Assembly: GCA_029247365.1 (NCBI GenBank)
Contig: JAQWLJ010000073.1
Coordinates: forward strand, 1-64,000
Direction of reading: 5' to 3'
Length of the DNA stretch: 64,000 nt
From: Acidimicrobiales bacterium
GTDB taxonomy: Bacteria > Actinomycetota > Acidimicrobiia > Acidimicrobiales > Aldehydirespiratoraceae
The notes under the pieces were generated by a model. The model did no database searches and had not been told where the DNA came from. It worked only from the letters and a program-made list of their open reading frames with translations. The stretch's first letter is position 1, and each line of letters starts with the position of its first letter. Of this stretch, positions 1 to 64,000 are shown one piece after another. Position numbers and translations under genes: made by a program.

Positions 1-1
1 T

Positions 2-76
2 CAACTGTCTCAGGGGGACTTGCAGGCTCCGCAGTCTCAGATGTTCCACAAGAAGAGAGCACGCAAAGAGCAGTGA
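2..76 (+). CDS. C-terminal end of an unidentified protein (partial)
   Basis: An open plus-strand frame enters from the left edge and stops at TGA 74-76. The visible tail is about 24 residues, rich in glutamine, and ends in a basic stretch (HKKRARKEQ). Codon third positions are mostly G or C, as expected for a real gene here. Too little is visible to name a family, and a chance open frame of this length cannot be excluded. Confidence 0.3.
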   Translation, partial: QLSQGDLQAPQSQMFHKKRARKEQ

Positions 77-524
77 GAAGCGGCAAAAGCAGAAGTGGAG
101 ATTTTTTTGGTGCGAGCAACCTTAGATGACTGGGCACAATCGAACTCTCCTGAATAGGTGTGTGGAAAAAAGTTACGTGCTGTCGCTGCGGTCGCGACCG
201 ATTCACTTGATCGTTCACAACCCGTTCACAAATCGTCGACAAATCGTCGAGGAAACGGACTGCCCAGGCACCCAACTTCTACTAGAAGGAGACCTGAAAT
301 TCTGCTAATCCCCCGCTGTGGGGGATTAGCAGAAATCCGTTTGGCCTGTTGTGGTGCGGATGTTGACGGCGCAGCACAGCCGTTGATCACACCGATTCAG
401 TGAGTTGATCACACGCTCTTCGAGGTCCGATGAGCGCGCGTGGGTTCGTGGGAGCCATGTTTCTATTTACCCTTTCCTCACGTGACCACCGATCCGCTCC
501 GGTCCGGTGTCAGTTCGGCGTTTG
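77..524. other. Non-coding stretch with a hairpin
   Basis: No reading frame here has convincing codon usage or a recognisable product. It is more AT-rich than its surroundings, has a seven-T run at 102-108 and a short direct repeat (ACAAATCGTCG) near 227-249, and contains the perfect hairpin at 300-334. I looked for tmRNA, RNase P RNA and SRP RNA signatures and saw none that I could support. Confidence 0.4.
300..334. terminator. Perfect 15-bp hairpin, possible bidirectional terminator
   Basis: Bases 300-314 and 320-334 are exact reverse complements with a 5-nt loop (GCTGT). The stem closes with five C-G pairs next to the loop. No T-tract of more than three follows on either strand, so intrinsic termination is plausible but not proven. 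An AGAAGGAG motif lies just upstream (283-290), yet only a four-codon frame follows it. It could instead be part of an unidentified small RNA. Confidence 0.5.
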
Positions 525-731
525 TCAGGCTGAACTTGTTCCTGCGCTCATCGACTCGGGTCGGGTCATGTCGTCGGCCCGTGTCATCTCGTCGACGAGA
601 GTGTCAACTGCCGTCTCACGTGCAGCTGGATCGAGTTTGCGAACAGCGAGGTTGGTCAACTCGGCAGGGTCGACAGTAGTGAAATGTGGTTCTGTTTCCC
701 GGTCAGAAGCGGAGCGTTGCGCTCGACGCAT
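525..731 (-). CDS. Possible small hypothetical protein (68 aa)
   Basis: A minus-strand frame begins at an ATG 38 nt downstream of the tRNA-Leu gene and encodes a polar, charged 68-residue protein with a likely amphipathic helix in the middle (around DPAELTNLAVRKLDPAARE). No domain is recognised, and no clear Shine-Dalgarno is seen (CCCGGGG before ATG). The longer frame reading through the tRNA is not credible. It may be a chance ORF. Confidence 0.3.
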   Translation of the reverse strand: MRRAQRSASDRETEPHFTTVDPAELTNLAVRKLDPAARETAVDTLVDEMTRADDMTRPESMSAGTSSA

Positions 732-769
732 CCCCGGGTTGTAGTCGTGGGATGTTTTCCACTGAGCAG

Positions 770-853
770 TGTCGGAGGGGGGACTTGAACCCCCACGCCC
801 TTTCGGGCACAGGCACCTTAAGCCTGCGTGTCTGCCAATTCCACCACTCCGAC
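770..853 (-). tRNA. tRNA-Leu with anticodon AAG
   Basis: The reverse complement folds as a class II tRNA. The acceptor stem GTCGGAG pairs with CTCCGAC and the discriminator is A73. The D-stem is GTG/CAC, a long variable arm with CCC/GGG pairs is present, and the T-arm carries GGTTCAAGT. The anticodon stem CAGGC/GCCTG closes the seven-base loop TTAAGGT, placing AAG at positions 34-36. Bacterial Leu tRNAs for CUY codons normally carry GAG; the layout matches E. coli leuU except for G34 to A34. CCA is not encoded (CTG follows the discriminator). Confidence 0.9.
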
Positions 854-1209
854 GTGGCCATCTAGCGGGGTAGATGCGGTGCGCAATCGTAGCGCCTTCA
901 CACCAAACCGCCACCTCGGTTCTGCGATCACAACCAGGCCCCGGCTTGATGGCGGGATGGTCTCAGTGCCCGGAGTGGACTCCGAATCTGCTGAGCTCAA
1001 CGTGCTTCCAATCGGCCTGGCCTGACAGGGCCAAAGGCCTCGCCACAGGACCTCTGTCGTCGCAAGACCGTCGGGCCGCATGTGCCGAGTTCACCATCTA
1101 CACGCCCGCCGCAGGCGCGACCTGCAAGCCCGAGAACCGGCTCAGGTTGAGCGTTCCATCGGCGCAAAGCCGGATCTCCGAAGCCATTCGGCGCCTTCAG
1201 GTGGGTAGA
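854..1209. other. Intergenic region between tRNA-Leu and secG
   Basis: About 356 nt with no convincing gene. The frames on both strands are either antisense to secG or read through the tRNA. It presumably holds the 3' end of the secG transcript and the promoter of the minus-strand tRNA. I see no strong terminator hairpin with a T-tract. Confidence 0.4.
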
Positions 1210-1434
1210 TCAGAAGATCAGGCCGTAAGCAATCGAACTGAAGCCGAAGACGAGCGCCGCAATAACGGTCATGCGGTCGAGGTTGCGTTCCACGACAGTT
1301 GAGCCAGCCGCCGCTGCACCGGCGCCGCCGCCAAACATGTCGGACAGTCCCCCACCCTTCCCGCTGTGCAATAACACGAGGAAGAGCAGAGCGAGAGCCG
1401 AGACGATGTGAAGGGGTGCGACAATCCAAAGCAC
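1210..1434 (-). CDS. secG: Preprotein translocase subunit SecG
   Basis: SecG is the small accessory subunit of the SecYEG channel in the cytoplasmic membrane. The 74-residue product has the family layout: a first hydrophobic helix (about residues 4-22), a Gly-rich loop with the SGKGGGLSDMFGGG signature, and a second helix (about 54-73). The length is normal. It is the last gene of the run gap-pgk-tpiA-secG, an arrangement widespread in Actinobacteria, and lies 45 nt downstream of tpiA on the same strand, so it is probably co-transcribed. Confidence 0.95.
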   Translation of the reverse strand: MLWIVAPLHIVSALALLFLVLLHSGKGGGLSDMFGGGAGAAAAGSTVVERNLDRMTVIAALVFGFSSIAYGLIF

Positions 1435-1479
1435 AACGGCGAGGTTATCAACTGCAGCGAGCGCTCCGACGCAGCAGCC

Positions 1480-2265
1480 TCAGACCTGATACAGCCGATA
1501 TTTGACGATCCGGGCGAACTCATTGGCATCAAGGCTGGCTCCGCCGACGAGTGCACCGTCGATGTCGGGCTGCGCCATCAGCTCGGGTGCATTCCCCGGC
1601 TTGACCGAACCGCCGTACTGGATCCGGACCGATGCAGCCGCAGCCGCACCGAACATGGCATCAATGCGGGCCCGGACATGCGCGCACATCTGCTGAGCGT
1701 CGACAGGGGTGGCGGTCTCGCCCGTTCCGATCGCCCAGATCGGCTCGTATGCGATCACGAGGTCGCCCACCGCATCCGCCTTGAGGCCAGCAAGGCTGCC
1801 CGTCAACTGCTCGGTGATGCGAGCCTCGGCGTGACCCGTGGAGCGTCCGTCGAGCGTCTCGCCGACACACACGATCGGAGTCATTCCCGCCGCCAAGACG
1901 GCACGGGCCTTGACGTTGACATCGGCATCGCTCTCACCGAAAAGTTCGCGACGCTCCGAGTGCCCCACAATCACATAGGCGACGTTGAGCTTGGCAAGCA
2001 TCGGCGCAGAAACCTCACCGGTAAACGCGCCCCTCTCAGCCTCGTGGGCATTCTGGGCGCCGAGCGAGATCGGGATCTGATCAGCCTGTAGGACCGTCTG
2101 CACCGACCGCAGATCGGTGAAAGGCGGATGTACCGAGACATCGACAGCTTCATAGTCGTCTTTCTCGATCGCATACGCGAGCTTCTGAACCGTCTGGATC
2201 GCTTCCAAGTGATTGTGGTTCATCTTCCAGTTCCCGCTGATCAGCGGGCGACGGTTAGCAGACAT
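1480..2265 (-). CDS. tpiA: Triosephosphate isomerase
   Basis: Interconverts dihydroxyacetone phosphate and glyceraldehyde 3-phosphate in the cytosol. The 261-residue product has the N-terminal GNWKMN motif (catalytic Lys), the HSERRE motif (catalytic His), the AYEPIWAIGTG loop with the catalytic Glu, and the phosphate-binding YGGSVKPGN and GGASL segments, so it should be active. Its start overlaps the end of pgk by 11 nt, which indicates translational coupling in the gap-pgk-tpiA-secG operon. Confidence 0.97.
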   Translation of the reverse strand: MSANRRPLISGNWKMNHNHLEAIQTVQKLAYAIEKDDYEAVDVSVHPPFTDLRSVQTVLQADQIPISLGAQNAHEAERGAFTGEVSAPMLAKLNVAYVIVGHSERRELFGESDADVNVKARAVLAAGMTPIVCVGETLDGRSTGHAEARITEQLTGSLAGLKADAVGDLVIAYEPIWAIGTGETATPVDAQQMCAHVRARIDAMFGAAAAASVRIQYGGSVKPGNAPELMAQPDIDGALVGGASLDANEFARIVKYRLYQV

Positions 2266-3385
2266 TGGGGGCTCCTCTCAGGGCGGCAAGTCCGGGCAGG
2301 TCGCCCTTCTCAATCAGTTCGAGCGTTGCGCCGCCACCGGTGGACACGTGGTCCATATCGCGAACGACCTTGAACTGCTTAGCAGCCGCAGCGCTATCGC
2401 CACCGCCGACGATGGTGAACGCACGGGCATCGGCGAGTGCTGCTGCGATAGCACCAGTGCCGCCGGAGAACCGCGGATCTTCGAACACGCCCATCGGTCC
2501 GTTCCACAGAACTGTGCCAGCCTCGTAGATGATGTCGCCGAATTGCGCCGCCGAACCAGGGCCGATGTCGACACCCATCCAACCATCGGGGATCTCGACA
2601 CCGATTTGGCGAACGTCGCCACCAGCCTCGGGTTCGAAAACCTTGCCACCCGGCCCCATTGCCGTGATGTCGTAGGGCAAATGGATCGGCTTTGGTCCCG
2701 CAAGCAACTCACGGCAGGTGTCAACCATGTCGTCCTCGCACAGGCTCGAGCCGATTGAGTGGCCTTTCGCCTTCAGAAACGTGAAACACATCCCGCCACC
2801 CACAATCAACGAGTCGACCGTGTCGAGCAGTGTTTCGATCACGGCGAGCTTGTCGCTGACCTTGGAACCGCCCATGATCGCCACGAACGGGCGACGCGGG
2901 TTGTTCGCAAGATTGCCAAGTACTTCCACTTCACGATGCAGTAGCCGTCCCGCAGTCGACGGCAGGAACTGCGGCGGGCCAACGATCGACGCGTGCGAAC
3001 GGTGCGAAGCGCCAAACGCGTCATTGACGTAGGCATCGTGGCCGTCGATCAGCTTCTGCACAAAGGTCGGATCGTTGGCGGTCTCACCGGGATCGAATCG
3101 CAGATTGTCAAGCAGGACGACCTCGGGGAGGATCTCGGCAAGTCGGGCCCGGACCGGTTCGACGCTAAACATCGGGTCTGGGGCTCCTGTTGGGCGACCC
3201 AGATGGGTGCAAGCCGTGACCGACGCGCCGGCCTCAAGGAGATAGCGCAGCGTCGGCAACGCAGCTCGAATCCGGAGATCATCAGTGATCTCACCATCGG
3301 CGATGGGAACGTTGAAATCAGCTCGGACCAGAACCGACTTGCCTTCGAGATCGCCGAGATCTTCGAGCCGGGCGAGTTTGTTCAT
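2255..3385 (-). CDS. pgk: Phosphoglycerate kinase
   Basis: Transfers phosphate between 1,3-bisphosphoglycerate and ADP in glycolysis. The 376-residue product begins with the family core (VLVRADFNVP), continues with THLGRP, the hinge region LPSTAGRLLHREV and GGSKVSDKL, and ends with the nucleotide-binding VGGGDSAAA and STGGGATLE segments. It is slightly shorter than the usual 390-400 residues because surface loops are short; no catalytic motif is missing. Its ATG overlaps the gap stop codon (ATGA at 3382-3385), and its 3' end overlaps tpiA. Confidence 0.97.
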   Translation of the reverse strand: MNKLARLEDLGDLEGKSVLVRADFNVPIADGEITDDLRIRAALPTLRYLLEAGASVTACTHLGRPTGAPDPMFSVEPVRARLAEILPEVVLLDNLRFDPGETANDPTFVQKLIDGHDAYVNDAFGASHRSHASIVGPPQFLPSTAGRLLHREVEVLGNLANNPRRPFVAIMGGSKVSDKLAVIETLLDTVDSLIVGGGMCFTFLKAKGHSIGSSLCEDDMVDTCRELLAGPKPIHLPYDITAMGPGGKVFEPEAGGDVRQIGVEIPDGWMGVDIGPGSAAQFGDIIYEAGTVLWNGPMGVFEDPRFSGGTGAIAAALADARAFTIVGGGDSAAAAKQFKVVRDMDHVSTGGGATLELIEKGDLPGLAALRGAPNVC

Positions 3386-4449
3386 GCGTACTTGGTAGCA
3401 GCCTGGCGGGCCGGTTTCGTGGTCCGGGACCGCTTCCTCGGTGCCTTCTTCTTCCCGACGAGCAGCGCAAGGTCGATCAAGCGATGCGAGTAGGCGACTT
3501 CGTTGTCGTACCAGCCGAAGACCTTGAAGAGTCGGCCACTGCCTTGCGTCATCCCCGAGTCGAAGACACAGCTCGCAGGACGGCCAATGATGTCGCTCGA
3601 AACCAGCGGCTCGTTGCTGTAATCGAGGATCTTCCGGAGAGGCCCGATTCGCGCCGCATCCTGAAAAGCAGCGTTGATTGCGTCGACGTCAGTGTTCTTC
3701 TTTAGCAACACGGTCAGGTCCACGAGTGAACCGGCCGGAACCGGAACTCGCACGGCCTTCCCGTCGAACTTGCCGTCGAGCTTCGTGAGCACCTGCCCCA
3801 TCGCTGCTGCGGCACCCGTGGTGGTTGGGACCACGTTGACGGCCGCCGCTCGCGCCCGTCGAGCGTCGCGGTGCGGACCGTCGACGAGGTTCTGGTCGCC
3901 GGTATAGGCGTGAACGGTGGTCATCAGACCCTGTTCGACCCCGAAGGCCGTTTCGAGCACGTGAGCCATCGGGGCGAGACAGTTCGTGGTACACGACGCG
4001 TTGGAAACGACGTGATGCTGTGCCGGGTTGTACCCGTCGTCGTTCACGCCAACCACGAAGGTGGCATCGCCGTCAGGCGACGGAGCCGAGATCACAACCT
4101 TCCTCGCCCCGGCTTCGAGGTGTGCGCCCGCCGCTTCGCGAGTGCGGAACCTACCGGTGGATTCGATCACCACATCGATGCCAAGCTCACCCCACGGCAA
4201 GTCAGCCGGATTTCGCTCCGAGAGCACCCGCACCCGGTCACCGTCGACCGTGATCGACGACTTGGTGGACCTCACCGAACCCGGATACGGACCGGCAACG
4301 GTGTCGTAGCGCAGCAAATGGGCCATGGTCTCGACTGACCCGAGATCGTTGATGGCAACAAACTCGAGATCGACGCCGCCGGCTTTGGCGGCCCGCAAGA
4401 CGCTCCGACCGATGCGGCCGAAGCCGTTGATTCCAACACGGACCACCAT
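3382..4449 (-). CDS. gap: Glyceraldehyde-3-phosphate dehydrogenase, type I, with basic C-terminal tail
   Basis: Oxidises glyceraldehyde 3-phosphate with NAD(P)+. The Rossmann start VRVGINGFGRIGRS, the catalytic SNASCTTNC segment and the conserved HAYTGDQ and GWYDNE motifs are present. I choose the ATG at 4449 because AGGAGG lies 5 nt before it and translation then starts right at the Rossmann fold; the frame extends 26 codons upstream without family similarity. The enzyme (355 aa) is about 20 residues longer than usual because of a Lys/Arg-rich tail after the last helix. It lies 25 nt downstream of yvcK; whiA, often found at this spot in Actinobacteria, is not here. Confidence 0.96.
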   Translation of the reverse strand: MVVRVGINGFGRIGRSVLRAAKAGGVDLEFVAINDLGSVETMAHLLRYDTVAGPYPGSVRSTKSSITVDGDRVRVLSERNPADLPWGELGIDVVIESTGRFRTREAAGAHLEAGARKVVISAPSPDGDATFVVGVNDDGYNPAQHHVVSNASCTTNCLAPMAHVLETAFGVEQGLMTTVHAYTGDQNLVDGPHRDARRARAAAVNVVPTTTGAAAAMGQVLTKLDGKFDGKAVRVPVPAGSLVDLTVLLKKNTDVDAINAAFQDAARIGPLRKILDYSNEPLVSSDIIGRPASCVFDSGMTQGSGRLFKVFGWYDNEVAYSHRLIDLALLVGKKKAPRKRSRTTKPARQAATKYA

Positions 4450-4474
4450 GAGGCCCTCCTGGGGAGTAGGGGGA

Positions 4475-5338
4475 TCAGCCCGCCGAGATGATCGATGCGA
4501 GCGCCAGACCGAGCCGATGTGGGTCATGCATGTCCGGTTGGCCGCTTGTCAACTCGAACATCTCGACCTTACCGAGCCACGCGTCGGACACAACCGCCGA
4601 ATGATCGCTGACAACCACATCAGGGTCGATGCCATGCCGTACCACCGCCTCGATATGGTCGCCCAGATCGTAGCCATCGGTCTCCTCGGGCTCGCCAGCG
4701 AGGTTGGCCACATAGATCACCGTGGCATGCGAGGCGGCGAGCGCCGCCGCGACGCCAGGAACCACCGGCGCCAACACACTCGTGTAGAGCGAGCCTGGAC
4801 CGACGATGACAGCATCGGCTTCGGCGATTGCCGTGAGCACCGCCGACGGGACAGTTGGGTCAGCCGGCCAATAGCGGATCGAGTCGATCGTCCGACTCTC
4901 GCTAACCGCCACCTGCCCCTTCACCGTGCCGCGGTCGGTGGTGGCAATCAAGTCGACTGGCTCTGCCGTCGCCGGCAGCACACGTCCTCGCGCGCCCACC
5001 ATCGCGGCGAGCGTGTCCATCACCACGACCGGGTCGGACTCGATCTCGAGCATGGCAGCGAGCAGGACATTTCCGGCGGGATGACCGGCGAGCACGCCAG
5101 TAGCGAAGCGATGCTCCAACGCATCGCGGGCCAAGCCGTCAGGCGCGAGTGCCCCCAGGCAACGCCGCATGTCGCCAGGGGCGACGATCGCCAGGTCACG
5201 GCGAAGTCTGCCGCTCGATCCGCCGTCATCGGCGACCGACACGACGCCGGTGAGCGACGCACAGCGATCGACGAGCGCCTCAAGGACGACCGACAGCCCG
5301 TGCCCTCCTCCGATCGCGACAACCGTCGGGTCGGTCAC
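4475..5338 (-). CDS. yvcK: YvcK/CofD-family protein (gluconeogenesis factor)
   Basis: YvcK proteins bind UDP-sugars and influence carbon metabolism and cell-envelope homeostasis; they resemble the 2-phospho-L-lactate transferase CofD. The product (287 aa) shows the N-terminal GGGHGLSVVL loop, the DDGGSSGRLR motif, the PGDMRRCL segment and the VGPGSLYTS motif. The start is taken as the GTG at 5338, overlapping the rapZ stop (GTGA), because the frame upstream is antiparallel junk inside rapZ. It is somewhat shorter than the usual 310-340 residues. The rapZ-yvcK pairing is conserved across Gram-positive bacteria. Confidence 0.93.
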   Translation of the reverse strand: MTDPTVVAIGGGHGLSVVLEALVDRCASLTGVVSVADDGGSSGRLRRDLAIVAPGDMRRCLGALAPDGLARDALEHRFATGVLAGHPAGNVLLAAMLEIESDPVVVMDTLAAMVGARGRVLPATAEPVDLIATTDRGTVKGQVAVSESRTIDSIRYWPADPTVPSAVLTAIAEADAVIVGPGSLYTSVLAPVVPGVAAALAASHATVIYVANLAGEPEETDGYDLGDHIEAVVRHGIDPDVVVSDHSAVVSDAWLGKVEMFELTSGQPDMHDPHRLGLALASIISAG

Positions 5339-6198
5339 TTGTCGATGTCGCGATGAACGATTGCCGGCGCATGACCGAGCTTGTCGAGCGCGTGTGCCAT
5401 CTGCTCGGCGATGGCCACTGAACGGTGCCGGCCACCCGTGCAGCCGAACGCAACGGTCAGATACGATTTCCCTTCCTGCACGTAGAACGGCAGGATCAGG
5501 GCGAGGAGCCGCTCGAGCCGTGCGAGGAACGCCCCCGTTACCGGCTGCTCCAAGACGTAGTCGGCGACGGGCTGATCGAGGCCGGTATGGGGCCGCAACT
5601 CCTCGACCCAGTGAGGGTTGGGGAGGAAGCGGCAATCGAAGACGAGATCAACATCTAGTGGAAGACCATGCTTGTACCCAAACGACGTAACCGTCGTGCG
5701 CATCGCAGTTTCGCTCCCAATCGAGCCAAACGCCTCGTGCATACGAGCGCGCAGCTCATGGACATTGAGCTCCGTCGTGTCGATCAGGAGGTCGGCTTCC
5801 GTCCGCAGCGGCTCGAGTGCAACCCGCTCGGCCTCGATCACGTCGGTGAGTGTGTCGCCCGCAGTCCCATCGGTATCGAACGGATGGCGCCGCCGAGTCG
5901 ACTCGTAGCGACGAACCAGCACCTTCGTCGACGCGTCGAGAAAGACGAGCTGAAGCCGCTCAACCTGATGCCGCAGCGCACCGATCAAAGGAACGACTTC
6001 GTCGTGGTAGCGACCCGAACCGACCACAAGCGCCAGGCGGTCACCCCCGCTGCTCGAGCCATCGGCCAACTCGGCAACCTTCGGAATCAGTTGAGGCGGG
6101 AGGTTGTCCATGACGAACCAGCCCAGGTCCTCGAGATTGTTGGCAGCGACGCTTCTGCCCGCGCCCGACATCCCCGCGATGACAACGACCTCACTCAT
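5335..6198 (-). CDS. rapZ: RNase adapter protein RapZ (YvcJ family)
   Basis: A P-loop NTPase family, named for the E. coli protein that guides RNase E to the small RNA GlmZ; in Gram-positive bacteria the role is less clear. The 287-residue product has Walker A (GMSGAGRS), the conserved DNLPP motif, the LDAS-K-L--R segment, and the C-terminal FGCTGGRHRSV motif typical of the family. Its ATG overlaps the stop of the upstream methyltransferase (ATGA) and its stop overlaps the yvcK start, so the genes are translationally coupled. Confidence 0.94.
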   Translation of the reverse strand: MSEVVVIAGMSGAGRSVAANNLEDLGWFVMDNLPPQLIPKVAELADGSSSGGDRLALVVGSGRYHDEVVPLIGALRHQVERLQLVFLDASTKVLVRRYESTRRRHPFDTDGTAGDTLTDVIEAERVALEPLRTEADLLIDTTELNVHELRARMHEAFGSIGSETAMRTTVTSFGYKHGLPLDVDLVFDCRFLPNPHWVEELRPHTGLDQPVADYVLEQPVTGAFLARLERLLALILPFYVQEGKSYLTVAFGCTGGRHRSVAIAEQMAHALDKLGHAPAIVHRDIDK

Positions 6199-6944
6199 GA
6201 CCGGTCCGATCGTAGCTCTGGCTTCTCGGCGACAAGAAGCAACAATCGCGGCGTGGTCTGCACCACATCATGCTCGTACTCCCCCGCCTTCGCGATGAAT
6301 CCGGGTGGTGGCGCCGGCTCCTCCATACGGACCAACTGAAGGCCGGCTTCGAGAAGTCCATTGAGGTACCGCCCGAGCGGGCGATGCACGAACCGCACGC
6401 GAACGTTCTTCTGGACCTCTTCGACCGTGACGGCCTCGCGGAGGTACGGCCCGATTCGCCAATAGGTCTCGGGGGGCTCAACCATGTGGTCGATGATCAT
6501 GCCGCTCTCAGGTGTCTGTAGCAGCGGGTGGTTCAGGAAGAAGAGGAAGCGCCCGCCTGGCCGCAACACGCGAACGACCTCAGCCAGCGAGGCTTCGAGC
6601 GCGTCGACATGCTCGAACACGAGACAAACGACCACAGCGTCGAACGACTGGTCGGCCACCGGCAGACCGTCGCTGCCCGCCTGAACGTAGGCCGGTCCGC
6701 CGCCACGCTCGATGGCAAGCTCCAGCTGAGAGGCGGTCGGGTCAAGACCGACCACCCTCGCCCCCTCGGTAGCTGCCGCGCGAGCGATCTGACCCTCACC
6801 GGCACCGACGTCGAGCACATCTCGGCGATCGCCGAGGTACTCGAGCGCGAGCGGGATGATCTGTTCGACGTACTCCGGGTCGACGCCATCGGTGAACTCA
6901 CGTTGCCACCAGTCGGCGTGATCGTCCCAGTGTGGTTCACTCAT
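6195..6944 (-). CDS. Class I SAM-dependent methyltransferase
   Basis: The 249-residue product has the class I methyltransferase motif I (VLDVGAGEGQIA), an acidic post-I residue (VVGLDPT), motif II/III (SFDAVVVCLVFEHV) and VLRPGGRFLFF, a Rossmann fold of the UbiE/BioC type. The substrate cannot be told from sequence. It heads the run rapZ-yvcK-gap-pgk-tpiA-secG and overlaps rapZ by 4 nt, so it may carry the promoter for the run. That position is unusual; uvrC is the more common upstream neighbour. Confidence 0.85.
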   Translation of the reverse strand: MSEPHWDDHADWWQREFTDGVDPEYVEQIIPLALEYLGDRRDVLDVGAGEGQIARAAATEGARVVGLDPTASQLELAIERGGGPAYVQAGSDGLPVADQSFDAVVVCLVFEHVDALEASLAEVVRVLRPGGRFLFFLNHPLLQTPESGMIIDHMVEPPETYWRIGPYLREAVTVEEVQKNVRVRFVHRPLGRYLNGLLEAGLQLVRMEEPAPPPGFIAKAGEYEHDVVQTTPRLLLLVAEKPELRSDRS

Positions 6945-6992
6945 GGCCCAACCATGCCGGGTCGGGCAGGGTTTGCGGTGAACCTGGCCGAA

Positions 6993-8321
6993 TCACTCAC
7001 CGATGGTGATCCGAACAACGGATCGTTCACCTTGCATCGCGACCCAGAGCGAGCCGGAACCGGCCGTCATCCCGCCGGGTCCACCGCGGTTGCTGCTGCC
7101 GAGTGGCGTCCGGGTGATGACCTCACCCGTCTCACGGTCAATCTGAACAAGTTCACCAGCCCCAGTTACCGACACCCACAGGTCGTTTTCGTAGATCGCT
7201 GCCGCAGTAGGACTGTCACCAACGGCGATCGAGGCAACGACCTCGACCGAATCCATATCGACGCCGACAACCGTGCCCTCGATGTCGTTCGCCACCCACA
7301 AGATGCCGTCGTCACCGGTGAGACCGCTTGGACCCGCACCGACCGTGACGCGGTCGGCAATCTCGAGCGTCTCGGCATCGATCTTCACAACCTCACCGCT
7401 GTCGACCAACGCAACCCAGATCCAGTCCTCGCTATCGTTCACCCAGACATCACCCGGCTCACCGAGTACGTCCAGTTCGTTGAGGACCTCACCGTTGGCC
7501 GGGTCGACCTGGGCAACGAAACCGCCGTCGAACGACGCAACCACCAACGTGGGACCCAGCTTGGCGATGCCGTCGGGGCTCGGGAAGTCAAACACGCTAC
7601 GAACAGCATTAGCCACTGCATCAACGCGGACGATCTGATTGCCGGTGGCGTTAGTGATCCACACCGCCGACTCGGTGCGCATCACGCGAGTTGCACCGCT
7701 TGCGACCTGGGCGGTCGCGGTGACCGCATTGGTGGCGGGATCGACTGCGGCATACCCGCCGAACGGTCCAATGACCGCGAGTCCCTGGTTCCCGAGGCTC
7801 ACGAAACTGGCATCGGTGGCTACCACAATGCGCCGCATCGCCGACCCGGCAAGCGCGGGCGGCCGCATCGCGGCCAGTTCGGCCTCGAGCTCGCCGATTC
7901 GCCCACCAAGCACCGCAAGCTCATCCTCGGTTGCGCTGACGCCGGCATCGTCAACGCCAGCTGCACTGGATTCGTCAGCGTCGGCGTCGCGGTCGGCCAT
8001 CTCGGCGGTGTCGTCTCCAGACGCAGCCGTCGAGTCGTCATCGCCGCCCGCCGACCGCCACAGGAAGAACAGGACGACGATCACGAGGCCAGCAACCCCG
8101 GCACCGACCATCAGCGCGCGGCGCGAAACCGTCACCGTGTTGGGTGCGGCGCCCAGCCCCAGCGCAGCAGCAGCGATCGAGGGCTCAGGGTCGTCGGGGA
8201 TCAGCTGACCGACCTCAAACTCGGCACGCCTCGGAGCATTGGCCGTTTCGGGTGGCGCGACGACCGCATCGAGGCGTGTCCACAGCCCAGGGTCTTCGGG
8301 TTCGGGGGGCCTATCGGTCAT
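6993..8321 (-). CDS. Membrane-anchored beta-propeller protein (YncE-like repeats)
   Basis: The 442-residue product has a cytoplasmic N-terminus (1-68) and one transmembrane helix (about 69-88). An Asp/Ser-rich spacer and a short coiled coil (about 130-150, GRIGELEAELAAM) follow. The extracytoplasmic domain consists of repeated 40-45 residue blades with patterns such as VWITNATGNQIVRVD and LWVANDIEGTVVGVD, as in YncE/virginiamycin B lyase-like seven-bladed propellers. No catalytic residues can be assigned, so a sensing or binding role is only a guess. A GAGGA ribosome site precedes the ATG and a TACGCT -10 lies about 25 nt upstream. Confidence 0.75.
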   Translation of the reverse strand: MTDRPPEPEDPGLWTRLDAVVAPPETANAPRRAEFEVGQLIPDDPEPSIAAAALGLGAAPNTVTVSRRALMVGAGVAGLVIVVLFFLWRSAGGDDDSTAASGDDTAEMADRDADADESSAAGVDDAGVSATEDELAVLGGRIGELEAELAAMRPPALAGSAMRRIVVATDASFVSLGNQGLAVIGPFGGYAAVDPATNAVTATAQVASGATRVMRTESAVWITNATGNQIVRVDAVANAVRSVFDFPSPDGIAKLGPTLVVASFDGGFVAQVDPANGEVLNELDVLGEPGDVWVNDSEDWIWVALVDSGEVVKIDAETLEIADRVTVGAGPSGLTGDDGILWVANDIEGTVVGVDMDSVEVVASIAVGDSPTAAAIYENDLWVSVTGAGELVQIDRETGEVITRTPLGSSNRGGPGGMTAGSGSLWVAMQGERSVVRITIGE

Positions 8322-8377
8322 TGGCGAATCCTCGGTCTCGGGAGCGTAAGACCGGCTCTAACGCCGGCTGAGGAACG

Positions 8378-10249
8378 CTACGCCACCCCACCAGGGCGGT
8401 GCAGCGCTCGATACACATTCTCAGCCACCTCGTCGGGCAGCCACGACAGCGCCGTGAGGGTCTCAAGCTCAGCCCGCTTGACTGCGTTGACGCCACCGAG
8501 TTCTTTAGCGAGCCGTTTCTTGCGGGTCGGCCCGAGTCCGGGAATCCCGTCGAGCGCTGACTTGGTCATGCGTTTGTCACGAAGCTGTCGGTGGTAGGTG
8601 ATTGCGAACCGGTGGCTCTCGTCGCGAATGCGTTGAAGCATGAACAGAGCCTCGGACTGACGCGGCAGCTTGATCGATTCGCTCTTCCCCGGCACGAACA
8701 CTTCTTCGAACTGCTTGGCCAGCGAGACCACGGGAATCTCGTTGCGGAGCCCGAGCTCGTCGAGCACCCGCACCGCCGAGCTGAGTTGGCCCTTGCCGCC
8801 GTCGACCACCAGCAGTTGCGGTGGATAGGCGAACTTGCCGTCACTTTCTTCGATCGGTCGCTCTCGGTCAGCTAGGTAGGCGGTGAAGCGCCGCTCGAGG
8901 ACCTCTTCCATGGCGGCGAAGTCGTCGTTGCCATCGACCGTTTTGATCTTGAACCGCCGGTACTCCGACTTTTTCGGGAGACCGTCCTCGACCACCACCA
9001 TCGAGCCGACGTAGTCGGTGCCCTGAATGTGGCTCATGTCGTAACACTCGATGCGCAACGGAGCATTGGGCAGATCGAGATACTCCTGGAGTTCGTTGAG
9101 CGCCCGTGCCCGGCTGTTGTGGTCGGCGCTGCGCTTGAGCCGATGGCGGGTGAAGGTCTCCTCGGCGTTTTGCGTGACCGTTTCGTGGAGCTGGCGCTTG
9201 TCGCCGCGCTGAGGGATACGGATCGTGACCTTGCTCTCGCGCAGCTCCGAGAGCCACGCCTCATACAACTCCTGGTTGGAGGGGAGTTCGGGAACCAACA
9301 CCTCTTTGGGCCAGCCGATCGGGTTGTCGTCAAAATACAGACGCTCCAGCACCCGGCTCACAAGCTCAGGACGGTCGAGTTCCTCGGCCTTATCGACGAC
9401 AAACCCTCGTCGTCCCATGACGCGGCCCTTGCGGACGAAGAACACCTGAACAGCGGCTTCGAGTTCGTCGTCGAACAGACCAATGATGTCGGCGTCTTCA
9501 TTCTTCGGGAAGACCATCTGCTGCTTCTCGATGGCCTTGCGAACCGCGCTGAGCCGATCGCGTAGGTGGGCCGCCAACTCGAACTCGAGGTCCTCGGCCG
9601 CCGTATCCATCTGAGCCTCGAGCGCTTCGACGACCGCATCGGTGTCCCCCTCGAGGAAGCGCAACAACTCGGCCACTCGTTCGTCGTAGGCAGTCTTCTC
9701 GATCTCGCCCACGCACGGGCCCGCACACTTCTCGATGTGGAACAGCAGGCACGGCTTTCCGAGCTTCTCGTGGTGCCTGAACTTGTTGTCCGTGCAGGTC
9801 CGGATCGGAAAGGTCCGCAGCAGCAGATCGAGTGTGTCGCGGATCGCGTAGGCCTGACCGTAGGGGCCGAAGTACCGGTTGCCCTTCTTTCGTTTGCCTC
9901 GCATCACCATCGCCCGCGGCCACTCGTCGAGCATGGTGACAGCCAGGAACGGGTAGGACTTGTCGTCCATGTACCGCACGTTGAAACGCGGCTTGTGCCT
10001 TTGGATTAGCGTGTACTCCAGCATCAGCGCTTCGACCTCGTTGCCGACCTGCATCCACTCGACCGTCTCGGCCGTTTCGACCATCTGGCGGGTCCGGCTG
10101 TGCAGATTGCGCGGGTTCTGAAAGTAGTTCGACAGGCGCGACCGCAGGTTCTTCGCCTTGCCGACGTAGATCACTCGACCGTCGGCATCCTTGAACTGGT
10201 AAGAGCCGGGTGTGTCGGGAATCGTGCCGGCCGGCGGACGCTGGACCAT
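8378..10249 (-). CDS. uvrC: Excinuclease ABC subunit C
   Basis: UvrC makes both incisions in nucleotide excision repair after UvrA/UvrB damage recognition. The 623-residue product has an N-terminal GIY-YIG nuclease (GSYQF...VIYVGKAKNLRSRL), a UVR motif near 200-235, the RNase H-like C-terminal nuclease (RIECYDMSHIQG and VDGGKGQLSSA) and a terminal helix-hairpin-helix (LDGIPGLGPTRKKRL). The family is about 600-680 residues. The start is leaderless-like: TAGTCT at 10256-10261, exactly 6 nt before the ATG, overlapping the end of uvrA. Confidence 0.97.
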   Translation of the reverse strand: MVQRPPAGTIPDTPGSYQFKDADGRVIYVGKAKNLRSRLSNYFQNPRNLHSRTRQMVETAETVEWMQVGNEVEALMLEYTLIQRHKPRFNVRYMDDKSYPFLAVTMLDEWPRAMVMRGKRKKGNRYFGPYGQAYAIRDTLDLLLRTFPIRTCTDNKFRHHEKLGKPCLLFHIEKCAGPCVGEIEKTAYDERVAELLRFLEGDTDAVVEALEAQMDTAAEDLEFELAAHLRDRLSAVRKAIEKQQMVFPKNEDADIIGLFDDELEAAVQVFFVRKGRVMGRRGFVVDKAEELDRPELVSRVLERLYFDDNPIGWPKEVLVPELPSNQELYEAWLSELRESKVTIRIPQRGDKRQLHETVTQNAEETFTRHRLKRSADHNSRARALNELQEYLDLPNAPLRIECYDMSHIQGTDYVGSMVVVEDGLPKKSEYRRFKIKTVDGNDDFAAMEEVLERRFTAYLADRERPIEESDGKFAYPPQLLVVDGGKGQLSSAVRVLDELGLRNEIPVVSLAKQFEEVFVPGKSESIKLPRQSEALFMLQRIRDESHRFAITYHRQLRDKRMTKSALDGIPGLGPTRKKRLAKELGGVNAVKRAELETLTALSWLPDEVAENVYRALHRPGGVA

Positions 10250-10255
10250 GCGCCG

Positions 10256-10261
10256 AGACTA
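10256..10261 (-). promoter_or_regulatory. -10 hexamer TAGTCT of uvrC (leaderless)
   Basis: TAGTCT on the minus strand, 6 nt before the uvrC ATG, with no Shine-Dalgarno between. It overlaps the last codons of uvrA, so uvrC can be transcribed on its own as well as by read-through. Confidence 0.5.
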
Positions 10262-13117
10262 CGGCCCTGCGTCGAGCAGAGGCGCCAGGAACTGCCCCGT
10301 ATAGCTTTCGGAAACCTTGGCGACATCTTCGGGCGTGCCGGTAGCGACAACCCTGCCGCCGCCTGCGCCTCCCTCGGGGCCAAGGTCGATGAGCCAGTCG
10401 GCGGTCTTGATGACATCGAGGTTGTGCTCGATGACCAGGACCGAGTTCCCCTGCTCGACAAGGCGTCCAAGCACACCGAGCAGTTTGCGGATGTCTTCAA
10501 AGTGCAGGCCGGTCGTGGGCTCATCAAGGATGTAGATCGTGTGGCCCGTGCTGCGCTTCGCAAGCTCAGACGCAAGCTTGACGCGCTGCGCCTCGCCACC
10601 CGAGAGCGTGGGCGCTGGTTGCCCGAGGCGAACATAACCGAGGCCGACGTCGACCAGCGTCTGCATGTGCCGTGCGATGGGAGGCTGGTTCGAAAAGAAC
10701 TCCAGTGCCTCCTCGATCGGCATGTTCAGCACCTCGGCGACGTTCTTGCCCTTGAACGTAATCTCAAGGGTGTCGCGGTTGTAACGTTTGCCTTTACATA
10801 CCTCGCATGGGACATAGACGTCGGGCAAGAAGTGCATCTCGATCTTGATCGTGCCATCGCCCTGGCATGCCTCGCAGCGGCCACCCTTCACGTTGAAGCT
10901 GAACCGACCTGGCTGATAGCCGCGAATATTGGCTTCGTTCGTGGTTGCGAAGAGCTTACGGATGTGATCGAAGACCCCGGTGTAGGTGGCGGGGTTCGAG
11001 CGAGGGGTCCGGCCGATCGGCGACTGGTCGATGCCGATCACCTTGTCGAGGTTCTCGATGCCGTTGATGCGGGTGTGCAGCCCGGGTGGGACCTTCGACG
11101 TGTAGATCTTCTGCATCAAGGCGCGGTGAAGGATCTCGTTCACCAGCGTCGATTTACCCGAGCCTGAAACGCCGGTGACGCAGACGAACTTTCCGAGCGG
11201 AAATTCGACGCTGACGTCTTTGAGGTTGTTTTCCTTGGCCCCGACAACTTCAACCTTTGTGCCATCGCCGATCCGCCTCACTGCTGGAATCGGGATGGAA
11301 CGCTTGCCAGACAGGTATTGACCGGTGATGGAGTCCTTGTTTTTGAGCAGCTGCTTGTAGGTACCCGAGTGGACAATGTTGCCACCGTGCTCACCGGCGC
11401 CGGGGCCAATGTCGACAACATGGTCGGCAACTTTCATCGTGTCTTCGTCGTGTTCAACGACGAGCACGGTGTTCCCAAGGTCCCGCATTCGCACAAGGGT
11501 TTCGATAAGCCGCTGGTTGTCTCGTTGATGCAGGCCGATCGATGGCTCGTCGAGGACGTACAACACGCCGACGAGCCCGGACCCGACTTGAGAGGCGAGG
11601 CGGATGCGCTGCGCCTCGCCACCGGCCAGCGTTGCGGCATTGCGCGACATCGACAGGTAGTCGAGTCCGACGTCGAGCAGGAACCCAAGTCGAGAGTTGA
11701 TCTCCTTCAGGACCTGCTCGGCGATGATCGTGTCACGCTCACTGAGTTGCAGTTCGCCGAGTGTCTTCGCCGCGTCGGCGATCGACATCGAACAAAGATC
11801 ATGGATCGTGCGCCCGTCGATCGTGACCGCAAGCGACAGGGGGTTGAGTCGGGCGCCATCACAGGTGTGGCACGACACCTGGCGCATGTAGCCCTCGATC
11901 TGCTCACGAGTGGCGTCGGACTCGGCCTCTTGATGCCGGCGCATCAGGTACGGAACGACACCCTCATATTTGGCCTGGTAGGTCCTCGTGCGGCCGTAGC
12001 GGTTCTTGTAGCGGACCTGGATGCGGCCCTTCACACCCTTGCCCTGTAGCAGAAGGGCCTGATGCTTCTTAGAAAGCTTTTCCCACGCCTTGTCCTGCTC
12101 GATGCCGTACTCCTCGCAGATCGACTCCACGAGGCGAGAGAAGTAGCGACTCCGACCGCCAGCCCAGGGCGTGATCGCTCCACCGGCGATGGTCTGCTCC
12201 TCGTCAGGGATCACAAGACGCGGGTCGACCTCGAAGACGGTGCCCAGGCCATCGCAAGCTGTACACGCGCCATACGGCGAGTTGAACGAGAAGTTGCGGG
12301 GAGCGAGCTCGTCGAACGACTTGCCATCGGAAGGCCGCGACAGATGCTGGCTGAAAATAATTGTCTCAGGCGTCCCGCCGTCACCGTCGGACCGGGGGAC
12401 GATCTGAAGTTCAGCAAGGCCGCCGGTCAGGCTGAGGGCAGTCTCGATCGAATCGGTAAGGCGGCGCTCGATGCCCTCACGCAAAACGAGGCGATCGACT
12501 ACTACCGAAATGTCGTGGGTCTCGTACCGCTCGAGGTCGACGTCGATTTCTTCATTGAGATCGACCAGCACATCATCGACGATCGCCCGGACGAAGCCCT
12601 GCGATGCGAGGTCAGCGAGCAGGGTGTCATAGGTGCCCTTCCGGCCCTTGACCACCGGGGCGAGAATCTGGAATCGAAGCCCCTCTTCCATCACGAGGAT
12701 CTTGTCGACGATCTGCTGTGGCGTCTGACGCACGAGCTCTTCACCGGTCTCCGGATCGTGCGGCACGCCAATACGCGCGAACAGCAGGCGCAGATAGTCG
12801 TAGACCTCGGTGACAGTGCCGACCGTCGAGCGCGGGTTGCGGCTTGCGGACTTTTGATCGATCGAGATCGCCGGCGACAACCCCTCGATGAAGTCGACGT
12901 CGGGCTTGTCCATCTGCCCAAGGAACTGCCGAGCATACGCGCTCAGCGACTCGACGTATCGCCGCTGGCCCTCGGCGTAAATCGTGTCGAACGCAAGGCT
13001 TGACTTTCCCGACCCCGACAGGCCGGTAAACACAATCAGCTTGTCGCGAGGTAGGTCGAGGTCAACCTCTTGCAGGTTGTGCTCACGGGCACCCTGGATG
13101 ACGAGACGATCGGCCAC
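10259..13117 (-). CDS. uvrA: Excinuclease ABC subunit A
   Basis: UvrA is the ATP-dependent damage sensor of nucleotide excision repair. The 952-residue product has two ABC ATPase halves: Walker [11 protein letters not shown] near the N-terminus and [10 protein letters not shown] near residue 640. Its zinc-finger cysteine pairs include [25 protein letters not shown] and CEVCKGKR, and it has two ABC signatures ([12 protein letters not shown] and [12 protein letters not shown]). The start is GTG at 13117: a TAGAAT -10 lies 6 nt upstream and there is no ribosome site, so the mRNA is probably leaderless. A perfect LexA box lies 28 nt upstream, so SOS induction is expected. Confidence 0.98.
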
Positions 13118-13123
13118 GGCGGC

Positions 13124-13129
13124 ATTCTA
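13124..13129 (-). promoter_or_regulatory. -10 hexamer TAGAAT of uvrA (leaderless)
   Basis: TAGAAT on the minus strand, 6 nt before the GTG start of uvrA. The LexA box lies about 15 nt further upstream, where the -35 region would be, a position suited to repression. Confidence 0.6.
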
Positions 13130-13144
13130 GCGGCCATCCCATCG

Positions 13145-13160
13145 CCGAACACGTGTTCGG
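13145..13160. promoter_or_regulatory. LexA (SOS) box upstream of uvrA
   Basis: A perfect 16-bp palindrome with core CGAACACGTGTTCG, matching the Gram-positive/actinobacterial SOS box CGAAC-N4-GTTCG. It lies over the expected -35 region of the uvrA promoter. Known biology: LexA represses uvrA until DNA damage activates RecA. No equivalent box precedes uvrB or uvrC in this window. Confidence 0.88.
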
Positions 13161-13161
13161 A

Positions 13162-13181
13162 CTGTCCACAGTTTTTCCACA
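13162..13181 (+). promoter_or_regulatory. Two DnaA-box-like motifs upstream of uvrA
   Basis: CTGTCCACA (13162-13170) and TTTTCCACA (13173-13181) are tandem matches to the DnaA box consensus (TTGTCCACA in high-GC actinobacteria), 2 nt apart in the same orientation and right next to the LexA box. They could bind DnaA at the uvrA promoter or be chance. The rest of 13182-13373 shows no gene and only weak GC-rich hairpins. Confidence 0.4.
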
Positions 13182-13373
13182 GATTCGCGGCCACGACGAT
13201 GGGACGCGCCGCGTCCTCTCCTCCACCCAACACGCAACCATTGTAGGATCTGGGTGGCTCCCAGGCAGCTCGGCCAGAGCCTTGCGATCGCCTCAAGCAA
13301 CACCATTCGGTGGCCGGGCGCGCCTGACGCGCCGCTACGAACGCAGGGGGGACCGCTGACCCCCAAGCGCCAA

Positions 13374-15419
13374 TCAGCTGATCTCGCGCAACTCCCGCTT
13401 GAGATCCTTGATCTCGTCGCGCAATCTTGCGGCGTATTCAAAGCGAAGATCGACCGCCGCGTCGCGCATCTCTTGTTCGAGGTTGCGAATGAGGCGCTCG
13501 AGTTCGTCTTCGGGCAGGTCACCAAGATCCTCGGTAGCCCTCCGGCGATTACGAATGTCGGAAAGCTTCTCAGGCACTGGCGCTCGGTCTTCGGCCGGAC
13601 GGATCATTGACAAGATGTCGGTGATCTCCTTGCGAATCGACTCGGGGCTGATGCCGTGCTCCTCGTTGTAGGCCTGCTGCAGGCCCCGACGTCGCATGGT
13701 CTCGCTGATCGCTCGCTGCATGGAGTTGGTCATTTGGTCGGCGTACATCACGACCTCGCCGGCCACATTTCGGGCCGCGCGGCCAATCATCTGGATGAGT
13801 GACGTCTCGCTGCGAAGGAACCCCTCTTTGTCAGCATCAAGAATCGCGACAAGTGACACCTCGGGAAGATCGAGACCCTCACGAAGCAGGTTTATACCGA
13901 CGAGCACGTCGAACTCGCCAAGTCGAAGATCGCGCAAGATCTCGATGCGCTGGATGGTGTCAACCTCGCTGTGGAGGTAGCGCACGCGAATGCCGAGCTC
14001 GAGCAGGTACTCGGTGAGGTCCTCAGCCATCTTCTTGGTAAGCGTGGTGACCAGGATGCGTTCGCTCTTTTCGACCCGGTCCTTAATCAGCTCGTGCAGG
14101 TCGTCGATCTGGCCCTTCGTTGGCTTGACAATGACTTCAGGGTCGATCAAGCCGGTCGGGCGAACGATCTGCTCTACGACCTGCGACGACACCTGGAGCT
14201 CGTAATCGCTCGGGGTGGCCGACAAGAACACAACCTGGTTCAGCCGCTCCATAACTTCTTCGAAGCGCAGCGGCCGGTTGTCCGCCGCTGACGGCAACCG
14301 GAACCCATGGTCGATCAGTGTCGCCTTACGAGACCGGTCACCCTCGTACTGACCGTGCAACTGGGGCACGGCGACATGGCTCTCGTCAATCACCATCAGA
14401 AAGTCTTCGGGAAAGTAATCGAGCAGCGTGTACGGCGGTTCGCCGGGGCCCCGGCCATCGATCGGCCCCGAATAGTTTTCGATGCCGTTGCAATACCCGA
14501 CCTCCTGCATCATCTCGAGGTCGTATTCGGTGCGCATACGAAGCCGCTGAGCTTCGAGCAACTTTCCTTCCTCCTCGAACGTCTTGAGGCGCTCCTGCAA
14601 CTCGACCTGGATCCGTTCGATGGCCGCTTGCATGCGTTGTTCGGATGTGGCGTAGTGCGTCGCTGGGAAGATCACGAGCTCGTCGAGCTGTTCGATGCGC
14701 TCACCGGTCAACGGGTCGACGACGGTGATCTGCTCAACATCATCGCCAAAGAGCTCGATGCGCACCGCCGTCTCGTCGTAGGCGGGATGAACTTCGATCG
14801 TGTCGCCGCGCACACGAAAGTTGCCTCGAACCAGATTCATGTCGTTGCGTTCGTATTGAAGCTCAACCAGTCGCTTCAGGATCGAACGCTGGTCATGCTC
14901 TTCACCGACTCGTAGGACCAGCAGCTGTGTCTCGTACTCTTCGGGTGACCCGAGGCCGTAGATCGCCGACACCGACGCCACCACAATCGTGTCGCGCCGG
15001 GTGAGAAGCGACGAAGTCGCCGAGTGGCGAAGCCGGTCGATCTCGTCGTTCACCGACGAGTCCTTCTCGATATAGGTATCACTCGACGGCATGTACGCCT
15101 CAGGCTGGTAGTAGTCGTAGTACGACACGAAGTACTCAACCTGGTTGTCGGGGAAGAACTCCTTCAGCTCATTGGCCAACTGGGCGGCGAGCGACTTGTT
15201 GGGGGCAAGCACCAGCGTCGGGCGCTGCACCTGTTCAATCGTCCACGCAATCGTGGCGCTCTTGCCCGAACCGGTGATACCGAGCAATGTCTGGAAACGA
15301 TTGCCCCGCTCGATCCCCTCCGACAGGGCTGCGATTGCCTTCGGCTGATCACCGGCGGGCTCGAAGTCGGAACGCACCCGAAGGGCAGTCTTCTTCGAAG
15401 GAACCGAGACGGGAGCCAT
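13374..15419 (-). CDS. uvrB: Excinuclease ABC subunit B
   Basis: UvrB is the helicase-like damage verifier that UvrA loads and that recruits UvrC. The 681-residue product shows Walker A ([10 protein letters not shown]), the beta-hairpin region around [10 protein letters not shown], the DESH box, helicase motifs near [14 protein letters not shown] and QMIGRAARN, and a C-terminal UVR motif ([23 protein letters not shown], about 645-667) that binds UvrC. The length is typical. TAGGTT lies 6 nt before the ATG, so a leaderless start is likely. No LexA box is seen upstream. Confidence 0.98.
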
Positions 15420-15425
15420 CTCGTC

Positions 15426-15431
15426 AACCTA
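15426..15431 (-). promoter_or_regulatory. -10 hexamer TAGGTT of uvrB (leaderless)
   Basis: TAGGTT on the minus strand, 6 nt before the uvrB ATG, with GACGAG between and no ribosome-binding site. Confidence 0.5.
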
Positions 15432-15478
15432 CTCAACACCTGCGACGGACCTAAGCCCGGGCCGACGGCAACCGATGA

Positions 15479-16126
15479 TCAGGAGTCGTGGCCCGAATCG
15501 CTTGATGCTGCGCGTGGCAAGGCGAGCGCCCACGCCCAAGCCTCATTGACCTGGGGAGCCAGCTCATCAATCGAACCCGAGTTATCGATGACCACATCTG
15601 CCACTGCCAGCCGCTGCTCCCGAGTCGCCTGATTGGCGATCCGGGCCCGAGCATCGTCCTCACCAAACCCTCGGAACGCAACCAGGCGTTCGACGGCGAG
15701 ATCCGAGTTGACGTCGACCACAATGATTCCGGCAAGGTTCGCGTAGCGGTCCTTCTCAGACGAACCGTCTGCTCGGACCAGCAACGGGATATCGAGCACG
15801 ACGATCGCGTCGGCACCTTCGACCGCCTTGCGTTGCGCCTTCATCTCCTCTGCAACCGCCGGGTGCACGATGCCGTTGAGCGCCGTGAGCTCATCTTCGT
15901 CGCTGAACACGATCGCCGCTACCAGCTTGCGATCGAGCGTGCCATCTTCAGTGACGATTTGGTCGCCCCAACGTTCCACCATTGCCGCGAACACCGAACC
16001 GCCCGGGGCCTGCAGATCACGGACGATACGGTCAGCGTCAAGCAGCACTGCGCCGCGTTCGACAAGCATGTCGGCGACGGTCGACTTTCCGGAGCCGATC
16101 CCCCCAGTCAATCCGATCTCGATCAC
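15479..16126 (-). CDS. coaE: Dephospho-CoA kinase
   Basis: Phosphorylates the 3'-OH of dephospho-CoA in the last step of CoA synthesis. The 215-residue product opens with the P-loop GGIGSGKST, has the LDADRIVRDL motif that binds the substrate, the HP(A)V segment in the CoA domain, and VLDIPLL and RLVAFRGF in the lid/LID region. Translation starts at a GTG 6 nt after a TAGTCT hexamer, again leaderless-like. The uvrB-coaE-rpsA order is common in Actinobacteria, where CoaE is sometimes fused to other domains; here it is not. Confidence 0.95.
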   Translation of the reverse strand: MIEIGLTGGIGSGKSTVADMLVERGAVLLDADRIVRDLQAPGGSVFAAMVERWGDQIVTEDGTLDRKLVAAIVFSDEDELTALNGIVHPAVAEEMKAQRKAVEGADAIVVLDIPLLVRADGSSEKDRYANLAGIIVVDVNSDLAVERLVAFRGFGEDDARARIANQATREQRLAVADVVIDNSGSIDELAPQVNEAWAWALALPRAASSDSGHDS

Positions 16127-16132
16127 GGCGGC

Positions 16133-16138
16133 AGACTA
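16133..16138 (-). promoter_or_regulatory. -10 hexamer TAGTCT of coaE (leaderless)
   Basis: TAGTCT on the minus strand, 6 nt (GCCGCC) before the GTG of coaE; no Shine-Dalgarno. Confidence 0.5.
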
Positions 16139-16164
16139 GCCGCCGACACCGGAATGCCTGCCCG

Positions 16165-16208
16165 AAAACGGCGAATGGCGATCCCTGGGTCTCCCCAGAG
16201 ATCGCCAT
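16165..16208 (-). terminator. Terminator downstream of rpsA
   Basis: ATGGCGATC (16175-16183) pairs exactly with GATCGCCAT (16200-16208), with a second inner stem CTGGG/CCCAG. On the minus strand a TTTT run follows within 7 nt (16165-16168). It lies between the rpsA stop and the coaE promoter, so it is a likely intrinsic terminator for rpsA. Confidence 0.65.
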
Positions 16209-16260
16209 ATCTGCGCTCTCTTCGGTGATTTGGCCGCCCTGAGTCGGACGACCTACCGAG

Positions 16261-17658
16261 TCACTCGGTCTCTTTGGAAACTTCGGGCTCTTCCGAGACT
16301 TCGGGCTCTTCGGAAACTTCGACCTCTTCCTCGACATACTCGTATTCGTATTCGACGCCCTCTTCCCCTCCGGGCGTCTCTTCGCCTTCGGCAGGCTCGC
16401 CCTGCTCGGAGTAGTACTCCTCCCAGGCCGCCTGACCTTCGGAGGCCTCGTCGCCACCGATGTAGTTACCATCAGAATCGTAGGCGTGCTCGCCGAAGTG
16501 CTCCTGGTACTCAGCTGCGACCTCACCACCCTCGGCGGCCTGCTTGATCGACAAGCTGATCCGGCGACGCTGCAAATCGAGATCGATAATTTTGACCCAA
16601 AGCTCTTCACCCGGGGTGACCACTTGCTCGGGGAGATCGACGTGGTGGGCCGACATTTCGGAGATATGGACCAGACCTTCAATGCCGTCGCCAACCTGAA
16701 CGAACGAACCGAAGGGGACAAGCTTGGTGACCCGGCCGTAGACGAGTTCACCGACGCGGTGGCCCGAAGCGAACTCCTGCCAAGGATCCTGCTGTGTTGC
16801 CTTCAGCGAGAGGCTGATGCGCTCGCGGTCGAGATCGACCTCGAGCACCTCGACGTCGACCTCATCGCCGACGGTGACGACCGACGACGGGTGGTCCACG
16901 TGCTTCCAGCTGAGCTCGGAAACATGGATGAGACCGTCCATACCACCGAGGTCCACGAACGCACCGAAGTTCACGACGCTCGACACGACACCCTTACGGC
17001 GCTCTCCGGGCTTGAGGTTGTCGAGGAACGCACCGCGCTGTTCCTTCTGGGTCTCTTCGAGCCAACTGCGACGGCTCAGCACCACATTGTTGCGGTTCTT
17101 GTCGAGCTCGATGATCTTCGCCTCGATCTCGTTACCGATATAGGGCTGGAGGTCTCGAACACGGCGCAGCTCGACCAGCGAGGCCGGGAGGAAGCCGCGC
17201 AGGCCAATGTCGACGATGAGCCCGCCCTTAACGACCTCAATGACCTGGCCTTTGACGATGCCGTCAGCTTCCTTGAGTTCTTCGATTTTGCCCCAGGCAC
17301 GTTCGTACTGGGCGCGCTTTTTCGACAGAACGAGACGGCCTTCCTTGTCTTCCTTGGTGATGACAAGCGCTTCGATCTTCTCGCCCATCGAGACGACCTC
17401 GGACGGGTCGACGTCGTTACGGATGCTCAGCTCGCGAGACGGGATAACGCCCTCGCTCTTGTAGCCGATGTCGAGGAGAACCTCGTCCTGATCAACTCGG
17501 ACGACGGTGCCCTCAATGAGCTGGCCGTCCTCGACGACGACCATGGTGGAGGTGTAGGCGTCTTCGATGTCGACACCACCGAGGTCGGCGTCGATGATTT
17601 GGCGGGGGGTGTAGTTGCCGTCGGAATCAAAGGTTCCGAATTCAGGCGTATCAGTCAT
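16261..17658 (-). CDS. rpsA: 30S ribosomal protein S1
   Basis: S1 binds mRNA on the small ribosomal subunit. The 465-residue product has four S1 RNA-binding repeats (roughly 38-110, 130-200, 217-287, 304-372), each with the G-x-V pattern and a GLIHVSE-type strand, as usual for Actinobacteria. A highly acidic tail (about 385-465) follows, rich in Glu/Tyr and ending in repeats of SEEPEV. The promoter is unclear: no Shine-Dalgarno is obvious before the ATG and the only AT-rich element is GATACC about 40 nt upstream. In a genome with many leaderless genes, S1 may matter less for initiation than in E. coli. Confidence 0.95.
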   Translation of the reverse strand: MTDTPEFGTFDSDGNYTPRQIIDADLGGVDIEDAYTSTMVVVEDGQLIEGTVVRVDQDEVLLDIGYKSEGVIPSRELSIRNDVDPSEVVSMGEKIEALVITKEDKEGRLVLSKKRAQYERAWGKIEELKEADGIVKGQVIEVVKGGLIVDIGLRGFLPASLVELRRVRDLQPYIGNEIEAKIIELDKNRNNVVLSRRSWLEETQKEQRGAFLDNLKPGERRKGVVSSVVNFGAFVDLGGMDGLIHVSELSWKHVDHPSSVVTVGDEVDVEVLEVDLDRERISLSLKATQQDPWQEFASGHRVGELVYGRVTKLVPFGSFVQVGDGIEGLVHISEMSAHHVDLPEQVVTPGEELWVKIIDLDLQRRRISLSIKQAAEGGEVAAEYQEHFGEHAYDSDGNYIGGDEASEGQAAWEEYYSEQGEPAEGEETPGGEEGVEYEYEYVEEEVEVSEEPEVSEEPEVSKETE

Positions 17659-17747
17659 GGGATTTTTCTCGGCGAATCGAGGTACCTGAGCGGTATCGGA
17701 CCGCGCAGGTCTGTCCAGGCGGACAGCCCATGGAGGCTATCCGGCCA

Positions 17748-19280
17748 TCATCCGATGTCCTCGGTGCCAATCTCGCGCTTGCGCCGCTCGACGAACTCGC
17801 TCAGCTCCGCGCGGACGGCGTCCTTGAGTGGCGGCGCTTCGTAGGCCTCGAGTAGCTCCTTCCATGCCAACGTGGCTCGGTCGATCACCCGGGTGGAACC
17901 GGCTTCCTCCCACGCCTCATAGTTGCTCCAATCCGACAGCGTCGGGGTGTGGAACTCCGACGTGTAGCGCGTCATTGTGTGCGGTGAGCCAAGAAAGTGT
18001 CCGCCGGCACCGACCTCCTTGATGGCATCAAGTACCTCGTCGGCATCACTGAAATCGATGCGGGGCTTGATCGCGTCGTACATCTGGATCAAGTCGGCGT
18101 CGAGCATCGTCTTCTCGAAGCCGGTCGTCAGGCCGCCCTGCATCCAGCCATGGCCGTGATGCACGAAGTGAGCACCACCCATGTGGGCAGCCATAATCGA
18201 CATCATCGTCTCGTAGGCGGCCTGCGAGTCGAGCGTGTTGGATGTACTCCCCAACCAGGTCCGATACGGCATGTCGTAGAAGCGGGCCATCTGCCCTGCG
18301 GCAATCGCTCCGGTGACCGCCTCGGGAACACCCATGACAGGAGCGCCACTGCGCATGTCGACTGTGGCGACTAGCGACCCGTAGAAGAGAGGGCAACCCG
18401 GCACCTCCATCTGGAGGTACGCCGAAACACCGACACTCTCTGCGTTGTGTTGGATGAGGCTGCCCGAAGCAGTGATGGGCGACATCGCCCCCGACATCGC
18501 CACCGGTGACACCACCGTCGCCTGACCACGTTTCGCCAACGCGACCGATCCGAGCACGAGCGGCTCGTCGACCAGAAGTGGCGAGTTGACGTTCAGGATC
18601 GACATCGTGTGCGGCATGGCACGGAGCTGGTCCTCGTCGATGCCGTAGCCGATCTTGATCATTTCGAGGCCATCGTCGACCCGCGTCGTGCCAATGCCGT
18701 ATATCCGCAGGGCCTTGTCGGAGAGGGTGATCCAGTCAAACACGGAGTCGAGATGGCGGGTGTTGGGGGGACGATCGGTCGGCTCGACGGAGTGACCCCC
18801 GAAAAGATGACAGCTCGGGATCATGTGGCCGAGCTTGATCAGCTTTTGGAAGTCGTCACCGGTGCCGGGCCGGCGACCCCGCTCGGCATCGACAACGTTT
18901 GGGGCACTCGATGCTGAGCCCCACACGATTGAGTCGCCCCCGAAGTGGACCGTCTTGCCCGGATCGCGTGCCACCATTCCGAAGCTGCCCGGCGCCAGGC
19001 CGACGAAATGCTCGACGACCGCAGGGTCGAAGCGAACGTTGCCAGTGTCACGGTCGACGGTGCAGCCGTTGGCCTCGAGCGTGTCCCACGCCGACTCGGC
19101 GTGGAAGGTCAGACCGATCTCGGAGAGAACCCGCATCGACAGACGGTGGACCTCGTGCACCTCATCGTCAGACAAGACGGCTGACGGCGAGAACCGCCGC
19201 CGCATCGGCGTAAACGTCGGCGGCGGTGCCGCCCTCCGCTCCGCCGCTGGACCTCTTCGTCGTTCACCTCGGCGAACCAT
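17748..19280 (-). CDS. Trimethylamine methyltransferase (MttB) family protein, non-pyrrolysine type
   Basis: The 510-residue product matches the MttB superfamily of corrinoid-dependent methyltransferases: a TIM-barrel with an N-terminal LS-x-E-(V/I)--IH-like segment (LSDDEVHEVHRLSMRVL), GGHSVEPTDRPP, and the mid-domain SPITASGSLIQHNAESV. The frame is continuous with no in-frame TAG, so it lacks the pyrrolysine of true MttB and resembles glycine-betaine or carnitine-type homologues. No corrinoid protein or activator lies nearby. A start at Met26 (MRRRFSPSAV) is possible because the first 25 residues are low-complexity. Substrate unknown. Confidence 0.82.
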   Translation of the reverse strand: MVRRGERRRGPAAERRAAPPPTFTPMRRRFSPSAVLSDDEVHEVHRLSMRVLSEIGLTFHAESAWDTLEANGCTVDRDTGNVRFDPAVVEHFVGLAPGSFGMVARDPGKTVHFGGDSIVWGSASSAPNVVDAERGRRPGTGDDFQKLIKLGHMIPSCHLFGGHSVEPTDRPPNTRHLDSVFDWITLSDKALRIYGIGTTRVDDGLEMIKIGYGIDEDQLRAMPHTMSILNVNSPLLVDEPLVLGSVALAKRGQATVVSPVAMSGAMSPITASGSLIQHNAESVGVSAYLQMEVPGCPLFYGSLVATVDMRSGAPVMGVPEAVTGAIAAGQMARFYDMPYRTWLGSTSNTLDSQAAYETMMSIMAAHMGGAHFVHHGHGWMQGGLTTGFEKTMLDADLIQMYDAIKPRIDFSDADEVLDAIKEVGAGGHFLGSPHTMTRYTSEFHTPTLSDWSNYEAWEEAGSTRVIDRATLAWKELLEAYEAPPLKDAVRAELSEFVERRKREIGTEDIG

Positions 19281-19330
19281 GGCAACGGAACGTACCCCTC
19301 CGGCTACGCGCCAGTGAGAAATCCTGCGAA

Positions 19331-19349
19331 CTTCCCGCCACGCGGGAAG
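19331..19349 (-). terminator. Hairpin after the 19356-20096 methyltransferase
   Basis: CTTCCCGC (19331-19338) pairs with GCGGGAAG (19342-19349) around a CAC loop, 6 nt beyond the stop codon of the minus-strand methyltransferase. A weakly T-rich stretch (TTCGCAGGATTTCT) follows on that strand. Probable intrinsic terminator. Confidence 0.55.
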
Positions 19350-19355
19350 CGTGGA

Positions 19356-20096
19356 TCATGCTCGGGCGGCAATCACCAGATGCTCCACGTCCTCGGCGGT
19401 TGGACGGCGTTCGCTCCAGTCGCCGGGAGTAGCGGCCGTCATCGACTCGACCGTGAGGCCGACTGTCTCACACATGAGCCGGAGCTCCCTAGGGGTAAAG
19501 CATGTGGTCCAAAGGTCCACCATCTTCGCAGCACCGGCGCTGTTGCGAACCTCGGTGGTCTCTCGATGAACGCCACGTTCAGCATCAAAGTCGTTGCCGT
19601 CGGCCATGTTGGCGACCTGGAGGTAGGCGTTGAATGCGGTGAACACGACGCGTCCGCTGCGTTTCACGGCCCAAGCCATGCCTTCGAGGATCTCCCGATC
19701 GGGGTCGAGCGTCGTGCCTGCCGCCGGCCCACCGCTCATGCCGAACGCGCCCTGGCAGACCGAGAGAACCAGATCGAACTCACCGGCGAATGACATCGAT
19801 CTCGCATCCATCACCTCGAAGGTCACACCATCAGGTGCGCCTGTCCGAGCGATGTCGACGAACGCTTCGCTGATGTCCACACCATGGACGTCGAAGCCCC
19901 GACGGCCAAGTTCGTGGGCGTGGCGACCCGGGCCGCAGCCAACGTCGAGGATCCGCGCGCCCGGCGCGAGCGGCACACGACGAAGGAGTTCATCGATCTC
20001 CTTCTCGGTGCCCATGGTGAACGAATAGCGCAGGTACGCCGAACCCATGTGGTCGGCCAACTCCTCGAACCAGTGACGCTGCGGGTCCTCTGCCAT
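19356..20096 (-). CDS. Class I SAM-dependent methyltransferase
   Basis: The product (246 aa from the ATG at 20096) has motif I ILDVGCGPGRHAHEL, post-I HGVDIS, motif II FDLVLSVCQGAFG and a later hydrophobic strand GRVVFTAFNAY. It matches the Methyltransf_11/25 type; the substrate is unknown. An upstream GTG at 20126 is in frame, but neither start has a clear ribosome site, so the start is uncertain. It lies about 100 nt downstream of polA on the same strand and is followed by a terminator-like hairpin. Confidence 0.78.
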   Translation of the reverse strand: MAEDPQRHWFEELADHMGSAYLRYSFTMGTEKEIDELLRRVPLAPGARILDVGCGPGRHAHELGRRGFDVHGVDISEAFVDIARTGAPDGVTFEVMDARSMSFAGEFDLVLSVCQGAFGMSGGPAAGTTLDPDREILEGMAWAVKRSGRVVFTAFNAYLQVANMADGNDFDAERGVHRETTEVRNSAGAAKMVDLWTTCFTPRELRLMCETVGLTVESMTAATPGDWSERRPTAEDVEHLVIAARA

Positions 20097-20198
20097 GCAT
20101 CCATCATGGTGCCTGGCACGACGCACCCGTTGCTCAGCGTGTCACCAGGCAAGGGGTCACGCGGCCAGTCGGAGGCGATGCCGAATGCAGCAGACAGA

Positions 20199-22856
20199 TC
20201 ATCCCTTGGCATCAGCCCAAGTATCGGCGATCTGCAGGTCGATCTCGAGCGGCACCCGCAGCGCAAAGGCACCGCGCATGATCGACCTCATCAGCTCACC
20301 GACGTGCGCAACCTCGGACTCGGGTGCTTCCACGATGATCTCATCGTGGACCTGCAGCACGATCGTGCTCTCGAGACCTTCGTCTTCGAGCGCCTTGTCG
20401 ACGTTGACCAGGGCAACCTTGAAAATGTCGGCGGCGAGGCCCTGGATGCCTGCGTTCATCGCCTGACGCTCGCCAGCCTGGCGAATCTGGCGGTTGCCTG
20501 ATGACAGCTCAGGGATCTGACGGCGGCGGCCGAACAACGTCTCGGTGTAGCCACGTTCGCGGGCGAGCTCGACGGTGTCCTCCATGTACTGCTTCACCGC
20601 AGGGAACGCCTTGAAGTAGTTCTCGAGGATTTCCGCCGCTTCTGTCACCGCAATGTTGAGTCGCTGGGCAAGCCCGTACGCCTCCATACCGTATGCGAGG
20701 CCGTAGGAGACCATCTTGGCCTTGGAGCGTTCCTCAACGTGAACATCGTCAGGCGCGATGTCGAAGACGCGTGCGGCCGTGGCTGTATGGATGTCGTCAC
20801 CCGCCTCGAAGGCTCCGATCAGCCCGGGGTCTTCAGCCAGGTGGGCGATGCAGCGCAGTTCAATCTGGTCATAGTCGGCGATCAGCAGCTTGTGGCCTTC
20901 TGGCGCAACGAAAGCCGTTCGAAACACCCGGCCACGTTCAGAACGCACGGGGATGTTGTGGAGGTTTGGCTGATCCGACGAAAGACGACCGGTACGGGCA
21001 ACGGTCTGCTGGAACGTGGCGCGAATGCGATCGCCCTCCCCCACCTCGGCAAGCAGGCCCTCGCCGTAGGTCGACCGGAGTTTTTCGACCTCGCGGTATT
21101 GGAGGAGGTTCTCGACGATTGGGTGCTCGCTACGCATTTTCTCGAGTGACTGCGCATCGGTGGAATAGCCGGTCTTTGTCTTCTTCTGAGGCGTGAGGCC
21201 AAGCTCGTCGAACAGGACCTCACGCAATTGCTTGGTCGAGTTGACATTGAAGTCGTGACCGGCAAGTTCGATCACCGCACTGCGCTTTGCCTCCGTCTCG
21301 GCGACGAGCTCATCGCGGATCGTCTGCAACACGGCCGGGTCAACACCGATGCCCCGGTGCTCCATCTTGGCCAGTACCCGCACGAGCGGCACTTCGAGGT
21401 CGTCATGCAGCGCGAGTAAACCCTGGTTGGCCATCGCCTCACGCAATGCGGTCACGAGGTAGTGGACCGCCAGCGCAGCCGTCGCCGGCTCTTCGGACTC
21501 GTCAGCGATCTCGCCACCATCGAGGTCGAGTTGGCCTTCCGGGGGGCCCGACTCGGGAAGCTCCATGCCGCAGTGCCGAGAGAGCAGTGCGCCAAGGTCG
21601 TACAAACTGTCGGCCGGGTCGAGTAGGTACGCGGCAAGGCGAGTGTCGACAGCGAGGTCACGCACGTCGACACCGTGGTCGAACAGACGGCGCATGCTGG
21701 CCTTGGCGCCGTGCATAGCCACGGGACGGCCATCGGGCCCGAACAGCGCACGAAGTGCGTCGCGCACGCCATCGTCACCCAGAAAGTCTTCCTTGACGAA
21801 CCCGACCTCGGAGCGGTCACCGTCGACCACGAACGCAAGACCTGCGTCGACGCCGGCTTCGGGCACACCGAGCGCAAGAACATCGGAGTCCAAGTTCGCC
21901 AGCACGAGCGCTGCCCCGGCGTCGGCTGGAGTCTCGTAGACCGTGACAGCTGCGACCAATTCCTCGGCGGGAGCCGAGCCCGCCTCGCCGAGTACCGGGG
22001 CGAGGCGATCCCACAGGGTGCGAAGCTCAAGGAAGTCGAACAGCTTCTTGATGTTGCCAACGTCGGGTGCGCCCTGAACGAGATCATCGAGCGAGAAATC
22101 CATTTGCACGTCGCGGACGAGTTCCATCATCTCGACGTTGTTGCGGACATTCGCTTCATTCGCAGCGAGGTTCTCGCGCAGCTTTGGCGTGAGTTCGTCA
22201 AGCACGGCGTAAATCCCGTCGATCCCGCCGCGCTCGTTGATCAGCTTCGCTGCGGTCTTCTCGCCGACGCCGGGCACGCCCGGAAGATTGTCGGAGTTGT
22301 CACCTCGCAGCGCTGCGTACTCGACGTAGTCGGTCGGCTTCACACCGGTGCGTTCGACGATGCCAGCCTCGTCATAGAGGGCATAGTCACTCACCCCGCG
22401 TTTGTTGTAGAGGACCTTGATAAGCGGGTCCTCGACGAGTTGATAGCTGTCGCGGTCACCGGTGACGATGATGATGTTGTCGCCGCGGTCGCGCCCCTGG
22501 GTCGCCAACGTGGCAATGATGTCGTCGGCTTCAAACCCGACGATGTCGAGCTGAGGAATCGCCATCGCATCGAGCACTTCGCGAACGAGCCCCATCTGCT
22601 GGCGGAGAATGTCGGGCGCCGACTCTCGCTGCGCCTTGTAGGTCGGTGTCATCTCATGCCGAAACGTCGGCTCGGGCCGGTCGAACGCTACCGCGATGCG
22701 GTCAGGCTCGTGATCCTTCATCAGGTTGATGAGCATCGACGTGAACCCGAAGACGGCGTTGGTGACTTGGCCAGAGGCTGTCGCCATATCGGTAGGGAGA
22801 GCGAAGAACGCGCGGTAGGTAAGCGAGTTTCCGTCGATCAGCATCACAGTCGGCAT
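20199..22856 (-). CDS. polA: DNA polymerase I
   Basis: Fills gaps and removes RNA primers in replication and repair. The 885-residue product has an N-terminal 5'-3' flap nuclease (MLIDGNSLTYRAFFA, GFEADDIIATLA and VTGDRDSYQLV), a middle 3'-5' exonuclease-like domain, and the polymerase domain with motif A (LLIADYDQIELR), the O-helix (RSKAKMVSYGLAYGM) and motif C (LQVHDEIIVEAP). The acidic exonuclease motif (DxE near 310-330) is missing, so proofreading is probably lost, as in mycobacterial PolA. A TAGGGT hexamer lies 8 nt before the ATG. Confidence 0.97.
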   Translation of the reverse strand: MPTVMLIDGNSLTYRAFFALPTDMATASGQVTNAVFGFTSMLINLMKDHEPDRIAVAFDRPEPTFRHEMTPTYKAQRESAPDILRQQMGLVREVLDAMAIPQLDIVGFEADDIIATLATQGRDRGDNIIIVTGDRDSYQLVEDPLIKVLYNKRGVSDYALYDEAGIVERTGVKPTDYVEYAALRGDNSDNLPGVPGVGEKTAAKLINERGGIDGIYAVLDELTPKLRENLAANEANVRNNVEMMELVRDVQMDFSLDDLVQGAPDVGNIKKLFDFLELRTLWDRLAPVLGEAGSAPAEELVAAVTVYETPADAGAALVLANLDSDVLALGVPEAGVDAGLAFVVDGDRSEVGFVKEDFLGDDGVRDALRALFGPDGRPVAMHGAKASMRRLFDHGVDVRDLAVDTRLAAYLLDPADSLYDLGALLSRHCGMELPESGPPEGQLDLDGGEIADESEEPATAALAVHYLVTALREAMANQGLLALHDDLEVPLVRVLAKMEHRGIGVDPAVLQTIRDELVAETEAKRSAVIELAGHDFNVNSTKQLREVLFDELGLTPQKKTKTGYSTDAQSLEKMRSEHPIVENLLQYREVEKLRSTYGEGLLAEVGEGDRIRATFQQTVARTGRLSSDQPNLHNIPVRSERGRVFRTAFVAPEGHKLLIADYDQIELRCIAHLAEDPGLIGAFEAGDDIHTATAARVFDIAPDDVHVEERSKAKMVSYGLAYGMEAYGLAQRLNIAVTEAAEILENYFKAFPAVKQYMEDTVELARERGYTETLFGRRRQIPELSSGNRQIRQAGERQAMNAGIQGLAADIFKVALVNVDKALEDEGLESTIVLQVHDEIIVEAPESEVAHVGELMRSIMRGAFALRVPLEIDLQIADTWADAKG

Positions 22857-22867
22857 CGCCGCCGACC

Positions 22868-23437
22868 CTACTGTTCCAGCACCTCGAGCGCGACGTCGAT
22901 CATCTTGCGACGTCCCGACATCGCGCTGCGCTGCATGATGCGAAACGCATCGGCCTCCGAGAGGCCATCTCGGTCCATCAACGCACCCTTGGCCCGGTCG
23001 ATCATCTTGCGCTCTTCGAAACGTTCCTCAAGAACGGCCATCTGCCCTGCAAGTGCGTCAGCTTCACGCCGACGGGCGACTGCCAGTTCGATCGCAGCGA
23101 TCAACTCCTCTCGCCGGTACGGCTTGATCAGATAGGCCATGGCGCCAGCATCGCTCGCCTCATCGATGAGTTCACGTTGACTAAACGCCGTAAGCATCAC
23201 CACCGCAGTCGACGAGTCGGCAGTGATCTCGCGCGCTGCCTCCGTTCCGCTCAAACCCGGCATCTTGATGTCGAGCAGGGCGAGATCGGGTGCGTGCTCG
23301 GCGACGAGTGCCACCGCATCGTCGCCGCGGTCACAGTCAGCGACGACCTCATAGCCGCAGTCTCGCAGCGCTTCAACGAGATCGAGCCGGATGATCGCCT
23401 CGTCCTCGGCGACAACCAGCCTGAGCGCGTTGCTCAC
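22868..23437 (-). CDS. pdtaR: Response regulator with ANTAR RNA-binding domain (PdtaR-like)
   Basis: The 189-residue product has a receiver domain (acidic pocket EDE near residue 11, phospho-acceptor Asp in LLDIKMPG, Thr in VMLTAF, Lys in LIKPYRR) and a C-terminal ANTAR domain (about 130-185, RAKGALMDRDGLSEADAFRIMQ). ANTAR proteins bind tandem hairpins in nascent mRNA and prevent termination. The pairing with polA matches mycobacterial Rv1626 (PdtaR). The sensor kinase PdtaS is not in the window. The GTG start overlaps the stop of the upstream coiled-coil gene. Confidence 0.9.
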   Translation of the reverse strand: MSNALRLVVAEDEAIIRLDLVEALRDCGYEVVADCDRGDDAVALVAEHAPDLALLDIKMPGLSGTEAAREITADSSTAVVMLTAFSQRELIDEASDAGAMAYLIKPYRREELIAAIELAVARRREADALAGQMAVLEERFEERKMIDRAKGALMDRDGLSEADAFRIMQRSAMSGRRKMIDVALEVLEQ

Positions 23438-23721
23438 GAGGCGGTGAGCCGGTCGAGAAGCTCGTCTTGTTCTGCATCGAGCCCGGCAATCTTGGCCTGG
23501 AGTCGGTCGCGGTGCTTGCGGAGCCGTTCGGCGTGGCGACTCGCCTTTCGATACTCCTTCTCAGCGATCGGTGTCTCCGACACCAGGGCACGGAGCCGAG
23601 CATCGTCAGCCTCGCCGGCGAGCTGGATCAGCTGCTCGTCGGTCACGCCAAGATCGTTGCGCGCCGACTTGAGCTGTTCGCTCACACTGCGGAGACGGCG
23701 CTCGATCTGGGCCCGGGTCAT
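23434..23721 (-). CDS. Small coiled-coil protein of unknown function
   Basis: About 95 residues, almost entirely helical and highly charged, with heptad-like spacing through RRLRSVSEQLKSARNDLG and YRKASRHAERLRKHRDRLQA. I choose the ATG at 23721 because a TATGCT -10 hexamer lies 7 nt upstream, as for other leaderless genes here; an ATG 12 nt earlier would fall inside that promoter. It overlaps pdtaR by 4 nt (GTGA), so the two are translationally coupled and may be functionally linked. No family is recognised. Confidence 0.65.
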   Translation of the reverse strand: MTRAQIERRLRSVSEQLKSARNDLGVTDEQLIQLAGEADDARLRALVSETPIAEKEYRKASRHAERLRKHRDRLQAKIAGLDAEQDELLDRLTAS

Positions 23722-23728
23722 TGCGTCG

Positions 23729-23738
23729 AGCATAGGCT
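23729..23738. promoter_or_regulatory. Overlapping divergent -10 elements (AGCATAGGCT)
   Basis: TATGCT on the minus strand (23729-23734) is 7 nt before the coiled-coil gene start; TAGGCT on the plus strand (23733-23738) is 7 nt before the DUF3105 lipoprotein start. The two hexamers share the central TA. The same ten bases occur at 50191-50200 between another divergent pair. Confidence 0.6.
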
Positions 23739-23745
23739 TGCAGCG

Positions 23746-24207
23746 ATGCGCCACCCGCGATGGATCCTCGCTGCTGTCGTGCTCCTCGCCAGCTGTGGTT
23801 CTGACAACGCAGCAACTTGTGTCGAGCTTCGGGAGCCAGAAGATCCCACCTCCAGCCAGCACCTACTCGAGGACGGGTCCTTTGTCTATCAGACCTACCC
23901 ACCGACCTCTGGCGCTCACGTGGCGGGGCCGACGCCGAGTGGAGTCGTATCCAAGCCGGTGCCACTTGCCCTCCAAGTCCGGCTCCTCGAAGCCGGTGGG
24001 GTGATGGTGCAGTACGACGCATCGATCGCTGCTGCTGAGCTCCTGTCCCTCGCCGACGATCAGACGGTCGTGGCGCCGGGGAGCGATCTTCCTGCGGCGG
24101 TAATCGTTACAGCCTGGACCTGGAAGCTCAGCTGCGCCACTATCGACGTTGAGCAGATCGAGCGCTTTGCTAGCGAGCGGCGCACCGCCGCCCCGGGCCT
24201 CGACTGA
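23746..24207 (+). CDS. DUF3105-family lipoprotein
   Basis: A 153-residue protein with an N-terminal lipoprotein signal: basic start MRHPR, hydrophobic WILAAVVLL, then lipobox ASC at Cys17. After cleavage and lipidation it should sit on the outside of the membrane. The mature part has the DUF3105 pattern: YPPTSGAHVAGPTPSGV, then the segment normally LVHNLEHGGVV, here VRLLEAGGVMVQYD. The His of that motif is replaced, so a bound metal, if there is one in the family, may be lost. The start is leaderless-like (TAGGCT 7 nt upstream). Function unknown. Confidence 0.75.
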   Translation: MRHPRWILAAVVLLASCGSDNAATCVELREPEDPTSSQHLLEDGSFVYQTYPPTSGAHVAGPTPSGVVSKPVPLALQVRLLEAGGVMVQYDASIAAAELLSLADDQTVVAPGSDLPAAVIVTAWTWKLSCATIDVEQIERFASERRTAAPGLD

Positions 24208-24210
24208 TAG

Positions 24211-24651
24211 TCAGCCCGCTCGACTTGCTACGACTGCTTCAAGACGCTCGAGCGTCGACACCAGGTTGGCTTCATGGCGAACCGGGTAACCCATCCGCTC
24301 GATGAACTTCGGCGAGATCGATGTCGACCAGTCAAACGATTCCGTCACTTGCGTACCGCCGTTGAGCGGTTGAAGCTCGAAGCGCCAGCGATGTTTTCCC
24401 CGGTGCGCCCAGGCGATCAGGCGTTCCTTCTCGTACTCCACGACCGTCGACCGCATCAGGTACGGCACACCGAGACGCATCTTCATGCGAAAGGTCGAAC
24501 CCTGCTCGAGTTCCGCCGGGCCGGACGCAACGCCTTTCACTGTCTCCGAGCCGTCCATATCGACGTGACCCTGCGGGCTGGCGATCACCGACCAGATCTG
24601 CGCCGGAGAGAAAGGCATTGTCCGAGACGCAGAGATCATTTGCGAGGACAT
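24211..24651 (-). CDS. SRPBCC (START/Bet v1-like) family protein
   Basis: The 146-residue product has the features of the polyketide cyclase/SRPBCC fold: an N-terminal strand and helix (FSPAQIWSVIASPQ), alternating strands with YEKERLIAWAHR, VTESFDWS, and a long C-terminal helix (MGYPVRHEANLVSTLERLEAVV). Such proteins bind hydrophobic ligands; no ligand can be inferred. It converges on the DUF3105 gene with 3 nt between the stops. TAGTCT lies exactly 6 nt before the ATG. Confidence 0.8.
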   Translation of the reverse strand: MSSQMISASRTMPFSPAQIWSVIASPQGHVDMDGSETVKGVASGPAELEQGSTFRMKMRLGVPYLMRSTVVEYEKERLIAWAHRGKHRWRFELQPLNGGTQVTESFDWSTSISPKFIERMGYPVRHEANLVSTLERLEAVVASRAG

Positions 24652-24657
24652 ACGGCG

Positions 24658-24663
24658 AGACTA
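24658..24663 (-). promoter_or_regulatory. -10 hexamer TAGTCT of the SRPBCC gene (leaderless)
   Basis: TAGTCT on the minus strand, 6 nt (CGCCGT) before the ATG at 24651; no ribosome-binding site. Confidence 0.5.
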
Positions 24664-24781
24664 CCCGGCTCCAACGACCTGAATCGCTTCGCCGCCAGTC
24701 GTTCCTTTCTTTCCGCTCACCCCTTTTCGGCTGGCGGTGCATAGCCCCTGATATGGATGGTCGAAACATCCGGGGGACGCG

Positions 24782-25014
24782 TTGAATCTGACGCAGCAAC
24801 AGTTCTCTACACTTGTCGAGGCGGCGGCAGCAGGCGCAATAGAGCGGCCCGATTTTCTTGCCCACGGCATGCGCACGACACCCTGTGTCGCCATCGAGGG
24901 TGTCGACCTCAAGACCGTGTGGAATCTGTCCAGTGTCCTCGCCGAACGCGACCAAGGGCTCAGCCGAGCCCTACGGGGTCCGGCCACGGAGTCACAGGGC
25001 CGTCGGTCGACGAT
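24782..25014 (+). pseudogene. Possible degraded or frameshifted ORF
   Basis: A TTG start with GGGGGA upstream opens a frame whose first 65-70 residues look protein-like (MNLTQQQFSTLVEAAAAGA and later VDLKTVWNLSSVLAERD). The frame then runs on antisense through the C-terminal half of the neighbouring membrane-protein gene, where it is implausible (Arg/Ser-rich). Either the true gene is truncated near 25000 or the frame is chance. No family recognised. The remaining sequence 24664-24781 shows no gene. Confidence 0.25.
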
Positions 25015-25590
25015 CTATTGGCCCGGTGTCACCTGCGAGTTACCCCCCGGGCGTCGTCGCATCACCGCCAGGCGAAGCAGTGCTGAGGTCGACATCGCCA
25101 GGAGAACTCCACCCACGATCGGCCGCTCATCGACGTTGAGCCCGGCGATAAATAACAGTAGGGGCAGCGTTGCGCCGATCGAGCGGGTGAGGATTGCGTC
25201 GGTTCCCTGGGGCCGCACCCACGCCACTGCGAGCGTCGCCCCGGCCGCAATCACGAGAGGCGCTCCGAGTAATAGACCGAGATACCCGAGCGCGAAGAAG
25301 CCCGTCAACGCACCTGCCGCATAATGCCCTGAGCGAGCGAGAACGGCAGGATCGAATGCAGGCCGAGCGTGCCGAGCCATACGGCGGCGCGTATGCACGA
25401 CTGCCATCAACACAGGCCCGGCGACGGCGGCCCACGCAACGGGAAGGCCGACCACCAAGTCGGTGCCGTCGATCCGCCACATGAACGCGCCGAGGAGCAC
25501 AACAACCGGCAGCGCCACCAGCAGGAGCACGCCAGCTCGCTGCAAGGCCAGCGCGCGCTCGTCGGGGTTTGCCTCGCCCGGATCAGCCAC
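25015..25590 (-). CDS. Hypothetical multi-pass membrane protein
   Basis: 191 residues with about five hydrophobic helices: near 20-37 (GVLLLVALPVVVLLGAF), 44-65, 92-108 (AAGALTGFFALGYLG), 110-125, and paired helices in 135-175. The loops are short and basic (HTRRRMARHARP), consistent with an inner-membrane protein. No family motif is recognised. Its start overlaps the end of the nitroreductase gene by 8 nt, so the two are co-translated. Confidence 0.7.
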   Translation of the reverse strand: MADPGEANPDERALALQRAGVLLLVALPVVVLLGAFMWRIDGTDLVVGLPVAWAAVAGPVLMAVVHTRRRMARHARPAFDPAVLARSGHYAAGALTGFFALGYLGLLLGAPLVIAAGATLAVAWVRPQGTDAILTRSIGATLPLLLFIAGLNVDERPIVGGVLLAMSTSALLRLAVMRRRPGGNSQVTPGQ

Positions 25591-26266
25591 GGAACAGGAC
25601 CGTTTCCGTCAGCGGGGCACGCCCGGTTTTTGCGCAGTTCACAGACATTTCGTCGTCAGCGAAACCGAAGCTCAACCCGAACAGGATCTTGATCTCGGGC
25701 CCCACCTCAAAAACCTCTCGCGTGAAATCGGGGAAGTCCATCAACGACCCCTGCGCACAACTGGCGAGACCGTTGGCGGTCATCGATAGCATGAGGCTCT
25801 GGGCGAACATGCCGATGTCGGCCGCAGTTTGCACCCCAAACACCTCGTCAATCCCGAAGAACGCCACGTGCGGCGCGCCAAAGAACTCGTAGTTGCGTCG
25901 AGCCGCCCCAACGCGGGCCGGGCGGTCGTCCCAGTCGATCCCCATCGCCCCGTAGAGCGCACGGGCACACGCCCGCTTCCGGTCCAACCAGACGCCCGCA
26001 GCCTTGCCGTCGGTCCGGAAGTCGCGATCTGGGGGAATACGGTCGTCGAATCGCTGCAGGAAGCCCTTCCGCAACCTCTCGCAGACATCGCCAGAACCCA
26101 CCAGCACTTGCCACGGCTGCACATTGGTTCCCGACGGCGCCCAGCGGGCATCCTCAAAGACCTTCTTGATCAGAGGCTGCGCAACTCGATCGGGCTTGAA
26201 CCCTCGGACTGAGTGGCGGCTCCGCAACAGCGAGCCCAACGCGTCGGCTGCATCGACTTCGGACAT
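25583..26266 (-). CDS. Nitroreductase family protein (FMN-dependent)
   Basis: The 227-residue product has the nitroreductase layout: an N-terminal helix and FMN phosphate-binding RSRHSVRGF, ARWAPSGTNVQPW, the central helix with QTAADIGMFAQSLMLSMTANGLASC, and the C-terminal FGLSFGFADDEMSVN. These homodimeric enzymes reduce nitro groups, quinones or enones with NAD(P)H. The ATG at 26266 has GGAG 8 nt upstream; a longer frame reads through the tRNA gene and is spurious. It starts only 14 nt from the 3' end of tRNA-Leu(CAA) on the same strand, so it may share the tRNA promoter. Confidence 0.88.
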   Translation of the reverse strand: MSEVDAADALGSLLRSRHSVRGFKPDRVAQPLIKKVFEDARWAPSGTNVQPWQVLVGSGDVCERLRKGFLQRFDDRIPPDRDFRTDGKAAGVWLDRKRACARALYGAMGIDWDDRPARVGAARRNYEFFGAPHVAFFGIDEVFGVQTAADIGMFAQSLMLSMTANGLASCAQGSLMDFPDFTREVFEVGPEIKILFGLSFGFADDEMSVNCAKTGRAPLTETVLFRG

Positions 26267-26280
26267 GTCATCTCCGTTAG

Positions 26281-26363
26281 TACCCGGGGCGGGACTTGAA
26301 CCCGCACGCTCTAGGAGCAGCGGATTTTGAGTCCGCCGTGTCTGCCAATTCCACCACCCGGGC
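26281..26363 (-). tRNA. tRNA-Leu with anticodon CAA
   Basis: Class II tRNA fold on the minus strand. Acceptor GCCCGGG pairs with CCCGGGT (G1-U72 wobble) and the discriminator is A. The D-stem is GTG/CAC, the anticodon stem GCGGA/TCCGC closes loop CTCAAAA (anticodon CAA, reads UUG), the variable arm is long, and the T-loop is TTCAAGT. CCA is not encoded. Confidence 0.95.
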
Positions 26364-26535
26364 GAGGTGATCTTTCGCCAGCGGCGAGTGAGACCCGCAG
26401 CGTACCGGAACGAAGACGTGACGGATTCCACTCAGATCTACTCGACGGTAATGAAACCCTCGGCCACCCTGTGAGGTCTGAAGCACCGGGCGGCGTCCCC
26501 TTCGCGTCCGCTCACCTGCTGGAAGGCATTTTCCG

Positions 26536-27732
26536 ATGATCGTTTTCACCTACCCGGGCCAAGGATCACAGGCGTCAGGCATGGGGGCTGCGTGGGTAGA
26601 CCACCCGTCGTGGGAGCTCGTCGAGGAGGCGTCCGACGCCACGAGCCGCGACATCGCGGCGTTGCTGCTCGACACCGACCAGACCGAACTCACCATGACC
26701 CGCAACGCGCAGCTCGCCACCTTCGTCACGAGCATGGTGGCGCTCGACGCAGTCAGCCGGACCGGTGTCGAGGCGGCCGCCCACGCCGGCCACTCACTCG
26801 GTGAATACTCGGCCCTCGCTGCCGCCGGTGTTCTCGACTTCGCTGATGCGGTCAACCTCGTCAATGAGCGCGGCGATGCCATGCAGTCCGCAGCCGACGA
26901 GCACGACGGCACGATGGCCGCAATCCTCGGCCTCGATGACGACCAGGTCGACATCGCGTGTCAGAAGACCGCCGGCGAAGCGTGGATTGCCAACTACAAC
27001 GCACCCGGCCAGGTCGTGATTGCTGGCTCGCCCGACGACCTCGACCGGGCGTGCAACGAGGCGAAGGAGCTCGGCGCCAAGCGTGCCATGCGCATCCCGG
27101 TCGGCGGTGCGTTCCACTCGCCGCTCATGGCGCCGGCGCGCGACCGCCTCCGCAAAGCGATCGACCAGGTTGAATTCCGCGACGCAGACCAGGCGGTGTA
27201 CTGCAACGTCGACGCTATGGCGCACACCGCGTCTGGCGACTTCGCCGAGCTACTCGGCGCCCAACTCACATCGCCGGTCCGTTGGCGCCAAACCCTCCGG
27301 GCGCTCGACACCGACGGCTTCTCCACGTTCGTCGAGCTTGGCCCTGGCACCGTCCTCACCGGTCTTGTCAAACGAGCGGTGAAGACGGCCGGCCGCTGCA
27401 GCGTGCAGACGCCCGCCGACATCGACGGCCTCCTCGAGACCCTGTCGGGCGAAAAGGAGACAGACTCGGTCGCAGCCGCGGCGAACCCGATCCTGGAGGG
27501 CGAGCATCTCTTTGCCACCGAGCGCATGGTCGTCTCCCCCGCCGCCGGTGTCTTCGCCCTCGGCGACGGGTGCGCGGAAGGTGAACTGATTCGCGTTGGT
27601 CAGATCCTCGGCAGCGTCAACGGCCAAGACGTGGTCAGCTCATTCGAGGGCCACATCATGGGTGTGTTGGCCTACGAAGGTGAACGAGTGACATCACGGC
27701 AACCGATCGCGTGGTTGAGAACCCGCGCATGA
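26536..27732 (+). CDS. fabD: Malonyl-CoA:ACP transacylase with C-terminal biotinyl/lipoyl-like domain
   Basis: Loads malonyl groups onto ACP at the start of type II fatty acid synthesis. Residues 1-300 are a normal FabD: FTYPGQGSQ, nucleophile Ser87 in GHSLGEYSA, and His194 in GGAFHSPLM. Uniquely, residues 331-398 add a second domain with the barrel-sandwich hybrid pattern (V-SP--GV...VGQILGSV...SSFEGHIMGVLAYEGERV) of biotin/lipoyl carriers, but the modified Lys is absent (FEGHI at the turn). A Ser/Glu-rich linker joins them. First gene of the fab operon; GGAAGG lies before the ATG. Confidence 0.93.
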   Translation: MIVFTYPGQGSQASGMGAAWVDHPSWELVEEASDATSRDIAALLLDTDQTELTMTRNAQLATFVTSMVALDAVSRTGVEAAAHAGHSLGEYSALAAAGVLDFADAVNLVNERGDAMQSAADEHDGTMAAILGLDDDQVDIACQKTAGEAWIANYNAPGQVVIAGSPDDLDRACNEAKELGAKRAMRIPVGGAFHSPLMAPARDRLRKAIDQVEFRDADQAVYCNVDAMAHTASGDFAELLGAQLTSPVRWRQTLRALDTDGFSTFVELGPGTVLTGLVKRAVKTAGRCSVQTPADIDGLLETLSGEKETDSVAAAANPILEGEHLFATERMVVSPAAGVFALGDGCAEGELIRVGQILGSVNGQDVVSSFEGHIMGVLAYEGERVTSRQPIAWLRTRA

Positions 27733-28649
27733 CCATCCGCATCGCCGGTATCGGCACATCCCTTCCTGCGAAGGTCGTCACCAACCACGATCTTGCGCAA
27801 CACATGGACACCTCCGACGAGTGGATCCGTGAGCGCTCTGGCATTGGCGAACGTCGCGTTGGCGGTATCACCAGCGAGATGGCCCTCGAAGCGGCCACCA
27901 ACGCGATCGAAAAGGCGGGCGTCGTGCCAGCCGATATCGAGTTCGTGCTCCTCGCCACGTGCACGCCCGACCAGATCTTCCCGGCGACGAGTACCCAGAT
28001 TGCCCGCGGCCTCGGTATCAGGTGCGGGAGCATGGACGTGAACGCCGCGTGCGCTGGCTTCGCCTACGGCTACGCCGCCGCCTACGGCATGATGCTCTCG
28101 CCGGGCGGACCCGACCGGATGCTCGTCATCGGCGCCGACTCGCTTTCGAATTTCGTCAACTGGACCGACCGCGGCACCGCAATCCTCTTCGGCGACGGCG
28201 CCGGAGCCGCTGTGCTTGAACGCCACGAACAGGGCGCACTGCTTGGGCAGGACTTCGGCGTCGCCGGCGACCTGCGCGAGATCCTGTACTGCGACCACGA
28301 CGACACGATCGTCATGGAGGGACGAGAGGTCTTCAAGCGTGCCGTCCGCGCCGTGACCCAGTCAGTTCAAAACGCGCTCGAACAGGCCGGTCTCACCGCC
28401 GCCGATATCGACGTGGTCCTTCCCCACCAGGCCAACATCCGTATTATCGAAGCCGTCTGCACCCGCCTCGCCATCCCAATGGAGAAGACCCACAACGTGC
28501 TTGAACACACCGGCAACACATCGGCCGGCAGCATCCCGCTCGCCATGGCCGCCGCCGAAGAGGCCGGAGCGCTCCAACCCGGCACGATCGTCGTCATGAC
28601 CGGCTTTGGCGCCGGCATGGCCTGGGGCAGTGTGGTGGTGCGCTGGTGA
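27729..28649 (+). CDS. fabH: Beta-ketoacyl-ACP synthase III
   Basis: Condenses acyl-CoA with malonyl-ACP to start chain synthesis. The product (306 aa from the ATG overlapping the fabD stop, ATGA) has catalytic Cys in NAACAGFAYG, His in LPHQANIRI and Asn in EHTGNTSAGS, the complete C-H-N triad, plus the conserved TSDEWIRERSGIGERR N-terminal segment. A GTG 18 nt earlier is in frame but has no better ribosome site. It overlaps fabG by 4 nt. Confidence 0.95.
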   Translation: MTIRIAGIGTSLPAKVVTNHDLAQHMDTSDEWIRERSGIGERRVGGITSEMALEAATNAIEKAGVVPADIEFVLLATCTPDQIFPATSTQIARGLGIRCGSMDVNAACAGFAYGYAAAYGMMLSPGGPDRMLVIGADSLSNFVNWTDRGTAILFGDGAGAAVLERHEQGALLGQDFGVAGDLREILYCDHDDTIVMEGREVFKRAVRAVTQSVQNALEQAGLTAADIDVVLPHQANIRIIEAVCTRLAIPMEKTHNVLEHTGNTSAGSIPLAMAAAEEAGALQPGTIVVMTGFGAGMAWGSVVVRW

Positions 28650-29356
28650 CCAGTCGCGTCGTTCTCGTCACCGGCGGCAACCGAGGCATCGGTCACGCCA
28701 TCGCCAAGCGATTTGCTGCGGCCGGCGGCCAGGTAGCCATCACATCGCGCTCAGGCAGCGCCGATGATTCCGACGGCCTACTCGTCGTAAAGGCCGATGT
28801 CACCGATCCCGAATCGGTCGACGTGGCAGTCGGCGAGGTCGAGGAAAAGCTCGGAAACGTCGAAGTCCTCGTCTCCAACGCCGGCATCACCAAGGATGGG
28901 CTCATCCTCCGCATGACCGACGACGAGTTCACGTCCGTCATCGATGCCAACCTCACCGGCAGCTTCCGGGTTGCGAAGCGGGTCTCCAAGGGAATGATGC
29001 GCGGGCGCTGGGGTCGCATGATCTTCATTTCGTCGATCTCGGGGCTGGGCGGTCAGCCCGGCCAGGCAAACTACTCGGCATCCAAGGCCGGCATGATCGG
29101 CATGGCTCGGACATTCGCCAAGGAGTTCTCTTCGCGAGGCATCACCGCCAACGTTGTGTGCCCCGGCCCCATCGTGACCGACATGTTGATGGAGTTGACA
29201 GACGATCAGCGCGCTGCGTTCGAGGGCGCTGTCCCTGTCGGCCGCCTCGGGCAACCCGACGAGATTGCAGCCGCAGTCGAATTCCTCGCCTCGGAATCAG
29301 CGGGGTACATCACCGGCACCGTTTTGCCGGTCGATGGTGGCCTCTCGATGGGTTGA
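28646..29356 (+). CDS. fabG: 3-oxoacyl-ACP reductase
   Basis: NADPH-dependent reduction of 3-ketoacyl-ACP in the elongation cycle. The 236-residue short-chain dehydrogenase has the cofactor motif TGGNRGIG, NAG at the end of strand 4 (LVSNAGITKDG), catalytic Ser in FISSISGLGGQPGQ, YSASK with catalytic Tyr/Lys, and the family PGPIVTDM segment. Start GTG overlaps the fabH stop (GTGA). Its place between fabH and acpP supports FabG rather than a general SDR. Confidence 0.95.
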   Translation: MTSRVVLVTGGNRGIGHAIAKRFAAAGGQVAITSRSGSADDSDGLLVVKADVTDPESVDVAVGEVEEKLGNVEVLVSNAGITKDGLILRMTDDEFTSVIDANLTGSFRVAKRVSKGMMRGRWGRMIFISSISGLGGQPGQANYSASKAGMIGMARTFAKEFSSRGITANVVCPGPIVTDMLMELTDDQRAAFEGAVPVGRLGQPDEIAAAVEFLASESAGYITGTVLPVDGGLSMG

Positions 29357-29438
29357 TCAGTAGCCTTCTTTGGCCGCCAATAGAGGTCTTTCCGATCATG
29401 CTTCCCCAGCGTGATCTTCCTACCAATGGAGAAATGCA

Positions 29439-29669
29439 GTGAGTGACAACTTCGACCGATTCAAGAAGTGTGCCGTCGACGTTCTGAGCGTCGACGAAGC
29501 CCAGGTCGTCCCGGACGCGACCTTCGAGTCTCTGGACGCCGACAGCCTCGACCTCGTCGAGCTTGTCATGGCGCTCGAGGAAGAGTTCGACGTCAACGTC
29601 GAGGAAGAGGAACTGGAGGGCGTCAACACCATCCAGGCCGCCTTCGAGCTCGTCACCTCGAAGCTCTAA
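29439..29669 (+). CDS. acpP: Acyl carrier protein
   Basis: 76-residue acidic ACP with the phosphopantetheine-attachment motif DADSLDLVEL (Ser in DSL) and the usual four-helix length. GTG start with GGAGAAA 7 nt upstream. An 82-nt gap separates it from fabG, so it may also have its own promoter; its stop overlaps the fabF start (TAATG). Confidence 0.96.
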   Translation: MSDNFDRFKKCAVDVLSVDEAQVVPDATFESLDADSLDLVELVMALEEEFDVNVEEEELEGVNTIQAAFELVTSKL

Positions 29670-30847
29670 TGCAGGGTCGACGGGTCGCGGTCACCGGCAT
29701 CGGTGTGGTCGCTCGCGCCGGTATCGGCGCGGATGCCTTTTGGGACGGTCTGCTCGGCGAAGCCCCGGTGGGCTGGCGCGAGATCGAGAACTGGGACCCG
29801 TCTCCCTACTTCGACAACCCCAAAGACGCTCGCCGCAGCGACCCCTGCACGCAGTACGCCCTTGCGGCGGCCGGGCAGGCGCTCGAGATGGCAGGTGAAC
29901 TCACCGCCGACCCCGCCCGCCGCGCCACATTCGTCGGCACCGGCGTTGGCGGCATCGGTACGCTTGAGGACCAAATAGAGGTTCGTCTCGGTAAGGGGGA
30001 ACGGCGGGTGTCGCCATTCCTCGTGCCGATGATGATGGCGAACGCTCCCGCTGCGGCCATCTCGATGAAGTACGGCTGGCAGGGCCCATGCGAGAACACG
30101 GTCACCGCCTGCGCGGCCGGTACCCATGCCATTGGAAACGCAGCGCGCATGATCGCCGACGGGCGCGCCGACGTCGTGATTGCCGGCGGGGCCGAGGCGC
30201 CGCTAACGCCCACCGCTATTGCCGGTTTCAGCAACATGACGGCGTTGTCCAACAGCGGCGTGTCTCGTCCGTTCGACGTTGATCGCGACGGCTTCACCAT
30301 CGCCGAGGGTGGCGGCATCCTCGTGCTCGAAGAGTGGGACATGGCAGTTGAGCGCGGTGCAACGATCTACGCCGAGATCATGGGTTCGGCTTCCACTGCC
30401 GACGCGCACCACATCACCGCTCCTGCGCCCGACGGCTCGGGCGCGGTCAGTTGCATGCTGATCGCGATGGAAGACGCCGGGATCACACCCGATCAGGTTG
30501 GCCACATCAACGCGCACGGCACCAGCACCGACAAGAACGACGCGGCCGAAGCCGCAGCGATCGCCAAGGTGTTTGGCTCCGATGGCGGCCCGCTCGTCAC
30601 ATCGACGAAGGGGGTCACCGGCCATGCCCTCGGTGCTGCCGGCGCTCTCGAGGCCATCGCAGTGGTCCTGGCCATGCGGAACAAGCAGGTGCCGCCAACC
30701 GCCGGGCTCGAAAACATCGATCCCGAGATTCCCGTACTCAACTTCGTCAAGGGTGAAGCCGCCGACTGGGAGCCCGCTCCTTCACTGTCGAACAGCTTTG
30801 GCTTCGGTGGGCACAACGGCACGATCGTTATTGGCCCTGGCCAGTAG
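29669..30847 (+). CDS. fabF: Beta-ketoacyl-ACP synthase II
   Basis: Elongating condensing enzyme. The 392-residue product has the catalytic Cys in VTACAAGTHAIG, the first His in INAHGTST, the Lys/His pair in STKGVTGHALGAAG, and the closing NSFGFGGHN motif. The ATG overlaps the acpP stop (TAATG at 29667-29671), so translation is coupled. Slightly shorter than the usual 410 residues but complete in motifs. Last gene of the operon; it faces fabZ with 6 nt between stops. Confidence 0.96.
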   Translation: MQGRRVAVTGIGVVARAGIGADAFWDGLLGEAPVGWREIENWDPSPYFDNPKDARRSDPCTQYALAAAGQALEMAGELTADPARRATFVGTGVGGIGTLEDQIEVRLGKGERRVSPFLVPMMMANAPAAAISMKYGWQGPCENTVTACAAGTHAIGNAARMIADGRADVVIAGGAEAPLTPTAIAGFSNMTALSNSGVSRPFDVDRDGFTIAEGGGILVLEEWDMAVERGATIYAEIMGSASTADAHHITAPAPDGSGAVSCMLIAMEDAGITPDQVGHINAHGTSTDKNDAAEAAAIAKVFGSDGGPLVTSTKGVTGHALGAAGALEAIAVVLAMRNKQVPPTAGLENIDPEIPVLNFVKGEAADWEPAPSLSNSFGFGGHNGTIVIGPGQ

Positions 30848-30853
30848 GCGAGG

Positions 30854-31291
30854 TCAGGCCGCAGCGTCGGCGTCCACGATCACGAACATCAGGTCGCAGC
30901 TGACTGCCTCGTCGCCGTTGAGCAGCGCTCGTCCGGTGCCCTTGCCGCCACGCGCCGAAAGGCGCGTCATCTCCGCTTCGAGTTCGAGGGTGTCGCCGGG
31001 CCCAACCTGACGCCGGAACCGAGCGCCGTCGAGGCCACCGAACAGCGGAAGCTTGCCTTCGTAACGCTTGTCAGAGAGAACCGCAATAGCGCCAACCTGA
31101 GCGATCGCCTCACATATCAGCACGCCAGGCAAGGTCGGACGGCCCGGGAAGTGCCCGGCAAAGAACGCCTCGTCGCCGGTGAGCGTCCAGACTCCGGCGA
31201 CCCGCTCCCCCGGCACCAACTCGGTCAGTTCGTCGACGAACAGGAACGGTGCTCGATGCGGGAGGATGTCTTCGGGGCGGGGCAGACTCAT
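30854..31291 (-). CDS. fabZ: 3-hydroxyacyl-ACP dehydratase FabZ
   Basis: Dehydrates 3-hydroxyacyl-ACP in fatty acid elongation. The 145-residue hot-dog protein has LPHRAPFLFVD at the N-terminus, the catalytic GHFPGRPTLPGVLICEA motif with His and Glu, and KFR-like FRRQVGPGDTLELE. The length matches FabZ. It is transcribed towards the fab operon, from TAGATT 6 nt before the ATG, so it is an independent leaderless transcript. Confidence 0.93.
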   Translation of the reverse strand: MSLPRPEDILPHRAPFLFVDELTELVPGERVAGVWTLTGDEAFFAGHFPGRPTLPGVLICEAIAQVGAIAVLSDKRYEGKLPLFGGLDGARFRRQVGPGDTLELEAEMTRLSARGGKGTGRALLNGDEAVSCDLMFVIVDADAAA

Positions 31292-31297
31292 AGCCGG

Positions 31298-31303
31298 AAT
31301 CTA
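31298..31303 (-). promoter_or_regulatory. -10 hexamer TAGATT of fabZ (leaderless)
   Basis: TAGATT on the minus strand, 6 nt (CCGGCT) before the fabZ ATG, only 15 nt beyond the hupB terminator stem. Confidence 0.55.
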
Positions 31304-31304
31304 G

Positions 31305-31342
31305 GCCGAAAACCGCAGCGGGGGTGGCCGTAGCCACCCCCG
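31305..31342 (-). terminator. hupB intrinsic terminator
   Basis: CGGGGGTGGC (31319-31328) and GCCACCCCCG (31333-31342) form a perfect 10-bp stem with a 4-nt loop. On the minus strand a TTTT run follows 3-6 nt after the stem. It lies just past the hupB stop codon. Confidence 0.85.
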
Positions 31343-31369
31343 GTCTGCGAACTCCGTGAGGAGATCCGT

Positions 31370-31645
31370 TCAGGACTTGCCTGCGGCCTTAAGCTTCGAG
31401 CCCACGCTCACCTTGGTGCGGGTGCCCGCCGGAATGTGGACCGGCTCACCCGTCTGCGGGTTGCGCCCGGTACGAGCGTTGGTGTTGGCCTTCTCAACCT
31501 TCATCCAACCGGTGATCGAAACCTCGTTACCGGCTGATACTTGACCGGCGATGACGTCGAACATTGCGTCGAGGCAAGCGCCCGCGTCCTTCTGGGACAC
31601 GTCAGCCGCTTCGGCCATTGCTGCAACAAGTTCACTCTTGTTCAT
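31370..31645 (-). CDS. hupB: HU-family DNA-binding protein
   Basis: Nucleoid protein that bends and compacts DNA as a dimer. The 91-residue product has the MNKSELV start, the dimerisation helices, the GWMKVEKANTNARTGRNPQTGEP arm region and the closing V--G-KLK segment. It lacks the long Lys/Ala-rich C-terminal tail of mycobacterial and streptomycete HupB. An AAGGAGAC ribosome site precedes the ATG, so this gene is leadered, unlike many neighbours. Confidence 0.95.
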   Translation of the reverse strand: MNKSELVAAMAEAADVSQKDAGACLDAMFDVIAGQVSAGNEVSITGWMKVEKANTNARTGRNPQTGEPVHIPAGTRTKVSVGSKLKAAGKS

Positions 31646-31802
31646 GATTTGTCTCCTTGGCTATTCCACGGCTTTCGCGGAGTGGACAAATCACACGCGA
31701 GCCGATTTTGCGGCCCGAGTCAAGCATTTCCACCGATTGGGAACCTTTGCCTGCTTCGCAACGACGTGCGAGTCGACGTCGCCAGACCTCGCGCGGAGCA
31801 AA

Positions 31803-32210
31803 TTACAACGACGACTCCGTCGTCGATTCGGGGTCGGAGGTGTTGCGCATGAAGTCGGCGGACCGCTCGAAGTACTCAATCATCGCCGACCGAACCGGCT
31901 CCGCCGGTGGTGCTTCCTCCAGCGCGTCGGTCATGGCGCGTAGCCAGGCGTCGCGAGCTGCGCTGTCAACCGCGAAGGGGTTGTGCCGCATCCGCAGGCG
32001 GGGATGGCCCCGCTCGTCACTGTAGGTGGTGGGTCCACCCCAGTACTGCACGAGGAACAGCGTGAGGCGTTCCTTCGCACCTGAAAGATCGTTGGGATAC
32101 ATGGGACGCAGAAGTTGATCAGTCTCCACACGTTCGTAGAAGCGGTCGACCAGGCCAGTGAAGAACGCAGTACCGCCGACCGCCTCATAGACCGTGACCT
32201 GTTCATCCAC
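31803..32210 (-). CDS. Group II truncated hemoglobin
   Basis: A 2-on-2 globin (135 aa) of the trHbO type: YEAVGGTAFFTGLVDRFYERV, proximal-region PMYP--LSGAKERLTLFLVQYWGGP, and RLRMRHNPFAV, where the proximal His and heme contacts lie. Family roles include oxygen or NO chemistry. I choose the GTG at 32210 because TACGGT lies 7 nt before it and the globin helix A starts right after; the TTG at 32249 lies inside a hairpin. A 19-residue polar tail follows the last helix. Confidence 0.88.
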   Translation of the reverse strand: MDEQVTVYEAVGGTAFFTGLVDRFYERVETDQLLRPMYPNDLSGAKERLTLFLVQYWGGPTTYSDERGHPRLRMRHNPFAVDSAARDAWLRAMTDALEEAPPAEPVRSAMIEYFERSADFMRNTSDPESTTESSL

Positions 32211-32217
32211 GGTCGGC

Positions 32218-32223
32218 ACCGTA
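32218..32223 (-). promoter_or_regulatory. -10 hexamer TACGGT of the globin gene (leaderless)
   Basis: TACGGT on the minus strand, 7 nt (GCCGACC) before the GTG at 32210. Confidence 0.5.
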
Positions 32224-32241
32224 GCGCTGCTCGGTAGTGGT

Positions 32242-32284
32242 CCGGCCAACCCAGAGGCGACGCCGACGCCTCTGGGTTGGCCGG
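32242..32284. terminator. Perfect 18-bp inverted repeat
   Basis: Bases 32242-32259 and 32267-32284 are exact reverse complements with a 7-nt loop (ACGCCGA). No T-run follows on either strand. It lies between the globin promoter (minus) and the -10 of the GHMP-kinase remnant (plus). It may end transcripts arriving on either strand or be a regulator site. Confidence 0.5.
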
Positions 32285-32301
32285 GTTGCTAGGTTGCACG
32301 C

Positions 32302-32656
32302 ATGCCCAAGCCGACGAACGACCGAAGACGGCACGAACCGTTCGATCGGTGCGCCGTCGAGACCGCTGACGCATGACCCACGCCGCAACCGGCCGGGCGC
32401 GGCCCGCATCGGCCTGCTTGGAAACCCTGGCGATCTGTGCGGCGGCACCGTGCTTTCCGCCACCATCGACACCTTCGAGCCGGTCGTCGACATCAACCGC
32501 ACGACGTTCTATGCACCGCCCGCCTTCCTGTCCGACGCAGCCGGACGGGCCGGTTTTGCGCTGACTCTGCGCACCGACGTGGCGAGGCAATCTGGACTTA
32601 GTGGTTCGAGCGCGATCCTCGTCGCGACCCTGCGTGCCCTCGAAGCGTCAGGCGCC
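32302..32656 (+). pseudogene. Decayed GHMP kinase (glucuronokinase-like) remnant
   Basis: A TAGGTT hexamer lies 6 nt before an ATG at 32302, but that frame stops after 24 codons (TGA 32374-32376). Another frame then encodes clear GHMP-kinase pieces: ARIGLLGNPGDLCGGTVLSATI (N-terminal strand and loop), and after only about 30 residues, TLRTDVARQSGLSGSSAILVATLRAL, the ATP-binding motif. In intact relatives these are about 90 residues apart and are followed by some 200 more residues. So the gene has a frameshift, an internal deletion, and has lost its 3' two thirds at the border with the enoyl-CoA hydratase gene. Confidence 0.72.
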
Positions 32657-33421
32657 TCAGTCCGCTGCGGGGTTCGCATCGCGCTCGCCCCGTAGGAAGG
32701 CGTCGCGGGCTTCGTCGCCCTGCCCCTGGAGGTTGAGCTCGTAAGTGAAGCCCTGCTCGAAGCGATACGAGGTCATCGGTGGGTGATCGATGCCGTTGAG
32801 CGAGGCTTTCGCGGCTCGGATCACTGTCGCTGACTTCGACGCGATGATACCGGCCACCTCGTGGGCGGTATCCATCAGGTCACGAAGGGGCACCACCCGC
32901 AGCACAGTCCCCCACTCGAGAAGCTGCTCGGCCGAGACCGGCTCGCAGCTGTACAGCATCCACCGCAGGTGCTTTTCTGGCACAAGACGCCCGAGGTGGG
33001 TCGCCGCGCCGAGGGCACCATTGTCAACCTCGGGAAGCCCAAAGCGCACACCCTCGGCTGCGATCACGACATCGGCGGAGCCGGCGAGGCCGATTCCGGT
33101 CCCGAGGCAGAAGTCGTTGACTGCGCACACCACCGGAACCGCGCACTCATAGACGGCCCGAAACGCTTCAGCGCACGCCTGGTTGACTCCGAGGATTCCC
33201 TCGTGGCCCGGCATCGCTTGCATCTCTTTGATGTCGACGCCAGCGCAGAAGCCGCGCCCGGTGGCGGTAAGAACCACGGCCGTGATCTCAGACCGGCGCT
33301 TCACGCCGTCGAGGATCTCGGCGAGTGCGAGCGTGTCGGCGATCGGAAGCGCGTTGACCTTCGGGTTGTCCATCACCAACTCCAGAACGCCCTCCTCGGA
33401 GACGGACTGATGGATCGTCAT
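32657..33421 (-). CDS. Enoyl-CoA hydratase/isomerase family protein
   Basis: 254-residue crotonase. The oxyanion-hole segments are visible as LTATGRGFCAGVDIKEM and the GTGIGLAGSADVVIAAEGVRFGLPEV region. Glu residues typical of true hydratases are not certain from inspection, so an isomerase or lyase is possible. ATG at 33421 overlaps the stop of the thiolase-like gene (ATGA). The operon OB-fold protein, thiolase-like protein, crotonase points to acyl-CoA side-chain breakdown, for example of sterols or branched acids; that is inference. Confidence 0.88.
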   Translation of the reverse strand: MTIHQSVSEEGVLELVMDNPKVNALPIADTLALAEILDGVKRRSEITAVVLTATGRGFCAGVDIKEMQAMPGHEGILGVNQACAEAFRAVYECAVPVVCAVNDFCLGTGIGLAGSADVVIAAEGVRFGLPEVDNGALGAATHLGRLVPEKHLRWMLYSCEPVSAEQLLEWGTVLRVVPLRDLMDTAHEVAGIIASKSATVIRAAKASLNGIDHPPMTSYRFEQGFTYELNLQGQGDEARDAFLRGERDANPAAD

Positions 33422-34605
33422 CGACGCACCAGGACCGACGAACCGTGGCCGAAGAGGCCTTGGTTGGCACTGATGCCCACCCGAGCGCCATCGACCTGGC
33501 GCTGTCCAGCTTCGCCGCGCAGCTGCCAGACAAGTTCGCACACCTGGGCGATCGCCTGAGCAGGCACAGCCTCGCCGAACGCACCAAGACCGCCGGACGG
33601 GTTGACCGGGAGCCGGCCGCCGATCTCGGTGTGGCCACCGCGCAGCATCTGCTCGGCCTCGCCTTCAGCGCAGAATCCGAGCTGTTCATACCAGTCGAGT
33701 TCGAGCGACGAGGACAGGTCGTACACCTCCGCGACATCGACATCTTCGGGGCCGAGACCGGCCTCCTCGTACACCTTGTCGCCGATCGACTGCTTGAAGC
33801 CACGGAGCGGTTCGGGAGTGGCGCCGGCCGAATCAGTGGCGATGTACGGCAGATCGATCATCATGTCGGGATAGGTAGGTGTAACGGTGGACAGCCCACC
33901 GATGCGGACAGGGTCTTCGTGACCGAGCGACCGGGCGTAGTCGAGCGAACACACCACCAGCGCTGCACCACCGTCGGAGGTGGCGCAGATGTCGAGCAGG
34001 CGGAGCGGATCGGAAACGACGGGCGAGTTCATCACATCGTCGACGTCGTACTCCTTGGTGAAACGGGCCCGCTCGTTGTGCACCGCGTGGCGAGAGTTCT
34101 TCACCTTGACTCGGGCAAAATCCTCGCTTGTCGCACCATACATATCAATGCGGCGACGCGCGTTGAGGCCGAAGTACACAGGGTTGGTGGAGCCCACGAG
34201 CTTGAACCGCAGCCAATCGAGGTCGTCGGGGCGATCGCCTTCGTTGGGCTTCAAGAACCCCTTGGGCGTCGTGTCGGCGCCGACGACGAGCGCAACGTCC
34301 GTCGCCCCCGACAGGATCTGGCCACGGGCGATCTGAAGCGCTGTGACGCCGGAGGCGCAGGCCGAGTAGCTCGACGACACCTGGGCGCCGTTGAACCCCA
34401 GTGCCCGCGCGAACGTGGAACCCGCGACATAGCCGGGGTAGCCGTTGCGGACGGTGATGGCACCAGAGATGTAGCCGACGTCTTTCCAATCGACGCCTGC
34501 TTCGGCGAGCGCTTCGCGAGCTGCAAAGGTGCCGTACTCGGCGAAGTTCCGACCCCACTTCCCCCAGGGATGCATACCGACGCCGATAATCGCAAGGTCT
34601 TCCAT
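33418..34605 (-). CDS. Thiolase-like lipid-transfer protein (SCP2-thiolase/Ltp family)
   Basis: 395 residues with the SCP-x thiolase-like fold: IIGVGMHPWGKWG at the start, the nucleophile-loop SSYSACASGVTALQIA, and NPSGGLGAFGE near the end. The last motif lacks the His of the usual GHP-x-GATG, so normal thiolysis is doubtful. This resembles Ltp2-type enzymes, which act as retro-aldolases with a DUF35 partner in steroid side-chain removal. The adjacent upstream gene encodes just such a DUF35/OB-fold protein 2 nt away, which supports a heteromeric aldolase. The actual substrate is unknown. Confidence 0.85.
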   Translation of the reverse strand: MEDLAIIGVGMHPWGKWGRNFAEYGTFAAREALAEAGVDWKDVGYISGAITVRNGYPGYVAGSTFARALGFNGAQVSSSYSACASGVTALQIARGQILSGATDVALVVGADTTPKGFLKPNEGDRPDDLDWLRFKLVGSTNPVYFGLNARRRIDMYGATSEDFARVKVKNSRHAVHNERARFTKEYDVDDVMNSPVVSDPLRLLDICATSDGGAALVVCSLDYARSLGHEDPVRIGGLSTVTPTYPDMMIDLPYIATDSAGATPEPLRGFKQSIGDKVYEEAGLGPEDVDVAEVYDLSSSLELDWYEQLGFCAEGEAEQMLRGGHTEIGGRLPVNPSGGLGAFGEAVPAQAIAQVCELVWQLRGEAGQRQVDGARVGISANQGLFGHGSSVLVRR

Positions 34606-34607
34606 CG

Positions 34608-35063
34608 TCAGCTCCCCTCACCGGCGGCGACGGGGCGCCACTTCCAGACGGTGTATTCGTTCTCGTCGTCTTCATGCAGCACGTCGATGCAGAGCTCCAT
34701 CTCCATGCCGATCTCGAGATCGTCAGGAGTGATGCCCTGAGGGCACTGGCCAAGGACGACCATCTGCTCCCTTTCGAGCGTGACCGCAGCAATCGTGATC
34801 GGCTCGTAGGGATCGGTGTTGGCCACAAACGGCGGCGGCGGTGCGTACGAGCTGGTCGTATAGCTCCACACGCGGCCGGTGTTCGACAGCAAGCACTCTT
34901 CGAGATCGGCACCAACTGCGGCAGGATCACCGCCGGCCATGCCGGCCTGGTGGGCCGGGAAGAAGTAGGACTCCCGATCGGGCACCTTGGCGCCGATCAG
35001 ATGGGCGATGCCATCGACCTCGGTAAAGAGGCCCTCGACGGCAGGTACACGGGTCTTCGTCAC
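34608..35063 (-). CDS. DUF35 OB-fold protein, partner of the thiolase-like enzyme
   Basis: A 151-residue protein with the DUF35 pattern: SNTGRVWSYTTSSYAPPPPF, PYEPITIAAVTLE, MVVLGQ and LEIGMEMELCI. Its N-terminal half keeps only isolated cysteines (ECLLSNTG), so the zinc ribbon normally present is degenerate. The start is a GTG at 35063 with TACCGT 8 nt upstream; the much longer frame that continues upstream is antisense to the next gene and rejected. DUF35 proteins bind and activate thiolase-fold partners, matching the gene 2 nt downstream. Confidence 0.8.
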   Translation of the reverse strand: MTKTRVPAVEGLFTEVDGIAHLIGAKVPDRESYFFPAHQAGMAGGDPAAVGADLEECLLSNTGRVWSYTTSSYAPPPPFVANTDPYEPITIAAVTLEREQMVVLGQCPQGITPDDLEIGMEMELCIDVLHEDDENEYTVWKWRPVAAGEGS

Positions 35064-35110
35064 AGAATGGAACGGTACCCCGCCATGCAGCCGACGGTGA
35101 ACCCACGCTG

Positions 35111-35116
35111 TACGGT
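35111..35116 (+). promoter_or_regulatory. -10 hexamer TACGGT of the 35124 gene (leaderless)
   Basis: TACGGT, then CCGGCCC, then ATG at 35124; no Shine-Dalgarno. It decides the start of the gene, because the frame is open far upstream. Confidence 0.5.
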
Positions 35117-35123
35117 CCGGCCC

Positions 35124-36242
35124 ATGAGCAACGAGCACTCCATCTCCTCGTGGGACGATTTCCCCGTCCACCAGACATCTGAGTTCATCCGCCACGCAGC
35201 GACGTCGGACCGGAATTTCTACGACCGCTATTACTTCAACATGCACTCGTCTTCCGACGAGTTCTTCGCCATCTTCAGCCTCGGTCAGTACCCGAACCTC
35301 GGGACAACCGACGCCTTTCTCGCGGTCACCAAGGGCGATGTCCAACGCATCATGCGGGCCAGCAAGCCGCTCGAGAACCGCATGGACATATCGGTTGGTC
35401 CGCTGCGTATCGAGATCATCGAGCCGCTCCACAAGCTTCGGGTGGTCGTCGAGCCAAACGACGCCGATATTTCGATGGACGTCACCTGGACAGGCTCGAT
35501 CCCGGCGTTCGAGGAGCCTCGGCAGTACCTTCGCAGCCGCGGCACCGTCGTCTTTGACACCCAGCGGTTTGCCCAACTCGGGCGATGGGAGGGCACGCTC
35601 ACCGTCGCCGGCGACGACATCGCCATCACGCCCGACTGTTGTGGCGGCAATCGAGATCGCTCGTGGGGAATCCGGCCCGTCGGCGAGAAGCAGCCAGACG
35701 GCATTCGACAGTCGATCTCGATCATGCCGGGCATGTGGAACTACATGCCGCATGACTATGGCGATCACTCGATCGTTTACATGTGCCACGAGAAGCCCGA
35801 CGGGGAGCGGCCACTCGAGGAAGCGGTGCGGGTCTGGACCGACCCGGAGCGTCCGATCGAATGGCTCGGCCGGCCCGAATGGGAACACGACATGATCAGC
35901 GGGAGTCGGCTGCTCAGCAGCAGTCGCCTGCTCCTTCCGGATGCACCGGAAGGACCCATCACCATCGACGTCAAGCCACTCATCACCAACTTCATCTCGA
36001 TCGGGACCGGCTACGGCATCGACGAGGACTGGCGCCACGGGATGTGGCAGGGCGAAGAAGAGGTGGTACAAGCCCTCGAATATCCCGTTGACGAGATCAA
36101 GGGGCTCGCCCAGTACGGCGTCGTCGACTCGGTTGGCGAATTCACCTACGGCGACAACGTCGGATACGGCCTGTACGAGCACGGGTTTTTCGGCCCGTTC
36201 CCGCCTATGAACCTGCACGACCGCGGTGACCTTCACCCCTGA
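35124..36242 (+). CDS. Hypothetical protein, possibly lipocalin/CrtC-like fold
   Basis: 372 residues, rich in beta-strand with many aromatic and acidic positions (RYYFNMHSSSDEFFAIFSLG, IRIEIIEPLHKLRVVVEP-like strands, GGNRDRSWGIRPVG). The NRDRSWGIR motif and overall layout recall the AttH/CrtC (hydroxyneurosporene synthase) and related uncharacterised families, which have two lipocalin-like halves; this is a tentative fold assignment. No signal peptide. Divergent from the DUF35-thiolase-crotonase operon, suggesting a link to the same lipid pathway. Function unknown. Confidence 0.7.
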   Translation: MSNEHSISSWDDFPVHQTSEFIRHAATSDRNFYDRYYFNMHSSSDEFFAIFSLGQYPNLGTTDAFLAVTKGDVQRIMRASKPLENRMDISVGPLRIEIIEPLHKLRVVVEPNDADISMDVTWTGSIPAFEEPRQYLRSRGTVVFDTQRFAQLGRWEGTLTVAGDDIAITPDCCGGNRDRSWGIRPVGEKQPDGIRQSISIMPGMWNYMPHDYGDHSIVYMCHEKPDGERPLEEAVRVWTDPERPIEWLGRPEWEHDMISGSRLLSSSRLLLPDAPEGPITIDVKPLITNFISIGTGYGIDEDWRHGMWQGEEEVVQALEYPVDEIKGLAQYGVVDSVGEFTYGDNVGYGLYEHGFFGPFPPMNLHDRGDLHP

Positions 36243-36265
36243 TCGACACCTACGCTCTCCAGCGG

Positions 36266-37165
36266 ATGTCTCCCTCGATGCTCCCGCCGCCTCCCCCGCG
36301 GCCTCCATGGTCCCTTCCACCACCGCCTCCGCCGCCGACATACACCCGCCAGGCCAAGACGAAATGGAAGGACGAATCACGACCGCCGTCAGTCCCATAC
36401 CTCGAAGGATCACGGTGGGGGCTCGGCGATGCTGCCATCGCAACGCTGATCTACTTTCTCACCTCGGTCGGCTTGGCACTGCTGGTCGTCGTTGTCATCG
36501 ATGCCGACCCTCTCGATGGTCCATGGTTTCCGATCACCCTGATCGTGCCCCAGCTGTTGCAGTTGGCGTTCGTGGTCTGGACGGCCCGTCACCGAGGTAG
36601 CGGGCTCGGCATAGATTTCGGCTTCGCGTTCCAGCGGAAGGACATAGCGATCGGAGCGATGTTGTTCGTCGTTGGCATCGTCGCTGCCGGCGTCGTCGCT
36701 GCCGCGATGGACGCGGCGGGGGTCGAGCCCCCAACGTCGGCGGTTGCCGAGCTGACCGAAGACGCGGTCGACGGTCGACCCGACGAGGCCGACGGCCGCC
36801 GTGAGCCCGGCGACGACGACAACGGGGCCACGGACCCCGATACCGGATCGGGTATCACGATCTGGATCGTGGTCGTAGCGATCCTTGCGGCGACTGCGGT
36901 TCCAGTGATTGAGGAACTCGGCTACCGCGGCCTCCTCTTCGGCGCCCTCGTCAAACGGGGTCACTCTGAATGGTGGGCGGTGGTGATGTCGTCGTTCATC
37001 TTCGCGATCGTGCATCTCGAGCCAACGCGGACCCCGATCATCTTCGTGCTCGGCCTGGTCCTTGGCTGGGGCCGGAAGCTCACAAACCGCATCGGCGCAA
37101 GCATCATCGCCCACGCAATCATCAACGCACTGGCCTTCGTTGCTCTCCTGACCGCCCTTTCCTAG
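36266..37165 (+). CDS. CPBP-family intramembrane protease
   Basis: 299 residues. The N-terminus is Pro-rich and cytoplasmic (runs of seven and eight prolines near 8-25), followed by about six transmembrane helices. The CPBP (Abi/Rce1-like) motifs are present: EELGYRG (Glu-Glu and Arg), FIFAIVH and HAIIN, the metal-binding residues. An acidic insertion (about 160-195) lies before the catalytic helices. In bacteria such proteins process peptides or modify membrane proteins; the substrate is unknown. It is 23 nt downstream of the lipocalin-like gene; a TACGCT hexamer lies 9 nt before its ATG. Confidence 0.85.
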   Translation: MSPSMLPPPPPRPPWSLPPPPPPPTYTRQAKTKWKDESRPPSVPYLEGSRWGLGDAAIATLIYFLTSVGLALLVVVVIDADPLDGPWFPITLIVPQLLQLAFVVWTARHRGSGLGIDFGFAFQRKDIAIGAMLFVVGIVAAGVVAAAMDAAGVEPPTSAVAELTEDAVDGRPDEADGRREPGDDDNGATDPDTGSGITIWIVVVAILAATAVPVIEELGYRGLLFGALVKRGHSEWWAVVMSSFIFAIVHLEPTRTPIIFVLGLVLGWGRKLTNRIGASIIAHAIINALAFVALLTALS

Positions 37166-37197
37166 GCACGCACACAAGACCGCCGCGCGGCCACTGC

Positions 37198-37203
37198 TAC
37201 AGT
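37198..37203 (+). promoter_or_regulatory. -10 hexamer TACAGT of the gcvP transcript
   Basis: TACAGT lies about 20 nt before the first aptamer of the glycine riboswitch, which would place the transcription start near 37210. No clear -35 is seen. Confidence 0.4.
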
Positions 37204-37209
37204 CGGCCC

Positions 37210-37410
37210 TGCGTCGTCTGTTACAGCGGGAGAGTTCTCACCTTGAGTGAGGCGCCGAAGGAGCAACCGTCCCGGAACCTCTCAGGCACCCCGACCGCCG
37301 AAACGTGGACGTCTCGGGAGAGTGGTGCTCTGTGCACCCGCCGAAGGGGAAAGCCGGCAACGGCGAAGCTCTCAGGCATCCGGACCGAGCGGGAACCAGC
37401 ACCTCGCCCA
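37210..37410 (+). promoter_or_regulatory. Tandem glycine riboswitch
   Basis: Two glycine aptamers in series. The first (about 37224-37300) has GCGGGAGAG, GGCGCCGAAGGAGCAA and CCTCTCAGGCACC; the second (about 37311-37392) has CTCGGGAGAGT, CCGCCGAAGGGGAAAGCC and GCTCTCAGGCATCCGGACCGAG. These repeated GGGAGA/GCCGAAGG-G/CTCTCAGGC blocks are the conserved core of the family. It ends about 20 nt before the ribosome site of gcvP, so glycine binding should turn on gcvP expression; the mechanism (termination or ribosome access) is not evident. Confidence 0.93.
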
Positions 37411-37423
37411 CCCGGGAGTTCCC

Positions 37424-40327
37424 ATGTCCAACAACATGCACACTAAAGAGCACGGCCCTTCGCTCGCCGACCAGGAGGGTCGTGACTCGTTCGAGACCCG
37501 CCACATCGGACCGACCGCGGCCGATCGCGACCAGATGCTCGGAACCGTCGGCGTAGCCTCGGTCGCTGATCTGATCGATCGCACCGTGCCCAGCGATATC
37601 CGCCTGGACCGACCTCTCGACCTTCCCGAGCCGCTCGGTCAACTGGGGGCCCAGGAGGCCCTGCGAGCCATCGCTGAGGGCAACCGAGAGTACGTGTCAC
37701 TGATCGGCATGGGGTACCACCCCACGGTTACGCCGCCGGTCATCCGTCGCAACGTCCTCGAAAACCCGGGCTGGTACACGGCCTACACCCCGTATCAGCC
37801 AGAGATCTCGCAGGGCCGCCTTGAGGCGCTGCTGAACTTCCAGACGATGGTGATCGAGCTCTCCGGCATGGAGGTCGCCAACGCGTCGCTTCTCGACGAG
37901 CCGACCGCTGCGGCCGAAGCGATGACGATGCTGCACCGGGTCAACAAGGACAAACCCGGTGACCGGTTCCTCATCGACCCTGCGGCGCATCCCCAGACCA
38001 TCACTGTTGTCGAGACACGCGCGGAACCAATCGGTCTGGCGACCGTCGTGGCCGACCCACTCACGGCCGACCTCGACGGCGTGTTTGGTCTCCTCGTGCA
38101 ATATCCAGGTTCTACCGGCGGGCTGCCCGACCTCGCCGCGATCATCGACCGAGCGCACCAGGCGGGCGCACTGGTCGCAGTCGCCGCTGATCCGCTTGCG
38201 CTCGTCGTGCTCACGCCGCCCGGCGAACTCGGGGCCGATGTCGTCGTCGGTTCGACCCAGCGCTTCGGCGTCCCGTTGGGCTTCGGTGGACCGCACGCCG
38301 CCTACTTTGCGACCCGCGATTCGTTCCAACGCAGCCTTCCCGGCCGCGTCGTCGGTGTTTCCGTCGACAGGAAGGGCCGCGCCGCGCTTCGTCTCGCGCT
38401 ACAAACCCGCGAACAGCACATCCGACGCGAGAAAGCGACCTCGAACATCTGCACGTCGCAGGTCCTGCTCGCCGTGATGGCATCGTTCTTTGCTCTCTAC
38501 CACGGTCCAACGGGGCTCCGCGAGATCGCCGGCCGTACCAACCGGCTGGCTGGCATCTTGGCTCTCGGCCTCGAACGAGGCGGCATCGAACTCGTCCACG
38601 AGCACTTCTTCGACACGGTTTGTGCCCGCGTGCCGGGCCGGGCCGACAAGGTGATGGCGATGGCGCTCGCCCATGGGATCAACCTACGGCGGGTCGATGA
38701 CGACACGGTCGCGGCGAACCTCGACCAGACCACCGATCGAAGAGTCATCGAACGGGTGTGGCGGGCATTCGGTGTGGAAGCCGATCTCAACGCACTCGAA
38801 GCCGAACACTTCGACCCGCGCCCCGGTGAGCTTGCGCGGACCTCACCCCCACTCGTCCACCCTGTCTTTGAGGCGTACCACTCAGAGACCGAGTTGGTCC
38901 GCTACATGCGGATGCTTGTCAACCGTGACATCGCCCTCGACCGGTCGATGATCCCGCTCGGTTCGTGCACCATGAAGCTCAACGCAGCGACCGAGATGGA
39001 ACCGGTGAGTTGGCCCGAGTTCGCAGCGATCCATCCGTTCGCGCCGGTCGATCAAACCATCGGCTACCAGCGAATGATCGACCAACTCGAACGGTGGCTG
39101 GTCGAGATCACCGGCTATGACGCAGTGTCACTGCAGCCCAACAGCGGCGCGCAGGGCGAACTGGCAGGCTTGCTTGCGATCCGTGGTTACCACCGCAGCC
39201 GCGGCGACCACCACCGCGACATCTGTCTAATCCCGTCGTCGGCTCATGGCACCAATGCGGCTTCCGCGGTCATGGCAGGCATGCGCGTTGCGGTTGTCGA
39301 GTGCGATGACCAGGGCAACGTCGATGTCGCCCACCTAGACACGATGGTGACCGAGCACTGCGACCAGCTCGCGGTATTGATGATCACGTACCCGTCAACC
39401 CACGGCGTTTTTGAGGTCGAGGTCCGGACCATTTGTGAGATGGTCCACGACGCCGGCGGCCAGGTGTACCTCGACGGCGCAAACCTCAACGCAATGGTCG
39501 GGCTCGCCCAGCCCGGCTCGTTCGGGGCCGATGTCAGCCACCTCAACCTGCACAAAACGTTCTGCATTCCGCACGGTGGCGGTGGCCCCGGGGTTGGCCC
39601 GATCGGTGTTGGCGCCCACCTTGCGCCGTTCCTCCCGAACCATCCACTCAATCCGGTTGCCGGCCCACCCACCGGACCCGGCCCGATCGCCGCCGCACCG
39701 TGGGGGTCGGCTGGCATCTTGCCGATCCCCTGGATGTACATCCGGATGATGGGTGGTGAAGGGCTTCGTCGCGCGACCGAGATGGCGATCCTCAACGCCA
39801 ACTACATCGCGGCGCGCCTCGACCCGTACTTTCCGGTGCTCTACCGGGGGGCGGACGGCTTCGTCGCTCATGAATGCATCCTTGACACCCGCGTGCTCAA
39901 GGACGACACCGGCATCACCGTCGACGACATTGCAAAACGGTTGATCGACTTCGGATTCCACGCACCGACGATGTCGTTCCCGGTCGCTGGAACGCTGATG
40001 GTCGAACCAACCGAGAGCGAGTCTCTCGCCGAGATTGACCGGTTCTGCGATGCCATGATCGCCATCCACGACGAAGCGATGCGGGTCAAGGCCGGCGACT
40101 GGCCTGGCGACGACAACCCACTAGTGAACGCGCCACATCCGGCCGACGACGTGATCGCCGACGATTGGCCACATGCGTATTCCCGTAAGGTTGCGGCCCA
40201 CCCGCAAGCGTTCGACCGGGCCAACAAGTACTGGCCACCGGTCGGCCGCATCGACGGCGTGGCGGGCGATCGAAACCTCGTATGCAGCTGCCCACCTCTC
40301 GAAACGCTGGCCTATGTCCCAAGGTGA
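37424..40327 (+). CDS. gcvP: Glycine dehydrogenase (decarboxylating), P-protein
   Basis: PLP enzyme that decarboxylates glycine and passes the aminomethyl group to lipoyl-GcvH. The 967-residue product is the fused long form. It has [13 protein letters not shown] at the N-terminus, [10 protein letters not shown], the C-terminal PLP lysine in [16 protein letters not shown], and [13 protein letters not shown] at 37424 has GGGAG 6 nt upstream; the frame further upstream is riboswitch. gcvT and gcvH lie in a separate cluster 13-20 kb away, so only the P-protein is under the riboswitch here. Confidence 0.97.
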
Positions 40328-40330
40328 CGA

Positions 40331-40353
40331 TAGGATGAACCAGAACACGTTCT
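40331..40353 (+). promoter_or_regulatory. Promoter with palindromic operator (AGAACACGTTCT)
   Basis: TAGGAT (40331-40336) is a -10 candidate; the exact inverted repeat AGAAC-AC-GTTCT (40342-40353) lies where transcription would start. The AAC-N2-GTT core resembles TetR-family operators such as that of KstR (TNNAACNNGTTNNA, one mismatch here). Probably a repressor site for the luciferase-like gene. Confidence 0.5.
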
Positions 40354-40374
40354 AGTTTTTGGGAGCATTCGCGC

Positions 40375-41580
40375 ATGGAGTTCGGACTCTTCTTCAACGG
40401 TTACCTGCCCGGCCCTGCGGCCCATGACCCCGAGTCCGAGCACCTGATGCTCATGCGGGAAGCGCAGTACGCCATCCACGCCGACGACTTCAATTGGAAG
40501 TACACCTGGTTCGGCGAGCACCACGCCCTCACCGAGTACAGCCACATGTCTGCGCCGTACCCGTTTATGGGATACGTCGCCGGTCAGACCAACCGCATCC
40601 ACATCGGTTCAGCGATCACGTCGTTCCCCACCGCCAAGGAGCACCCGGTCCGAATCGCCGAGCGCGCTGCGATGATGGACCACCTCACCGAGGGCCGCTT
40701 CGAGTTCGGCACTGGCCGAGGAGCGGGCAGCCACGAAGTCCGTACCTTCAACGGCACCGAGCTCTCCGAGACTAAGGCCATGTGGGACGAAGTCGCTCAT
40801 GAGATCCCGCGCATGTGGGAGCAGAAGGACTACCAGTTCGACGGTGAGCACTTCTCGGTCCCGACACCGCACAACATCCTGCCGAAGCCCTACGGCAAGG
40901 GTCATCCGCCAATCTGGGTGGCATGTGGCAACCCGGCCACGTTCGCGAAGGCCGGCTCGCACGGCATCGGCGCGATCGCCTTCAACTTCGAACCGATCCA
41001 CAACCTCAAGGGCCGAGTCGAGGCCTACAAGGAAGCGGCCGAGAACGTCACCGACCAGATCGGCCAGTACCAGAACAACAACGTGATGATGACAAACGCA
41101 GTCATCTGTCTCGAAGATCGCGACGAGGCCCGAGCCATGGCCAAGCGCAACCTGCGCGGCTACCGGGTGACGATGGTCAACCTGTACCACGACTCAATGC
41201 CTCAGAGCCCCGATGCTGTGGTGTGGCCGAATCCTCGCGACCGCTTCGAACTCGACGACGCAATGCTCGACTTCGCCATCGAGGGTGGCTACATGCTCTG
41301 TGGCAACCCCGAGGAGGTATGCGAACAGGTACAGACCTACCAGGACGTTGGCTGCGACCAGCTCGTGTTCGGGACCCCCGACGAGGGCTACAGCCACGAT
41401 CAGGTCCTCGAGATGATCGAATGCTTCGGCAACGGCGTGATCCCCGAGTTCGACAAGGATCCGGTGCACCGCACGACCAGAATGCGGGAGGCCGCGGTGC
41501 CTCAGTTCCCCGAGTTCAACGGCGAGGTCGACCCGGTCGTCAACCAGGCCGTGCCGCCAGAGTTCGCCATCAGCGTCTGA
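40375..41580 (+). CDS. LLM-class flavin-dependent oxidoreductase
   Basis: 401-residue member of the bacterial luciferase-like superfamily: FGLFFNGYLPG at the start, WFGEHHALTEY in the flavin region, IGSAITSFPTAKEHPVRIAE and LTEGRFEFGTGRG. It should be a flavin monooxygenase or dehydrogenase working with a separate reductase. GGGAG lies 9 nt before the ATG, so it is a leadered gene. It follows gcvP but with its own promoter and operator. The substrate is unknown; the KstR-like operator hints at lipid or sterol metabolism. Confidence 0.9.
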   Translation: MEFGLFFNGYLPGPAAHDPESEHLMLMREAQYAIHADDFNWKYTWFGEHHALTEYSHMSAPYPFMGYVAGQTNRIHIGSAITSFPTAKEHPVRIAERAAMMDHLTEGRFEFGTGRGAGSHEVRTFNGTELSETKAMWDEVAHEIPRMWEQKDYQFDGEHFSVPTPHNILPKPYGKGHPPIWVACGNPATFAKAGSHGIGAIAFNFEPIHNLKGRVEAYKEAAENVTDQIGQYQNNNVMMTNAVICLEDRDEARAMAKRNLRGYRVTMVNLYHDSMPQSPDAVVWPNPRDRFELDDAMLDFAIEGGYMLCGNPEEVCEQVQTYQDVGCDQLVFGTPDEGYSHDQVLEMIECFGNGVIPEFDKDPVHRTTRMREAAVPQFPEFNGEVDPVVNQAVPPEFAISV

Positions 41581-41590
41581 GCCTCGGCGC

Positions 41591-42043
41591 TCACTCGGTG
41601 GCGGTGTCGAACTCCCCCACCAGCACCTGCATGTCGCCGAGCGGTCCGCCCGGCGCGATGAAGTGTTCGTAATAGCGACTGAACCGCCCCTGCAGCACGT
41701 CGTCGATCTTGGCCTGGTCGTAGTCAAGGGTGAAAAAGCTCGGATGGCCGAGCTCTTCAGCGGCGCTCCTGCTGGCGTCGGCATCGCCGACTGCCCAGAC
41801 CACGCCGATCAACCCTTCGCCCCGCTCATCAAGGATCTTCTGGACGTGGTTGTCGGTGCCGTCGATGGGAGCGACGAGCTCAACACCGCCGTCCCACGAC
41901 ATAAGGATCTGCACGCCAAACACGGCCGCCTCGTCCTCGTCGGCACTGTGGAACGTGCACCCGAGCAGTTTCTCAAAGTACGCCCGCCCTGCCTCCAGGT
42001 CGCGAACGGCCATAACCACTCGATTCACTCCTAGCTCTCGCAT
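41591..42043 (-). CDS. VOC-superfamily protein (glyoxalase/dioxygenase fold)
   Basis: 150 residues with two beta-alpha-beta-beta-beta modules: NRVVMAVRDLEAGRAYFEKLLGC at the start and a second unit around GLIGVVWAVGDADASRSAAEEL. Metal ligands (His/Glu) are not clearly placed: the first-strand His is replaced by Val, so catalysis is uncertain. GAGG precedes the ATG. It converges on the luciferase-like gene with 10 nt between stops and lies divergent to the CitE-like gene. Confidence 0.75.
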   Translation of the reverse strand: MRELGVNRVVMAVRDLEAGRAYFEKLLGCTFHSADEDEAAVFGVQILMSWDGGVELVAPIDGTDNHVQKILDERGEGLIGVVWAVGDADASRSAAEELGHPSFFTLDYDQAKIDDVLQGRFSRYYEHFIAPGGPLGDMQVLVGEFDTATE

Positions 42044-42091
42044 CGGTCCTCAATGGGTTCTCGCATGACGACACGCTGCCAGACCGACGCG

Positions 42092-42097
42092 TAGGGT
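42092..42097 (+). promoter_or_regulatory. -10 hexamer TAGGGT of the CitE-like gene (leaderless)
   Basis: TAGGGT, then GCCAGC, then the GTG at 42104; no ribosome-binding site. Confidence 0.5.
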
Positions 42098-42103
42098 GCC
42101 AGC

Positions 42104-42940
42104 GTGCTGCCCCGACGAATCCGCTCGCTGCTCTTCGCCCCCGCTGTTCGCCCCGATCTGCTGCGCAAGATGCCGGCAACTGGCGCTGACGCGATGGTGA
42201 TTGATCTCGAGGACGCCACGCCACCCGACGCCAAAGAGGCCGGCCGCACGGAACTGCGCTCGGCCGTTGCCGACCTTCACGGACAGATCCCAATTTTCGC
42301 CCGGATAAATGACGCATCGACACCGTGGCATCACGACGACCTCGACTCGCTGCCCGACGGGCTCGATGCCATCGTCGTGCCAAAGCTTGAGACGATTGGC
42401 GGGCTCGACGCGCTCCAGCGCGGCCTAGAGGCTCGTGGACTCGATGTTCCCATCGTTGGCGGCATAGAGACCGGGCTTGGCGTGGCAGACGCCAGAATGC
42501 TCCTCGCTCACCCTGCTGTCGCTGCGGGATATTTCGGCGCCGAAGACTTCGTTGCTGACATGGGCGGTGTCCGCACCTCGTCGAACCACGAGGTCGCCTT
42601 CGCCCGCGCGCAAGTTGCGCTGGCTGCCCGTCTGGCCGAGATCCCAATAATGGACATGATCACCGCCGACTTCACCGATGACGAGCGCTGTCGCCGCGAG
42701 TGTGAGCAAGCCCGCCAGATCGGGTACGGCGGAAAGCTTTGCATCCACCCCGCACAGGTAGCGATCGCGAACGACGCGTTCACGCCGTCCTCCGAAGAAG
42801 TCGAGCGCGCCCACCGACTCCTGACTGCCTACGAGGACGGAAAAGCGCGAGGTGTCGCCTCGATCGCCTTCGACGGACACATGGTCGACGAACCGGTCGC
42901 CGCCCAAGCCCGCCGGGTGATCGCTCTGGCCGAGGGCTAA
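42104..42940 (+). CDS. CitE-like HpcH/HpaI family acyl-CoA lyase
   Basis: 278-residue TIM-barrel lyase of the CitE/malyl-CoA lyase group: [29 protein letters not shown] (metal Glu/Asp), [26 protein letters not shown] and [11 protein letters not shown]. Such enzymes cleave or form malyl-CoA, methylmalyl-CoA or 3-hydroxy-3-methylglutaryl-CoA. It converges on a MaoC-type hydratase with stops overlapping by 2 bases, the pairing seen in mycobacteria (Rv2498c-Rv2499c), so a joint role in C5/C6 acyl-CoA metabolism such as leucine breakdown is likely. Confidence 0.88.
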
Positions 42941-43413
42941 GCGTCGGCTGGCTTCGCCAACATCAACGCGTTGCGCACCGACCGGCACACGAGCAGATCA
43001 CGCTGGTTGTAGGCCCGATGCTCGAACGTCACAACGCCCTGTCCGAGGCGTGACTGCGACGCACGCCGCTTGAGCACCTCGGTTTCGACCCGGATCGTGT
43101 CACCATGGAACAACGGTGCGGGGAAGACGGTCTCCTCGAAGCCGAGGTTGGCTACGGTCGTGCCGAGGGTCGTCTCGTGCACGGAGATGCCGACCACCAG
43201 ACTGAGCGTCAGCAGCGAGTTGACGAGTGGTTGACCGAACTCGGTCTCGTTCTCGCAATAGTCGGCATCGAGATGCAGCCAGGCCGGGTTCATCGTCATC
43301 GTCGTAAAGCCGACGTTGTCGGCCTCGGTGATCGTTCGACGGATGACGTGATGAATGACGAGCCCCTCGTCGAGTTCCTCTAACCACTTGCCTGACACCG
43401 GGCGTTCGCTCAT
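42937..43413 (-). CDS. MaoC-family hydratase
   Basis: 158-residue hot-dog hydratase: [18 protein letters not shown] and [19 protein letters not shown] (hydratase 2 motif region with Asp/His-like positions), then [17 protein letters not shown]. MaoC enzymes hydrate enoyl-CoAs; relatives next to CitE-like lyases act on mesaconyl- or methylglutaconyl-type CoAs. TAGTGT lies 7 nt before the ATG at 43413, which fixes the start; a longer frame upstream is spurious. The single-domain length differs from two-domain mesaconyl-CoA hydratases. Confidence 0.87.
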
Positions 43414-43420
43414 GGCGCGG

Positions 43421-43426
43421 ACACTA
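43421..43426 (-). promoter_or_regulatory. -10 hexamer TAGTGT of the MaoC gene (leaderless)
   Basis: TAGTGT on the minus strand, 7 nt (CCGCGCC) before the ATG at 43413. Confidence 0.5.
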
Positions 43427-43465
43427 ATCCCCGGGGCGAGCGTGGGCAGTACGGTGGCGCCAACC

Positions 43466-45703
43466 ATGACCAGAGTCGAACGCACCGTCTGCGATCCGAA
43501 CTGCCACGCCAACCCGAAGTGTGGGCTGAATGCGACGATCCGGAACGGGCGAATCACCGAGATCGGCCCGGCCGACTACCCGATCGACGGCTTCGAGAAC
43601 CGGATCTGCCTGCTGGGCCGGTCCCGACTCGAACAGCAGTACCACCCCGGGCGGCTCACGAAACCACTCAAGCGAGTTGGCGAGCGGGGTGCCGGCGAGT
43701 GGGAAGCGATCTCGTGGGAGGAAGCCGCTCGAATTTTCGTTGCCGAACAGAAGCGGGTTGCGGCCGCGTACGGTGAACGCGCCGTCTCGTTCCAACAAAT
43801 CTCCGGCGCGTACGGTCTTCTCACCCGCAATTCGCCGGTCCGGTACGCATCGCTCACCGGCGGCACGGTGATACGACCGAGCGGCATCGACTTCGGTATC
43901 GCCAAGGGTCTCGAGGCGATGTTCGGCATACCCGCTACCACGTACTTCTCTCCCGGCGGCCACTCCCACGACGATGCCATCAACTCCGAACTCACGATCA
44001 TCTGGGGCGGGAACCCTGCGGTGACCAAGCGGGTCGACCAGGTCGCGCTCCGCCATGCCCGCAAGGCCGGCACCACGCTCATCTGCATCGATCCGGTCCG
44101 CAGCGAAACAGCGAAGATGTCCGACGAGTGGATCTCGCTTCGCCCCGGTAGTGACGGTGCCTTGGCATGGGCACTCGTCCATCAACTGCTCAGCACCGAT
44201 CGCTTCGACCACGATTTCGTGTCTGCCCACACAAACCTGCCGTTCCTCGTCGACCGCGAGACTGGTGCGGTCGTTCGCCGAGGCGGTGAGCCGCTGGTCT
44301 GGTGCGGCTCCGCCAATGCAGCCGTGCTGGTGTCGGACGCCGTCGATCCGGTCCTTCGGGTGGATCGCGCCATCGACGGACGGCCCGCGCGCTCGGTCTT
44401 CAGCCAGGTCGAACAGCTCGCTGCGGAGTTTCCCGCTCCCACTGCGGCCCAGCTCACGGGCGTGCCGGCCGCGGTTATCGAGTCGCTGGCCACCCGCTAT
44501 ATCGGGGCCGACCCGGCGGCGATCCGCATCGGCTACGGAGTCGACCGCTGGTACAGCGCTGATCTCAGCGCTCGTGCGATCGCGATGCTGGCGTGCCTCG
44601 GTGGCTACATCGGGATCCCCGGTGGCGGCGTCAGCCTCGAAGGCGGCAACCGAAGCCTTCCGGTCAAGACCGCCCACTTCGCGATGCCCGACCGCACCCG
44701 CCTCGACGTTCTCAGCATGATGCAAGCCGACTCTGCGGTCATCGACGGCACGCCGTACCCAGTGAAGATGACCTGCGTCTCGCTCGGCAACCCCTTCAAT
44801 CAAGTGAAGCCCCACCGCAACAAGGTTCTCACCGAACACATTGCCGGGCTCGAGTTCATCTGCGTGATCGACCACTTCATGACCGACACGGCGAAGTGGG
44901 CAGACCTCGTCTTGCCGGCGTGTTCGATCTTCGAGAAAGACGACGTCATCGTCGACCGATTCATCCAACTTCAGCAGCGCATCGTCGAACCAGCAGGTGA
45001 CGCGAAACCCGACTTCGAGATCTTCCGCCTACTCGCCGAGGAATACGGCATCGGCGAACACTTTGCGAAGTCACCCGACGAGTACATCGACGAGATGCTC
45101 GACGACGACTCGGCGCTGCTCACCGACGTGACCATGGAACGGCTTCGGCGCGAGAAGGTCGTCTTCCCCTGGCCCACCAACGAGCCCTATGTCGGGTTTC
45201 GTGATCGCGTCTTTCCCACGCCGTCAGGCCGAGTCGAGTTCTTCACTGAGCACTTGCGCGAGCACGGCGCCGAACTGCCGTACTTTCGTGAACCGGTAGA
45301 AGCATCACCCCAAAATCCGCTGTTCAAGCGCTTCCCTCTCGTGCTGTTGTCGTCGCATAGTCGCCACCGGATCCACTCGACGTTCGCAAACCTCGAGATG
45401 ACGAAGAAGAGTGAGCCGGAGCCGGTCGTGCGGATCAGCCCCGCCGACGCCCGCGCCCGCGAGTTGAGCGACGGCGAGATCGTGGAGGTCTTCAATGACC
45501 GCGGCCGGGTGACGATCCGCTGCGTCATCGACGAAACCATCCGAGCAGGATGTGTACTCATCCGGGAGGGTCACTGGATCGACGACTTCATTGAGGGCGA
45601 CGCGTACGGCCTCACCCACGATCACCACAGCCCGACAACAGAGAACTACGCCCACTACGACGTCCTCGTCGAGCTGCGAACGACTCCCGAGGCGACCGGC
45701 TAG
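43466..45703 (+). CDS. Molybdopterin-dependent oxidoreductase (DMSO reductase superfamily)
   Basis: 745-residue catalytic subunit with bis-MGD fold. The N-terminal Fe-S cluster site reads [11 protein letters not shown] followed by a fourth Cys in RICLLGRS; then [33 protein letters not shown] and [19 protein letters not shown], and the C-terminal cofactor domain [18 protein letters not shown]. No Tat signal is seen, so it is probably cytoplasmic. The Mo ligand is not obvious (the SPGGHSHDD region lies where Cys, Ser or Sec is expected). No electron-transfer subunit is encoded nearby. Substrate unknown. Confidence 0.88.
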
Positions 45704-46119
45704 GCGTTCGGTCGGACGAGGTCCTCGGTAATCGGCTCCGCGAACTCGAGGATGCACACGACCCGTCCTTCAGCGGCAGCCACGACGAGCGCGCTGAGGT
45801 CGACGCGGGGCAGGTCGCTTCGCAACGCGAGCGCGCTCAGCTGACGTTCAAATATCTCGAAACAGGTCTCGGTGCCGTCGCCAATGGCGAAGACTTGGGC
45901 CATATGGGCGCGATGGCACGGGACGCCATAGAGGGCTGCAACTGCTTGCGGAATCGGACCCTGAACACAGTCAGCGACACGCAGATCGACGGTGCCGAGT
46001 TCGCCGGGTTCGAGGATCGCGCCGATCGGCGATCGAACGGTCTGATCGACACCGAGCGAACGGCCACAGCCGCCGAATACAAGTAGCACAGCTGCGAGGA
46101 GCAGCGCGGCGCGGGTCAT
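45700..46119 (-). CDS. Lipoprotein with septum-formation-like domain
   Basis: 139 residues from the ATG at 46119, which directly precedes a lipoprotein signal (MTRAALLLAAVLLVFGGC, lipobox FGGC). The mature part has a two-Cys pattern VADCVQGP...VPCHRAHMAQVFAI like the septum-formation domain common in actinobacterial membrane proteins (DC...VPC--H--EV). Two more cysteines (ETCFEIF, VVCILEF) could form a second disulfide. It converges on the molybdopterin gene with stops overlapping by 2 bases. Role unknown. Confidence 0.75.
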   Translation of the reverse strand: MTRAALLLAAVLLVFGGCGRSLGVDQTVRSPIGAILEPGELGTVDLRVADCVQGPIPQAVAALYGVPCHRAHMAQVFAIGDGTETCFEIFERQLSALALRSDLPRVDLSALVVAAAEGRVVCILEFAEPITEDLVRPNA

Positions 46120-46255
46120 CGCCGCGAGCTCTCTGCAGGTCGGAATCCGACGGCGTGGCAACGTCGGGGATCGTCATGGCCCGAACGCGTCGCGCAACCG
46201 TCAGCGCAGTGGTCGTACCCGTCGTTGCGGACCGCAGAGATGTGGCGACGCGAAC

Positions 46256-46456
46256 TCATGCCCGATCCTCGCACGTCGCCGTGTCGGGTCGAAACGGCAC
46301 CAGGATGTGGGCGCACAGTGAGACGACATCGGCTACCTCCACCCGGGCTCCACCGGTCTCGATACGATCACCAGCCTCGCTGAACTCGACCGAGCCGGGA
46401 GATGCGATGATGCCGAACAGCACTACTGCGAGCGGAAATCTTGTGTCTGTCGACAC
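46256..46456 (-). CDS. Possible small hypothetical protein (66 aa)
   Basis: A GTG-started frame encoding a 66-residue protein with alternating hydrophobic strands (FPLAVVLFGIIASPGSVEFSE, RVEVADVVSLCAHILVPF). It reads like a small folded domain rather than a shadow, but no family is recognised and no clear ribosome site or -10 at the usual spacing is found. The rest of 46120-46493 shows nothing else besides the promoter of the next gene. Confidence 0.35.
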   Translation of the reverse strand: MSTDTRFPLAVVLFGIIASPGSVEFSEAGDRIETGGARVEVADVVSLCAHILVPFRPDTATCEDRA

Positions 46457-46481
46457 ACTCTTGCCGGGCCGCCCTCACCGG

Positions 46482-46487
46482 TAGCCT
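46482..46487 (+). promoter_or_regulatory. -10 hexamer TAGCCT of the mycothione reductase gene (leaderless)
   Basis: TAGCCT, then TTCTCC, then the ATG at 46494; no ribosome-binding site. Confidence 0.5.
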
Positions 46488-46493
46488 TTCTCC

Positions 46494-47849
46494 ATGGCCA
46501 CCCACGACCTGCTCATCATCGGCGCCGGCAGCGGCAATTCAGTGATCGGCCCCGAACACGATGACATGGACGTCGCCATTGTCGAACGCGGACTGTTCGG
46601 CGGCACCTGCCTCAACGTCGGCTGTATTCCCTCGAAGATGTTGGTCTATGCGGCCGAGGTTGCCGAGTTGGCCGCGCACATCGGCCCCAAGCTCGGGGTC
46701 CACACGACGTTCAAGGGCGCTGATTGGCCAGCGATACGCAACCGGGTCTTCGATCGGATCGATCCGATCGCTGCCGGCGGCGAGGACTATCGCAAGAGCC
46801 TCGACAACGTCACCGTCTACCAAAACGATGCCACGTTCATCGGGCCCAAAGAGATTCACGTTGGCGGCGAGACCATCACCGCCGACAAGATCGTGATCGC
46901 GGCCGGAGCCCGAGCCTGGGCGCCACCCATCGACGGTCTCGACGCGGTCGGGTACCACACGTCCGACACCATCATGCGGCTTGACGAGCTTCCAAGGCGG
47001 CTCGCAGTCCTTGGCGGCGGCTATATCGCCACCGAACTCGGCAACGTGTTCGGGATGCTCGGCACCGAGGTGACATTCATCGTCCGAAGCGACGCGATGC
47101 TGCGCAACGAAGACGACGCGATCTCTGCCGCCTTCACCGAGGCGTACAAGCAGAAGTTCGTTACCCGATTCATGTCGGGAGTGCACTCGGCTCGCCGCGA
47201 CGGTGACGAGCTCGTGCTCAATCTGTTCCCCGGCCACGAGGAGCTGCGCGTCGACGAGGTGCTGGTTGCTACCGGTCGTATCCCCAACGGTGACCAACTC
47301 GACCTGGCTGCGCATGGCTTCGCCATGGACGACGCCGGCTACCTGATCACCGACTCGAACCTCCGCACCAACATCGACGGCGTGTTTGCGCTCGGCGACA
47401 TCACCAACCCCGTCCAGCTCAAGCACGTCGCGAACCACGAGGCGAAGGTCGTACGCCACAACCTCGCCAACCCTGATTCGATGATCGAGGTCAACCACAA
47501 CTTCATCCCCCATGCCGTGTTCGGCCACCCGCAGGTGGCCTCGGTCGGCATGACCGAGCGCGATGCCCACGCCGCTGGGCTCGACGTCACGTGCCACATC
47601 CAGCCGTACGCCTCGGCCGCCTACGGCTGGGCAATGGAGGACACCACCAGCATCGTGAAGCTCGTCATGGACTCGCAGACCCGTCTCCTGGTCGGCGCCC
47701 ATATCTGCGGCCCGCAGGCCTCGACACTGATCCAGCAGCTGATTCAAGGCATGGTCTTTGGCCAGACCGTTGATCAGATGGCAACGGGCCAGTACTACAT
47801 CCACCCGGCGCTCCCCGAGGTCGTCGAGCAGGCGCTGCTCGAGCTGTGA
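46494..47849 (+). CDS. mtr: Mycothione reductase
   Basis: FAD disulfide reductase that regenerates mycothiol, the main low-molecular-weight thiol of Actinobacteria, from mycothione with NADPH. The 451-residue product has the redox site GGTCLNVGCIPSKM (CxxxxC), second dinucleotide fold VLGGGYIATELG, FALGDITNPVQLKHVAN and the C-terminal His-Glu pair in YYIHPALPEVVEQALL, which is typical of mycothione reductase rather than dihydrolipoamide dehydrogenase. The first FAD loop reads IIGAGSGNSVIG. Co-translated with an SDR gene downstream. Confidence 0.9.
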   Translation: MATHDLLIIGAGSGNSVIGPEHDDMDVAIVERGLFGGTCLNVGCIPSKMLVYAAEVAELAAHIGPKLGVHTTFKGADWPAIRNRVFDRIDPIAAGGEDYRKSLDNVTVYQNDATFIGPKEIHVGGETITADKIVIAAGARAWAPPIDGLDAVGYHTSDTIMRLDELPRRLAVLGGGYIATELGNVFGMLGTEVTFIVRSDAMLRNEDDAISAAFTEAYKQKFVTRFMSGVHSARRDGDELVLNLFPGHEELRVDEVLVATGRIPNGDQLDLAAHGFAMDDAGYLITDSNLRTNIDGVFALGDITNPVQLKHVANHEAKVVRHNLANPDSMIEVNHNFIPHAVFGHPQVASVGMTERDAHAAGLDVTCHIQPYASAAYGWAMEDTTSIVKLVMDSQTRLLVGAHICGPQASTLIQQLIQGMVFGQTVDQMATGQYYIHPALPEVVEQALLEL

Positions 47850-48538
47850 GGGCGCTCGTTACCGGCGCCGGACGCGGCTTGGGCGCCGCGCTCGTCAACG
47901 AGCTGGCCACCCGTGGCATCACGGTCATCGGGACGGCACGACGCGACGTCCCAACCGACGTTGCCCGGTCCTGCGAGCACATCGTGCAGCTGGATCTCGC
48001 CGACCGTTTATCGATCGCTGCCGCTGTCAACGAGCTGAACACCATTGGCGAGCCGATCGATCTGCTCGTCAACAATGCCGGCCTCGATGGCCGATCGGTC
48101 GGCGGCGGCGAACACGATCGCGGGCCGCTCGAGATCGACCCCAACGTGTTCATGCGGCAGATCGAGGTCAACGCCCTCGGCCCGTTGCTGCTGTCTCGTG
48201 GTCTGGTTGAGCTGTTGCAGGCCGCCACGGCACCGAGGATCGTCAATGTCTCCTCACAGCTCGGCCATCCCGAGGTCGTGCGACGAGCAGGCCGCGACGT
48301 CGGTTACAACGCTTCAAAGGCCGCGCTCACGACTACCAGCGCCACACTCGCTCGGGACCTCCCGGGCGTCACCGTTGTTGCGGTTCATCCGGGCTGGGTG
48401 CGAACCGACATGGGTGGGCCCGAAGCTGCCCTCAGCGTCGAGGAGTCCGCAACACGTCTCGTCGATGCCATGTTGGCTCTTCGCCCCGAGCACAGCGGCC
48501 AATTCCTCGACGTCGACGGTTATCCGTTTCAGCCCTAG
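47846..48538 (+). CDS. Short-chain dehydrogenase/reductase
   Basis: 230 residues with TGAGRGLGAAL cofactor motif, NNAGLDG, catalytic Ser in IVNVSSQLG and YNASK, and the PGWVRTDMGG segment. The start GTG overlaps the mtr stop (GTGA), so it is co-translated with mycothione reductase and may act on a thiol adduct or related carbonyl; this link is only positional. No substrate can be assigned. Confidence 0.88.
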   Translation: MRALVTGAGRGLGAALVNELATRGITVIGTARRDVPTDVARSCEHIVQLDLADRLSIAAAVNELNTIGEPIDLLVNNAGLDGRSVGGGEHDRGPLEIDPNVFMRQIEVNALGPLLLSRGLVELLQAATAPRIVNVSSQLGHPEVVRRAGRDVGYNASKAALTTTSATLARDLPGVTVVAVHPGWVRTDMGGPEAALSVEESATRLVDAMLALRPEHSGQFLDVDGYPFQP

Positions 48539-48553
48539 CCGACCGGTTGTCAA

Positions 48554-50167
48554 TCAGCCGCCCGCCAGCTCCTCCGCCGTCTTCTGGGCCCACTGATAGT
48601 CGGGCTTGCCGTTCGGGCCTCGCATGATGCTGTCAACTCGGAAAATCCGCTTCGGCGTCTTGTAGGCCGCAATATGGGTACGGGCATGAGCCACGAGATC
48701 ATCGTCGACCACCTCGGTTCCCGGCTCGAGGCTCAGGACTGCGTTGACGGTCTGACCCCATCGTTCATCGGGAAGGCCCACCACGTTGCAGTCGACGACG
48801 TCGGGGTGGCTCTTGAGCGCCTCCTCGACCTCCTCCGGATAGATCTTCTCGCCGCCGGAGTTGATGCAGACCGATCCGCGCCCGAGCAAAGTGATCATGC
48901 CGTTTGCCTCGACGGTTGCGTAGTCGCCAGGTATCGAATACCGAACCCCGTCGATCGTCGGGAAGGTCTCTGCGGTCTTGCGTTCGTCTTTGAAGTAGCC
49001 GAGCGGAACGATGCCTCGGTTTGCGAGGCGACCGGTCTCGCCCGAACCGGGTGTGACCATCCGGCCGTCATCGGTGATGACGACTGTCGACTCACCCAGC
49101 TGAAACTTGCCGGTGGTCGCCTCGGTGTCACCCTTGGTGAGCTGCTGGCCCTGCCCCGGGCTCTCCGAGGAACCCAGGCTGTCAAGGAGGGTCAACGTCT
49201 TGTAGCTGAGGAACCGCGCTTTGGACTCCTTGGACCACATCACCCCCGACGACATGATCTGGAAGAGACTCGACAGATCGTGAGGTTCGCCTGCGGCTGT
49301 GGCCCGGTCGAGCTCTTCGAGCATCGGACGCGAGAAGGCCTCGCCGACAATCGCCAGCATCGTCAATCGGTGATGGGCGACGACCTCCCACAGTTCTTTC
49401 GCGTCGAACGACCGGCTCGCGAGCGTGGTGACTGCGCCACCGCAGCTCAGCACCTGCAGCGACACGATGCCCGAAGTGCCGTGCATCAGGGGCGCACCGG
49501 CGAGCACCCGGGTTGTCCGGCCCCGCTCGTGGAGCTCGACCGCTGCGGCCACGGCGTCCTCGACCGTCTCTGGGACCCCAACGCCGAGCGGCCGGTAGAA
49601 CGCTGCGGAGTTCTTCTGCAGCTCGACGTGGGGCCACATGACGGCCTTGGGGTGCCCCGTAGTCCCCCCGGTATACAGAAACCAGAGGTCGTCGCCCGAC
49701 CGCTCGATGCGCGGTGCGGGCTCATGGTGCGCGGTGAGGTCGTCGTAGTGGACCGCGCCGTCGAGCAACGTGCCCCCGCCGACCTGGACGAGAAGTTCAA
49801 GGTCGGGACACCGATCCTTCACCTCCGCGATGCGGTCGGCGAGCGTGTGATCGAAAAAAACTGCCTTCGCGTCGGCGTTGGTGAGCAGATAGTGGAGTTC
49901 GTCGGAGAGGTAGCGGTAGTTGACGTTGCATGGCACCGCCCGTTGCTTGAACGCTGCGAACTGTGCTTCTTCGTATTCGAAGCCGTTGTACAGGTAGAGC
50001 GCAACCTTGTTGTCGTGGCCTACCCCAGCCGCTGTCAGCGCTGCCGCGATGCGCGCCGACCGGTCTTCGAACTCTCCCCACGTATGCATGTCGAAGCCGT
50101 GTGCGGCCGCGGGTGCGTCGGGAACCGCGTCAGCGATCCCCTCCCAAATCGAGGCGAAGTTCGGCAT
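48554..50167 (-). CDS. Acyl-CoA synthetase (AMP-binding family)
   Basis: Activates a carboxylic acid to acyl-CoA via an acyl-AMP. The 537-residue product has the P-loop-like YTGGTTGHPKAV motif, the A5-like DSLGSSESPGQGQ segment, and the C-terminal INSGGEKIYPEEVEEALKSHPDV and GKPDYQWAQKTAEEL with the catalytic Lys in the last segment. It resembles actinobacterial FadD-type enzymes for long-chain or sterol side-chain acids. AGGAGG lies 6 nt before the ATG at 50167 (a GTG directly precedes it), so this side of the divergent promoter is leadered. Confidence 0.9.
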   Translation of the reverse strand: MPNFASIWEGIADAVPDAPAAAHGFDMHTWGEFEDRSARIAAALTAAGVGHDNKVALYLYNGFEYEEAQFAAFKQRAVPCNVNYRYLSDELHYLLTNADAKAVFFDHTLADRIAEVKDRCPDLELLVQVGGGTLLDGAVHYDDLTAHHEPAPRIERSGDDLWFLYTGGTTGHPKAVMWPHVELQKNSAAFYRPLGVGVPETVEDAVAAAVELHERGRTTRVLAGAPLMHGTSGIVSLQVLSCGGAVTTLASRSFDAKELWEVVAHHRLTMLAIVGEAFSRPMLEELDRATAAGEPHDLSSLFQIMSSGVMWSKESKARFLSYKTLTLLDSLGSSESPGQGQQLTKGDTEATTGKFQLGESTVVITDDGRMVTPGSGETGRLANRGIVPLGYFKDERKTAETFPTIDGVRYSIPGDYATVEANGMITLLGRGSVCINSGGEKIYPEEVEEALKSHPDVVDCNVVGLPDERWGQTVNAVLSLEPGTEVVDDDLVAHARTHIAAYKTPKRIFRVDSIMRGPNGKPDYQWAQKTAEELAGG

Positions 50168-50190
50168 CACGGTCCTCCTGAATCCCGCTG

Positions 50191-50200
50191 AGCATAGGCT
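50191..50200. promoter_or_regulatory. Overlapping divergent -10 elements (AGCATAGGCT)
   Basis: TATGCT on the minus strand serves the acyl-CoA synthetase (leader of about 16 nt with AGGAGG); TAGGCT on the plus strand (50195-50200) lies 6 nt before the GTG of glpD. The ten bases are identical to those at 23729-23738. Confidence 0.6.
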
Positions 50201-50206
50201 TGACGC

Positions 50207-51919
50207 GTGGCCTCTCCCGAACCCGGTTCACTGAGCCCCGATCAACGCACTGCAGCGTTGCGTGACATGTCCGAACGCCCGCTCGACATCCTCGTCATCG
50301 GCGGCGGTGTCACCGGTGTTGGATGCGCGCTCGATGCTGCCACCCGAGGCCTGCGAGTGGGGCTCGTTGAGCAGCGCGACCTTGCGTCGGGGACCTCCAG
50401 CCGCAGCTCCAAGCTGATGCATGGCGGTCTGCGCTACCTCGAAGAGAAGGACTTTGCCCTCGTCTACGAGGCACTCCAAGAACGCGGGCTGCATACGAAC
50501 CGCATCGCGCCGCACATGGTGCGGCCGGTCTCGTTTCTGATCCCGTTGACCGGCCGGGTCTGGCAACGCCTCTACTACGGCGCCGGTGTGCTGCTCTACG
50601 ACCTGATGGCGCTCGCCCGGGGGAAGAAGTTCCCGGTTCATCGGCACCTCTCTCGTCGCAAAGCCCTCGAACTCGCGCCCGGCCTCAAGCGGTCATCGCT
50701 GATCGGCGGCATCCTCTATCACGACGCTCAGATTGACGATGCCCGTCACACCGTCGCCGTCGCCCGTACCGCAGCCCGCCACGGGGCTCACATCGCAACC
50801 TCGACCCGGGTCATCGACCTCCTCAAGGACAAGGGTCGAATCGTCGGAGCCCGAGTACTCGATGTCGAGTCCGAAACCGAGCACGACATTCGTGCCAAAC
50901 GGGTCATCAACGCCACCGGTGTGTGGATCGACGACATCCAGGACATGGCCGGCCCATCCGGCCTCTCGGTGAGAGCCGCCAAGGGCGTACACATCGTGGT
51001 TCCCCGGTCGGCCATCGACAGCGAAACCGGCGTCGTGCTTCGAACACCCACGAGCGTGTTGTTCATCATCCCGTGGGGGGAGTACTGGCTCCTCGGCACC
51101 ACGGACACAAAGTGGGACCTCGATCGTGCCCACCCAGCCGCCTCGTCGGCCGACATCGAGTACCTCCTCGAGCAAGCCAATGCCGCGCTCGACCGGCCGC
51201 TACGGCGTGACCACGTGGTCGGCGTCTACGCCGGCCTCCGTCCGTTGATCAGCGGCGAAGCCGATGAGACCGCTCGTCTGAGCCGCGAACACGCTGTCGC
51301 TCAACCCGTACCCGGGCTCATCTCCATCGCGGGCGGCAAGTACACGACGTATCGGGTCATGGCCGCCGACGCAATCGACATGGCAGTCGAAGGTCTCGGG
51401 CGCCAAACCGGTGCGTCGGTCACCGATCGCGTCGAGCTCATCGGGGCCGATGAGTGGGACACGGTCAAGGACTCGGGTCCCGAGTTGGCCGCGCGCCACG
51501 GTCTCCCCGAGGCCGTTGTCAAACGACTCCTCTGGCGCCACGGATCGGGCAGTGTCGCCGTGCTCGCCCTCGCCGACGACCAGCCCGAACTTCTCGAGGT
51601 GCTCCCCGGAGCCGGCTACATCGCCGCTGAAGCCATCTACGCAGTGCGCCATGAAGGGGCCCTGCACCTCGAAGACGTGCTCGCCCGCAGGATGCGAATC
51701 TCGATTGAGACGATCGATCGCGGCATCGAGATCGCCGACCGCGTCGCAGCGCTGATCGGGCCCGAGCTCGGCTGGTCCGATAGCGACCTCGCCGGTGAGG
51801 TCGAACGTTGGCACGATCGCGTCGATGCCGAGGTGGGGGCCAACGCGACCCCCGACGACGAGACGGCACAGTCCGTCCGGCGAACCGCCGTCGACGGTCG
51901 GGGCTTGATCGAGGCCTGA
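50207..51919 (+). CDS. glpD: Aerobic glycerol-3-phosphate dehydrogenase
   Basis: Membrane-associated FAD enzyme oxidising glycerol 3-phosphate to dihydroxyacetone phosphate, feeding electrons to quinone and linking to the tpiA step. The 570-residue product has the FAD motif [21 protein letters not shown], the [16 protein letters not shown] signature, [18 protein letters not shown], and the C-terminal domain with GGKYTTYR. The start is a leaderless-type GTG 6 nt after TAGGCT. Glycerol kinase and transport genes are not adjacent. Confidence 0.95.
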
Positions 51920-51950
51920 AACCATCGGTCGTCGACCGCCCCACCGGTCC

Positions 51951-51956
51951 TACACT
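51951..51956 (+). promoter_or_regulatory. -10 hexamer TACACT of aroC (leaderless)
   Basis: TACACT, then TCTCTCC, then the ATG at 51964, in the 44-nt gap after glpD; no ribosome-binding site. Confidence 0.5.
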
Positions 51957-51963
51957 TCTCTCC

Positions 51964-53070
51964 ATGGCCAGCTCGTCCGGAACCCTCTTCCGCGTCACCA
52001 CCTTCGGCGAATCGCACGGCGGTGGCGTGGGTGTGGTGATCGACGGCTGCCCGCCTCGACTCGCCCTCGACGTCGCCACCATCCAGGCCGATCTTGACCG
52101 GCGACGTCCGGGCCAGAGCCGCCTTGTCACCCAACGCGACGAGGCCGACCAGGCGGAGATTCTTTCCGGGGTCTTCGACGGCTACACCACCGGCACGCCA
52201 ATTGCGATCCTCGTCCGCAACAAGGATCACAACAGCGGTGCGTACGACCACCTCCGCGACGTCTACCGGCCGTCCCACGCCGACTACACCTACGACGCCA
52301 AGTACGGCTTCCGAAACTGGGCCGGCGGCGGTCGTGCGAGTGCGCGCGAAACGATCGGACGGGTGGCAGCGGCTGCGATTGCCCGCCGGCTCCTTCACGA
52401 GGTCGTCGGTGTCGAGGTGCTGGCCTGGGTTGACCAGGTCGCCCAGATCGATGCAGCGGTCGACGCCGAAACAGTCACCCCCGCAGAGGTCGAGGTCGAC
52501 CCCACCCGCTGCCCCGACGCCGCTGCGGCGGCCGCAATGACCGAAGCCATCGAACAAGCTCGTCGCGACGGCAACTCCCTTGGCGGGGTCATTCGAGGCG
52601 TGGCCCGCCACGTTCCGGCCGGCCTCGGTGAGCCCGTGTTCGACAAGCTCGACGCCGACCTCGCTGGCTCGCTGATGTCGCTCCCTGCGGCCAAAGGCAT
52701 CGAGATTGGAAGCGGGTTCGCTGGCACTCGGATGAGCGGTCTCGACCACAACGACCCGTTCGAATCCCGTGCCGACGGCACAATCACCACCACCACCAAC
52801 AACTCCGGTGGGATCCAGGGTGGAATCAGCAACGGCGAGAACATCACTGTCCGGGTCGCGTTCAAGCCCACCGGCACAATCTCGAGTGAACAAAAAACTG
52901 TCACGCGCGACGGCGAGGCCACAACGCTGGCAGCCCGCGGGCGCCACGATCCGTGCGTGCTTCCCCGCGCCGTGCCAATGGTCGAAGCCCAGATGCTGCT
53001 GGTGCTCGCAGATCACTGGCTCCGTCAGCGAGCGGTCGACGTGCTTCCGCCGCTGCCCGAACTGCCGTAG
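51964..53070 (+). CDS. aroC: Chorismate synthase
   Basis: Converts 5-enolpyruvylshikimate 3-phosphate to chorismate using reduced FMN. The 368-residue product has [16 protein letters not shown] (first signature), [24 protein letters not shown] (second signature), and [16 protein letters not shown] (third signature). ATG at 51964 is fixed by the -10 spacing and family start ([15 protein letters not shown]). Isolated from other aro genes in this window. It converges on gcvT with 7 nt between the stops. Confidence 0.97.
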
Positions 53071-53077
53071 CGCTGCC

Positions 53078-54139
53078 TCAGACGAACGGCGGCCTGTGCA
53101 CCACTGCGGCAAGGTCTTTGCCCCGAACGTCGATCGTCACGAACGTACCCGGTTCCAACGGCCGGTCGAGGAATGCAAGCGCGATGCCCTGTTCGCGAAC
53201 CGGTGAGAAGTTGCCACTGCTGATCGCGCCGATCTCGGAACCGTCGAGCATGACCGCCTGACCTTCGCGGGGTGGACGTCGCCCGTCCACGACGAGGCCA
53301 TGTAGATGTTTCGGTACACCCGCCACCGCCTCGGCCTCGAGGGCGGCCCTCCCTTGAAACTCGCCCTTACCCATCCGGACGACCCAGTTGAGTCCAGCCT
53401 GCGCTGGGGTGATCCCCGGGCCGAGTTCATGGCCGTGGAGTGGAAGCCCGGCCTCGAGACGCAGCGTGTCACGGGCGCCGAGGCCAGCAGGTTCGACACC
53501 CGCCGCCACGACAGCGTCCCACACGACGTGCGCCGCCGCCGCAGGCACGGCGATCTCGACGCCATCCTCACCCGTGTAACCGGTACCGGCAACGAGCACC
53601 TCGACGTCTGCGATCGTGGCAAAGCCGACTCGGAACCGGCCAACAGCACTGACTGTTGGTGCGATGGCCTCGAGTCGAGCCCGAGCATCGGGACCCTGCA
53701 CGGCGAGCACAGCGCGAGACGAGGTGACGTCAGCCATCTCGAGGTCGGCACCACTCAGCGCATCGGCGACGCGGTCGGTGTTGGATGCGTTGGGCATGAC
53801 GTCGAACCGGTTGGGCTCGACCCACCACACGATTATGTCGTCGAGCACCGAACCGTCAGCGGGGTCGAGGAGATGGGTGTACTGCGCCCGTCCGGGTTCG
53901 ATACGAGTGAGATCATTAGTGAACGCCGCCTGCAGCGCGCCAAACGCGCCGTCACCCACTACTCGAAGGGTGCCGAGGTGTGAGACATCGAACACAACCG
54001 CACCGCTACGGCACGCCATGTGTTCGGCGATCGTCCCGCCGCTGTAGTTGAGCGGCATGTCCCAGCCCCCGAATGGGACGAGCTTCGCGCCGAGGTCAAG
54101 GTGAGCGTCGTAGAGCGGGGACCGCCGCTCAGGCGGCAT
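53078..54139 (-). CDS. gcvT: Aminomethyltransferase (glycine cleavage T-protein)
   Basis: Transfers the methylene group from aminomethyl-lipoyl-GcvH to tetrahydrofolate, releasing ammonia. The 353-residue product has PLYDAHLDLGAKLVPFGGWDMP, SGAVVFDVSHLG, the catalytic-region ASNTDRV, GYTGEDGVEI, LGARDTLRLEAGLPLHGHEL and GKGEFQGRAAL. I choose the ATG at 54139, which overlaps the upstream gene by 11 nt, as the start closest to the family N-terminus. It is the tail of the run headed by gcvH. No own promoter is apparent. Confidence 0.95.
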   Translation of the reverse strand: MPPERRSPLYDAHLDLGAKLVPFGGWDMPLNYSGGTIAEHMACRSGAVVFDVSHLGTLRVVGDGAFGALQAAFTNDLTRIEPGRAQYTHLLDPADGSVLDDIIVWWVEPNRFDVMPNASNTDRVADALSGADLEMADVTSSRAVLAVQGPDARARLEAIAPTVSAVGRFRVGFATIADVEVLVAGTGYTGEDGVEIAVPAAAAHVVWDAVVAAGVEPAGLGARDTLRLEAGLPLHGHELGPGITPAQAGLNWVVRMGKGEFQGRAALEAEAVAGVPKHLHGLVVDGRRPPREGQAVMLDGSEIGAISSGNFSPVREQGIALAFLDRPLEPGTFVTIDVRGKDLAAVVHRPPFV

Positions 54140-54458
54140 CGGCGAGGCCGAGTCCGTACTTGGAGCCGAGGGCCTCGATATCACGGCGGTACAGCAGCTT
54201 CACCCGCACCTCAGGGTGGACCTCAGCCATGCGACGAAGCTTGCGATTCTTCTTGGTCACAAGCGGTTGACGCATGGTGGTCAACTCGACATAGGTGCCG
54301 AAATCAGGCAGGTAGAAGTCGGGCGTGAACGCCTCAGTCACGTTGCCGTCGGAGTCAGTTTCGAGCACAAACGTGGTCGGCTCGTACTCGAAGCGAATGC
54401 CGTAGCCAGTCAGAAGTCCAGCGACCTGGGCTTCCGACTCGTGCGCGAAGTCTTCCAT
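54129..54458 (-). CDS. Small protein with PD-(D/E)xK nuclease-like pattern
   Basis: 109 residues. The sequence EAQVAGLLTGYGIRFEYEP, then TPDFYLPDFGTYVELTTMRQ, then KKNRKLRRMAEVHPEVRVKLLYR follows the helix-strand-PDF-strand-E-x-(T/K) layout of restriction-endonuclease-like folds. The usual Lys of ExK is Thr here (ELTT), so nuclease activity is doubtful. It lies 9 nt downstream of the MerR gene and overlaps gcvT by 11 nt, so it is co-translated with gcvT. Role unknown; the fold call is by pattern only. Confidence 0.65.
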   Translation of the reverse strand: MEDFAHESEAQVAGLLTGYGIRFEYEPTTFVLETDSDGNVTEAFTPDFYLPDFGTYVELTTMRQPLVTKKNRKLRRMAEVHPEVRVKLLYRRDIEALGSKYGLGLADAA

Positions 54459-54467
54459 ATGCAGGTT

Positions 54468-54932
54468 TTAGTTCTCACCGACCACTCGGTGGGTGATGAC
54501 CTGATTGGCGAACTCGGGATAGAACGAGACAATGCGGGCATCAACCTGTTCCTTGACGCCGGAGAGCGGCAAGACGTTCAGGACACCTTGGCCGTTCTGC
54601 AGCAGGTCGATGAGTTCTTCACCGGTGTTGACAAGCACCGAGTTGGACCCGTCGATGACGAGGTTCGCGGATGCGACGTCCTCGCCAAGCTGGTTTCGCA
54701 TGTAGGCAAACACCTTGCGCACCTGCTCGAGGCGTATGCCCGCATCGAGCAGGCTCTTGATGACCTTCAGCTCGAGGAGATCGCGGTAGCTGTATTGGCG
54801 CCGACTGCCGCTCCCCGTCGCCTCGGTCATCGACGGCTTTACGAGATCGGTACGCGCCCAGTAGTCAAGCTGGCGGTACGTGATATCGACGATCTCGGCT
54901 GTTCGCTTGCCGGAGAAACCCTGCTCGGTCAT
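54468..54932 (-). CDS. MerR-family transcriptional regulator (Rv1830-like position)
   Basis: 154 residues with an N-terminal winged helix (KRTAEIVDITYRQLDYWARTDLV, then SRRQYSYRDLLELKVIKSLLDAGI) and a C-terminal domain of about 75 residues with VIDGSNSVLVNTGEELIDLL. In mycobacteria one of two MerR genes flanks the DUF151 nuclease in the same order. It has its own strong promoter (TTGTCA-N17-TAATTT) and a GGGAG ribosome site. Targets unknown. Confidence 0.88.
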   Translation of the reverse strand: MTEQGFSGKRTAEIVDITYRQLDYWARTDLVKPSMTEATGSGSRRQYSYRDLLELKVIKSLLDAGIRLEQVRKVFAYMRNQLGEDVASANLVIDGSNSVLVNTGEELIDLLQNGQGVLNVLPLSGVKEQVDARIVSFYPEFANQVITHRVVGEN

Positions 54933-54962
54933 CTACAACTCCCTACCTAACCGACACCGACG

Positions 54963-54991
54963 AAATTACGCCGATGTGACGCCGTTGACAA
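54963..54991 (-). promoter_or_regulatory. Promoter TTGTCA-17-TAATTT of the MerR-nuclease-gcvT unit
   Basis: On the minus strand TTGTCA (54986-54991) and TAATTT (54963-54968) are separated by exactly 17 nt. The leader of about 25 nt contains GGGAG 6 nt before the ATG at 54932. It is the best sigma-70-type promoter in the window, and would let gcvT be expressed apart from gcvH. Confidence 0.65.
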
Positions 54992-55022
54992 TAGGGAACC
55001 CATCGAGCGCGGTCAACGACCC

Positions 55023-55044
55023 TTCGCGCGAATATTCGCGCGAA
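55023..55044. promoter_or_regulatory. 22-bp perfect palindrome upstream of the MerR gene
   Basis: TTCGCGCGAAT is followed directly by its reverse complement ATTCGCGCGAA, with a further GCGCGCGAA copy next to it. It lies between the DUF151 stop and the MerR promoter, about 32 nt upstream of the -35. It could be a regulator site or the terminator of the upstream unit; no T-tract follows. Confidence 0.45.
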
Positions 55045-55053
55045 GCGCGCGAA

Positions 55054-55545
55054 CTAGTCGGCGAAGTCGTCGGGAGAGATCGTGTCGAGGAAGTCTTTGA
55101 ACTCCTCGACGACCTCTTCGGGCTCATCGCCATCGGGCTCGGCACCCTCGGTGTAGCCGACCTGATCGACCACCTGGTCAGATGCGTAAATCGGCGTGCC
55201 AGTGCGGGCTGCGATCGCGAGGGCATCAGACGAACGACTCGACACCACCGTGCGTTCACCGTCGCGAACAAGGTGGAGTTCAGCGTAAAATGTCTTGTCA
55301 CGCAGCTCACTCAGGACGACTCGGTCGAGGTCGACGGCGAGGGACTCGAGAAGGTCACGAATCAAGTCGTGCGTCATCGGACGTGGCGTCGCCACCCCGT
55401 CGAGAGCGAGAGCAATAGCCGTCGCCTCCGGTGCACCGATAAAAATCGGCACCGTGCGGCCCGCGCCCGAACGCTCGCGCAGCAGCACCATCGGCGCGTT
55501 AGCGGGCATCTCGACCCGGACTCCGAGAAGATCCATCTCCTGCAT
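55054..55545 (-). CDS. Bifunctional nuclease family protein (DUF151)
   Basis: 163 residues with the DUF151 core: MDLLGVRVEMP, VPIFIGAPEATAIALALDG, RPMTHDLIRDLLESL, TFYAELHLVRDGERTVVSSRSSDALAIAARTGTPIY. Family members have been described as having RNase/DNase activity. A C-terminal acidic extension (EGAEPDGDEPEEVVEEFKDFL) follows. It matches Rv1829 in the mycobacterial gcvH-garA-merR-DUF151-merR order; here hpt is inserted just upstream, 9 nt away. Confidence 0.9.
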   Translation of the reverse strand: MQEMDLLGVRVEMPANAPMVLLRERSGAGRTVPIFIGAPEATAIALALDGVATPRPMTHDLIRDLLESLAVDLDRVVLSELRDKTFYAELHLVRDGERTVVSSRSSDALAIAARTGTPIYASDQVVDQVGYTEGAEPDGDEPEEVVEEFKDFLDTISPDDFAD

Positions 55546-55554
55546 AGCCCCACC

Positions 55555-56112
55555 CTAGGCGCAGTAGAGGGCCTCCACGTACGCGTCTGGGTCGGCACTG
55601 AGCACGTTGAGGTCCGCCGCCGCGACACACTTCACGTTGCGGTAACGGCCCTCAAAGTCAAGTCCGTAACCGATCACGAACCGATCCTCGATCTGCAGAC
55701 CGGTATGGCCGATATCGACAGGAACAACCCGGCGCGCAGGCCGATCGATCAGGGTGCACAGTGCGAGCGACTCCGGTGCACGGCGGGCGAACTCACCAAG
55801 CAGGAACGCCGACGTGAGACCGGTGTCCACGATGTCTTCGACGATCACCACCTGCCGACCTTCGAGGTTGGTCAATGCATCCATCACGAACCGAACCCGA
55901 CCGGTTCCCGGGGTGTACGGACTGAGGGACACGAAGTCGACCGTGGCGCGAATGGTCATCGCCCGCACCAGGTCGGCGAGAAACGGCACACTGCCTCGCA
56001 ACACGGCGACCATCACAACACCGTCGTCGTATGTTTCGGAGAGTTCGGCTGCAAGGCGGTCGACGACCGCTCGCACGTCCGCCTCGTTGAGCAGGATCTC
56101 GGGTTGCGCCAT
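55555..56112 (-). CDS. hpt: Hypoxanthine(-guanine) phosphoribosyltransferase
   Basis: Salvages hypoxanthine and guanine with PRPP. The 185-residue product has VAVLRGSVPFLADLVR (PPi loop), VDFVSLSPY, the PRPP-binding motif VIVEDIVDTGLT and the DRFVIGYGLDFEGRYRN segment for base binding. Length and motifs are those of bacterial Hpt. The ATG at 56112 lies 1 nt from the stop of the MerR gene, so translation is coupled. Its insertion in the GarA-MerR-DUF151 cluster is different from mycobacteria. Confidence 0.93.
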   Translation of the reverse strand: MAQPEILLNEADVRAVVDRLAAELSETYDDGVVMVAVLRGSVPFLADLVRAMTIRATVDFVSLSPYTPGTGRVRFVMDALTNLEGRQVVIVEDIVDTGLTSAFLLGEFARRAPESLALCTLIDRPARRVVPVDIGHTGLQIEDRFVIGYGLDFEGRYRNVKCVAAADLNVLSADPDAYVEALYCA

Positions 56113-56113
56113 C

Positions 56114-56980
56114 TCAGCTCTCGATTTCGAGCCCGAGTGCCCGACGCACGAGTGAACGGCGGATGGCCTCTCCCTCCGCAACCAGAAGAGCGAGTTCGAC
56201 GCGCGCGTTTGCTGCAGCCGATCCGCCCTTGGTGAGCCCCGCCCCTCGGAGTTGGTGGAGCATGCCGATCTCGCGATCGGCGGCGACCTTGTACATCCGG
56301 AGATGACGCAACTCCATGCCACTCTTCTGGAAGACGATTGCAGCCTTCGCCACCAGGATCGCCTCGTGATCGAAGCGCATGCCATCGACGGTCTGAGTTC
56401 CCTCGATGAGACCCATCTTCTCAAGCTCGGCCACCGTGCCGAGGTCAGCACCGGAAGCACCGGCAAGCTCTGCGGCGGTAAGGGCGATCGATCCGAAGCC
56501 GCCCGACGGAGCTGACGCAGGTGTTCGAGTGATGGCCGACGTGGAGATGGGCTGAGGCTCGCCGTCGGTGTCGGTCGCCGAACTGTCACTGGGATCTTCG
56601 ATTGTGCCTATCTGCGGGCCACCGGCGTCGGGTTGGTCAAAAAGCTCGGGGTCCGGTTCGCGCTCAGCAAAGAGCGACGGTTCGGGCAGTGGCAAGCTGT
56701 CGAGCCGCTCACCGATATCGGCAACCGGGTCGAACCCTTCCTCGGCAACACGACGCTTGATCGCCTTGAGCGGAAGGAAATTGTCACGCTGTTGGGTGAG
56801 AATCCACCGGAGCCGATCGATGTCGCCCTGGGAGAATTTTCGGTAGCCCGACGGAGTCCGTTCGGGCTCGATCAGGCCTTGGCTCTCAAGATAACGAATC
56901 TTCGAAATGGTGACGTCGGGATGCTCTTCCTTCAAGAGAGAGAGCACTTCTCCGATCGCGTGATGCGAACCGTCAGCCAT
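56114..56980 (-). CDS. MerR-family transcriptional regulator (Rv1828-like position)
   Basis: 288 residues. An N-terminal MerR winged helix (IGEVLSLLKEEHPDVTISKIRYLESQGLI...SGYRKFSQGDIDRLRWIL) is followed by a long disordered Pro/Ser/Asp-rich linker (about 95-160) and a second helical domain resembling a degenerate winged helix (LTAAELAGASGADLGTVAELEKMGLIE). AAGGAG lies 6 nt before the ATG at 56980. Directly downstream of the FHA gene, as Rv1828 is of garA. Targets unknown. Confidence 0.9.
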   Translation of the reverse strand: MADGSHHAIGEVLSLLKEEHPDVTISKIRYLESQGLIEPERTPSGYRKFSQGDIDRLRWILTQQRDNFLPLKAIKRRVAEEGFDPVADIGERLDSLPLPEPSLFAEREPDPELFDQPDAGGPQIGTIEDPSDSSATDTDGEPQPISTSAITRTPASAPSGGFGSIALTAAELAGASGADLGTVAELEKMGLIEGTQTVDGMRFDHEAILVAKAAIVFQKSGMELRHLRMYKVAADREIGMLHQLRGAGLTKGGSAAANARVELALLVAEGEAIRRSLVRRALGLEIES

Positions 56981-56991
56981 CAAGAACTCCT

Positions 56992-57462
56992 TCAGACCTC
57001 GCCGGTGCCGTGAACGAACACGAGCTTGAACTTGCCGACCTGCATCTCGTCACCGTCATCGAGTTCGGTTTCTTCGGTGCGCTCGCGGTTGACATAGGTG
57101 CCGTTGAGCGACCCGACATCGGTGACCCAGTATCGAGCGCCATCACGACGGACCTCGGCATGGCGGCGCGAGACGGTGATGTCGTCGAGGAAGATATCGC
57201 TCTTGGGGTGACGACCGAGGCTCGTGACGTCCTGATCGAGGGCGTAGCGAGCGCCCGTTTTGGAACCCTGAACCACGACGAAAAGTCCTTCATGCGGGCC
57301 GAAGGCAGACCGGTCGACCCCGGCGAGGTCGGCCGGGTCGACCACCACTGCCGGTGTCTCGGTCGTGACGTTGTCGAAACGCAGGTCGCTCCCGCACGAC
57401 GAACAGAAACTGGTACCTGCGGCGTTGACATGACTACACGCGGGGCAAACGCGAGCAGACAT
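56992..57462 (-). CDS. garA: FHA-domain protein, GarA/OdhI-like, with N-terminal zinc ribbon
   Basis: 156 residues. The FHA domain (about 55-150) has ALDQDVTSLGRHPKSDIFLDD, VSRRHAEVRR and GSLNGTYVNRERTEET, closely matching GarA/OdhI, which bind and inhibit 2-oxoglutarate dehydrogenase until phosphorylated by Ser/Thr kinases. Two features differ: a zinc ribbon (CPACSHVNAAGTSFCSSCG, residues 6-24) precedes it, and the phospho-acceptor motif ETTS(V) of GarA is here TTETPAVVV (about 33-41). The gene follows gcvH with a one-base overlap, as in mycobacteria. Confidence 0.88.
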   Translation of the reverse strand: MSARVCPACSHVNAAGTSFCSSCGSDLRFDNVTTETPAVVVDPADLAGVDRSAFGPHEGLFVVVQGSKTGARYALDQDVTSLGRHPKSDIFLDDITVSRRHAEVRRDGARYWVTDVGSLNGTYVNRERTEETELDDGDEMQVGKFKLVFVHGTGEV

Positions 57463-57842
57463 CAGCTCTCCGTCAGTGCCCTGTAGGCCGACGCGTCAAG
57501 GAGGCCGTCGAGTTCGGAGGCATCGCCGATCGTGATGGTGCAGATCCAACCCTCACCGTATGGATCGCTGTTGAGTTTCTCGGGCTCATCCCCGAGTTCG
57601 TCATTGACCGAAGCGACCGCGCCGCTGATCGGCGCATAGAGCTCGGAAACCGACTTGGTTGATTCGACCTCGCCGAACGTGCCACCGGCCGTCACCGCCG
57701 CGCTCAGCTCAGGCAGGTCGACGTAGACGACATCACCCAAAGCATCTTGGGCATAGTCAGTGATGCCAACAGTGGCGATATCGCCGTCGACGCGGACCCA
57801 TTCGTGATCCGAGGAGTAGCGCAATCCCTCAGGCGTGTTCAT
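57462..57842 (-). CDS. gcvH: Glycine cleavage system H protein
   Basis: Lipoyl carrier that shuttles the aminomethyl group between GcvP, GcvT and the L-protein. The 126-residue product has YSSDHEWVRVDGDIATVGIT, GDVVYVDLP, the lipoylation site GEVESTKSVSELYAP (Lys63) and the conserved DPYGEGWI. TAGGTT lies 7 nt before the ATG at 57842, giving a leaderless start and the promoter for the minus-strand run that ends in gcvT. Unlike gcvP it has no riboswitch. Confidence 0.96.
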   Translation of the reverse strand: MNTPEGLRYSSDHEWVRVDGDIATVGITDYAQDALGDVVYVDLPELSAAVTAGGTFGEVESTKSVSELYAPISGAVASVNDELGDEPEKLNSDPYGEGWICTITIGDASELDGLLDASAYRALTES

Positions 57843-57849
57843 AGGCGCG

Positions 57850-57855
57850 AACCTA
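57850..57855 (-). promoter_or_regulatory. -10 hexamer TAGGTT of gcvH (leaderless)
   Basis: TAGGTT on the minus strand, 7 nt (CGCGCCT) before the ATG at 57842. Confidence 0.5.
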
Positions 57856-57894
57856 ACGCATCGCGAACCGCTCAGCCGGTTACCTCCGTTCGGG

Positions 57895-58101
57895 TTAGCC
57901 GGGAACGAGTTGCTCGATGCGGCATCGGTACTCGATGGCCAGTTGGCCCGCATGATCGACGGCCGCGCTTGCGACGATGGCCCAAGCCAGCAGCCCTCCG
58001 GCACCGGCGAGGACGAGCGGCCACTCGTGGTCGTGGTAAACCCACACGCCGTCGACGAGTCCGGCCAGTCGCTCCGCCGACTCCTCGACGAAGGAGCGCA
58101 T
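57895..58101 (-). CDS. Small single-pass membrane protein (68 aa)
   Basis: 68 residues: a charged amphipathic start (MRSFVEESAERLAGLVDGV), one transmembrane helix (about 29-47, LVLAGAGGLLAWAIVASAA), and a short tail. AGGGGGG lies before the ATG. Codon usage fits. No family recognised. It lies upstream of the gcvH promoter on the same strand. Confidence 0.5.
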   Translation of the reverse strand: MRSFVEESAERLAGLVDGVWVYHDHEWPLVLAGAGGLLAWAIVASAAVDHAGQLAIEYRCRIEQLVPG

Positions 58102-58272
58102 GAACCCCCCTCGTCTGCTTCCCTCGGGTGACGATCAGCTCCACCGAGAGTTGGGCGTTGAGCGTTACGTACATCACGCATTCGAGCGTGCAAACCGATT
58201 GACCACAGTCCCTGCTCATCCTGACAACGTCACCGGACTCAGGAGTCGCCCTCTTGACCATCGCAAGATGCG

Positions 58273-58560
58273 CTACGAGTTGATCATGGACTCCATCGCA
58301 ATCGTCGCAATTACACACGTTTTGGTCTCCCTGCCGACCACTGCACCTTCGCCGGCAGTCCCTCGGAGCGTCGCCTCGACCGCGTCGATCACCACCACGC
58401 CGTGTTCGGAAATATCGCCAAACCGGTGGCGGGCGTGTTTGGCACGGAATGCGACGGTGGCGATGATCTCGTGACAACTCTCTTGCGTCAGTGGATCACT
58501 GATGTGGTCAATCCTTACCCGGCGAAACCGCCACATCCCCCACTTCAGCCTGTTCGGCAT
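58273..58560 (-). CDS. Possible hypothetical protein (95 aa)
   Basis: A minus-strand frame with G/C-biased third positions and a protein-like sequence (WRFRRVRIDHISDPLTQES, ISEHGVVVIDAVEATL). No ribosome site or -10 at the usual spacing precedes the ATG, and no family is recognised. It may be real, a remnant, or chance. The gaps 58102-58272 and 58561-58627 show nothing else. Confidence 0.35.
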   Translation of the reverse strand: MPNRLKWGMWRFRRVRIDHISDPLTQESCHEIIATVAFRAKHARHRFGDISEHGVVVIDAVEATLRGTAGEGAVVGRETKTCVIATIAMESMINS

Positions 58561-58627
58561 CAGCGGCCCGAGGCGACCTCACCCACCACCAACGGTGATC
58601 ACCGCCTTACCCCGTTCACTGCACCCG

Positions 58628-59251
58628 TCAGCCCTGCTTGTCGAGTCGGCCTTCGCTCAACGCCTCGCGTGCGAGGGGCACATACTCGAACGCAGAGAGA
58701 TAGCTATAGATCAGCGACGGCACAGCGAGCAGCCATCCGGCGATGTTGAACCAGTCGGCGGTGGAGTGCGTGCTGGCTCCTGCGAGCAGGAACGGGAACG
58801 CGAAGTACAGGCCAAACGTGGCGCATTTGCCCCACCAGGTGACGTCGATACGCCGGCCCCCCATGGCGCCCAGAACCACGGCACCGATTGCCACGAGCAC
58901 TTCGCGGAACAAGGTGACGATGATCAGCCACCACGGCACTGCGCCGTCGTAGCCGATGGCCAGGATCGGGATGATCAACGACACCCGGTCGGTCAAGGGA
59001 TCGATCAGCTTGCCGAACTCGCTGACGACGTCGAATTTGCGAGCCCACCAGCCGTCGACCCAATCAGTAGCCCCAACAAGGCCCCAGAGCCAGGCTGCAG
59101 CCCACCGATCGCCCTGGTCGAACAGCAGCCAGAGAAAGACGGGCACACATCCGAGGCGAGCGAGCGAGATGAGGTTCGGGACCGTGAGGATCTTGTCCTC
59201 AAAGATGCCCTTCTGCCGCTCGCGCTGGCTGTCACCGGATTCCGTGGTCAC
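58628..59251 (-). CDS. CDP-alcohol phosphatidyltransferase (PgsA-like)
   Basis: Membrane enzyme of phospholipid synthesis that moves a phosphatidyl group from CDP-diacylglycerol to an alcohol. The 207-residue product has the signature D-G-x2-A-R-x8-G-x3-D-x3-D (from WVDGWWARKF to LIDPLTDR) and about six hydrophobic helices. Whether the acceptor is glycerol phosphate, inositol phosphate or another alcohol cannot be told. In mycobacteria pgsA2 lies near gcvH/garA in the same way. GTG start 7 nt after TAGGCT. Confidence 0.87.
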   Translation of the reverse strand: MTTESGDSQRERQKGIFEDKILTVPNLISLARLGCVPVFLWLLFDQGDRWAAAWLWGLVGATDWVDGWWARKFDVVSEFGKLIDPLTDRVSLIIPILAIGYDGAVPWWLIIVTLFREVLVAIGAVVLGAMGGRRIDVTWWGKCATFGLYFAFPFLLAGASTHSTADWFNIAGWLLAVPSLIYSYLSAFEYVPLAREALSEGRLDKQG

Positions 59252-59258
59252 GCCGACC

Positions 59259-59268
59259 AGCCTACGAT
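59259..59268. promoter_or_regulatory. Overlapping divergent -10 elements (AGCCTACGAT)
   Basis: TAGGCT on the minus strand (59259-59264) is 7 nt before the phosphatidyltransferase GTG; TACGAT on the plus strand (59263-59268) is 6 nt before the HIT gene GTG. They share the central TA, as at 23729-23738 and 50191-50200. Confidence 0.6.
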
Positions 59269-59274
59269 CCCCTT

Positions 59275-59673
59275 GTGCCCACCATCTTCACCCGCATCAT
59301 CGACGGCGAGATCCCTGGTCGTTTTGTTCACTCCGACGACGCATGCGTTGCGTTCATGGACGTCCGGCCACTTGCGCCCGGCCACGTTCTCGTCGTGCCC
59401 CGAACCGAGGTCGACCATTGGACTGATCTCGACGCCGACACTGCCGCCCATCTGATGATGGTCGCTCAGCGAATCGGACGAGCACAGCGCGATCTGCTCT
59501 CCCCTGCCCGTGTTGGCCTGATGATCGCCGGCTTCGAAGTACCCCATGTCCACGTCCACGTCGTGCCGATGAACAGCATGGGTGACCTCGACTTCAGCCG
59601 GGCTGAACCCAACCCCGACCAAGCCGACGTCGAACGCATCCACGCGGTCTTGTCCGCCGCGCTGGCGGGTTGA
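59275..59673 (+). CDS. HIT-family hydrolase
   Basis: 132-residue histidine-triad protein: FTRIIDGEIPGRFVHSDD, ALxxGHxLVVP-like PLAPGHVLVVPRTE and the active-site PHVHVHVVP triad. Such enzymes hydrolyse nucleoside phosphoramidates or dinucleotide polyphosphates. GTG start, leaderless-type. Its stop (59671-59673) directly abuts the stop of the facing SRAP gene. Confidence 0.92.
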   Translation: MPTIFTRIIDGEIPGRFVHSDDACVAFMDVRPLAPGHVLVVPRTEVDHWTDLDADTAAHLMMVAQRIGRAQRDLLSPARVGLMIAGFEVPHVHVHVVPMNSMGDLDFSRAEPNPDQADVERIHAVLSAALAG

Positions 59674-59674
59674 C

Positions 59675-60406
59675 TCATTCGTCGGTGACGGGGCCAGCGT
59701 CCTCGATCAAGGACGGCCCGTTGTTACCGACGTTGTTAACCTTGGTCGATACCGGGTGCAGGCGGATCAGTTCCGCGGGGGCTGGCACGAGGAAACCCTG
59801 AAGCGCGTTGAGGTCGTGGTTGTTGCGATCGAGCCACGCGTCCCAGGTGTCGGGCGGCAGCATGACAGGCATGCGGTCGTGCACCGGCGCGACCTTGTCG
59901 TTCGGCTCGCCGGTAATGATCGTGACGCTGTAGAGCTCGAGTGGTTCGCCGGCATCGTCGAGGCTGTTCTGGTCCTCCCAGACCTCCCACAGGCCGGCAA
60001 ACGCGAACGGAGACCCGTCGATCGTCGTCAAGTACATCGGCTGCTTTCGCTTCTGGCCCTCGACCTTCTTCCACTCATAGAAGCCGTCCGCTGGGATGAT
60101 GCAGCGCTTCTTCGCGAACGGCCGCTTGTAGGAGTTCTTTTCGTGGATGGTCTCGGCACGGGCATTGATCATCTTCGACCCGATTTTTGGATCCTTCGCC
60201 CAGAACGGCACCAACCCCCAGTGAAACGTGTCGAGTCGCCGAATTCCCTCTGCCTCGTACACGGTGTACACGCCCTGTGTCGGGGCGACGTTGTAGTTCG
60301 CAGCCTGCTTGTCGTCGCCTTCCTCAGGTGGTTCGACCATCAACTCGGCACCGAAGTACCGCGCGAGCTGATCGGGAGGTGTGGCGGAGACGTAGCGGCC
60401 GCACAT
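59675..60406 (-). CDS. SRAP/HMCES-family DNA-protein crosslink sensor
   Basis: SOS response-associated peptidase family; forms a stable thiazolidine crosslink with abasic sites in single-stranded DNA. The 243-residue product has catalytic Cys2 (MCGRY), NYNVAPTQ, WGLVPFWAKD, NARAETI, CIIPADGFYEWKK with the active Glu, and PVHDRMPVML with the active His. YedK is the E. coli counterpart. The start Met must be removed to expose Cys2. AGGGG precedes the ATG. No LexA box is seen near it. Confidence 0.94.
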   Translation of the reverse strand: MCGRYVSATPPDQLARYFGAELMVEPPEEGDDKQAANYNVAPTQGVYTVYEAEGIRRLDTFHWGLVPFWAKDPKIGSKMINARAETIHEKNSYKRPFAKKRCIIPADGFYEWKKVEGQKRKQPMYLTTIDGSPFAFAGLWEVWEDQNSLDDAGEPLELYSVTIITGEPNDKVAPVHDRMPVMLPPDTWDAWLDRNNHDLNALQGFLVPAPAELIRLHPVSTKVNNVGNNGPSLIEDAGPVTDE

Positions 60407-60414
60407 GGGGACCC

Positions 60415-61647
60415 CTAGGGGAGATCACCGGTGAGCGTGCAGGTGCCAACCTTGCCACCACCGAGGTCGAACGTCAGCTCGTCGCCGGTTGCGCCGCCGA
60501 AACGGGGGATGCGAACGTCGCTATCGGGGTCGACCGCGATCGTCGTGCGCTGGGTAAGAACCTCGTATTCCTCGCCACCGTCGGCGATGAGCTGGACCCG
60601 CACTGCGTCGGCAAAACCGGAACCGCCCTCCGGTAAGTCGACCTGCCCCGCCGGGATATCGAGTGCCAACAACAGCGCCGTCGGTCCGGCACAACCGATC
60701 GCCGGCTCACGCCCGACAGGGTCGACACACGGCCCGTGGGTGACCGTGTCGAGCGGCCGCAGTCCGGAGGTGACAACGCTCGCCCGCAGACAGACCGTGT
60801 CCGCGAAATTGGTTGGCCCGACGATAACGATGTGACCTGCGCCCGCGTACTGGAACAGCGACGCCACGAGCGCGCCCGGAGGGTACGGGTAGGCAGCGAA
60901 CGGCGCTGTCGTGACCCGATCGTTGACGGGACCCACTCCCGCCAGGACCGCAACGGTGTCGGTGATCCCCGCCGTTAGCGCCGGCTGCGCCGCGGGCGGG
61001 CCGCCCTCGAGAGCGGCCTCGGTCGCTGGTTGGTCAGTTGCTTCGAACTGGAGTGCACCTCGCTCCCGCTGCGCTTCGATACCGAACTCCTGGTAGGCCC
61101 ACCAGCCACTAGCCATCAAGGCGCTGATGATGACGACGCCCACCACGCCGTTGACGAGCCGTTGGCGCCGCCCGAGCACGAGGTTCGTTTCGACCTGTCG
61201 CTCGTCGAGTCGTTCTTGCAGCGTGAGCGGGCCGAAGGCCTCGGACCGGGCGCCGCCCGCGATCAGATCGCGCCAGCGCTCCTGGTTGCCGGGGGGCATC
61301 GCGACCAGATGCGTCTCGAACAGTTCGGCGACGCCCTCGGAAAACAAGAGCAACAGGCCGTTGCTTCGCACATGCTCGACCGGGTCTGCGAGGTCGTGTT
61401 CGAGTTCGCGCTCACCGGCAAGTGCGTCGAAGAAGCCCCGAGCAGCTGCGTCGGCTTCCGCAGCCGTGTACGCCATACCCTTGGCCCCAACCGGTAATTG
61501 GACCGGGCCGTCTCCAGCACGCAGGAACCCCGTGGTCACGAGGAAGCTGTCCGGCTGGATCTCCTCCTCTGTGGGCGGAGGCAATTCCTCGGGCAGATCT
61601 GCAACGCCCTCGTCGGGCACAGTCGGGTCGGGCAGGTCGTCGCTCAC
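60415..61647 (-). CDS. Hypothetical single-pass membrane protein
   Basis: 410 residues. The cytoplasmic part (1-165) starts acidic and Pro-rich, then is helical with a repeated ARGFFDAL/LFSEGVAEL pattern. A transmembrane helix (about 166-184, NGVVGVVIISALMASGWWAY) leads to an external domain (185-410) of Ala/Gly/Pro-rich linker and beta-strands with three or four Cys (VCLRASVV, GPCVDPVG, GCAGPTALL, GTCTLTG) that may form disulfides. No family recognised. Co-directional with and 8 nt from SRAP; TAGTCT lies 9 nt before its GTG. Confidence 0.72.
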   Translation of the reverse strand: MSDDLPDPTVPDEGVADLPEELPPPTEEEIQPDSFLVTTGFLRAGDGPVQLPVGAKGMAYTAAEADAAARGFFDALAGERELEHDLADPVEHVRSNGLLLLFSEGVAELFETHLVAMPPGNQERWRDLIAGGARSEAFGPLTLQERLDERQVETNLVLGRRQRLVNGVVGVVIISALMASGWWAYQEFGIEAQRERGALQFEATDQPATEAALEGGPPAAQPALTAGITDTVAVLAGVGPVNDRVTTAPFAAYPYPPGALVASLFQYAGAGHIVIVGPTNFADTVCLRASVVTSGLRPLDTVTHGPCVDPVGREPAIGCAGPTALLLALDIPAGQVDLPEGGSGFADAVRVQLIADGGEEYEVLTQRTTIAVDPDSDVRIPRFGGATGDELTFDLGGGKVGTCTLTGDLP

Positions 61648-61719
61648 GTCCTGCGGAGACTACGCCTCTGGTCGACGACGCTGGTGGCGCCTGCGCCGGG
61701 TTCTGCGAGACTCTCTGAC

Positions 61720-63780
61720 GTGACCGACCTCGAACTCGTCTTGGCATCCGGCTCACCCCGCCGCCAAGAGCTTCTGTCTCGGCTCGACGTGTACCCGCTC
61801 GTGGAGCCCGCCGATATCGACGAGACACCAGCGCCGGGTGAGCAAGCCGACGCCTACGTAGAGCGTCTCGCCCGAGAAAAGGCTGCTGCCTCAGCGCGAC
61901 CGGGCCGCGTTGTTCTTGCAGCAGACACGTCGGTCGTCCTCGATGGTGTCATCCTCGGCAAGCCGACCGACCCCGCTGACGCGGCAGCGATGCTCCGGTC
62001 CCTCGCAAACCGCCGACACGACGTGATGACCGGTGTCGCCGTAGCCGTCACGCAAGCCGATGGAACGACGATGGTCCATTCCGCAGTCGAAACGGCTGCT
62101 GTTGAGATCGGCGAGTTAAGCGATGAGCGCATCGGTTGGTACGCGGCGAGCGGCGAACCAGACGACAAGGCCGGTGCATACGGGCTTCAGGGCGCCGCAG
62201 GGATCTTTGCCGACCGAGTCAACGGCAGCGTCACAAACGTCATCGGTCTTCCCCTCCCCCTCGTCGACGAGCTCTTCGCCCGCCACGGGCTCGATCTACT
62301 GGCCTTTCGTAGCGCTCCACCGCTCGACCCGGTGCGTGCAATAGCCGAACTCGCGCTTGACCACGTCACCAACCCCCCGCGAAACGATGACCGGGTCGTC
62401 GACTGGGGATCGCCCGAAGATTTGCTGGCCGACCTGGCAGCAACCATCGGTACCGGATTCGCCACCGAGGAGCCGGCAGCGGCCGCCGGCGACCTCGTTA
62501 ACGCGGCCGAGCGGGTGATCGCCCGGTCGGTCCACACCAACCACCCTCGCTTCGTCAACCAGAATTATGCAGGAGCCGACCCGCTTGCCGTTGTGGGCGA
62601 CTGGTTGGGGGCCGCCCTCAACACCGCCCACACGACGTTCGAGATCGCTCCCGTCTTCATGCTCATGGAGCGGGCGTTGCTCGACAAGATGGCCCGACTC
62701 GTTGGATGGGACCCCGATCCGAAACAGCCAGCCGGACTCCTGTGCGCAGGCGGGTCGATCGCCGGTATGCACGGTCTGCAACTTGCGCGGGCGGCCCGTG
62801 ACCCTGCGTCGATCAATCGTGGTCACGACGGGACACCATTGCGGCTGCTGGTGAGTACGTCTGCTCACTACTCCACCGCCAAGCTCGCTGCGGTCATGGG
62901 CTTCGGCCGCGACGCCGTCGAGGCGATCGCGACCACGCCGGATGGAGCGATGGACATGGACGCTCTCGATGCCGCACTCGGTGACGGTCCCGAGGTGTTG
63001 GCGATCGTCGCCACCGCCGGAACGACGGTGACGGGCGCCTTCGACCCACTCGATGAGATTGCGGCTCGGTGTTCCGAGCACGGCATCTGGATGCACGTCG
63101 ACGGTGCATTCGGATGCGCTGCGTTGTTCTCGGAACGGCAACGGTGGCGCTGCCGGGGCATCGACAGGGCCGACTCTGTTGCGTGGAACCTCCACAAGAT
63201 TGGCGGCGTCACGCAGCAGTGCTCGGTGCTCCTGACCAAGGACGCAAGCCGGCTGGATCCGACGTTCGCGTCGGGTGCTGATTACCTGTTCCAGGCCGAC
63301 AAGCTCTTTGGCGAGTACGACACGGGCGACCAGAACATCCACTGCGGCCGTCGTAACGACGTTCTCAAGACATGGTTGATGTGGAAGGGTCGGGGCGACG
63401 CAGGGATGGCGCACCGAGTCGATCATGCGGTTGCGCTCGCTGATCATGTTCGGGCCCGGGTCACCGAGCGAGATGATCTCGCCCCCATCGTTGCGGGTGA
63501 CTTCGTGACGTCGACGTGCCTGTGGGTGCCCCCGCAGATGCGCCCGCTCAACCTGGGTTCACTCAGCGCCGAGGAGCACGCAGCGCTCCACGCCATTGCG
63601 CCCGCAGCGAAGGCCCGGATGCAGGCAGAGGGATCAGCGCTGATCGGTTATCAGCCAGTCCACGGCATCAACTGCTTCCGATTGATCTTCATGAATCCCG
63701 AAGTGTCGTTCAACGACGCCGACCGCATGCTTGATCTGATCGCCGAGCACAGCGAGGCGGCTTGGCGCCTCGCCCAATGA
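61720..63780 (+). CDS. Maf nucleotide pyrophosphatase fused to PLP-dependent group II decarboxylase
   Basis: 686 residues in one uninterrupted frame. Residues 3-190 are a full Maf domain: LASGSPRRQELL, AADTSVVLDGVILGKP, DDKAGAYGLQG and NGSVTNVIGLPLPLVDELF; Maf enzymes hydrolyse non-canonical or modified NTPs. Residues about 210-680 are a group II PLP decarboxylase (glutamate/cysteine-sulfinate/aspartate type): HPRFVNQNYAG, NTAHTTFEIAPVFMLME, GGSIAGMHGLQLAR, HVDGAFG and the Schiff-base Lys493 in WNLHKIGG. No internal start with a ribosome site was found between the domains. GTG start with GAGACT 7 nt upstream. Confidence 0.85.
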   Translation: MTDLELVLASGSPRRQELLSRLDVYPLVEPADIDETPAPGEQADAYVERLAREKAAASARPGRVVLAADTSVVLDGVILGKPTDPADAAAMLRSLANRRHDVMTGVAVAVTQADGTTMVHSAVETAAVEIGELSDERIGWYAASGEPDDKAGAYGLQGAAGIFADRVNGSVTNVIGLPLPLVDELFARHGLDLLAFRSAPPLDPVRAIAELALDHVTNPPRNDDRVVDWGSPEDLLADLAATIGTGFATEEPAAAAGDLVNAAERVIARSVHTNHPRFVNQNYAGADPLAVVGDWLGAALNTAHTTFEIAPVFMLMERALLDKMARLVGWDPDPKQPAGLLCAGGSIAGMHGLQLARAARDPASINRGHDGTPLRLLVSTSAHYSTAKLAAVMGFGRDAVEAIATTPDGAMDMDALDAALGDGPEVLAIVATAGTTVTGAFDPLDEIAARCSEHGIWMHVDGAFGCAALFSERQRWRCRGIDRADSVAWNLHKIGGVTQQCSVLLTKDASRLDPTFASGADYLFQADKLFGEYDTGDQNIHCGRRNDVLKTWLMWKGRGDAGMAHRVDHAVALADHVRARVTERDDLAPIVAGDFVTSTCLWVPPQMRPLNLGSLSAEEHAALHAIAPAAKARMQAEGSALIGYQPVHGINCFRLIFMNPEVSFNDADRMLDLIAEHSEAAWRLAQ

Positions 63781-63789
63781 TCCTGTCTC

Positions 63790-63795
63790 TAGCCT
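63790..63795 (+). promoter_or_regulatory. -10 hexamer TAGCCT of the dus gene (leaderless)
   Basis: TAGCCT, then GGATCGC, then the GTG at 63803; no ribosome-binding site. Confidence 0.5.
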
Positions 63796-63802
63796 GGATC
63801 GC

Positions 63803-64000
63803 GTGACTGATCTGGTCGACGCTCCGCTGCCGGCTCCCGAGCCGGAACCGCCCGCACGCCGCGGCGAGTTCAACGCGGTCCGGATTGGCCAGATGGAGGT
63901 GTGGCCACCGGTTGTTCTGGCGCCGATGGCCGGTGTCACGAACGCACCGTTCCGCACGCTGTGCCGCCGCTACGGCGCTGGCTTGTATGTGAACCAGATG
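63803..64000 (+). CDS. tRNA-dihydrouridine synthase (5' part, runs off the window)
   Basis: 66 codons are visible. After a Pro-rich lead (LVDAPLPAPEPEPPARRGEF) the FMN-binding start of the Dus family is clear: PPVVLAPMAGVTNAPFRTLCRRYGAGL. Dus enzymes reduce uridines in tRNA D-loops with NADPH and FMN; this form resembles DusB. The C-terminal catalytic Cys region lies outside. GTG start 7 nt after TAGCCT. Confidence 0.9.
   Translation, partial: MTDLVDAPLPAPEPEPPARRGEFNAVRIGQMEVWPPVVLAPMAGVTNAPFRTLCRRYGAGLYVNQM

Follow-up and report, generated by a model that had tools for sequence, protein, structure and literature searches.

A tRNA-Leu(AAG) gene replaces tRNA-Leu(GAG) in an Acidimicrobiales genome and recurs within the class Acidimicrobiia

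The window analyzed here is the whole stretch of 64,000 nucleotides (64 kb) at the start of contig JAQWLJ010000073.1 of an Acidimicrobiales bacterium (assembly GCA_029247365.1). ARAGORN identified two tRNA genes in it, Leu(AAG) and Leu(CAA), both on the minus strand. The first lies behind three reading frames which, from their sequences, we take to be secG, tpiA and pgk. The features of the window are as follows.

769..853, minus strand: tRNA-Leu(AAG) gene with a GAG-type acceptor stem and the loop UUAAGGU (ARAGORN, Rfam, pattern)
817..819, minus strand: anticodon AAG of this tRNA-Leu, A34 being the complement of window base 819 (ARAGORN; G37, at 816, is the last base of the pattern match)
1210..1440, ends approximate, minus strand: secG-like reading frame between tpiA and the tRNA gene (translated frame)
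1480..2265, minus strand: tpiA (triosephosphate isomerase), the syntenic anchor (reading frame)
2255..3385, minus strand: pgk, upstream in the same block, given as context (reading frame)
26280..26363, minus strand: second Leu tRNA, anticodon CAA, given as context (ARAGORN and Rfam)

A glycine riboswitch aptamer was also detected in the window by Rfam at 37305-37397 on the plus strand (66 bits, gathering score 32).

The tRNA-Leu(AAG) gene, at 770-853 in the Rfam search, scored 50.8 bits with RF00005, for a gathering score of 29. On the folded strand, the seven-base loop UUAAGGU, with U32 and U38, sits on the anticodon stem CAGGC/GCCTG, so that A34, A35 and G36 form the sole possible register. 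The original prediction had placed AAG at positions 34-36, which ARAGORN, Rfam and the closed loop confirm; the alternative register that it had named as its possible undoing is excluded by the stem and loop. Its coordinates, 770-853, were correct to one base, and the strand, which it had not given, is minus. The acceptor stem GTCGGAG/CTCCGAC is perfectly paired, the discriminator base is A73, the variable arm is long, and the CCA end is not encoded by the gene. The exact Leu(AAG) pattern matched once in the window and never in 100 dinucleotide-preserving shuffles; given these shuffles and its presence in 57 other genomes of the class, it is not a chance match. The gene is an intact tRNA-Leu, and its AAG assignment is confirmed.

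The complete tRNA set was then considered in the genome (G000; 3,110,708 bases, or 3.11 Mb, in 75 contigs, 98.2% complete). RF00005 gave 43 matches, and ARAGORN called 43 genes on those stretches. The leucine anticodons AAG, CAG, UAG, CAA and UAA are represented by one gene each, and no Leu(GAG) was found by the two methods among the 43 tRNA genes of this draft assembly. Only Leu(AAG) and Arg(ACG) carry A34. As the draft assembly also lacks the Ala-UGC, Asn-GUU and Arg-CCU tRNAs and has just two CAU genes, one or more being missing, the absence of Leu(GAG) was not airtight alone and was therefore tested in relatives. In G003, a relative assembled as a single contig with 45 tRNA matches, the matches of at least 80 bases gave the same five leucine tRNAs (AAG, CAG, UAG, CAA and UAA) and no GAG. 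When 34 genomes were examined together, no GAG tRNA was seen in the 24 that carry AAG. The absence of Leu(GAG), about which the original prediction had asked, is thus found in this genome and agrees with G003, and its concern that the gene might be a pseudogene beside an ordinary GAG gene is answered by an intact gene and no detected Leu(GAG). Leu(AAG) replaces Leu(GAG) in this genome.

Two A+T-rich genomes, G005 (L250-L255) and G009 (L241-L249), read with the same 80-base threshold, showed Leu AAG, UAG, CAA and UAA, and neither CAG nor GAG was found; among the tRNAs found there, the CUN box is served by the AAG and UAG tRNAs only.

The origin of the gene was deduced from its acceptor stem and its neighborhood. 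The Leu(GAG) tRNAs of relatives start with GTCGGAGTGG and end with CTCCGAC, and their GTCGGAG acceptor stem is identical to that of the AAG gene, whereas the Leu(CAG) tRNA of the same genome has the stem GCGCGAG/CTCGCGC. The AAG gene also stands behind tpiA-secG, where relatives keep GAG. TpiA was used to fetch 80 named contigs, and in 19 of them ARAGORN called a Leu tRNA (15 GAG, 4 AAG); 51 of the remaining 61 have at least 1.2 kb behind tpiA with no Leu tRNA in reach, and 10 are cut short. A fifth AAG copy behind tpiA (L106) was recognized by pattern only. The AAG records at this locus come from uncultured Acidimicrobiaceae ERR599092_bin.96 (L102) and NAT108 (L106), from two Actinomycetota bins UFOp-RE (L134, L139) and from Candidatus Microthrix sp. 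UBA814 (L165). These named relatives also point to Acidimicrobiia as the class to which the window belongs. Given the shared acceptor stem and the shared place behind tpiA-secG, the AAG gene is the GAG gene with an altered anticodon arm, orthologous by locus and stem, and not an extra copy. It differs from bacterial tRNA-Leu(GAG) by A at position 34, by U at position 38 (G in the majority of the class's GAG tRNAs) and by a changed anticodon stem.

Over a stretch that starts with the anticodon stem and takes in most of the variable arm, the AAG tRNA equals the CAG tRNA of the same genome except at position 34, and its U38 is the CAG-type base. Both would be expected if gene conversion had joined a GAG-type acceptor and T arm to the anticodon and variable arm of Leu(CAG), and C34 had become A. 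The genus-mates G205 and G271, however, combine the same loop with the stem CTGGC/GCCAG and with a variable arm closer to the GAG type, so the likeness between the AAG and CAG stems may post-date the switch or be due to chance. We regard gene conversion as unlikely; it would in any case be only another route, whose product may still be edited.

In genus g65 (L085-L101, L255), Leu(AAG) lies near tpiA like the GAG-derived genes, but its acceptor stem, GCGCGGG, resembles the CAG type; this suggests that the gene arose by another route.

To describe the distribution of the two tRNAs, exact patterns were matched to 296 genomes of the class. Leu(AAG) was found in 58 of them, in 26 of the 210 high-quality genomes and in 11 of 148 genera, while the matching GAG pattern was found in 174 genomes. 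No genome had both, and 64 had neither, the latter group taking in incomplete genomes as well as tRNAs that the patterns miss. A single genus of about 1 Mb genomes, g65, contributes 37 of the 58 AAG genomes (42 of its genomes are in the sample). The genus studied here has AAG in all three genomes sampled, and its sister genus has GAG in both of its two. In a sample of the phylum, matched with a slightly different, longer pattern, Leu(AAG) occurred in 7 of 396 genomes, with 5 among the 38 of the class and 2 among the 358 outside. Leu(AAG) recurs within Acidimicrobiia.

Seven families (f1, f2, f4, f19, f34, f35 and f36) contain both states. If the families are natural and the genes inherited, the state has changed at least seven times; six is the safer number, because f36 rests on G092, whose tRNA (L259, G092:C7) is identical over 87 bases to those of two f4/g7 genomes (L075 and L077) in dissimilar flanks. 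This identity, together with the draft-bin status of many sampled genomes, could reflect spread by tRNA gene transfer or mis-binned contigs, which would leave fewer separate origins than AAG genera. We consider this distinctly unlikely, since other lineages have distinct tRNA bodies and the AAG gene is close to tpiA in families f1, f2, f12, f29 and f34. In genus g77, AAG (L260, G024:C36) and GAG (G188:C211:3-34) were both observed within one genus, each at a contig end.

According to the portions consulted of a 2026 study (PMC13249217), nearly all bacterial Leu(AAG) genes are in Bacilli, with Mycoplasma and Prochlorococcus named beyond them; another source (PMC8007984) names, in such portions, Leuconostocaceae and some Firmicutes. 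The original prediction that Leu(AAG) is known only in scattered bacteria agrees with the scatter described in PMC13249217, and the implied isolation does not hold within the class, where 11 of 148 genera carry it. The letters "actino" do not occur in the main text of PMC13249217, and an open-access search found no literature on Leu(AAG) in Actinobacteria, or on Acidimicrobiia with inosine.

For decoding, an inosine at position 34 reads U, C and A, whereas an adenosine there reads U well and C poorly; a change from G34 to A34 does not normally work well unless the A is enzymatically converted to inosine. Leucine codons were counted in 43 reading frames of the window, picked by length, so that the frequencies are rough: CUC 0.480, CUG 0.256, CUU 0.139, CUA 0.028, UUG 0.093 and UUA 0.005 (n = 1500). 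The CUC share is about 0.50 in two genus-mates. Compared with the GAG sister genus, no clear codon shift was visible in these rough frequencies (CUC 0.48-0.51 in the genus, 0.38-0.47 in the sister genus), and recoding of leucine codons was rejected on this ground. With CUC at about half of the leucine codons and an unmodified A34 reading C-ending codons poorly, the loss of G34 would be hard to bear without inosine. If the tRNA read CUU only, half of the leucines would depend on a mismatch or on Leu(UAG) superwobbling, and TadA conversion of A34 to inosine in this tRNA is accordingly judged most likely, as a deduction from codon use and tRNA content.

We propose that an ordinary tRNA-Leu(GAG) gene at the ancestral place behind tpiA-secG underwent a change of G34 to A, with its anticodon arm refitted, that TadA would deaminate A34 to inosine, and that the resulting Leu(IAG) would read CUC and CUU, and also CUA, which Leu(UAG) already covers. 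CUC, which is the commonest leucine codon here, would then be read mainly by this tRNA. The original prediction that one inosine-bearing tRNA could read CUC, CUU and CUA is kept for the first two codons; its CUA part is unneeded, Leu(UAG) being present in the genome. Taken as a whole, this proposal, from the switched GAG gene to an edited A34 reading CUC and CUU, is the best explanation and, in our judgment, probably correct. The gene is filed as Leu(AAG) and not as Leu(IAG), since we infer the editing.

The anticodon loops of the class were compared. In the fetched loci, the GAG loops are UUGAGGG (34 occurrences, duplicates included) and UUGAGGU (1); none has A38, nor was A38 seen by eye among the GAG pattern matches listed. 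By contrast, A38 is found in 8 of the 11 AAG genera (g7, g29, g54, g63, g65, g77, g101 and g138), U38 in g1 and in two of the three genomes of g68, and G38 in g19 and in the third g68 genome. A published rule (Pernod 2020, as relayed in parts of PMC8266599 and PMC8007984) links a purine at 34 to the bases at 32 and 38. The loop CUAAGGA, shared by g7, g101, g138, Candidatus Microthrix and both AAG genomes outside the class, is the Arg(ACG) loop of our genome, CUACGGA, with one base changed, at position 35. Selection for recognition by TadA would be expected to make loops converge on the Arg loop in this way, and the genus studied here, with U32 and U38, is an exception to this convergence. Relative to tRNA-Arg(ACG), the usual bacterial TadA substrate, which is edited to ICG, its Leu loop shares A34, G36 and G37 and differs at 32, 35 and 38. 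Similarly, 8 of the 11 AAG genera fit YUAMGRA, the mRNA editing consensus of S. pyogenes, and the loop of our genome, with U38, does not; this fit is a supporting criterion for a TadA-edited Leu(IAG), not a strictly defining one. The mutual exclusion of AAG and GAG and the loops of these eight genera support editing, and for our own tRNA the deduction is weakened by U38 in place of the A of known edited loops.

The consulted parts of PMC11472039 report that the TadA of Streptococcus pyogenes edits Leu(AAG) fully in vivo. Against editing stands the finding that E. coli TadA no longer edited AAG after any of the changes tested at positions 32, 37 and/or 38 (PMC11066159, in part; the strictness of this enzyme is also described in PMC11472039), and only two of the four A34 tRNAs of Oenococcus oeni are edited (PMC11066159). 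A34 could stay unmodified in our tRNA, which would pair with CUU in Watson-Crick fashion; CUC would be read either through a tolerated A-C pair or by Leu(UAG), which is present, through superwobbling, as in some minimal translation systems. The absence from UUAAGGU of the A38 and C32 of known TadA substrates, and the existence of unedited bacterial A34 tRNAs (parts of PMC8266599 and PMC11066159), both lean this way. We nevertheless find an unmodified A34 doubtful: such decoding is usual where CUC is scarce, and here CUC accounts for about half of the leucine codons; the other leucine tRNAs are kept, TadA is intact, and most AAG lineages converge on edited-type loops.

The genome encodes one good TadA of 150 residues (G000:C45:52890-53339) with the catalytic motifs HAE and PCAMC, and a TadA-like match was present in all 50 genomes searched. 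Representatives of 11 AAG and 20 confirmed GAG lineages were compared out of 49 aligned sequences, the other 18 coming from additional members of these genera and from genomes of undetermined state, and including the TadA-like copy of G271. No column separated the two sets beyond label shuffling. The best one, residue 92 of our TadA, where ours has A, is S in 7 of 11 AAG and 2 of 20 GAG sequences (p 0.0033, uncorrected); as 31 of 200 label shuffles did as well, it was rejected as a signal of AAG specificity.

The ancestral place of tadA has the order dnaX, tRNA-Ser(GGA), tadA, tRNA-Ser(CGA), trmL, the flanks presumably encoding DnaX and TrmL, to judge by their sequences. In the sister genus (G075), tadA lies about 1.5 kb from tRNA-Ser(GGA), while in the genus studied here the intact TadA is located away from this place. 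At the ancestral place, two genus-mates instead carry a TadA-like frame:

G271:C27:62535-62960 (L211/L294): TadA-like frame
G205 (L268/L293, L269/L292): TadA-like frame, split over two contig ends

In these frames other residues stand in place of the active-site His and of the first PCxxC cysteine, so that two of the three zinc-binding residues are lost. Over 100 codons, the two differ at 7 first, 5 second and 15 third positions, a mild sign of constraint. No intact TadA was found in G271, which may be an assembly gap, and our genome has the flanks and no TadA-like copy between them. For the origin of the relocated TadA, by duplication or transfer, three groupings gave p-AU values of 0.131, 0.132 and 0.134. 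In eukaryotes, ADAT3 is the partner subunit of the deaminase. A similar role for the dead copy was rejected for our genome, where the flanks are present without it; in addition, the G205 frame breaks at contig ends and G271 lacks a detected intact TadA. The wobble switch might have been paired with a change in the deaminase, the relocated TadA having broadened to accept a U38 Leu loop outside the consensus, as needed for the most-used leucine codon; we put this forward speculatively and think it rather improbable.

Leu(AAG) and its editing have been described in Oenococcus and Streptococcus, and in these Lactobacillales, according to parts of PMC13249217 and PMC11472039, the edited tRNA (IAG) likewise replaces Leu(GAG), the two never occurring together, with Leu(UAG) kept and TadA present, as here. 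In contrast to them, our genome belongs to another phylum, its window has 64% G+C with CUC dominant, its loop has U38 instead of A38, there is no clear codon shift relative to the GAG sister genus, and the editing is inferred. The kind of system is known; what appears new, within the searchable literature, is the lineage, the recurrence in Actinomycetota and the occurrence of the U38 form in a genome rich in CUC.

The repeated rise of Leu(AAG) in one actinomycetotal class provides many natural replicates of the step through which inosine decoding was expanded in eukaryotes; among them are G+C-rich genomes with CUC as the main codon. Lineages with and without A38 offer a direct test of the loop bases that TadA needs and of the tolerance of an unmodified A34.

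Follow-up and report, generated by a model that had tools for sequence, protein, structure and literature searches.

The gene at positions 61720 to 63780 (forward strand) of the window, that is, of the whole stretch of 64,000 nucleotides analysed here, is a real and conserved fusion of two enzymes for which nothing was found showing cooperation of the two activities. It is a single open frame of 686 codons, with a GTG start and a TGA stop, coding for a 686-residue protein in which both a complete Maf domain and a complete group II PLP-dependent decarboxylase are recognised by Pfam and by phmmer against the PDB, and it is kept in eight of the nine species of the genus. The reading that we favour, with a probability of about 0.7, is a bifunctional protein that was fused for co-expression and in which each half works on its own: an N-terminal YhdE-type Maf pyrophosphatase would be joined through a short linker of fixed length to a C-terminal PLP-dependent amino-acid decarboxylase of the acidic type. 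The most likely benefit of such an arrangement is co-expression, as the expression of the decarboxylase would be locked to that of a housekeeping gene, maf.

The reality of the fusion rests mainly on its conservation. The gene is full-length and free of stops in eight species of the genus, the seven other than that of the window being 63-84% identical to the window protein, and the eight sequences align without gaps from the GTG start, which lies at the identical place in all of them (8/8), across the junction. The gene context also matches among the fusion-bearing assemblies wherever it was read. Since seven further species of the genus carry the fusion intact and gap-free, chance, assembly error and a missed frameshift at 62230-62400, a stretch which the preliminary description had singled out for checking, are excluded. 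General caution over draft assemblies is all that speaks for an artefact, be it a missed stop, a frameshift or a chimera, and nothing was found for it; with seven independent assemblies sharing the open junction, its probability is negligible. A single continuous frame with a Maf domain, a group II decarboxylase and its PLP lysine (K493), as initially described, is thus confirmed. The possibility that an internal start yields a separate decarboxylase was also considered and rejected, no conserved start codon being present: in genomes G001 and G006 no in-frame ATG, GTG or TTG occurs at residues 181-245, which leaves no place at the junction where translation of a free decarboxylase could begin in these two. 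The frame stays open upstream as far as 61498, but this extension lies antisense over the adjoining gene and does not belong to the fusion gene.

The Maf half (61732..62280, forward strand) was assigned by Pfam (PF02545, residues 5-187, E 2.1e-54) and by phmmer against the PDB, with E. coli YhdE (4p0e) matching residues 6-187 (E 1.3e-35). Nine residues characterise the Maf family signature and the YhdE subfamily (PMC3899018), and all of them were located by motif in the window protein: the S-R-E-K-D-K catalytic signature is complete (S12, R15, E35, K54, D69 and K81), and so are the R-T-Q residues of the subfamily (R14, T70 and Q157). By this full signature the half is predicted to be a YhdE-type nucleoside-triphosphate pyrophosphatase. 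Moreover, a Pfam search of the genome showed the fusion gene to be the sole Maf of the organism.

The decarboxylase half (62386..63777, forward strand) belongs, by Pfam, phmmer and fold match, to the clade of CSAD, GADL1 and GAD. The Pfam model Pyridoxal_deC covers residues 257-601 (E 9.7e-65; 219 bits against a cut-off of 27), and the nearest proteins by sequence are human CSAD, mouse GADL1 and human GAD67 (E 1.8e-95 to 1.8e-88, residues ~207-674), CSAD (2jis) matching residues 222-672 with E 1.8e-95. The Schiff-base lysine K493, in the motif NLHK (63196..63198, forward strand), is kept in all the decarboxylase homologues aligned, and Asp461, His383 and Arg654 are still present beside it in the window protein. 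The CSAD selectivity motif F-aa19-S-aa-Y (PMC4754659) was not found on alignment of the window protein, which has Y283, A303 and T305 (62566..62634, forward strand) at these positions and differs in them from the motifs named in that work. The subclade of the window has Y/A/T at the three positions, the remaining fused species have Y/T/A, and F/T/A is found in most of the stand-alone relatives. The match to the curated diaminobutyrate decarboxylase model was far under its cut-off. The half is predicted to be an acidic-type amino-acid decarboxylase, and both halves, being complete domains with their catalytic residues, would be catalytically active.

The junction between the two domains (residues 188-222; 62281..62385, forward strand) has an equal length in all eight fusion species. 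An AlphaFold2 model of the whole protein was obtained with moderate confidence (mean pLDDT 80.4, pTM 0.70) from a shallow alignment of 26 sequences, and its best fold matches are CSAD and GAD. Owing to that alignment, the moderate confidence, the low-confidence stretches at residues 272-285 and 517-541 and the large rmsd to CSAD, the model was not used to judge the packing of the domains.

The preliminary description had proposed a survey of domain architecture among relatives, which was carried out on family, class and phylum samples that overlap and amount to ~800 genomes altogether, and its result holds for these collections. The fusion was present in 8 of the 9 species of the genus, genome G008 being the ninth, and in none of the 42 other genomes of the family (51 family genomes); outside the genus it was found neither in the class sample (395 genomes) nor in the phylum sample (396). 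Plasmid records searched with tblastn gave no match covering at least 80% of the fusion, and a genome-wide degenerate scan for close relatives returned only a Pseudomonas Maf. Matches that seemed to continue beyond the maf stop (G008, G023 and G032) were interpreted as run-on into dus and not as decayed fusions. The decarboxylase itself is patchily present, being absent in G008, G032 and G036, and in several other genera a related decarboxylase lies elsewhere in the genome, away from maf. The neighbours of these unlinked genes are varied (FAD amine oxidoreductases, a HisD-DegT fusion, hydantoinase A/B), and no consistent pathway was found among them. An ORF of ~820-840 aa adjoins some of them: the copy at L059:6498-9017 is a histidinol dehydrogenase fused to a DegT-type aminotransferase, and the ORFs at L078:3371-5836 and L075:2962-5424 were likened to it by N-terminal sequence and length only.

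The order of the genes around maf suggests how the fusion may have arisen. The gene order PgsA-HIT-SRAP-Hyp410-maf-dus is shared across the family, including the divergent 410-aa gene upstream of maf (60415..61647, reverse strand), which has no Pfam or NCBIfam match, and the tRNA-dihydrouridine synthase-like gene dus, named by sequence inspection, which starts at 63804 and runs on the forward strand beyond the end of the window (63804..64000). This gene is the usual downstream neighbour, maf being directly followed by dus in most genera examined and in G008, and a decarboxylase comes between the two nowhere but in the fusion genus and in G022 and G027, two species of a sister genus. In these two species the decarboxylase is a separate gene in phase +2, whose start and the maf stop share 4 nt (GTGA and ATGA) at the site that corresponds to the linker of the fusion. 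In the decarboxylase tree the fused copies form a clade (UFBoot 96) and group with those of G022 and G027 (UFBoot 80), which gives moderate support to a single insertion.

In the simplest history, a decarboxylase gene would have been inserted right behind maf in the old maf-dus pair; the inserted gene would have come to overlap maf by 4 nt, with translational coupling as a result; and a small indel at the overlap would have merged both into one frame in the genus of the window. The overlapping pair of G022 and G027 is the probable precursor state. To account for the patchy presence of the decarboxylase, some lineages must in addition have lost the gene, or it must have passed from one genus to another. 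Separate genes at this spot in relatives, which the preliminary description had counted as a sign against the fusion, do therefore exist, but in the two sister-genus species only, and there they are likely the ancestral state and not an error. On the other hand, its suggestion of joint regulation agrees with the 4-nt overlap of the precursor genes.

Among the possible roles of the decarboxylase half, the production of beta-alanine from aspartate for pantothenate and CoA, replacing the pyruvoyl enzyme PanD, would be an obvious one. Profile searches found panD in none of the 37 family genomes tested, most of which keep panB and panC; the other fusion-bearing species of the genus are among those that retain both genes; and the nearest structural relatives of the half have aspartate, cysteine sulfinate or glutamate as substrate. 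Nevertheless, the genome of the window and its two closest fusion-bearing relatives (G000, G005 and G007, of which G005 is only 86% complete) lack panC in the same type of search, and in place of an orthologous panB there is only a distant paralogue in G000 and G007 (E 1e-30 to 1e-33, vs about 1e-106 in relatives) and none in G005. Pantothenate synthesis is thus predicted to have been lost in this subclade, which keeps the fusion all the same. Most panC-bearing, panD-less members of the family are, moreover, without such a decarboxylase, panB and panC being kept elsewhere in the family with or without it. The replacement of PanD is consequently quite improbable, and the link between NTP hygiene and CoA precursors put forward at the outset is contradicted in this organism by the missing panC and orthologous panB. 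A role in making a taurine precursor, also raised initially, found no support as far as the canonical route is concerned, cysteine dioxygenase (CDO_I) being absent from all 37 family genomes searched by profile.

As regards selection, pairwise dN/dS is about 0.05-0.2 in both halves for close pairs, and about 0.1-0.2 in both within subclades. Both are under purifying selection, which argues that the joint product is maintained. The two halves evolve, however, at unlike relative rates: with all 13 outgroups the decarboxylase half has more changes on the lineage of the window than on the sister lineage (chi-square 1.9-11.3, the outgroups not being independent), and the Maf half has the opposite trend. 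The additional changes coincide with the loss of pantothenate synthesis. Furthermore, 21 changes specific to the window subclade fall on otherwise conserved decarboxylase columns, including residues 303, 305, 464 and 466 and 17 others, the first two being selectivity positions. A change of substrate in this subclade is therefore possible, and one could suppose that the half, after the pantothenate loss, took on another substrate or is becoming inactive, and is mainly carried along by Maf. With dN/dS still at about 0.07-0.09 in the decarboxylase half among G000, G005 and G007, and with the PLP lysine, Asp461, His383 and Arg654 all retained, we consider such a fate improbable.

A functional link between the halves, in which dTTP/UTP or modified pyrimidine status would allosterically adjust how much amine is made, or Maf would be adjusted by the amine or amino acid, is also unlikely, albeit with several observations in its favour: the fixed length of the linker and the purifying selection on both halves over eight species, as well as the adjacent and overlapping genes of two sister-genus species. 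No shared substrate or pathway was found for the two halves, however, one species of the genus has no such decarboxylase, the gene is unlinked to maf in several other genera, and the relative rates of the halves diverge. A fusion as such can reflect functional linkage, and its confinement to a single genus does not decide the matter either way. A more specific version, in which the Maf half would control the amine output of its partner by binding or hydrolysing dTTP/UTP or a modified pyrimidine triphosphate, is a long shot; if true, it would for the first time tie the cleaning of the nucleotide pool to the synthesis of amines. Independent halves fused for co-expression thus remain the preferred reading, because the link to CoA fails and no CDO_I is available for taurine. 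Until a cross-effect between the two activities appears, the fusion is mechanistically ordinary. It is of interest as a clear natural example of a gene entering an operon and then fusing with its neighbour, the probable precursor being preserved in a sister genus. It also calls for caution: although the genes are fused, no evidence points to a pathway common to both enzymes, and the genome contradicts the one that would be guessed first, CoA.

The pairing of Maf with a decarboxylase is apparently undescribed and, among the genomes scanned, restricted to one genus; the preliminary description knew of no such protein, and a literature search likewise found no published description. With respect to the known members of each family, the Maf half resembles E. 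coli YhdE and B. subtilis BSU28050 in all nine signature and subfamily residues and in its complete domain, but differs from them in being covalently joined to a decarboxylase. The other half shares the PLP lysine and a large part of the active-site sequence with human CSAD (2jis), mouse GADL1 (6enz) and human GAD67 (2okj), its best sequence and fold matches, but is bacterial and has Y/A/T or Y/T/A at the selectivity positions, F/S/Y being found in CSAD. It also shares a superfamily with PanP, the PLP-dependent aspartate 1-decarboxylase, but was not filed as such because its score against TIGR03799 (122.8 bits, E 1.3e-35) is far beneath the cut-off of 606.1 bits. Finally, a parallel in architecture is that of ASMTL and the other eukaryotic Maf-methyltransferase fusions (PMC3899018), in which an N-terminal YhdE-type Maf is likewise fused to a second enzyme; the partner is a methyltransferase there and a Pyridoxal_deC decarboxylase here, which points to a separate origin.
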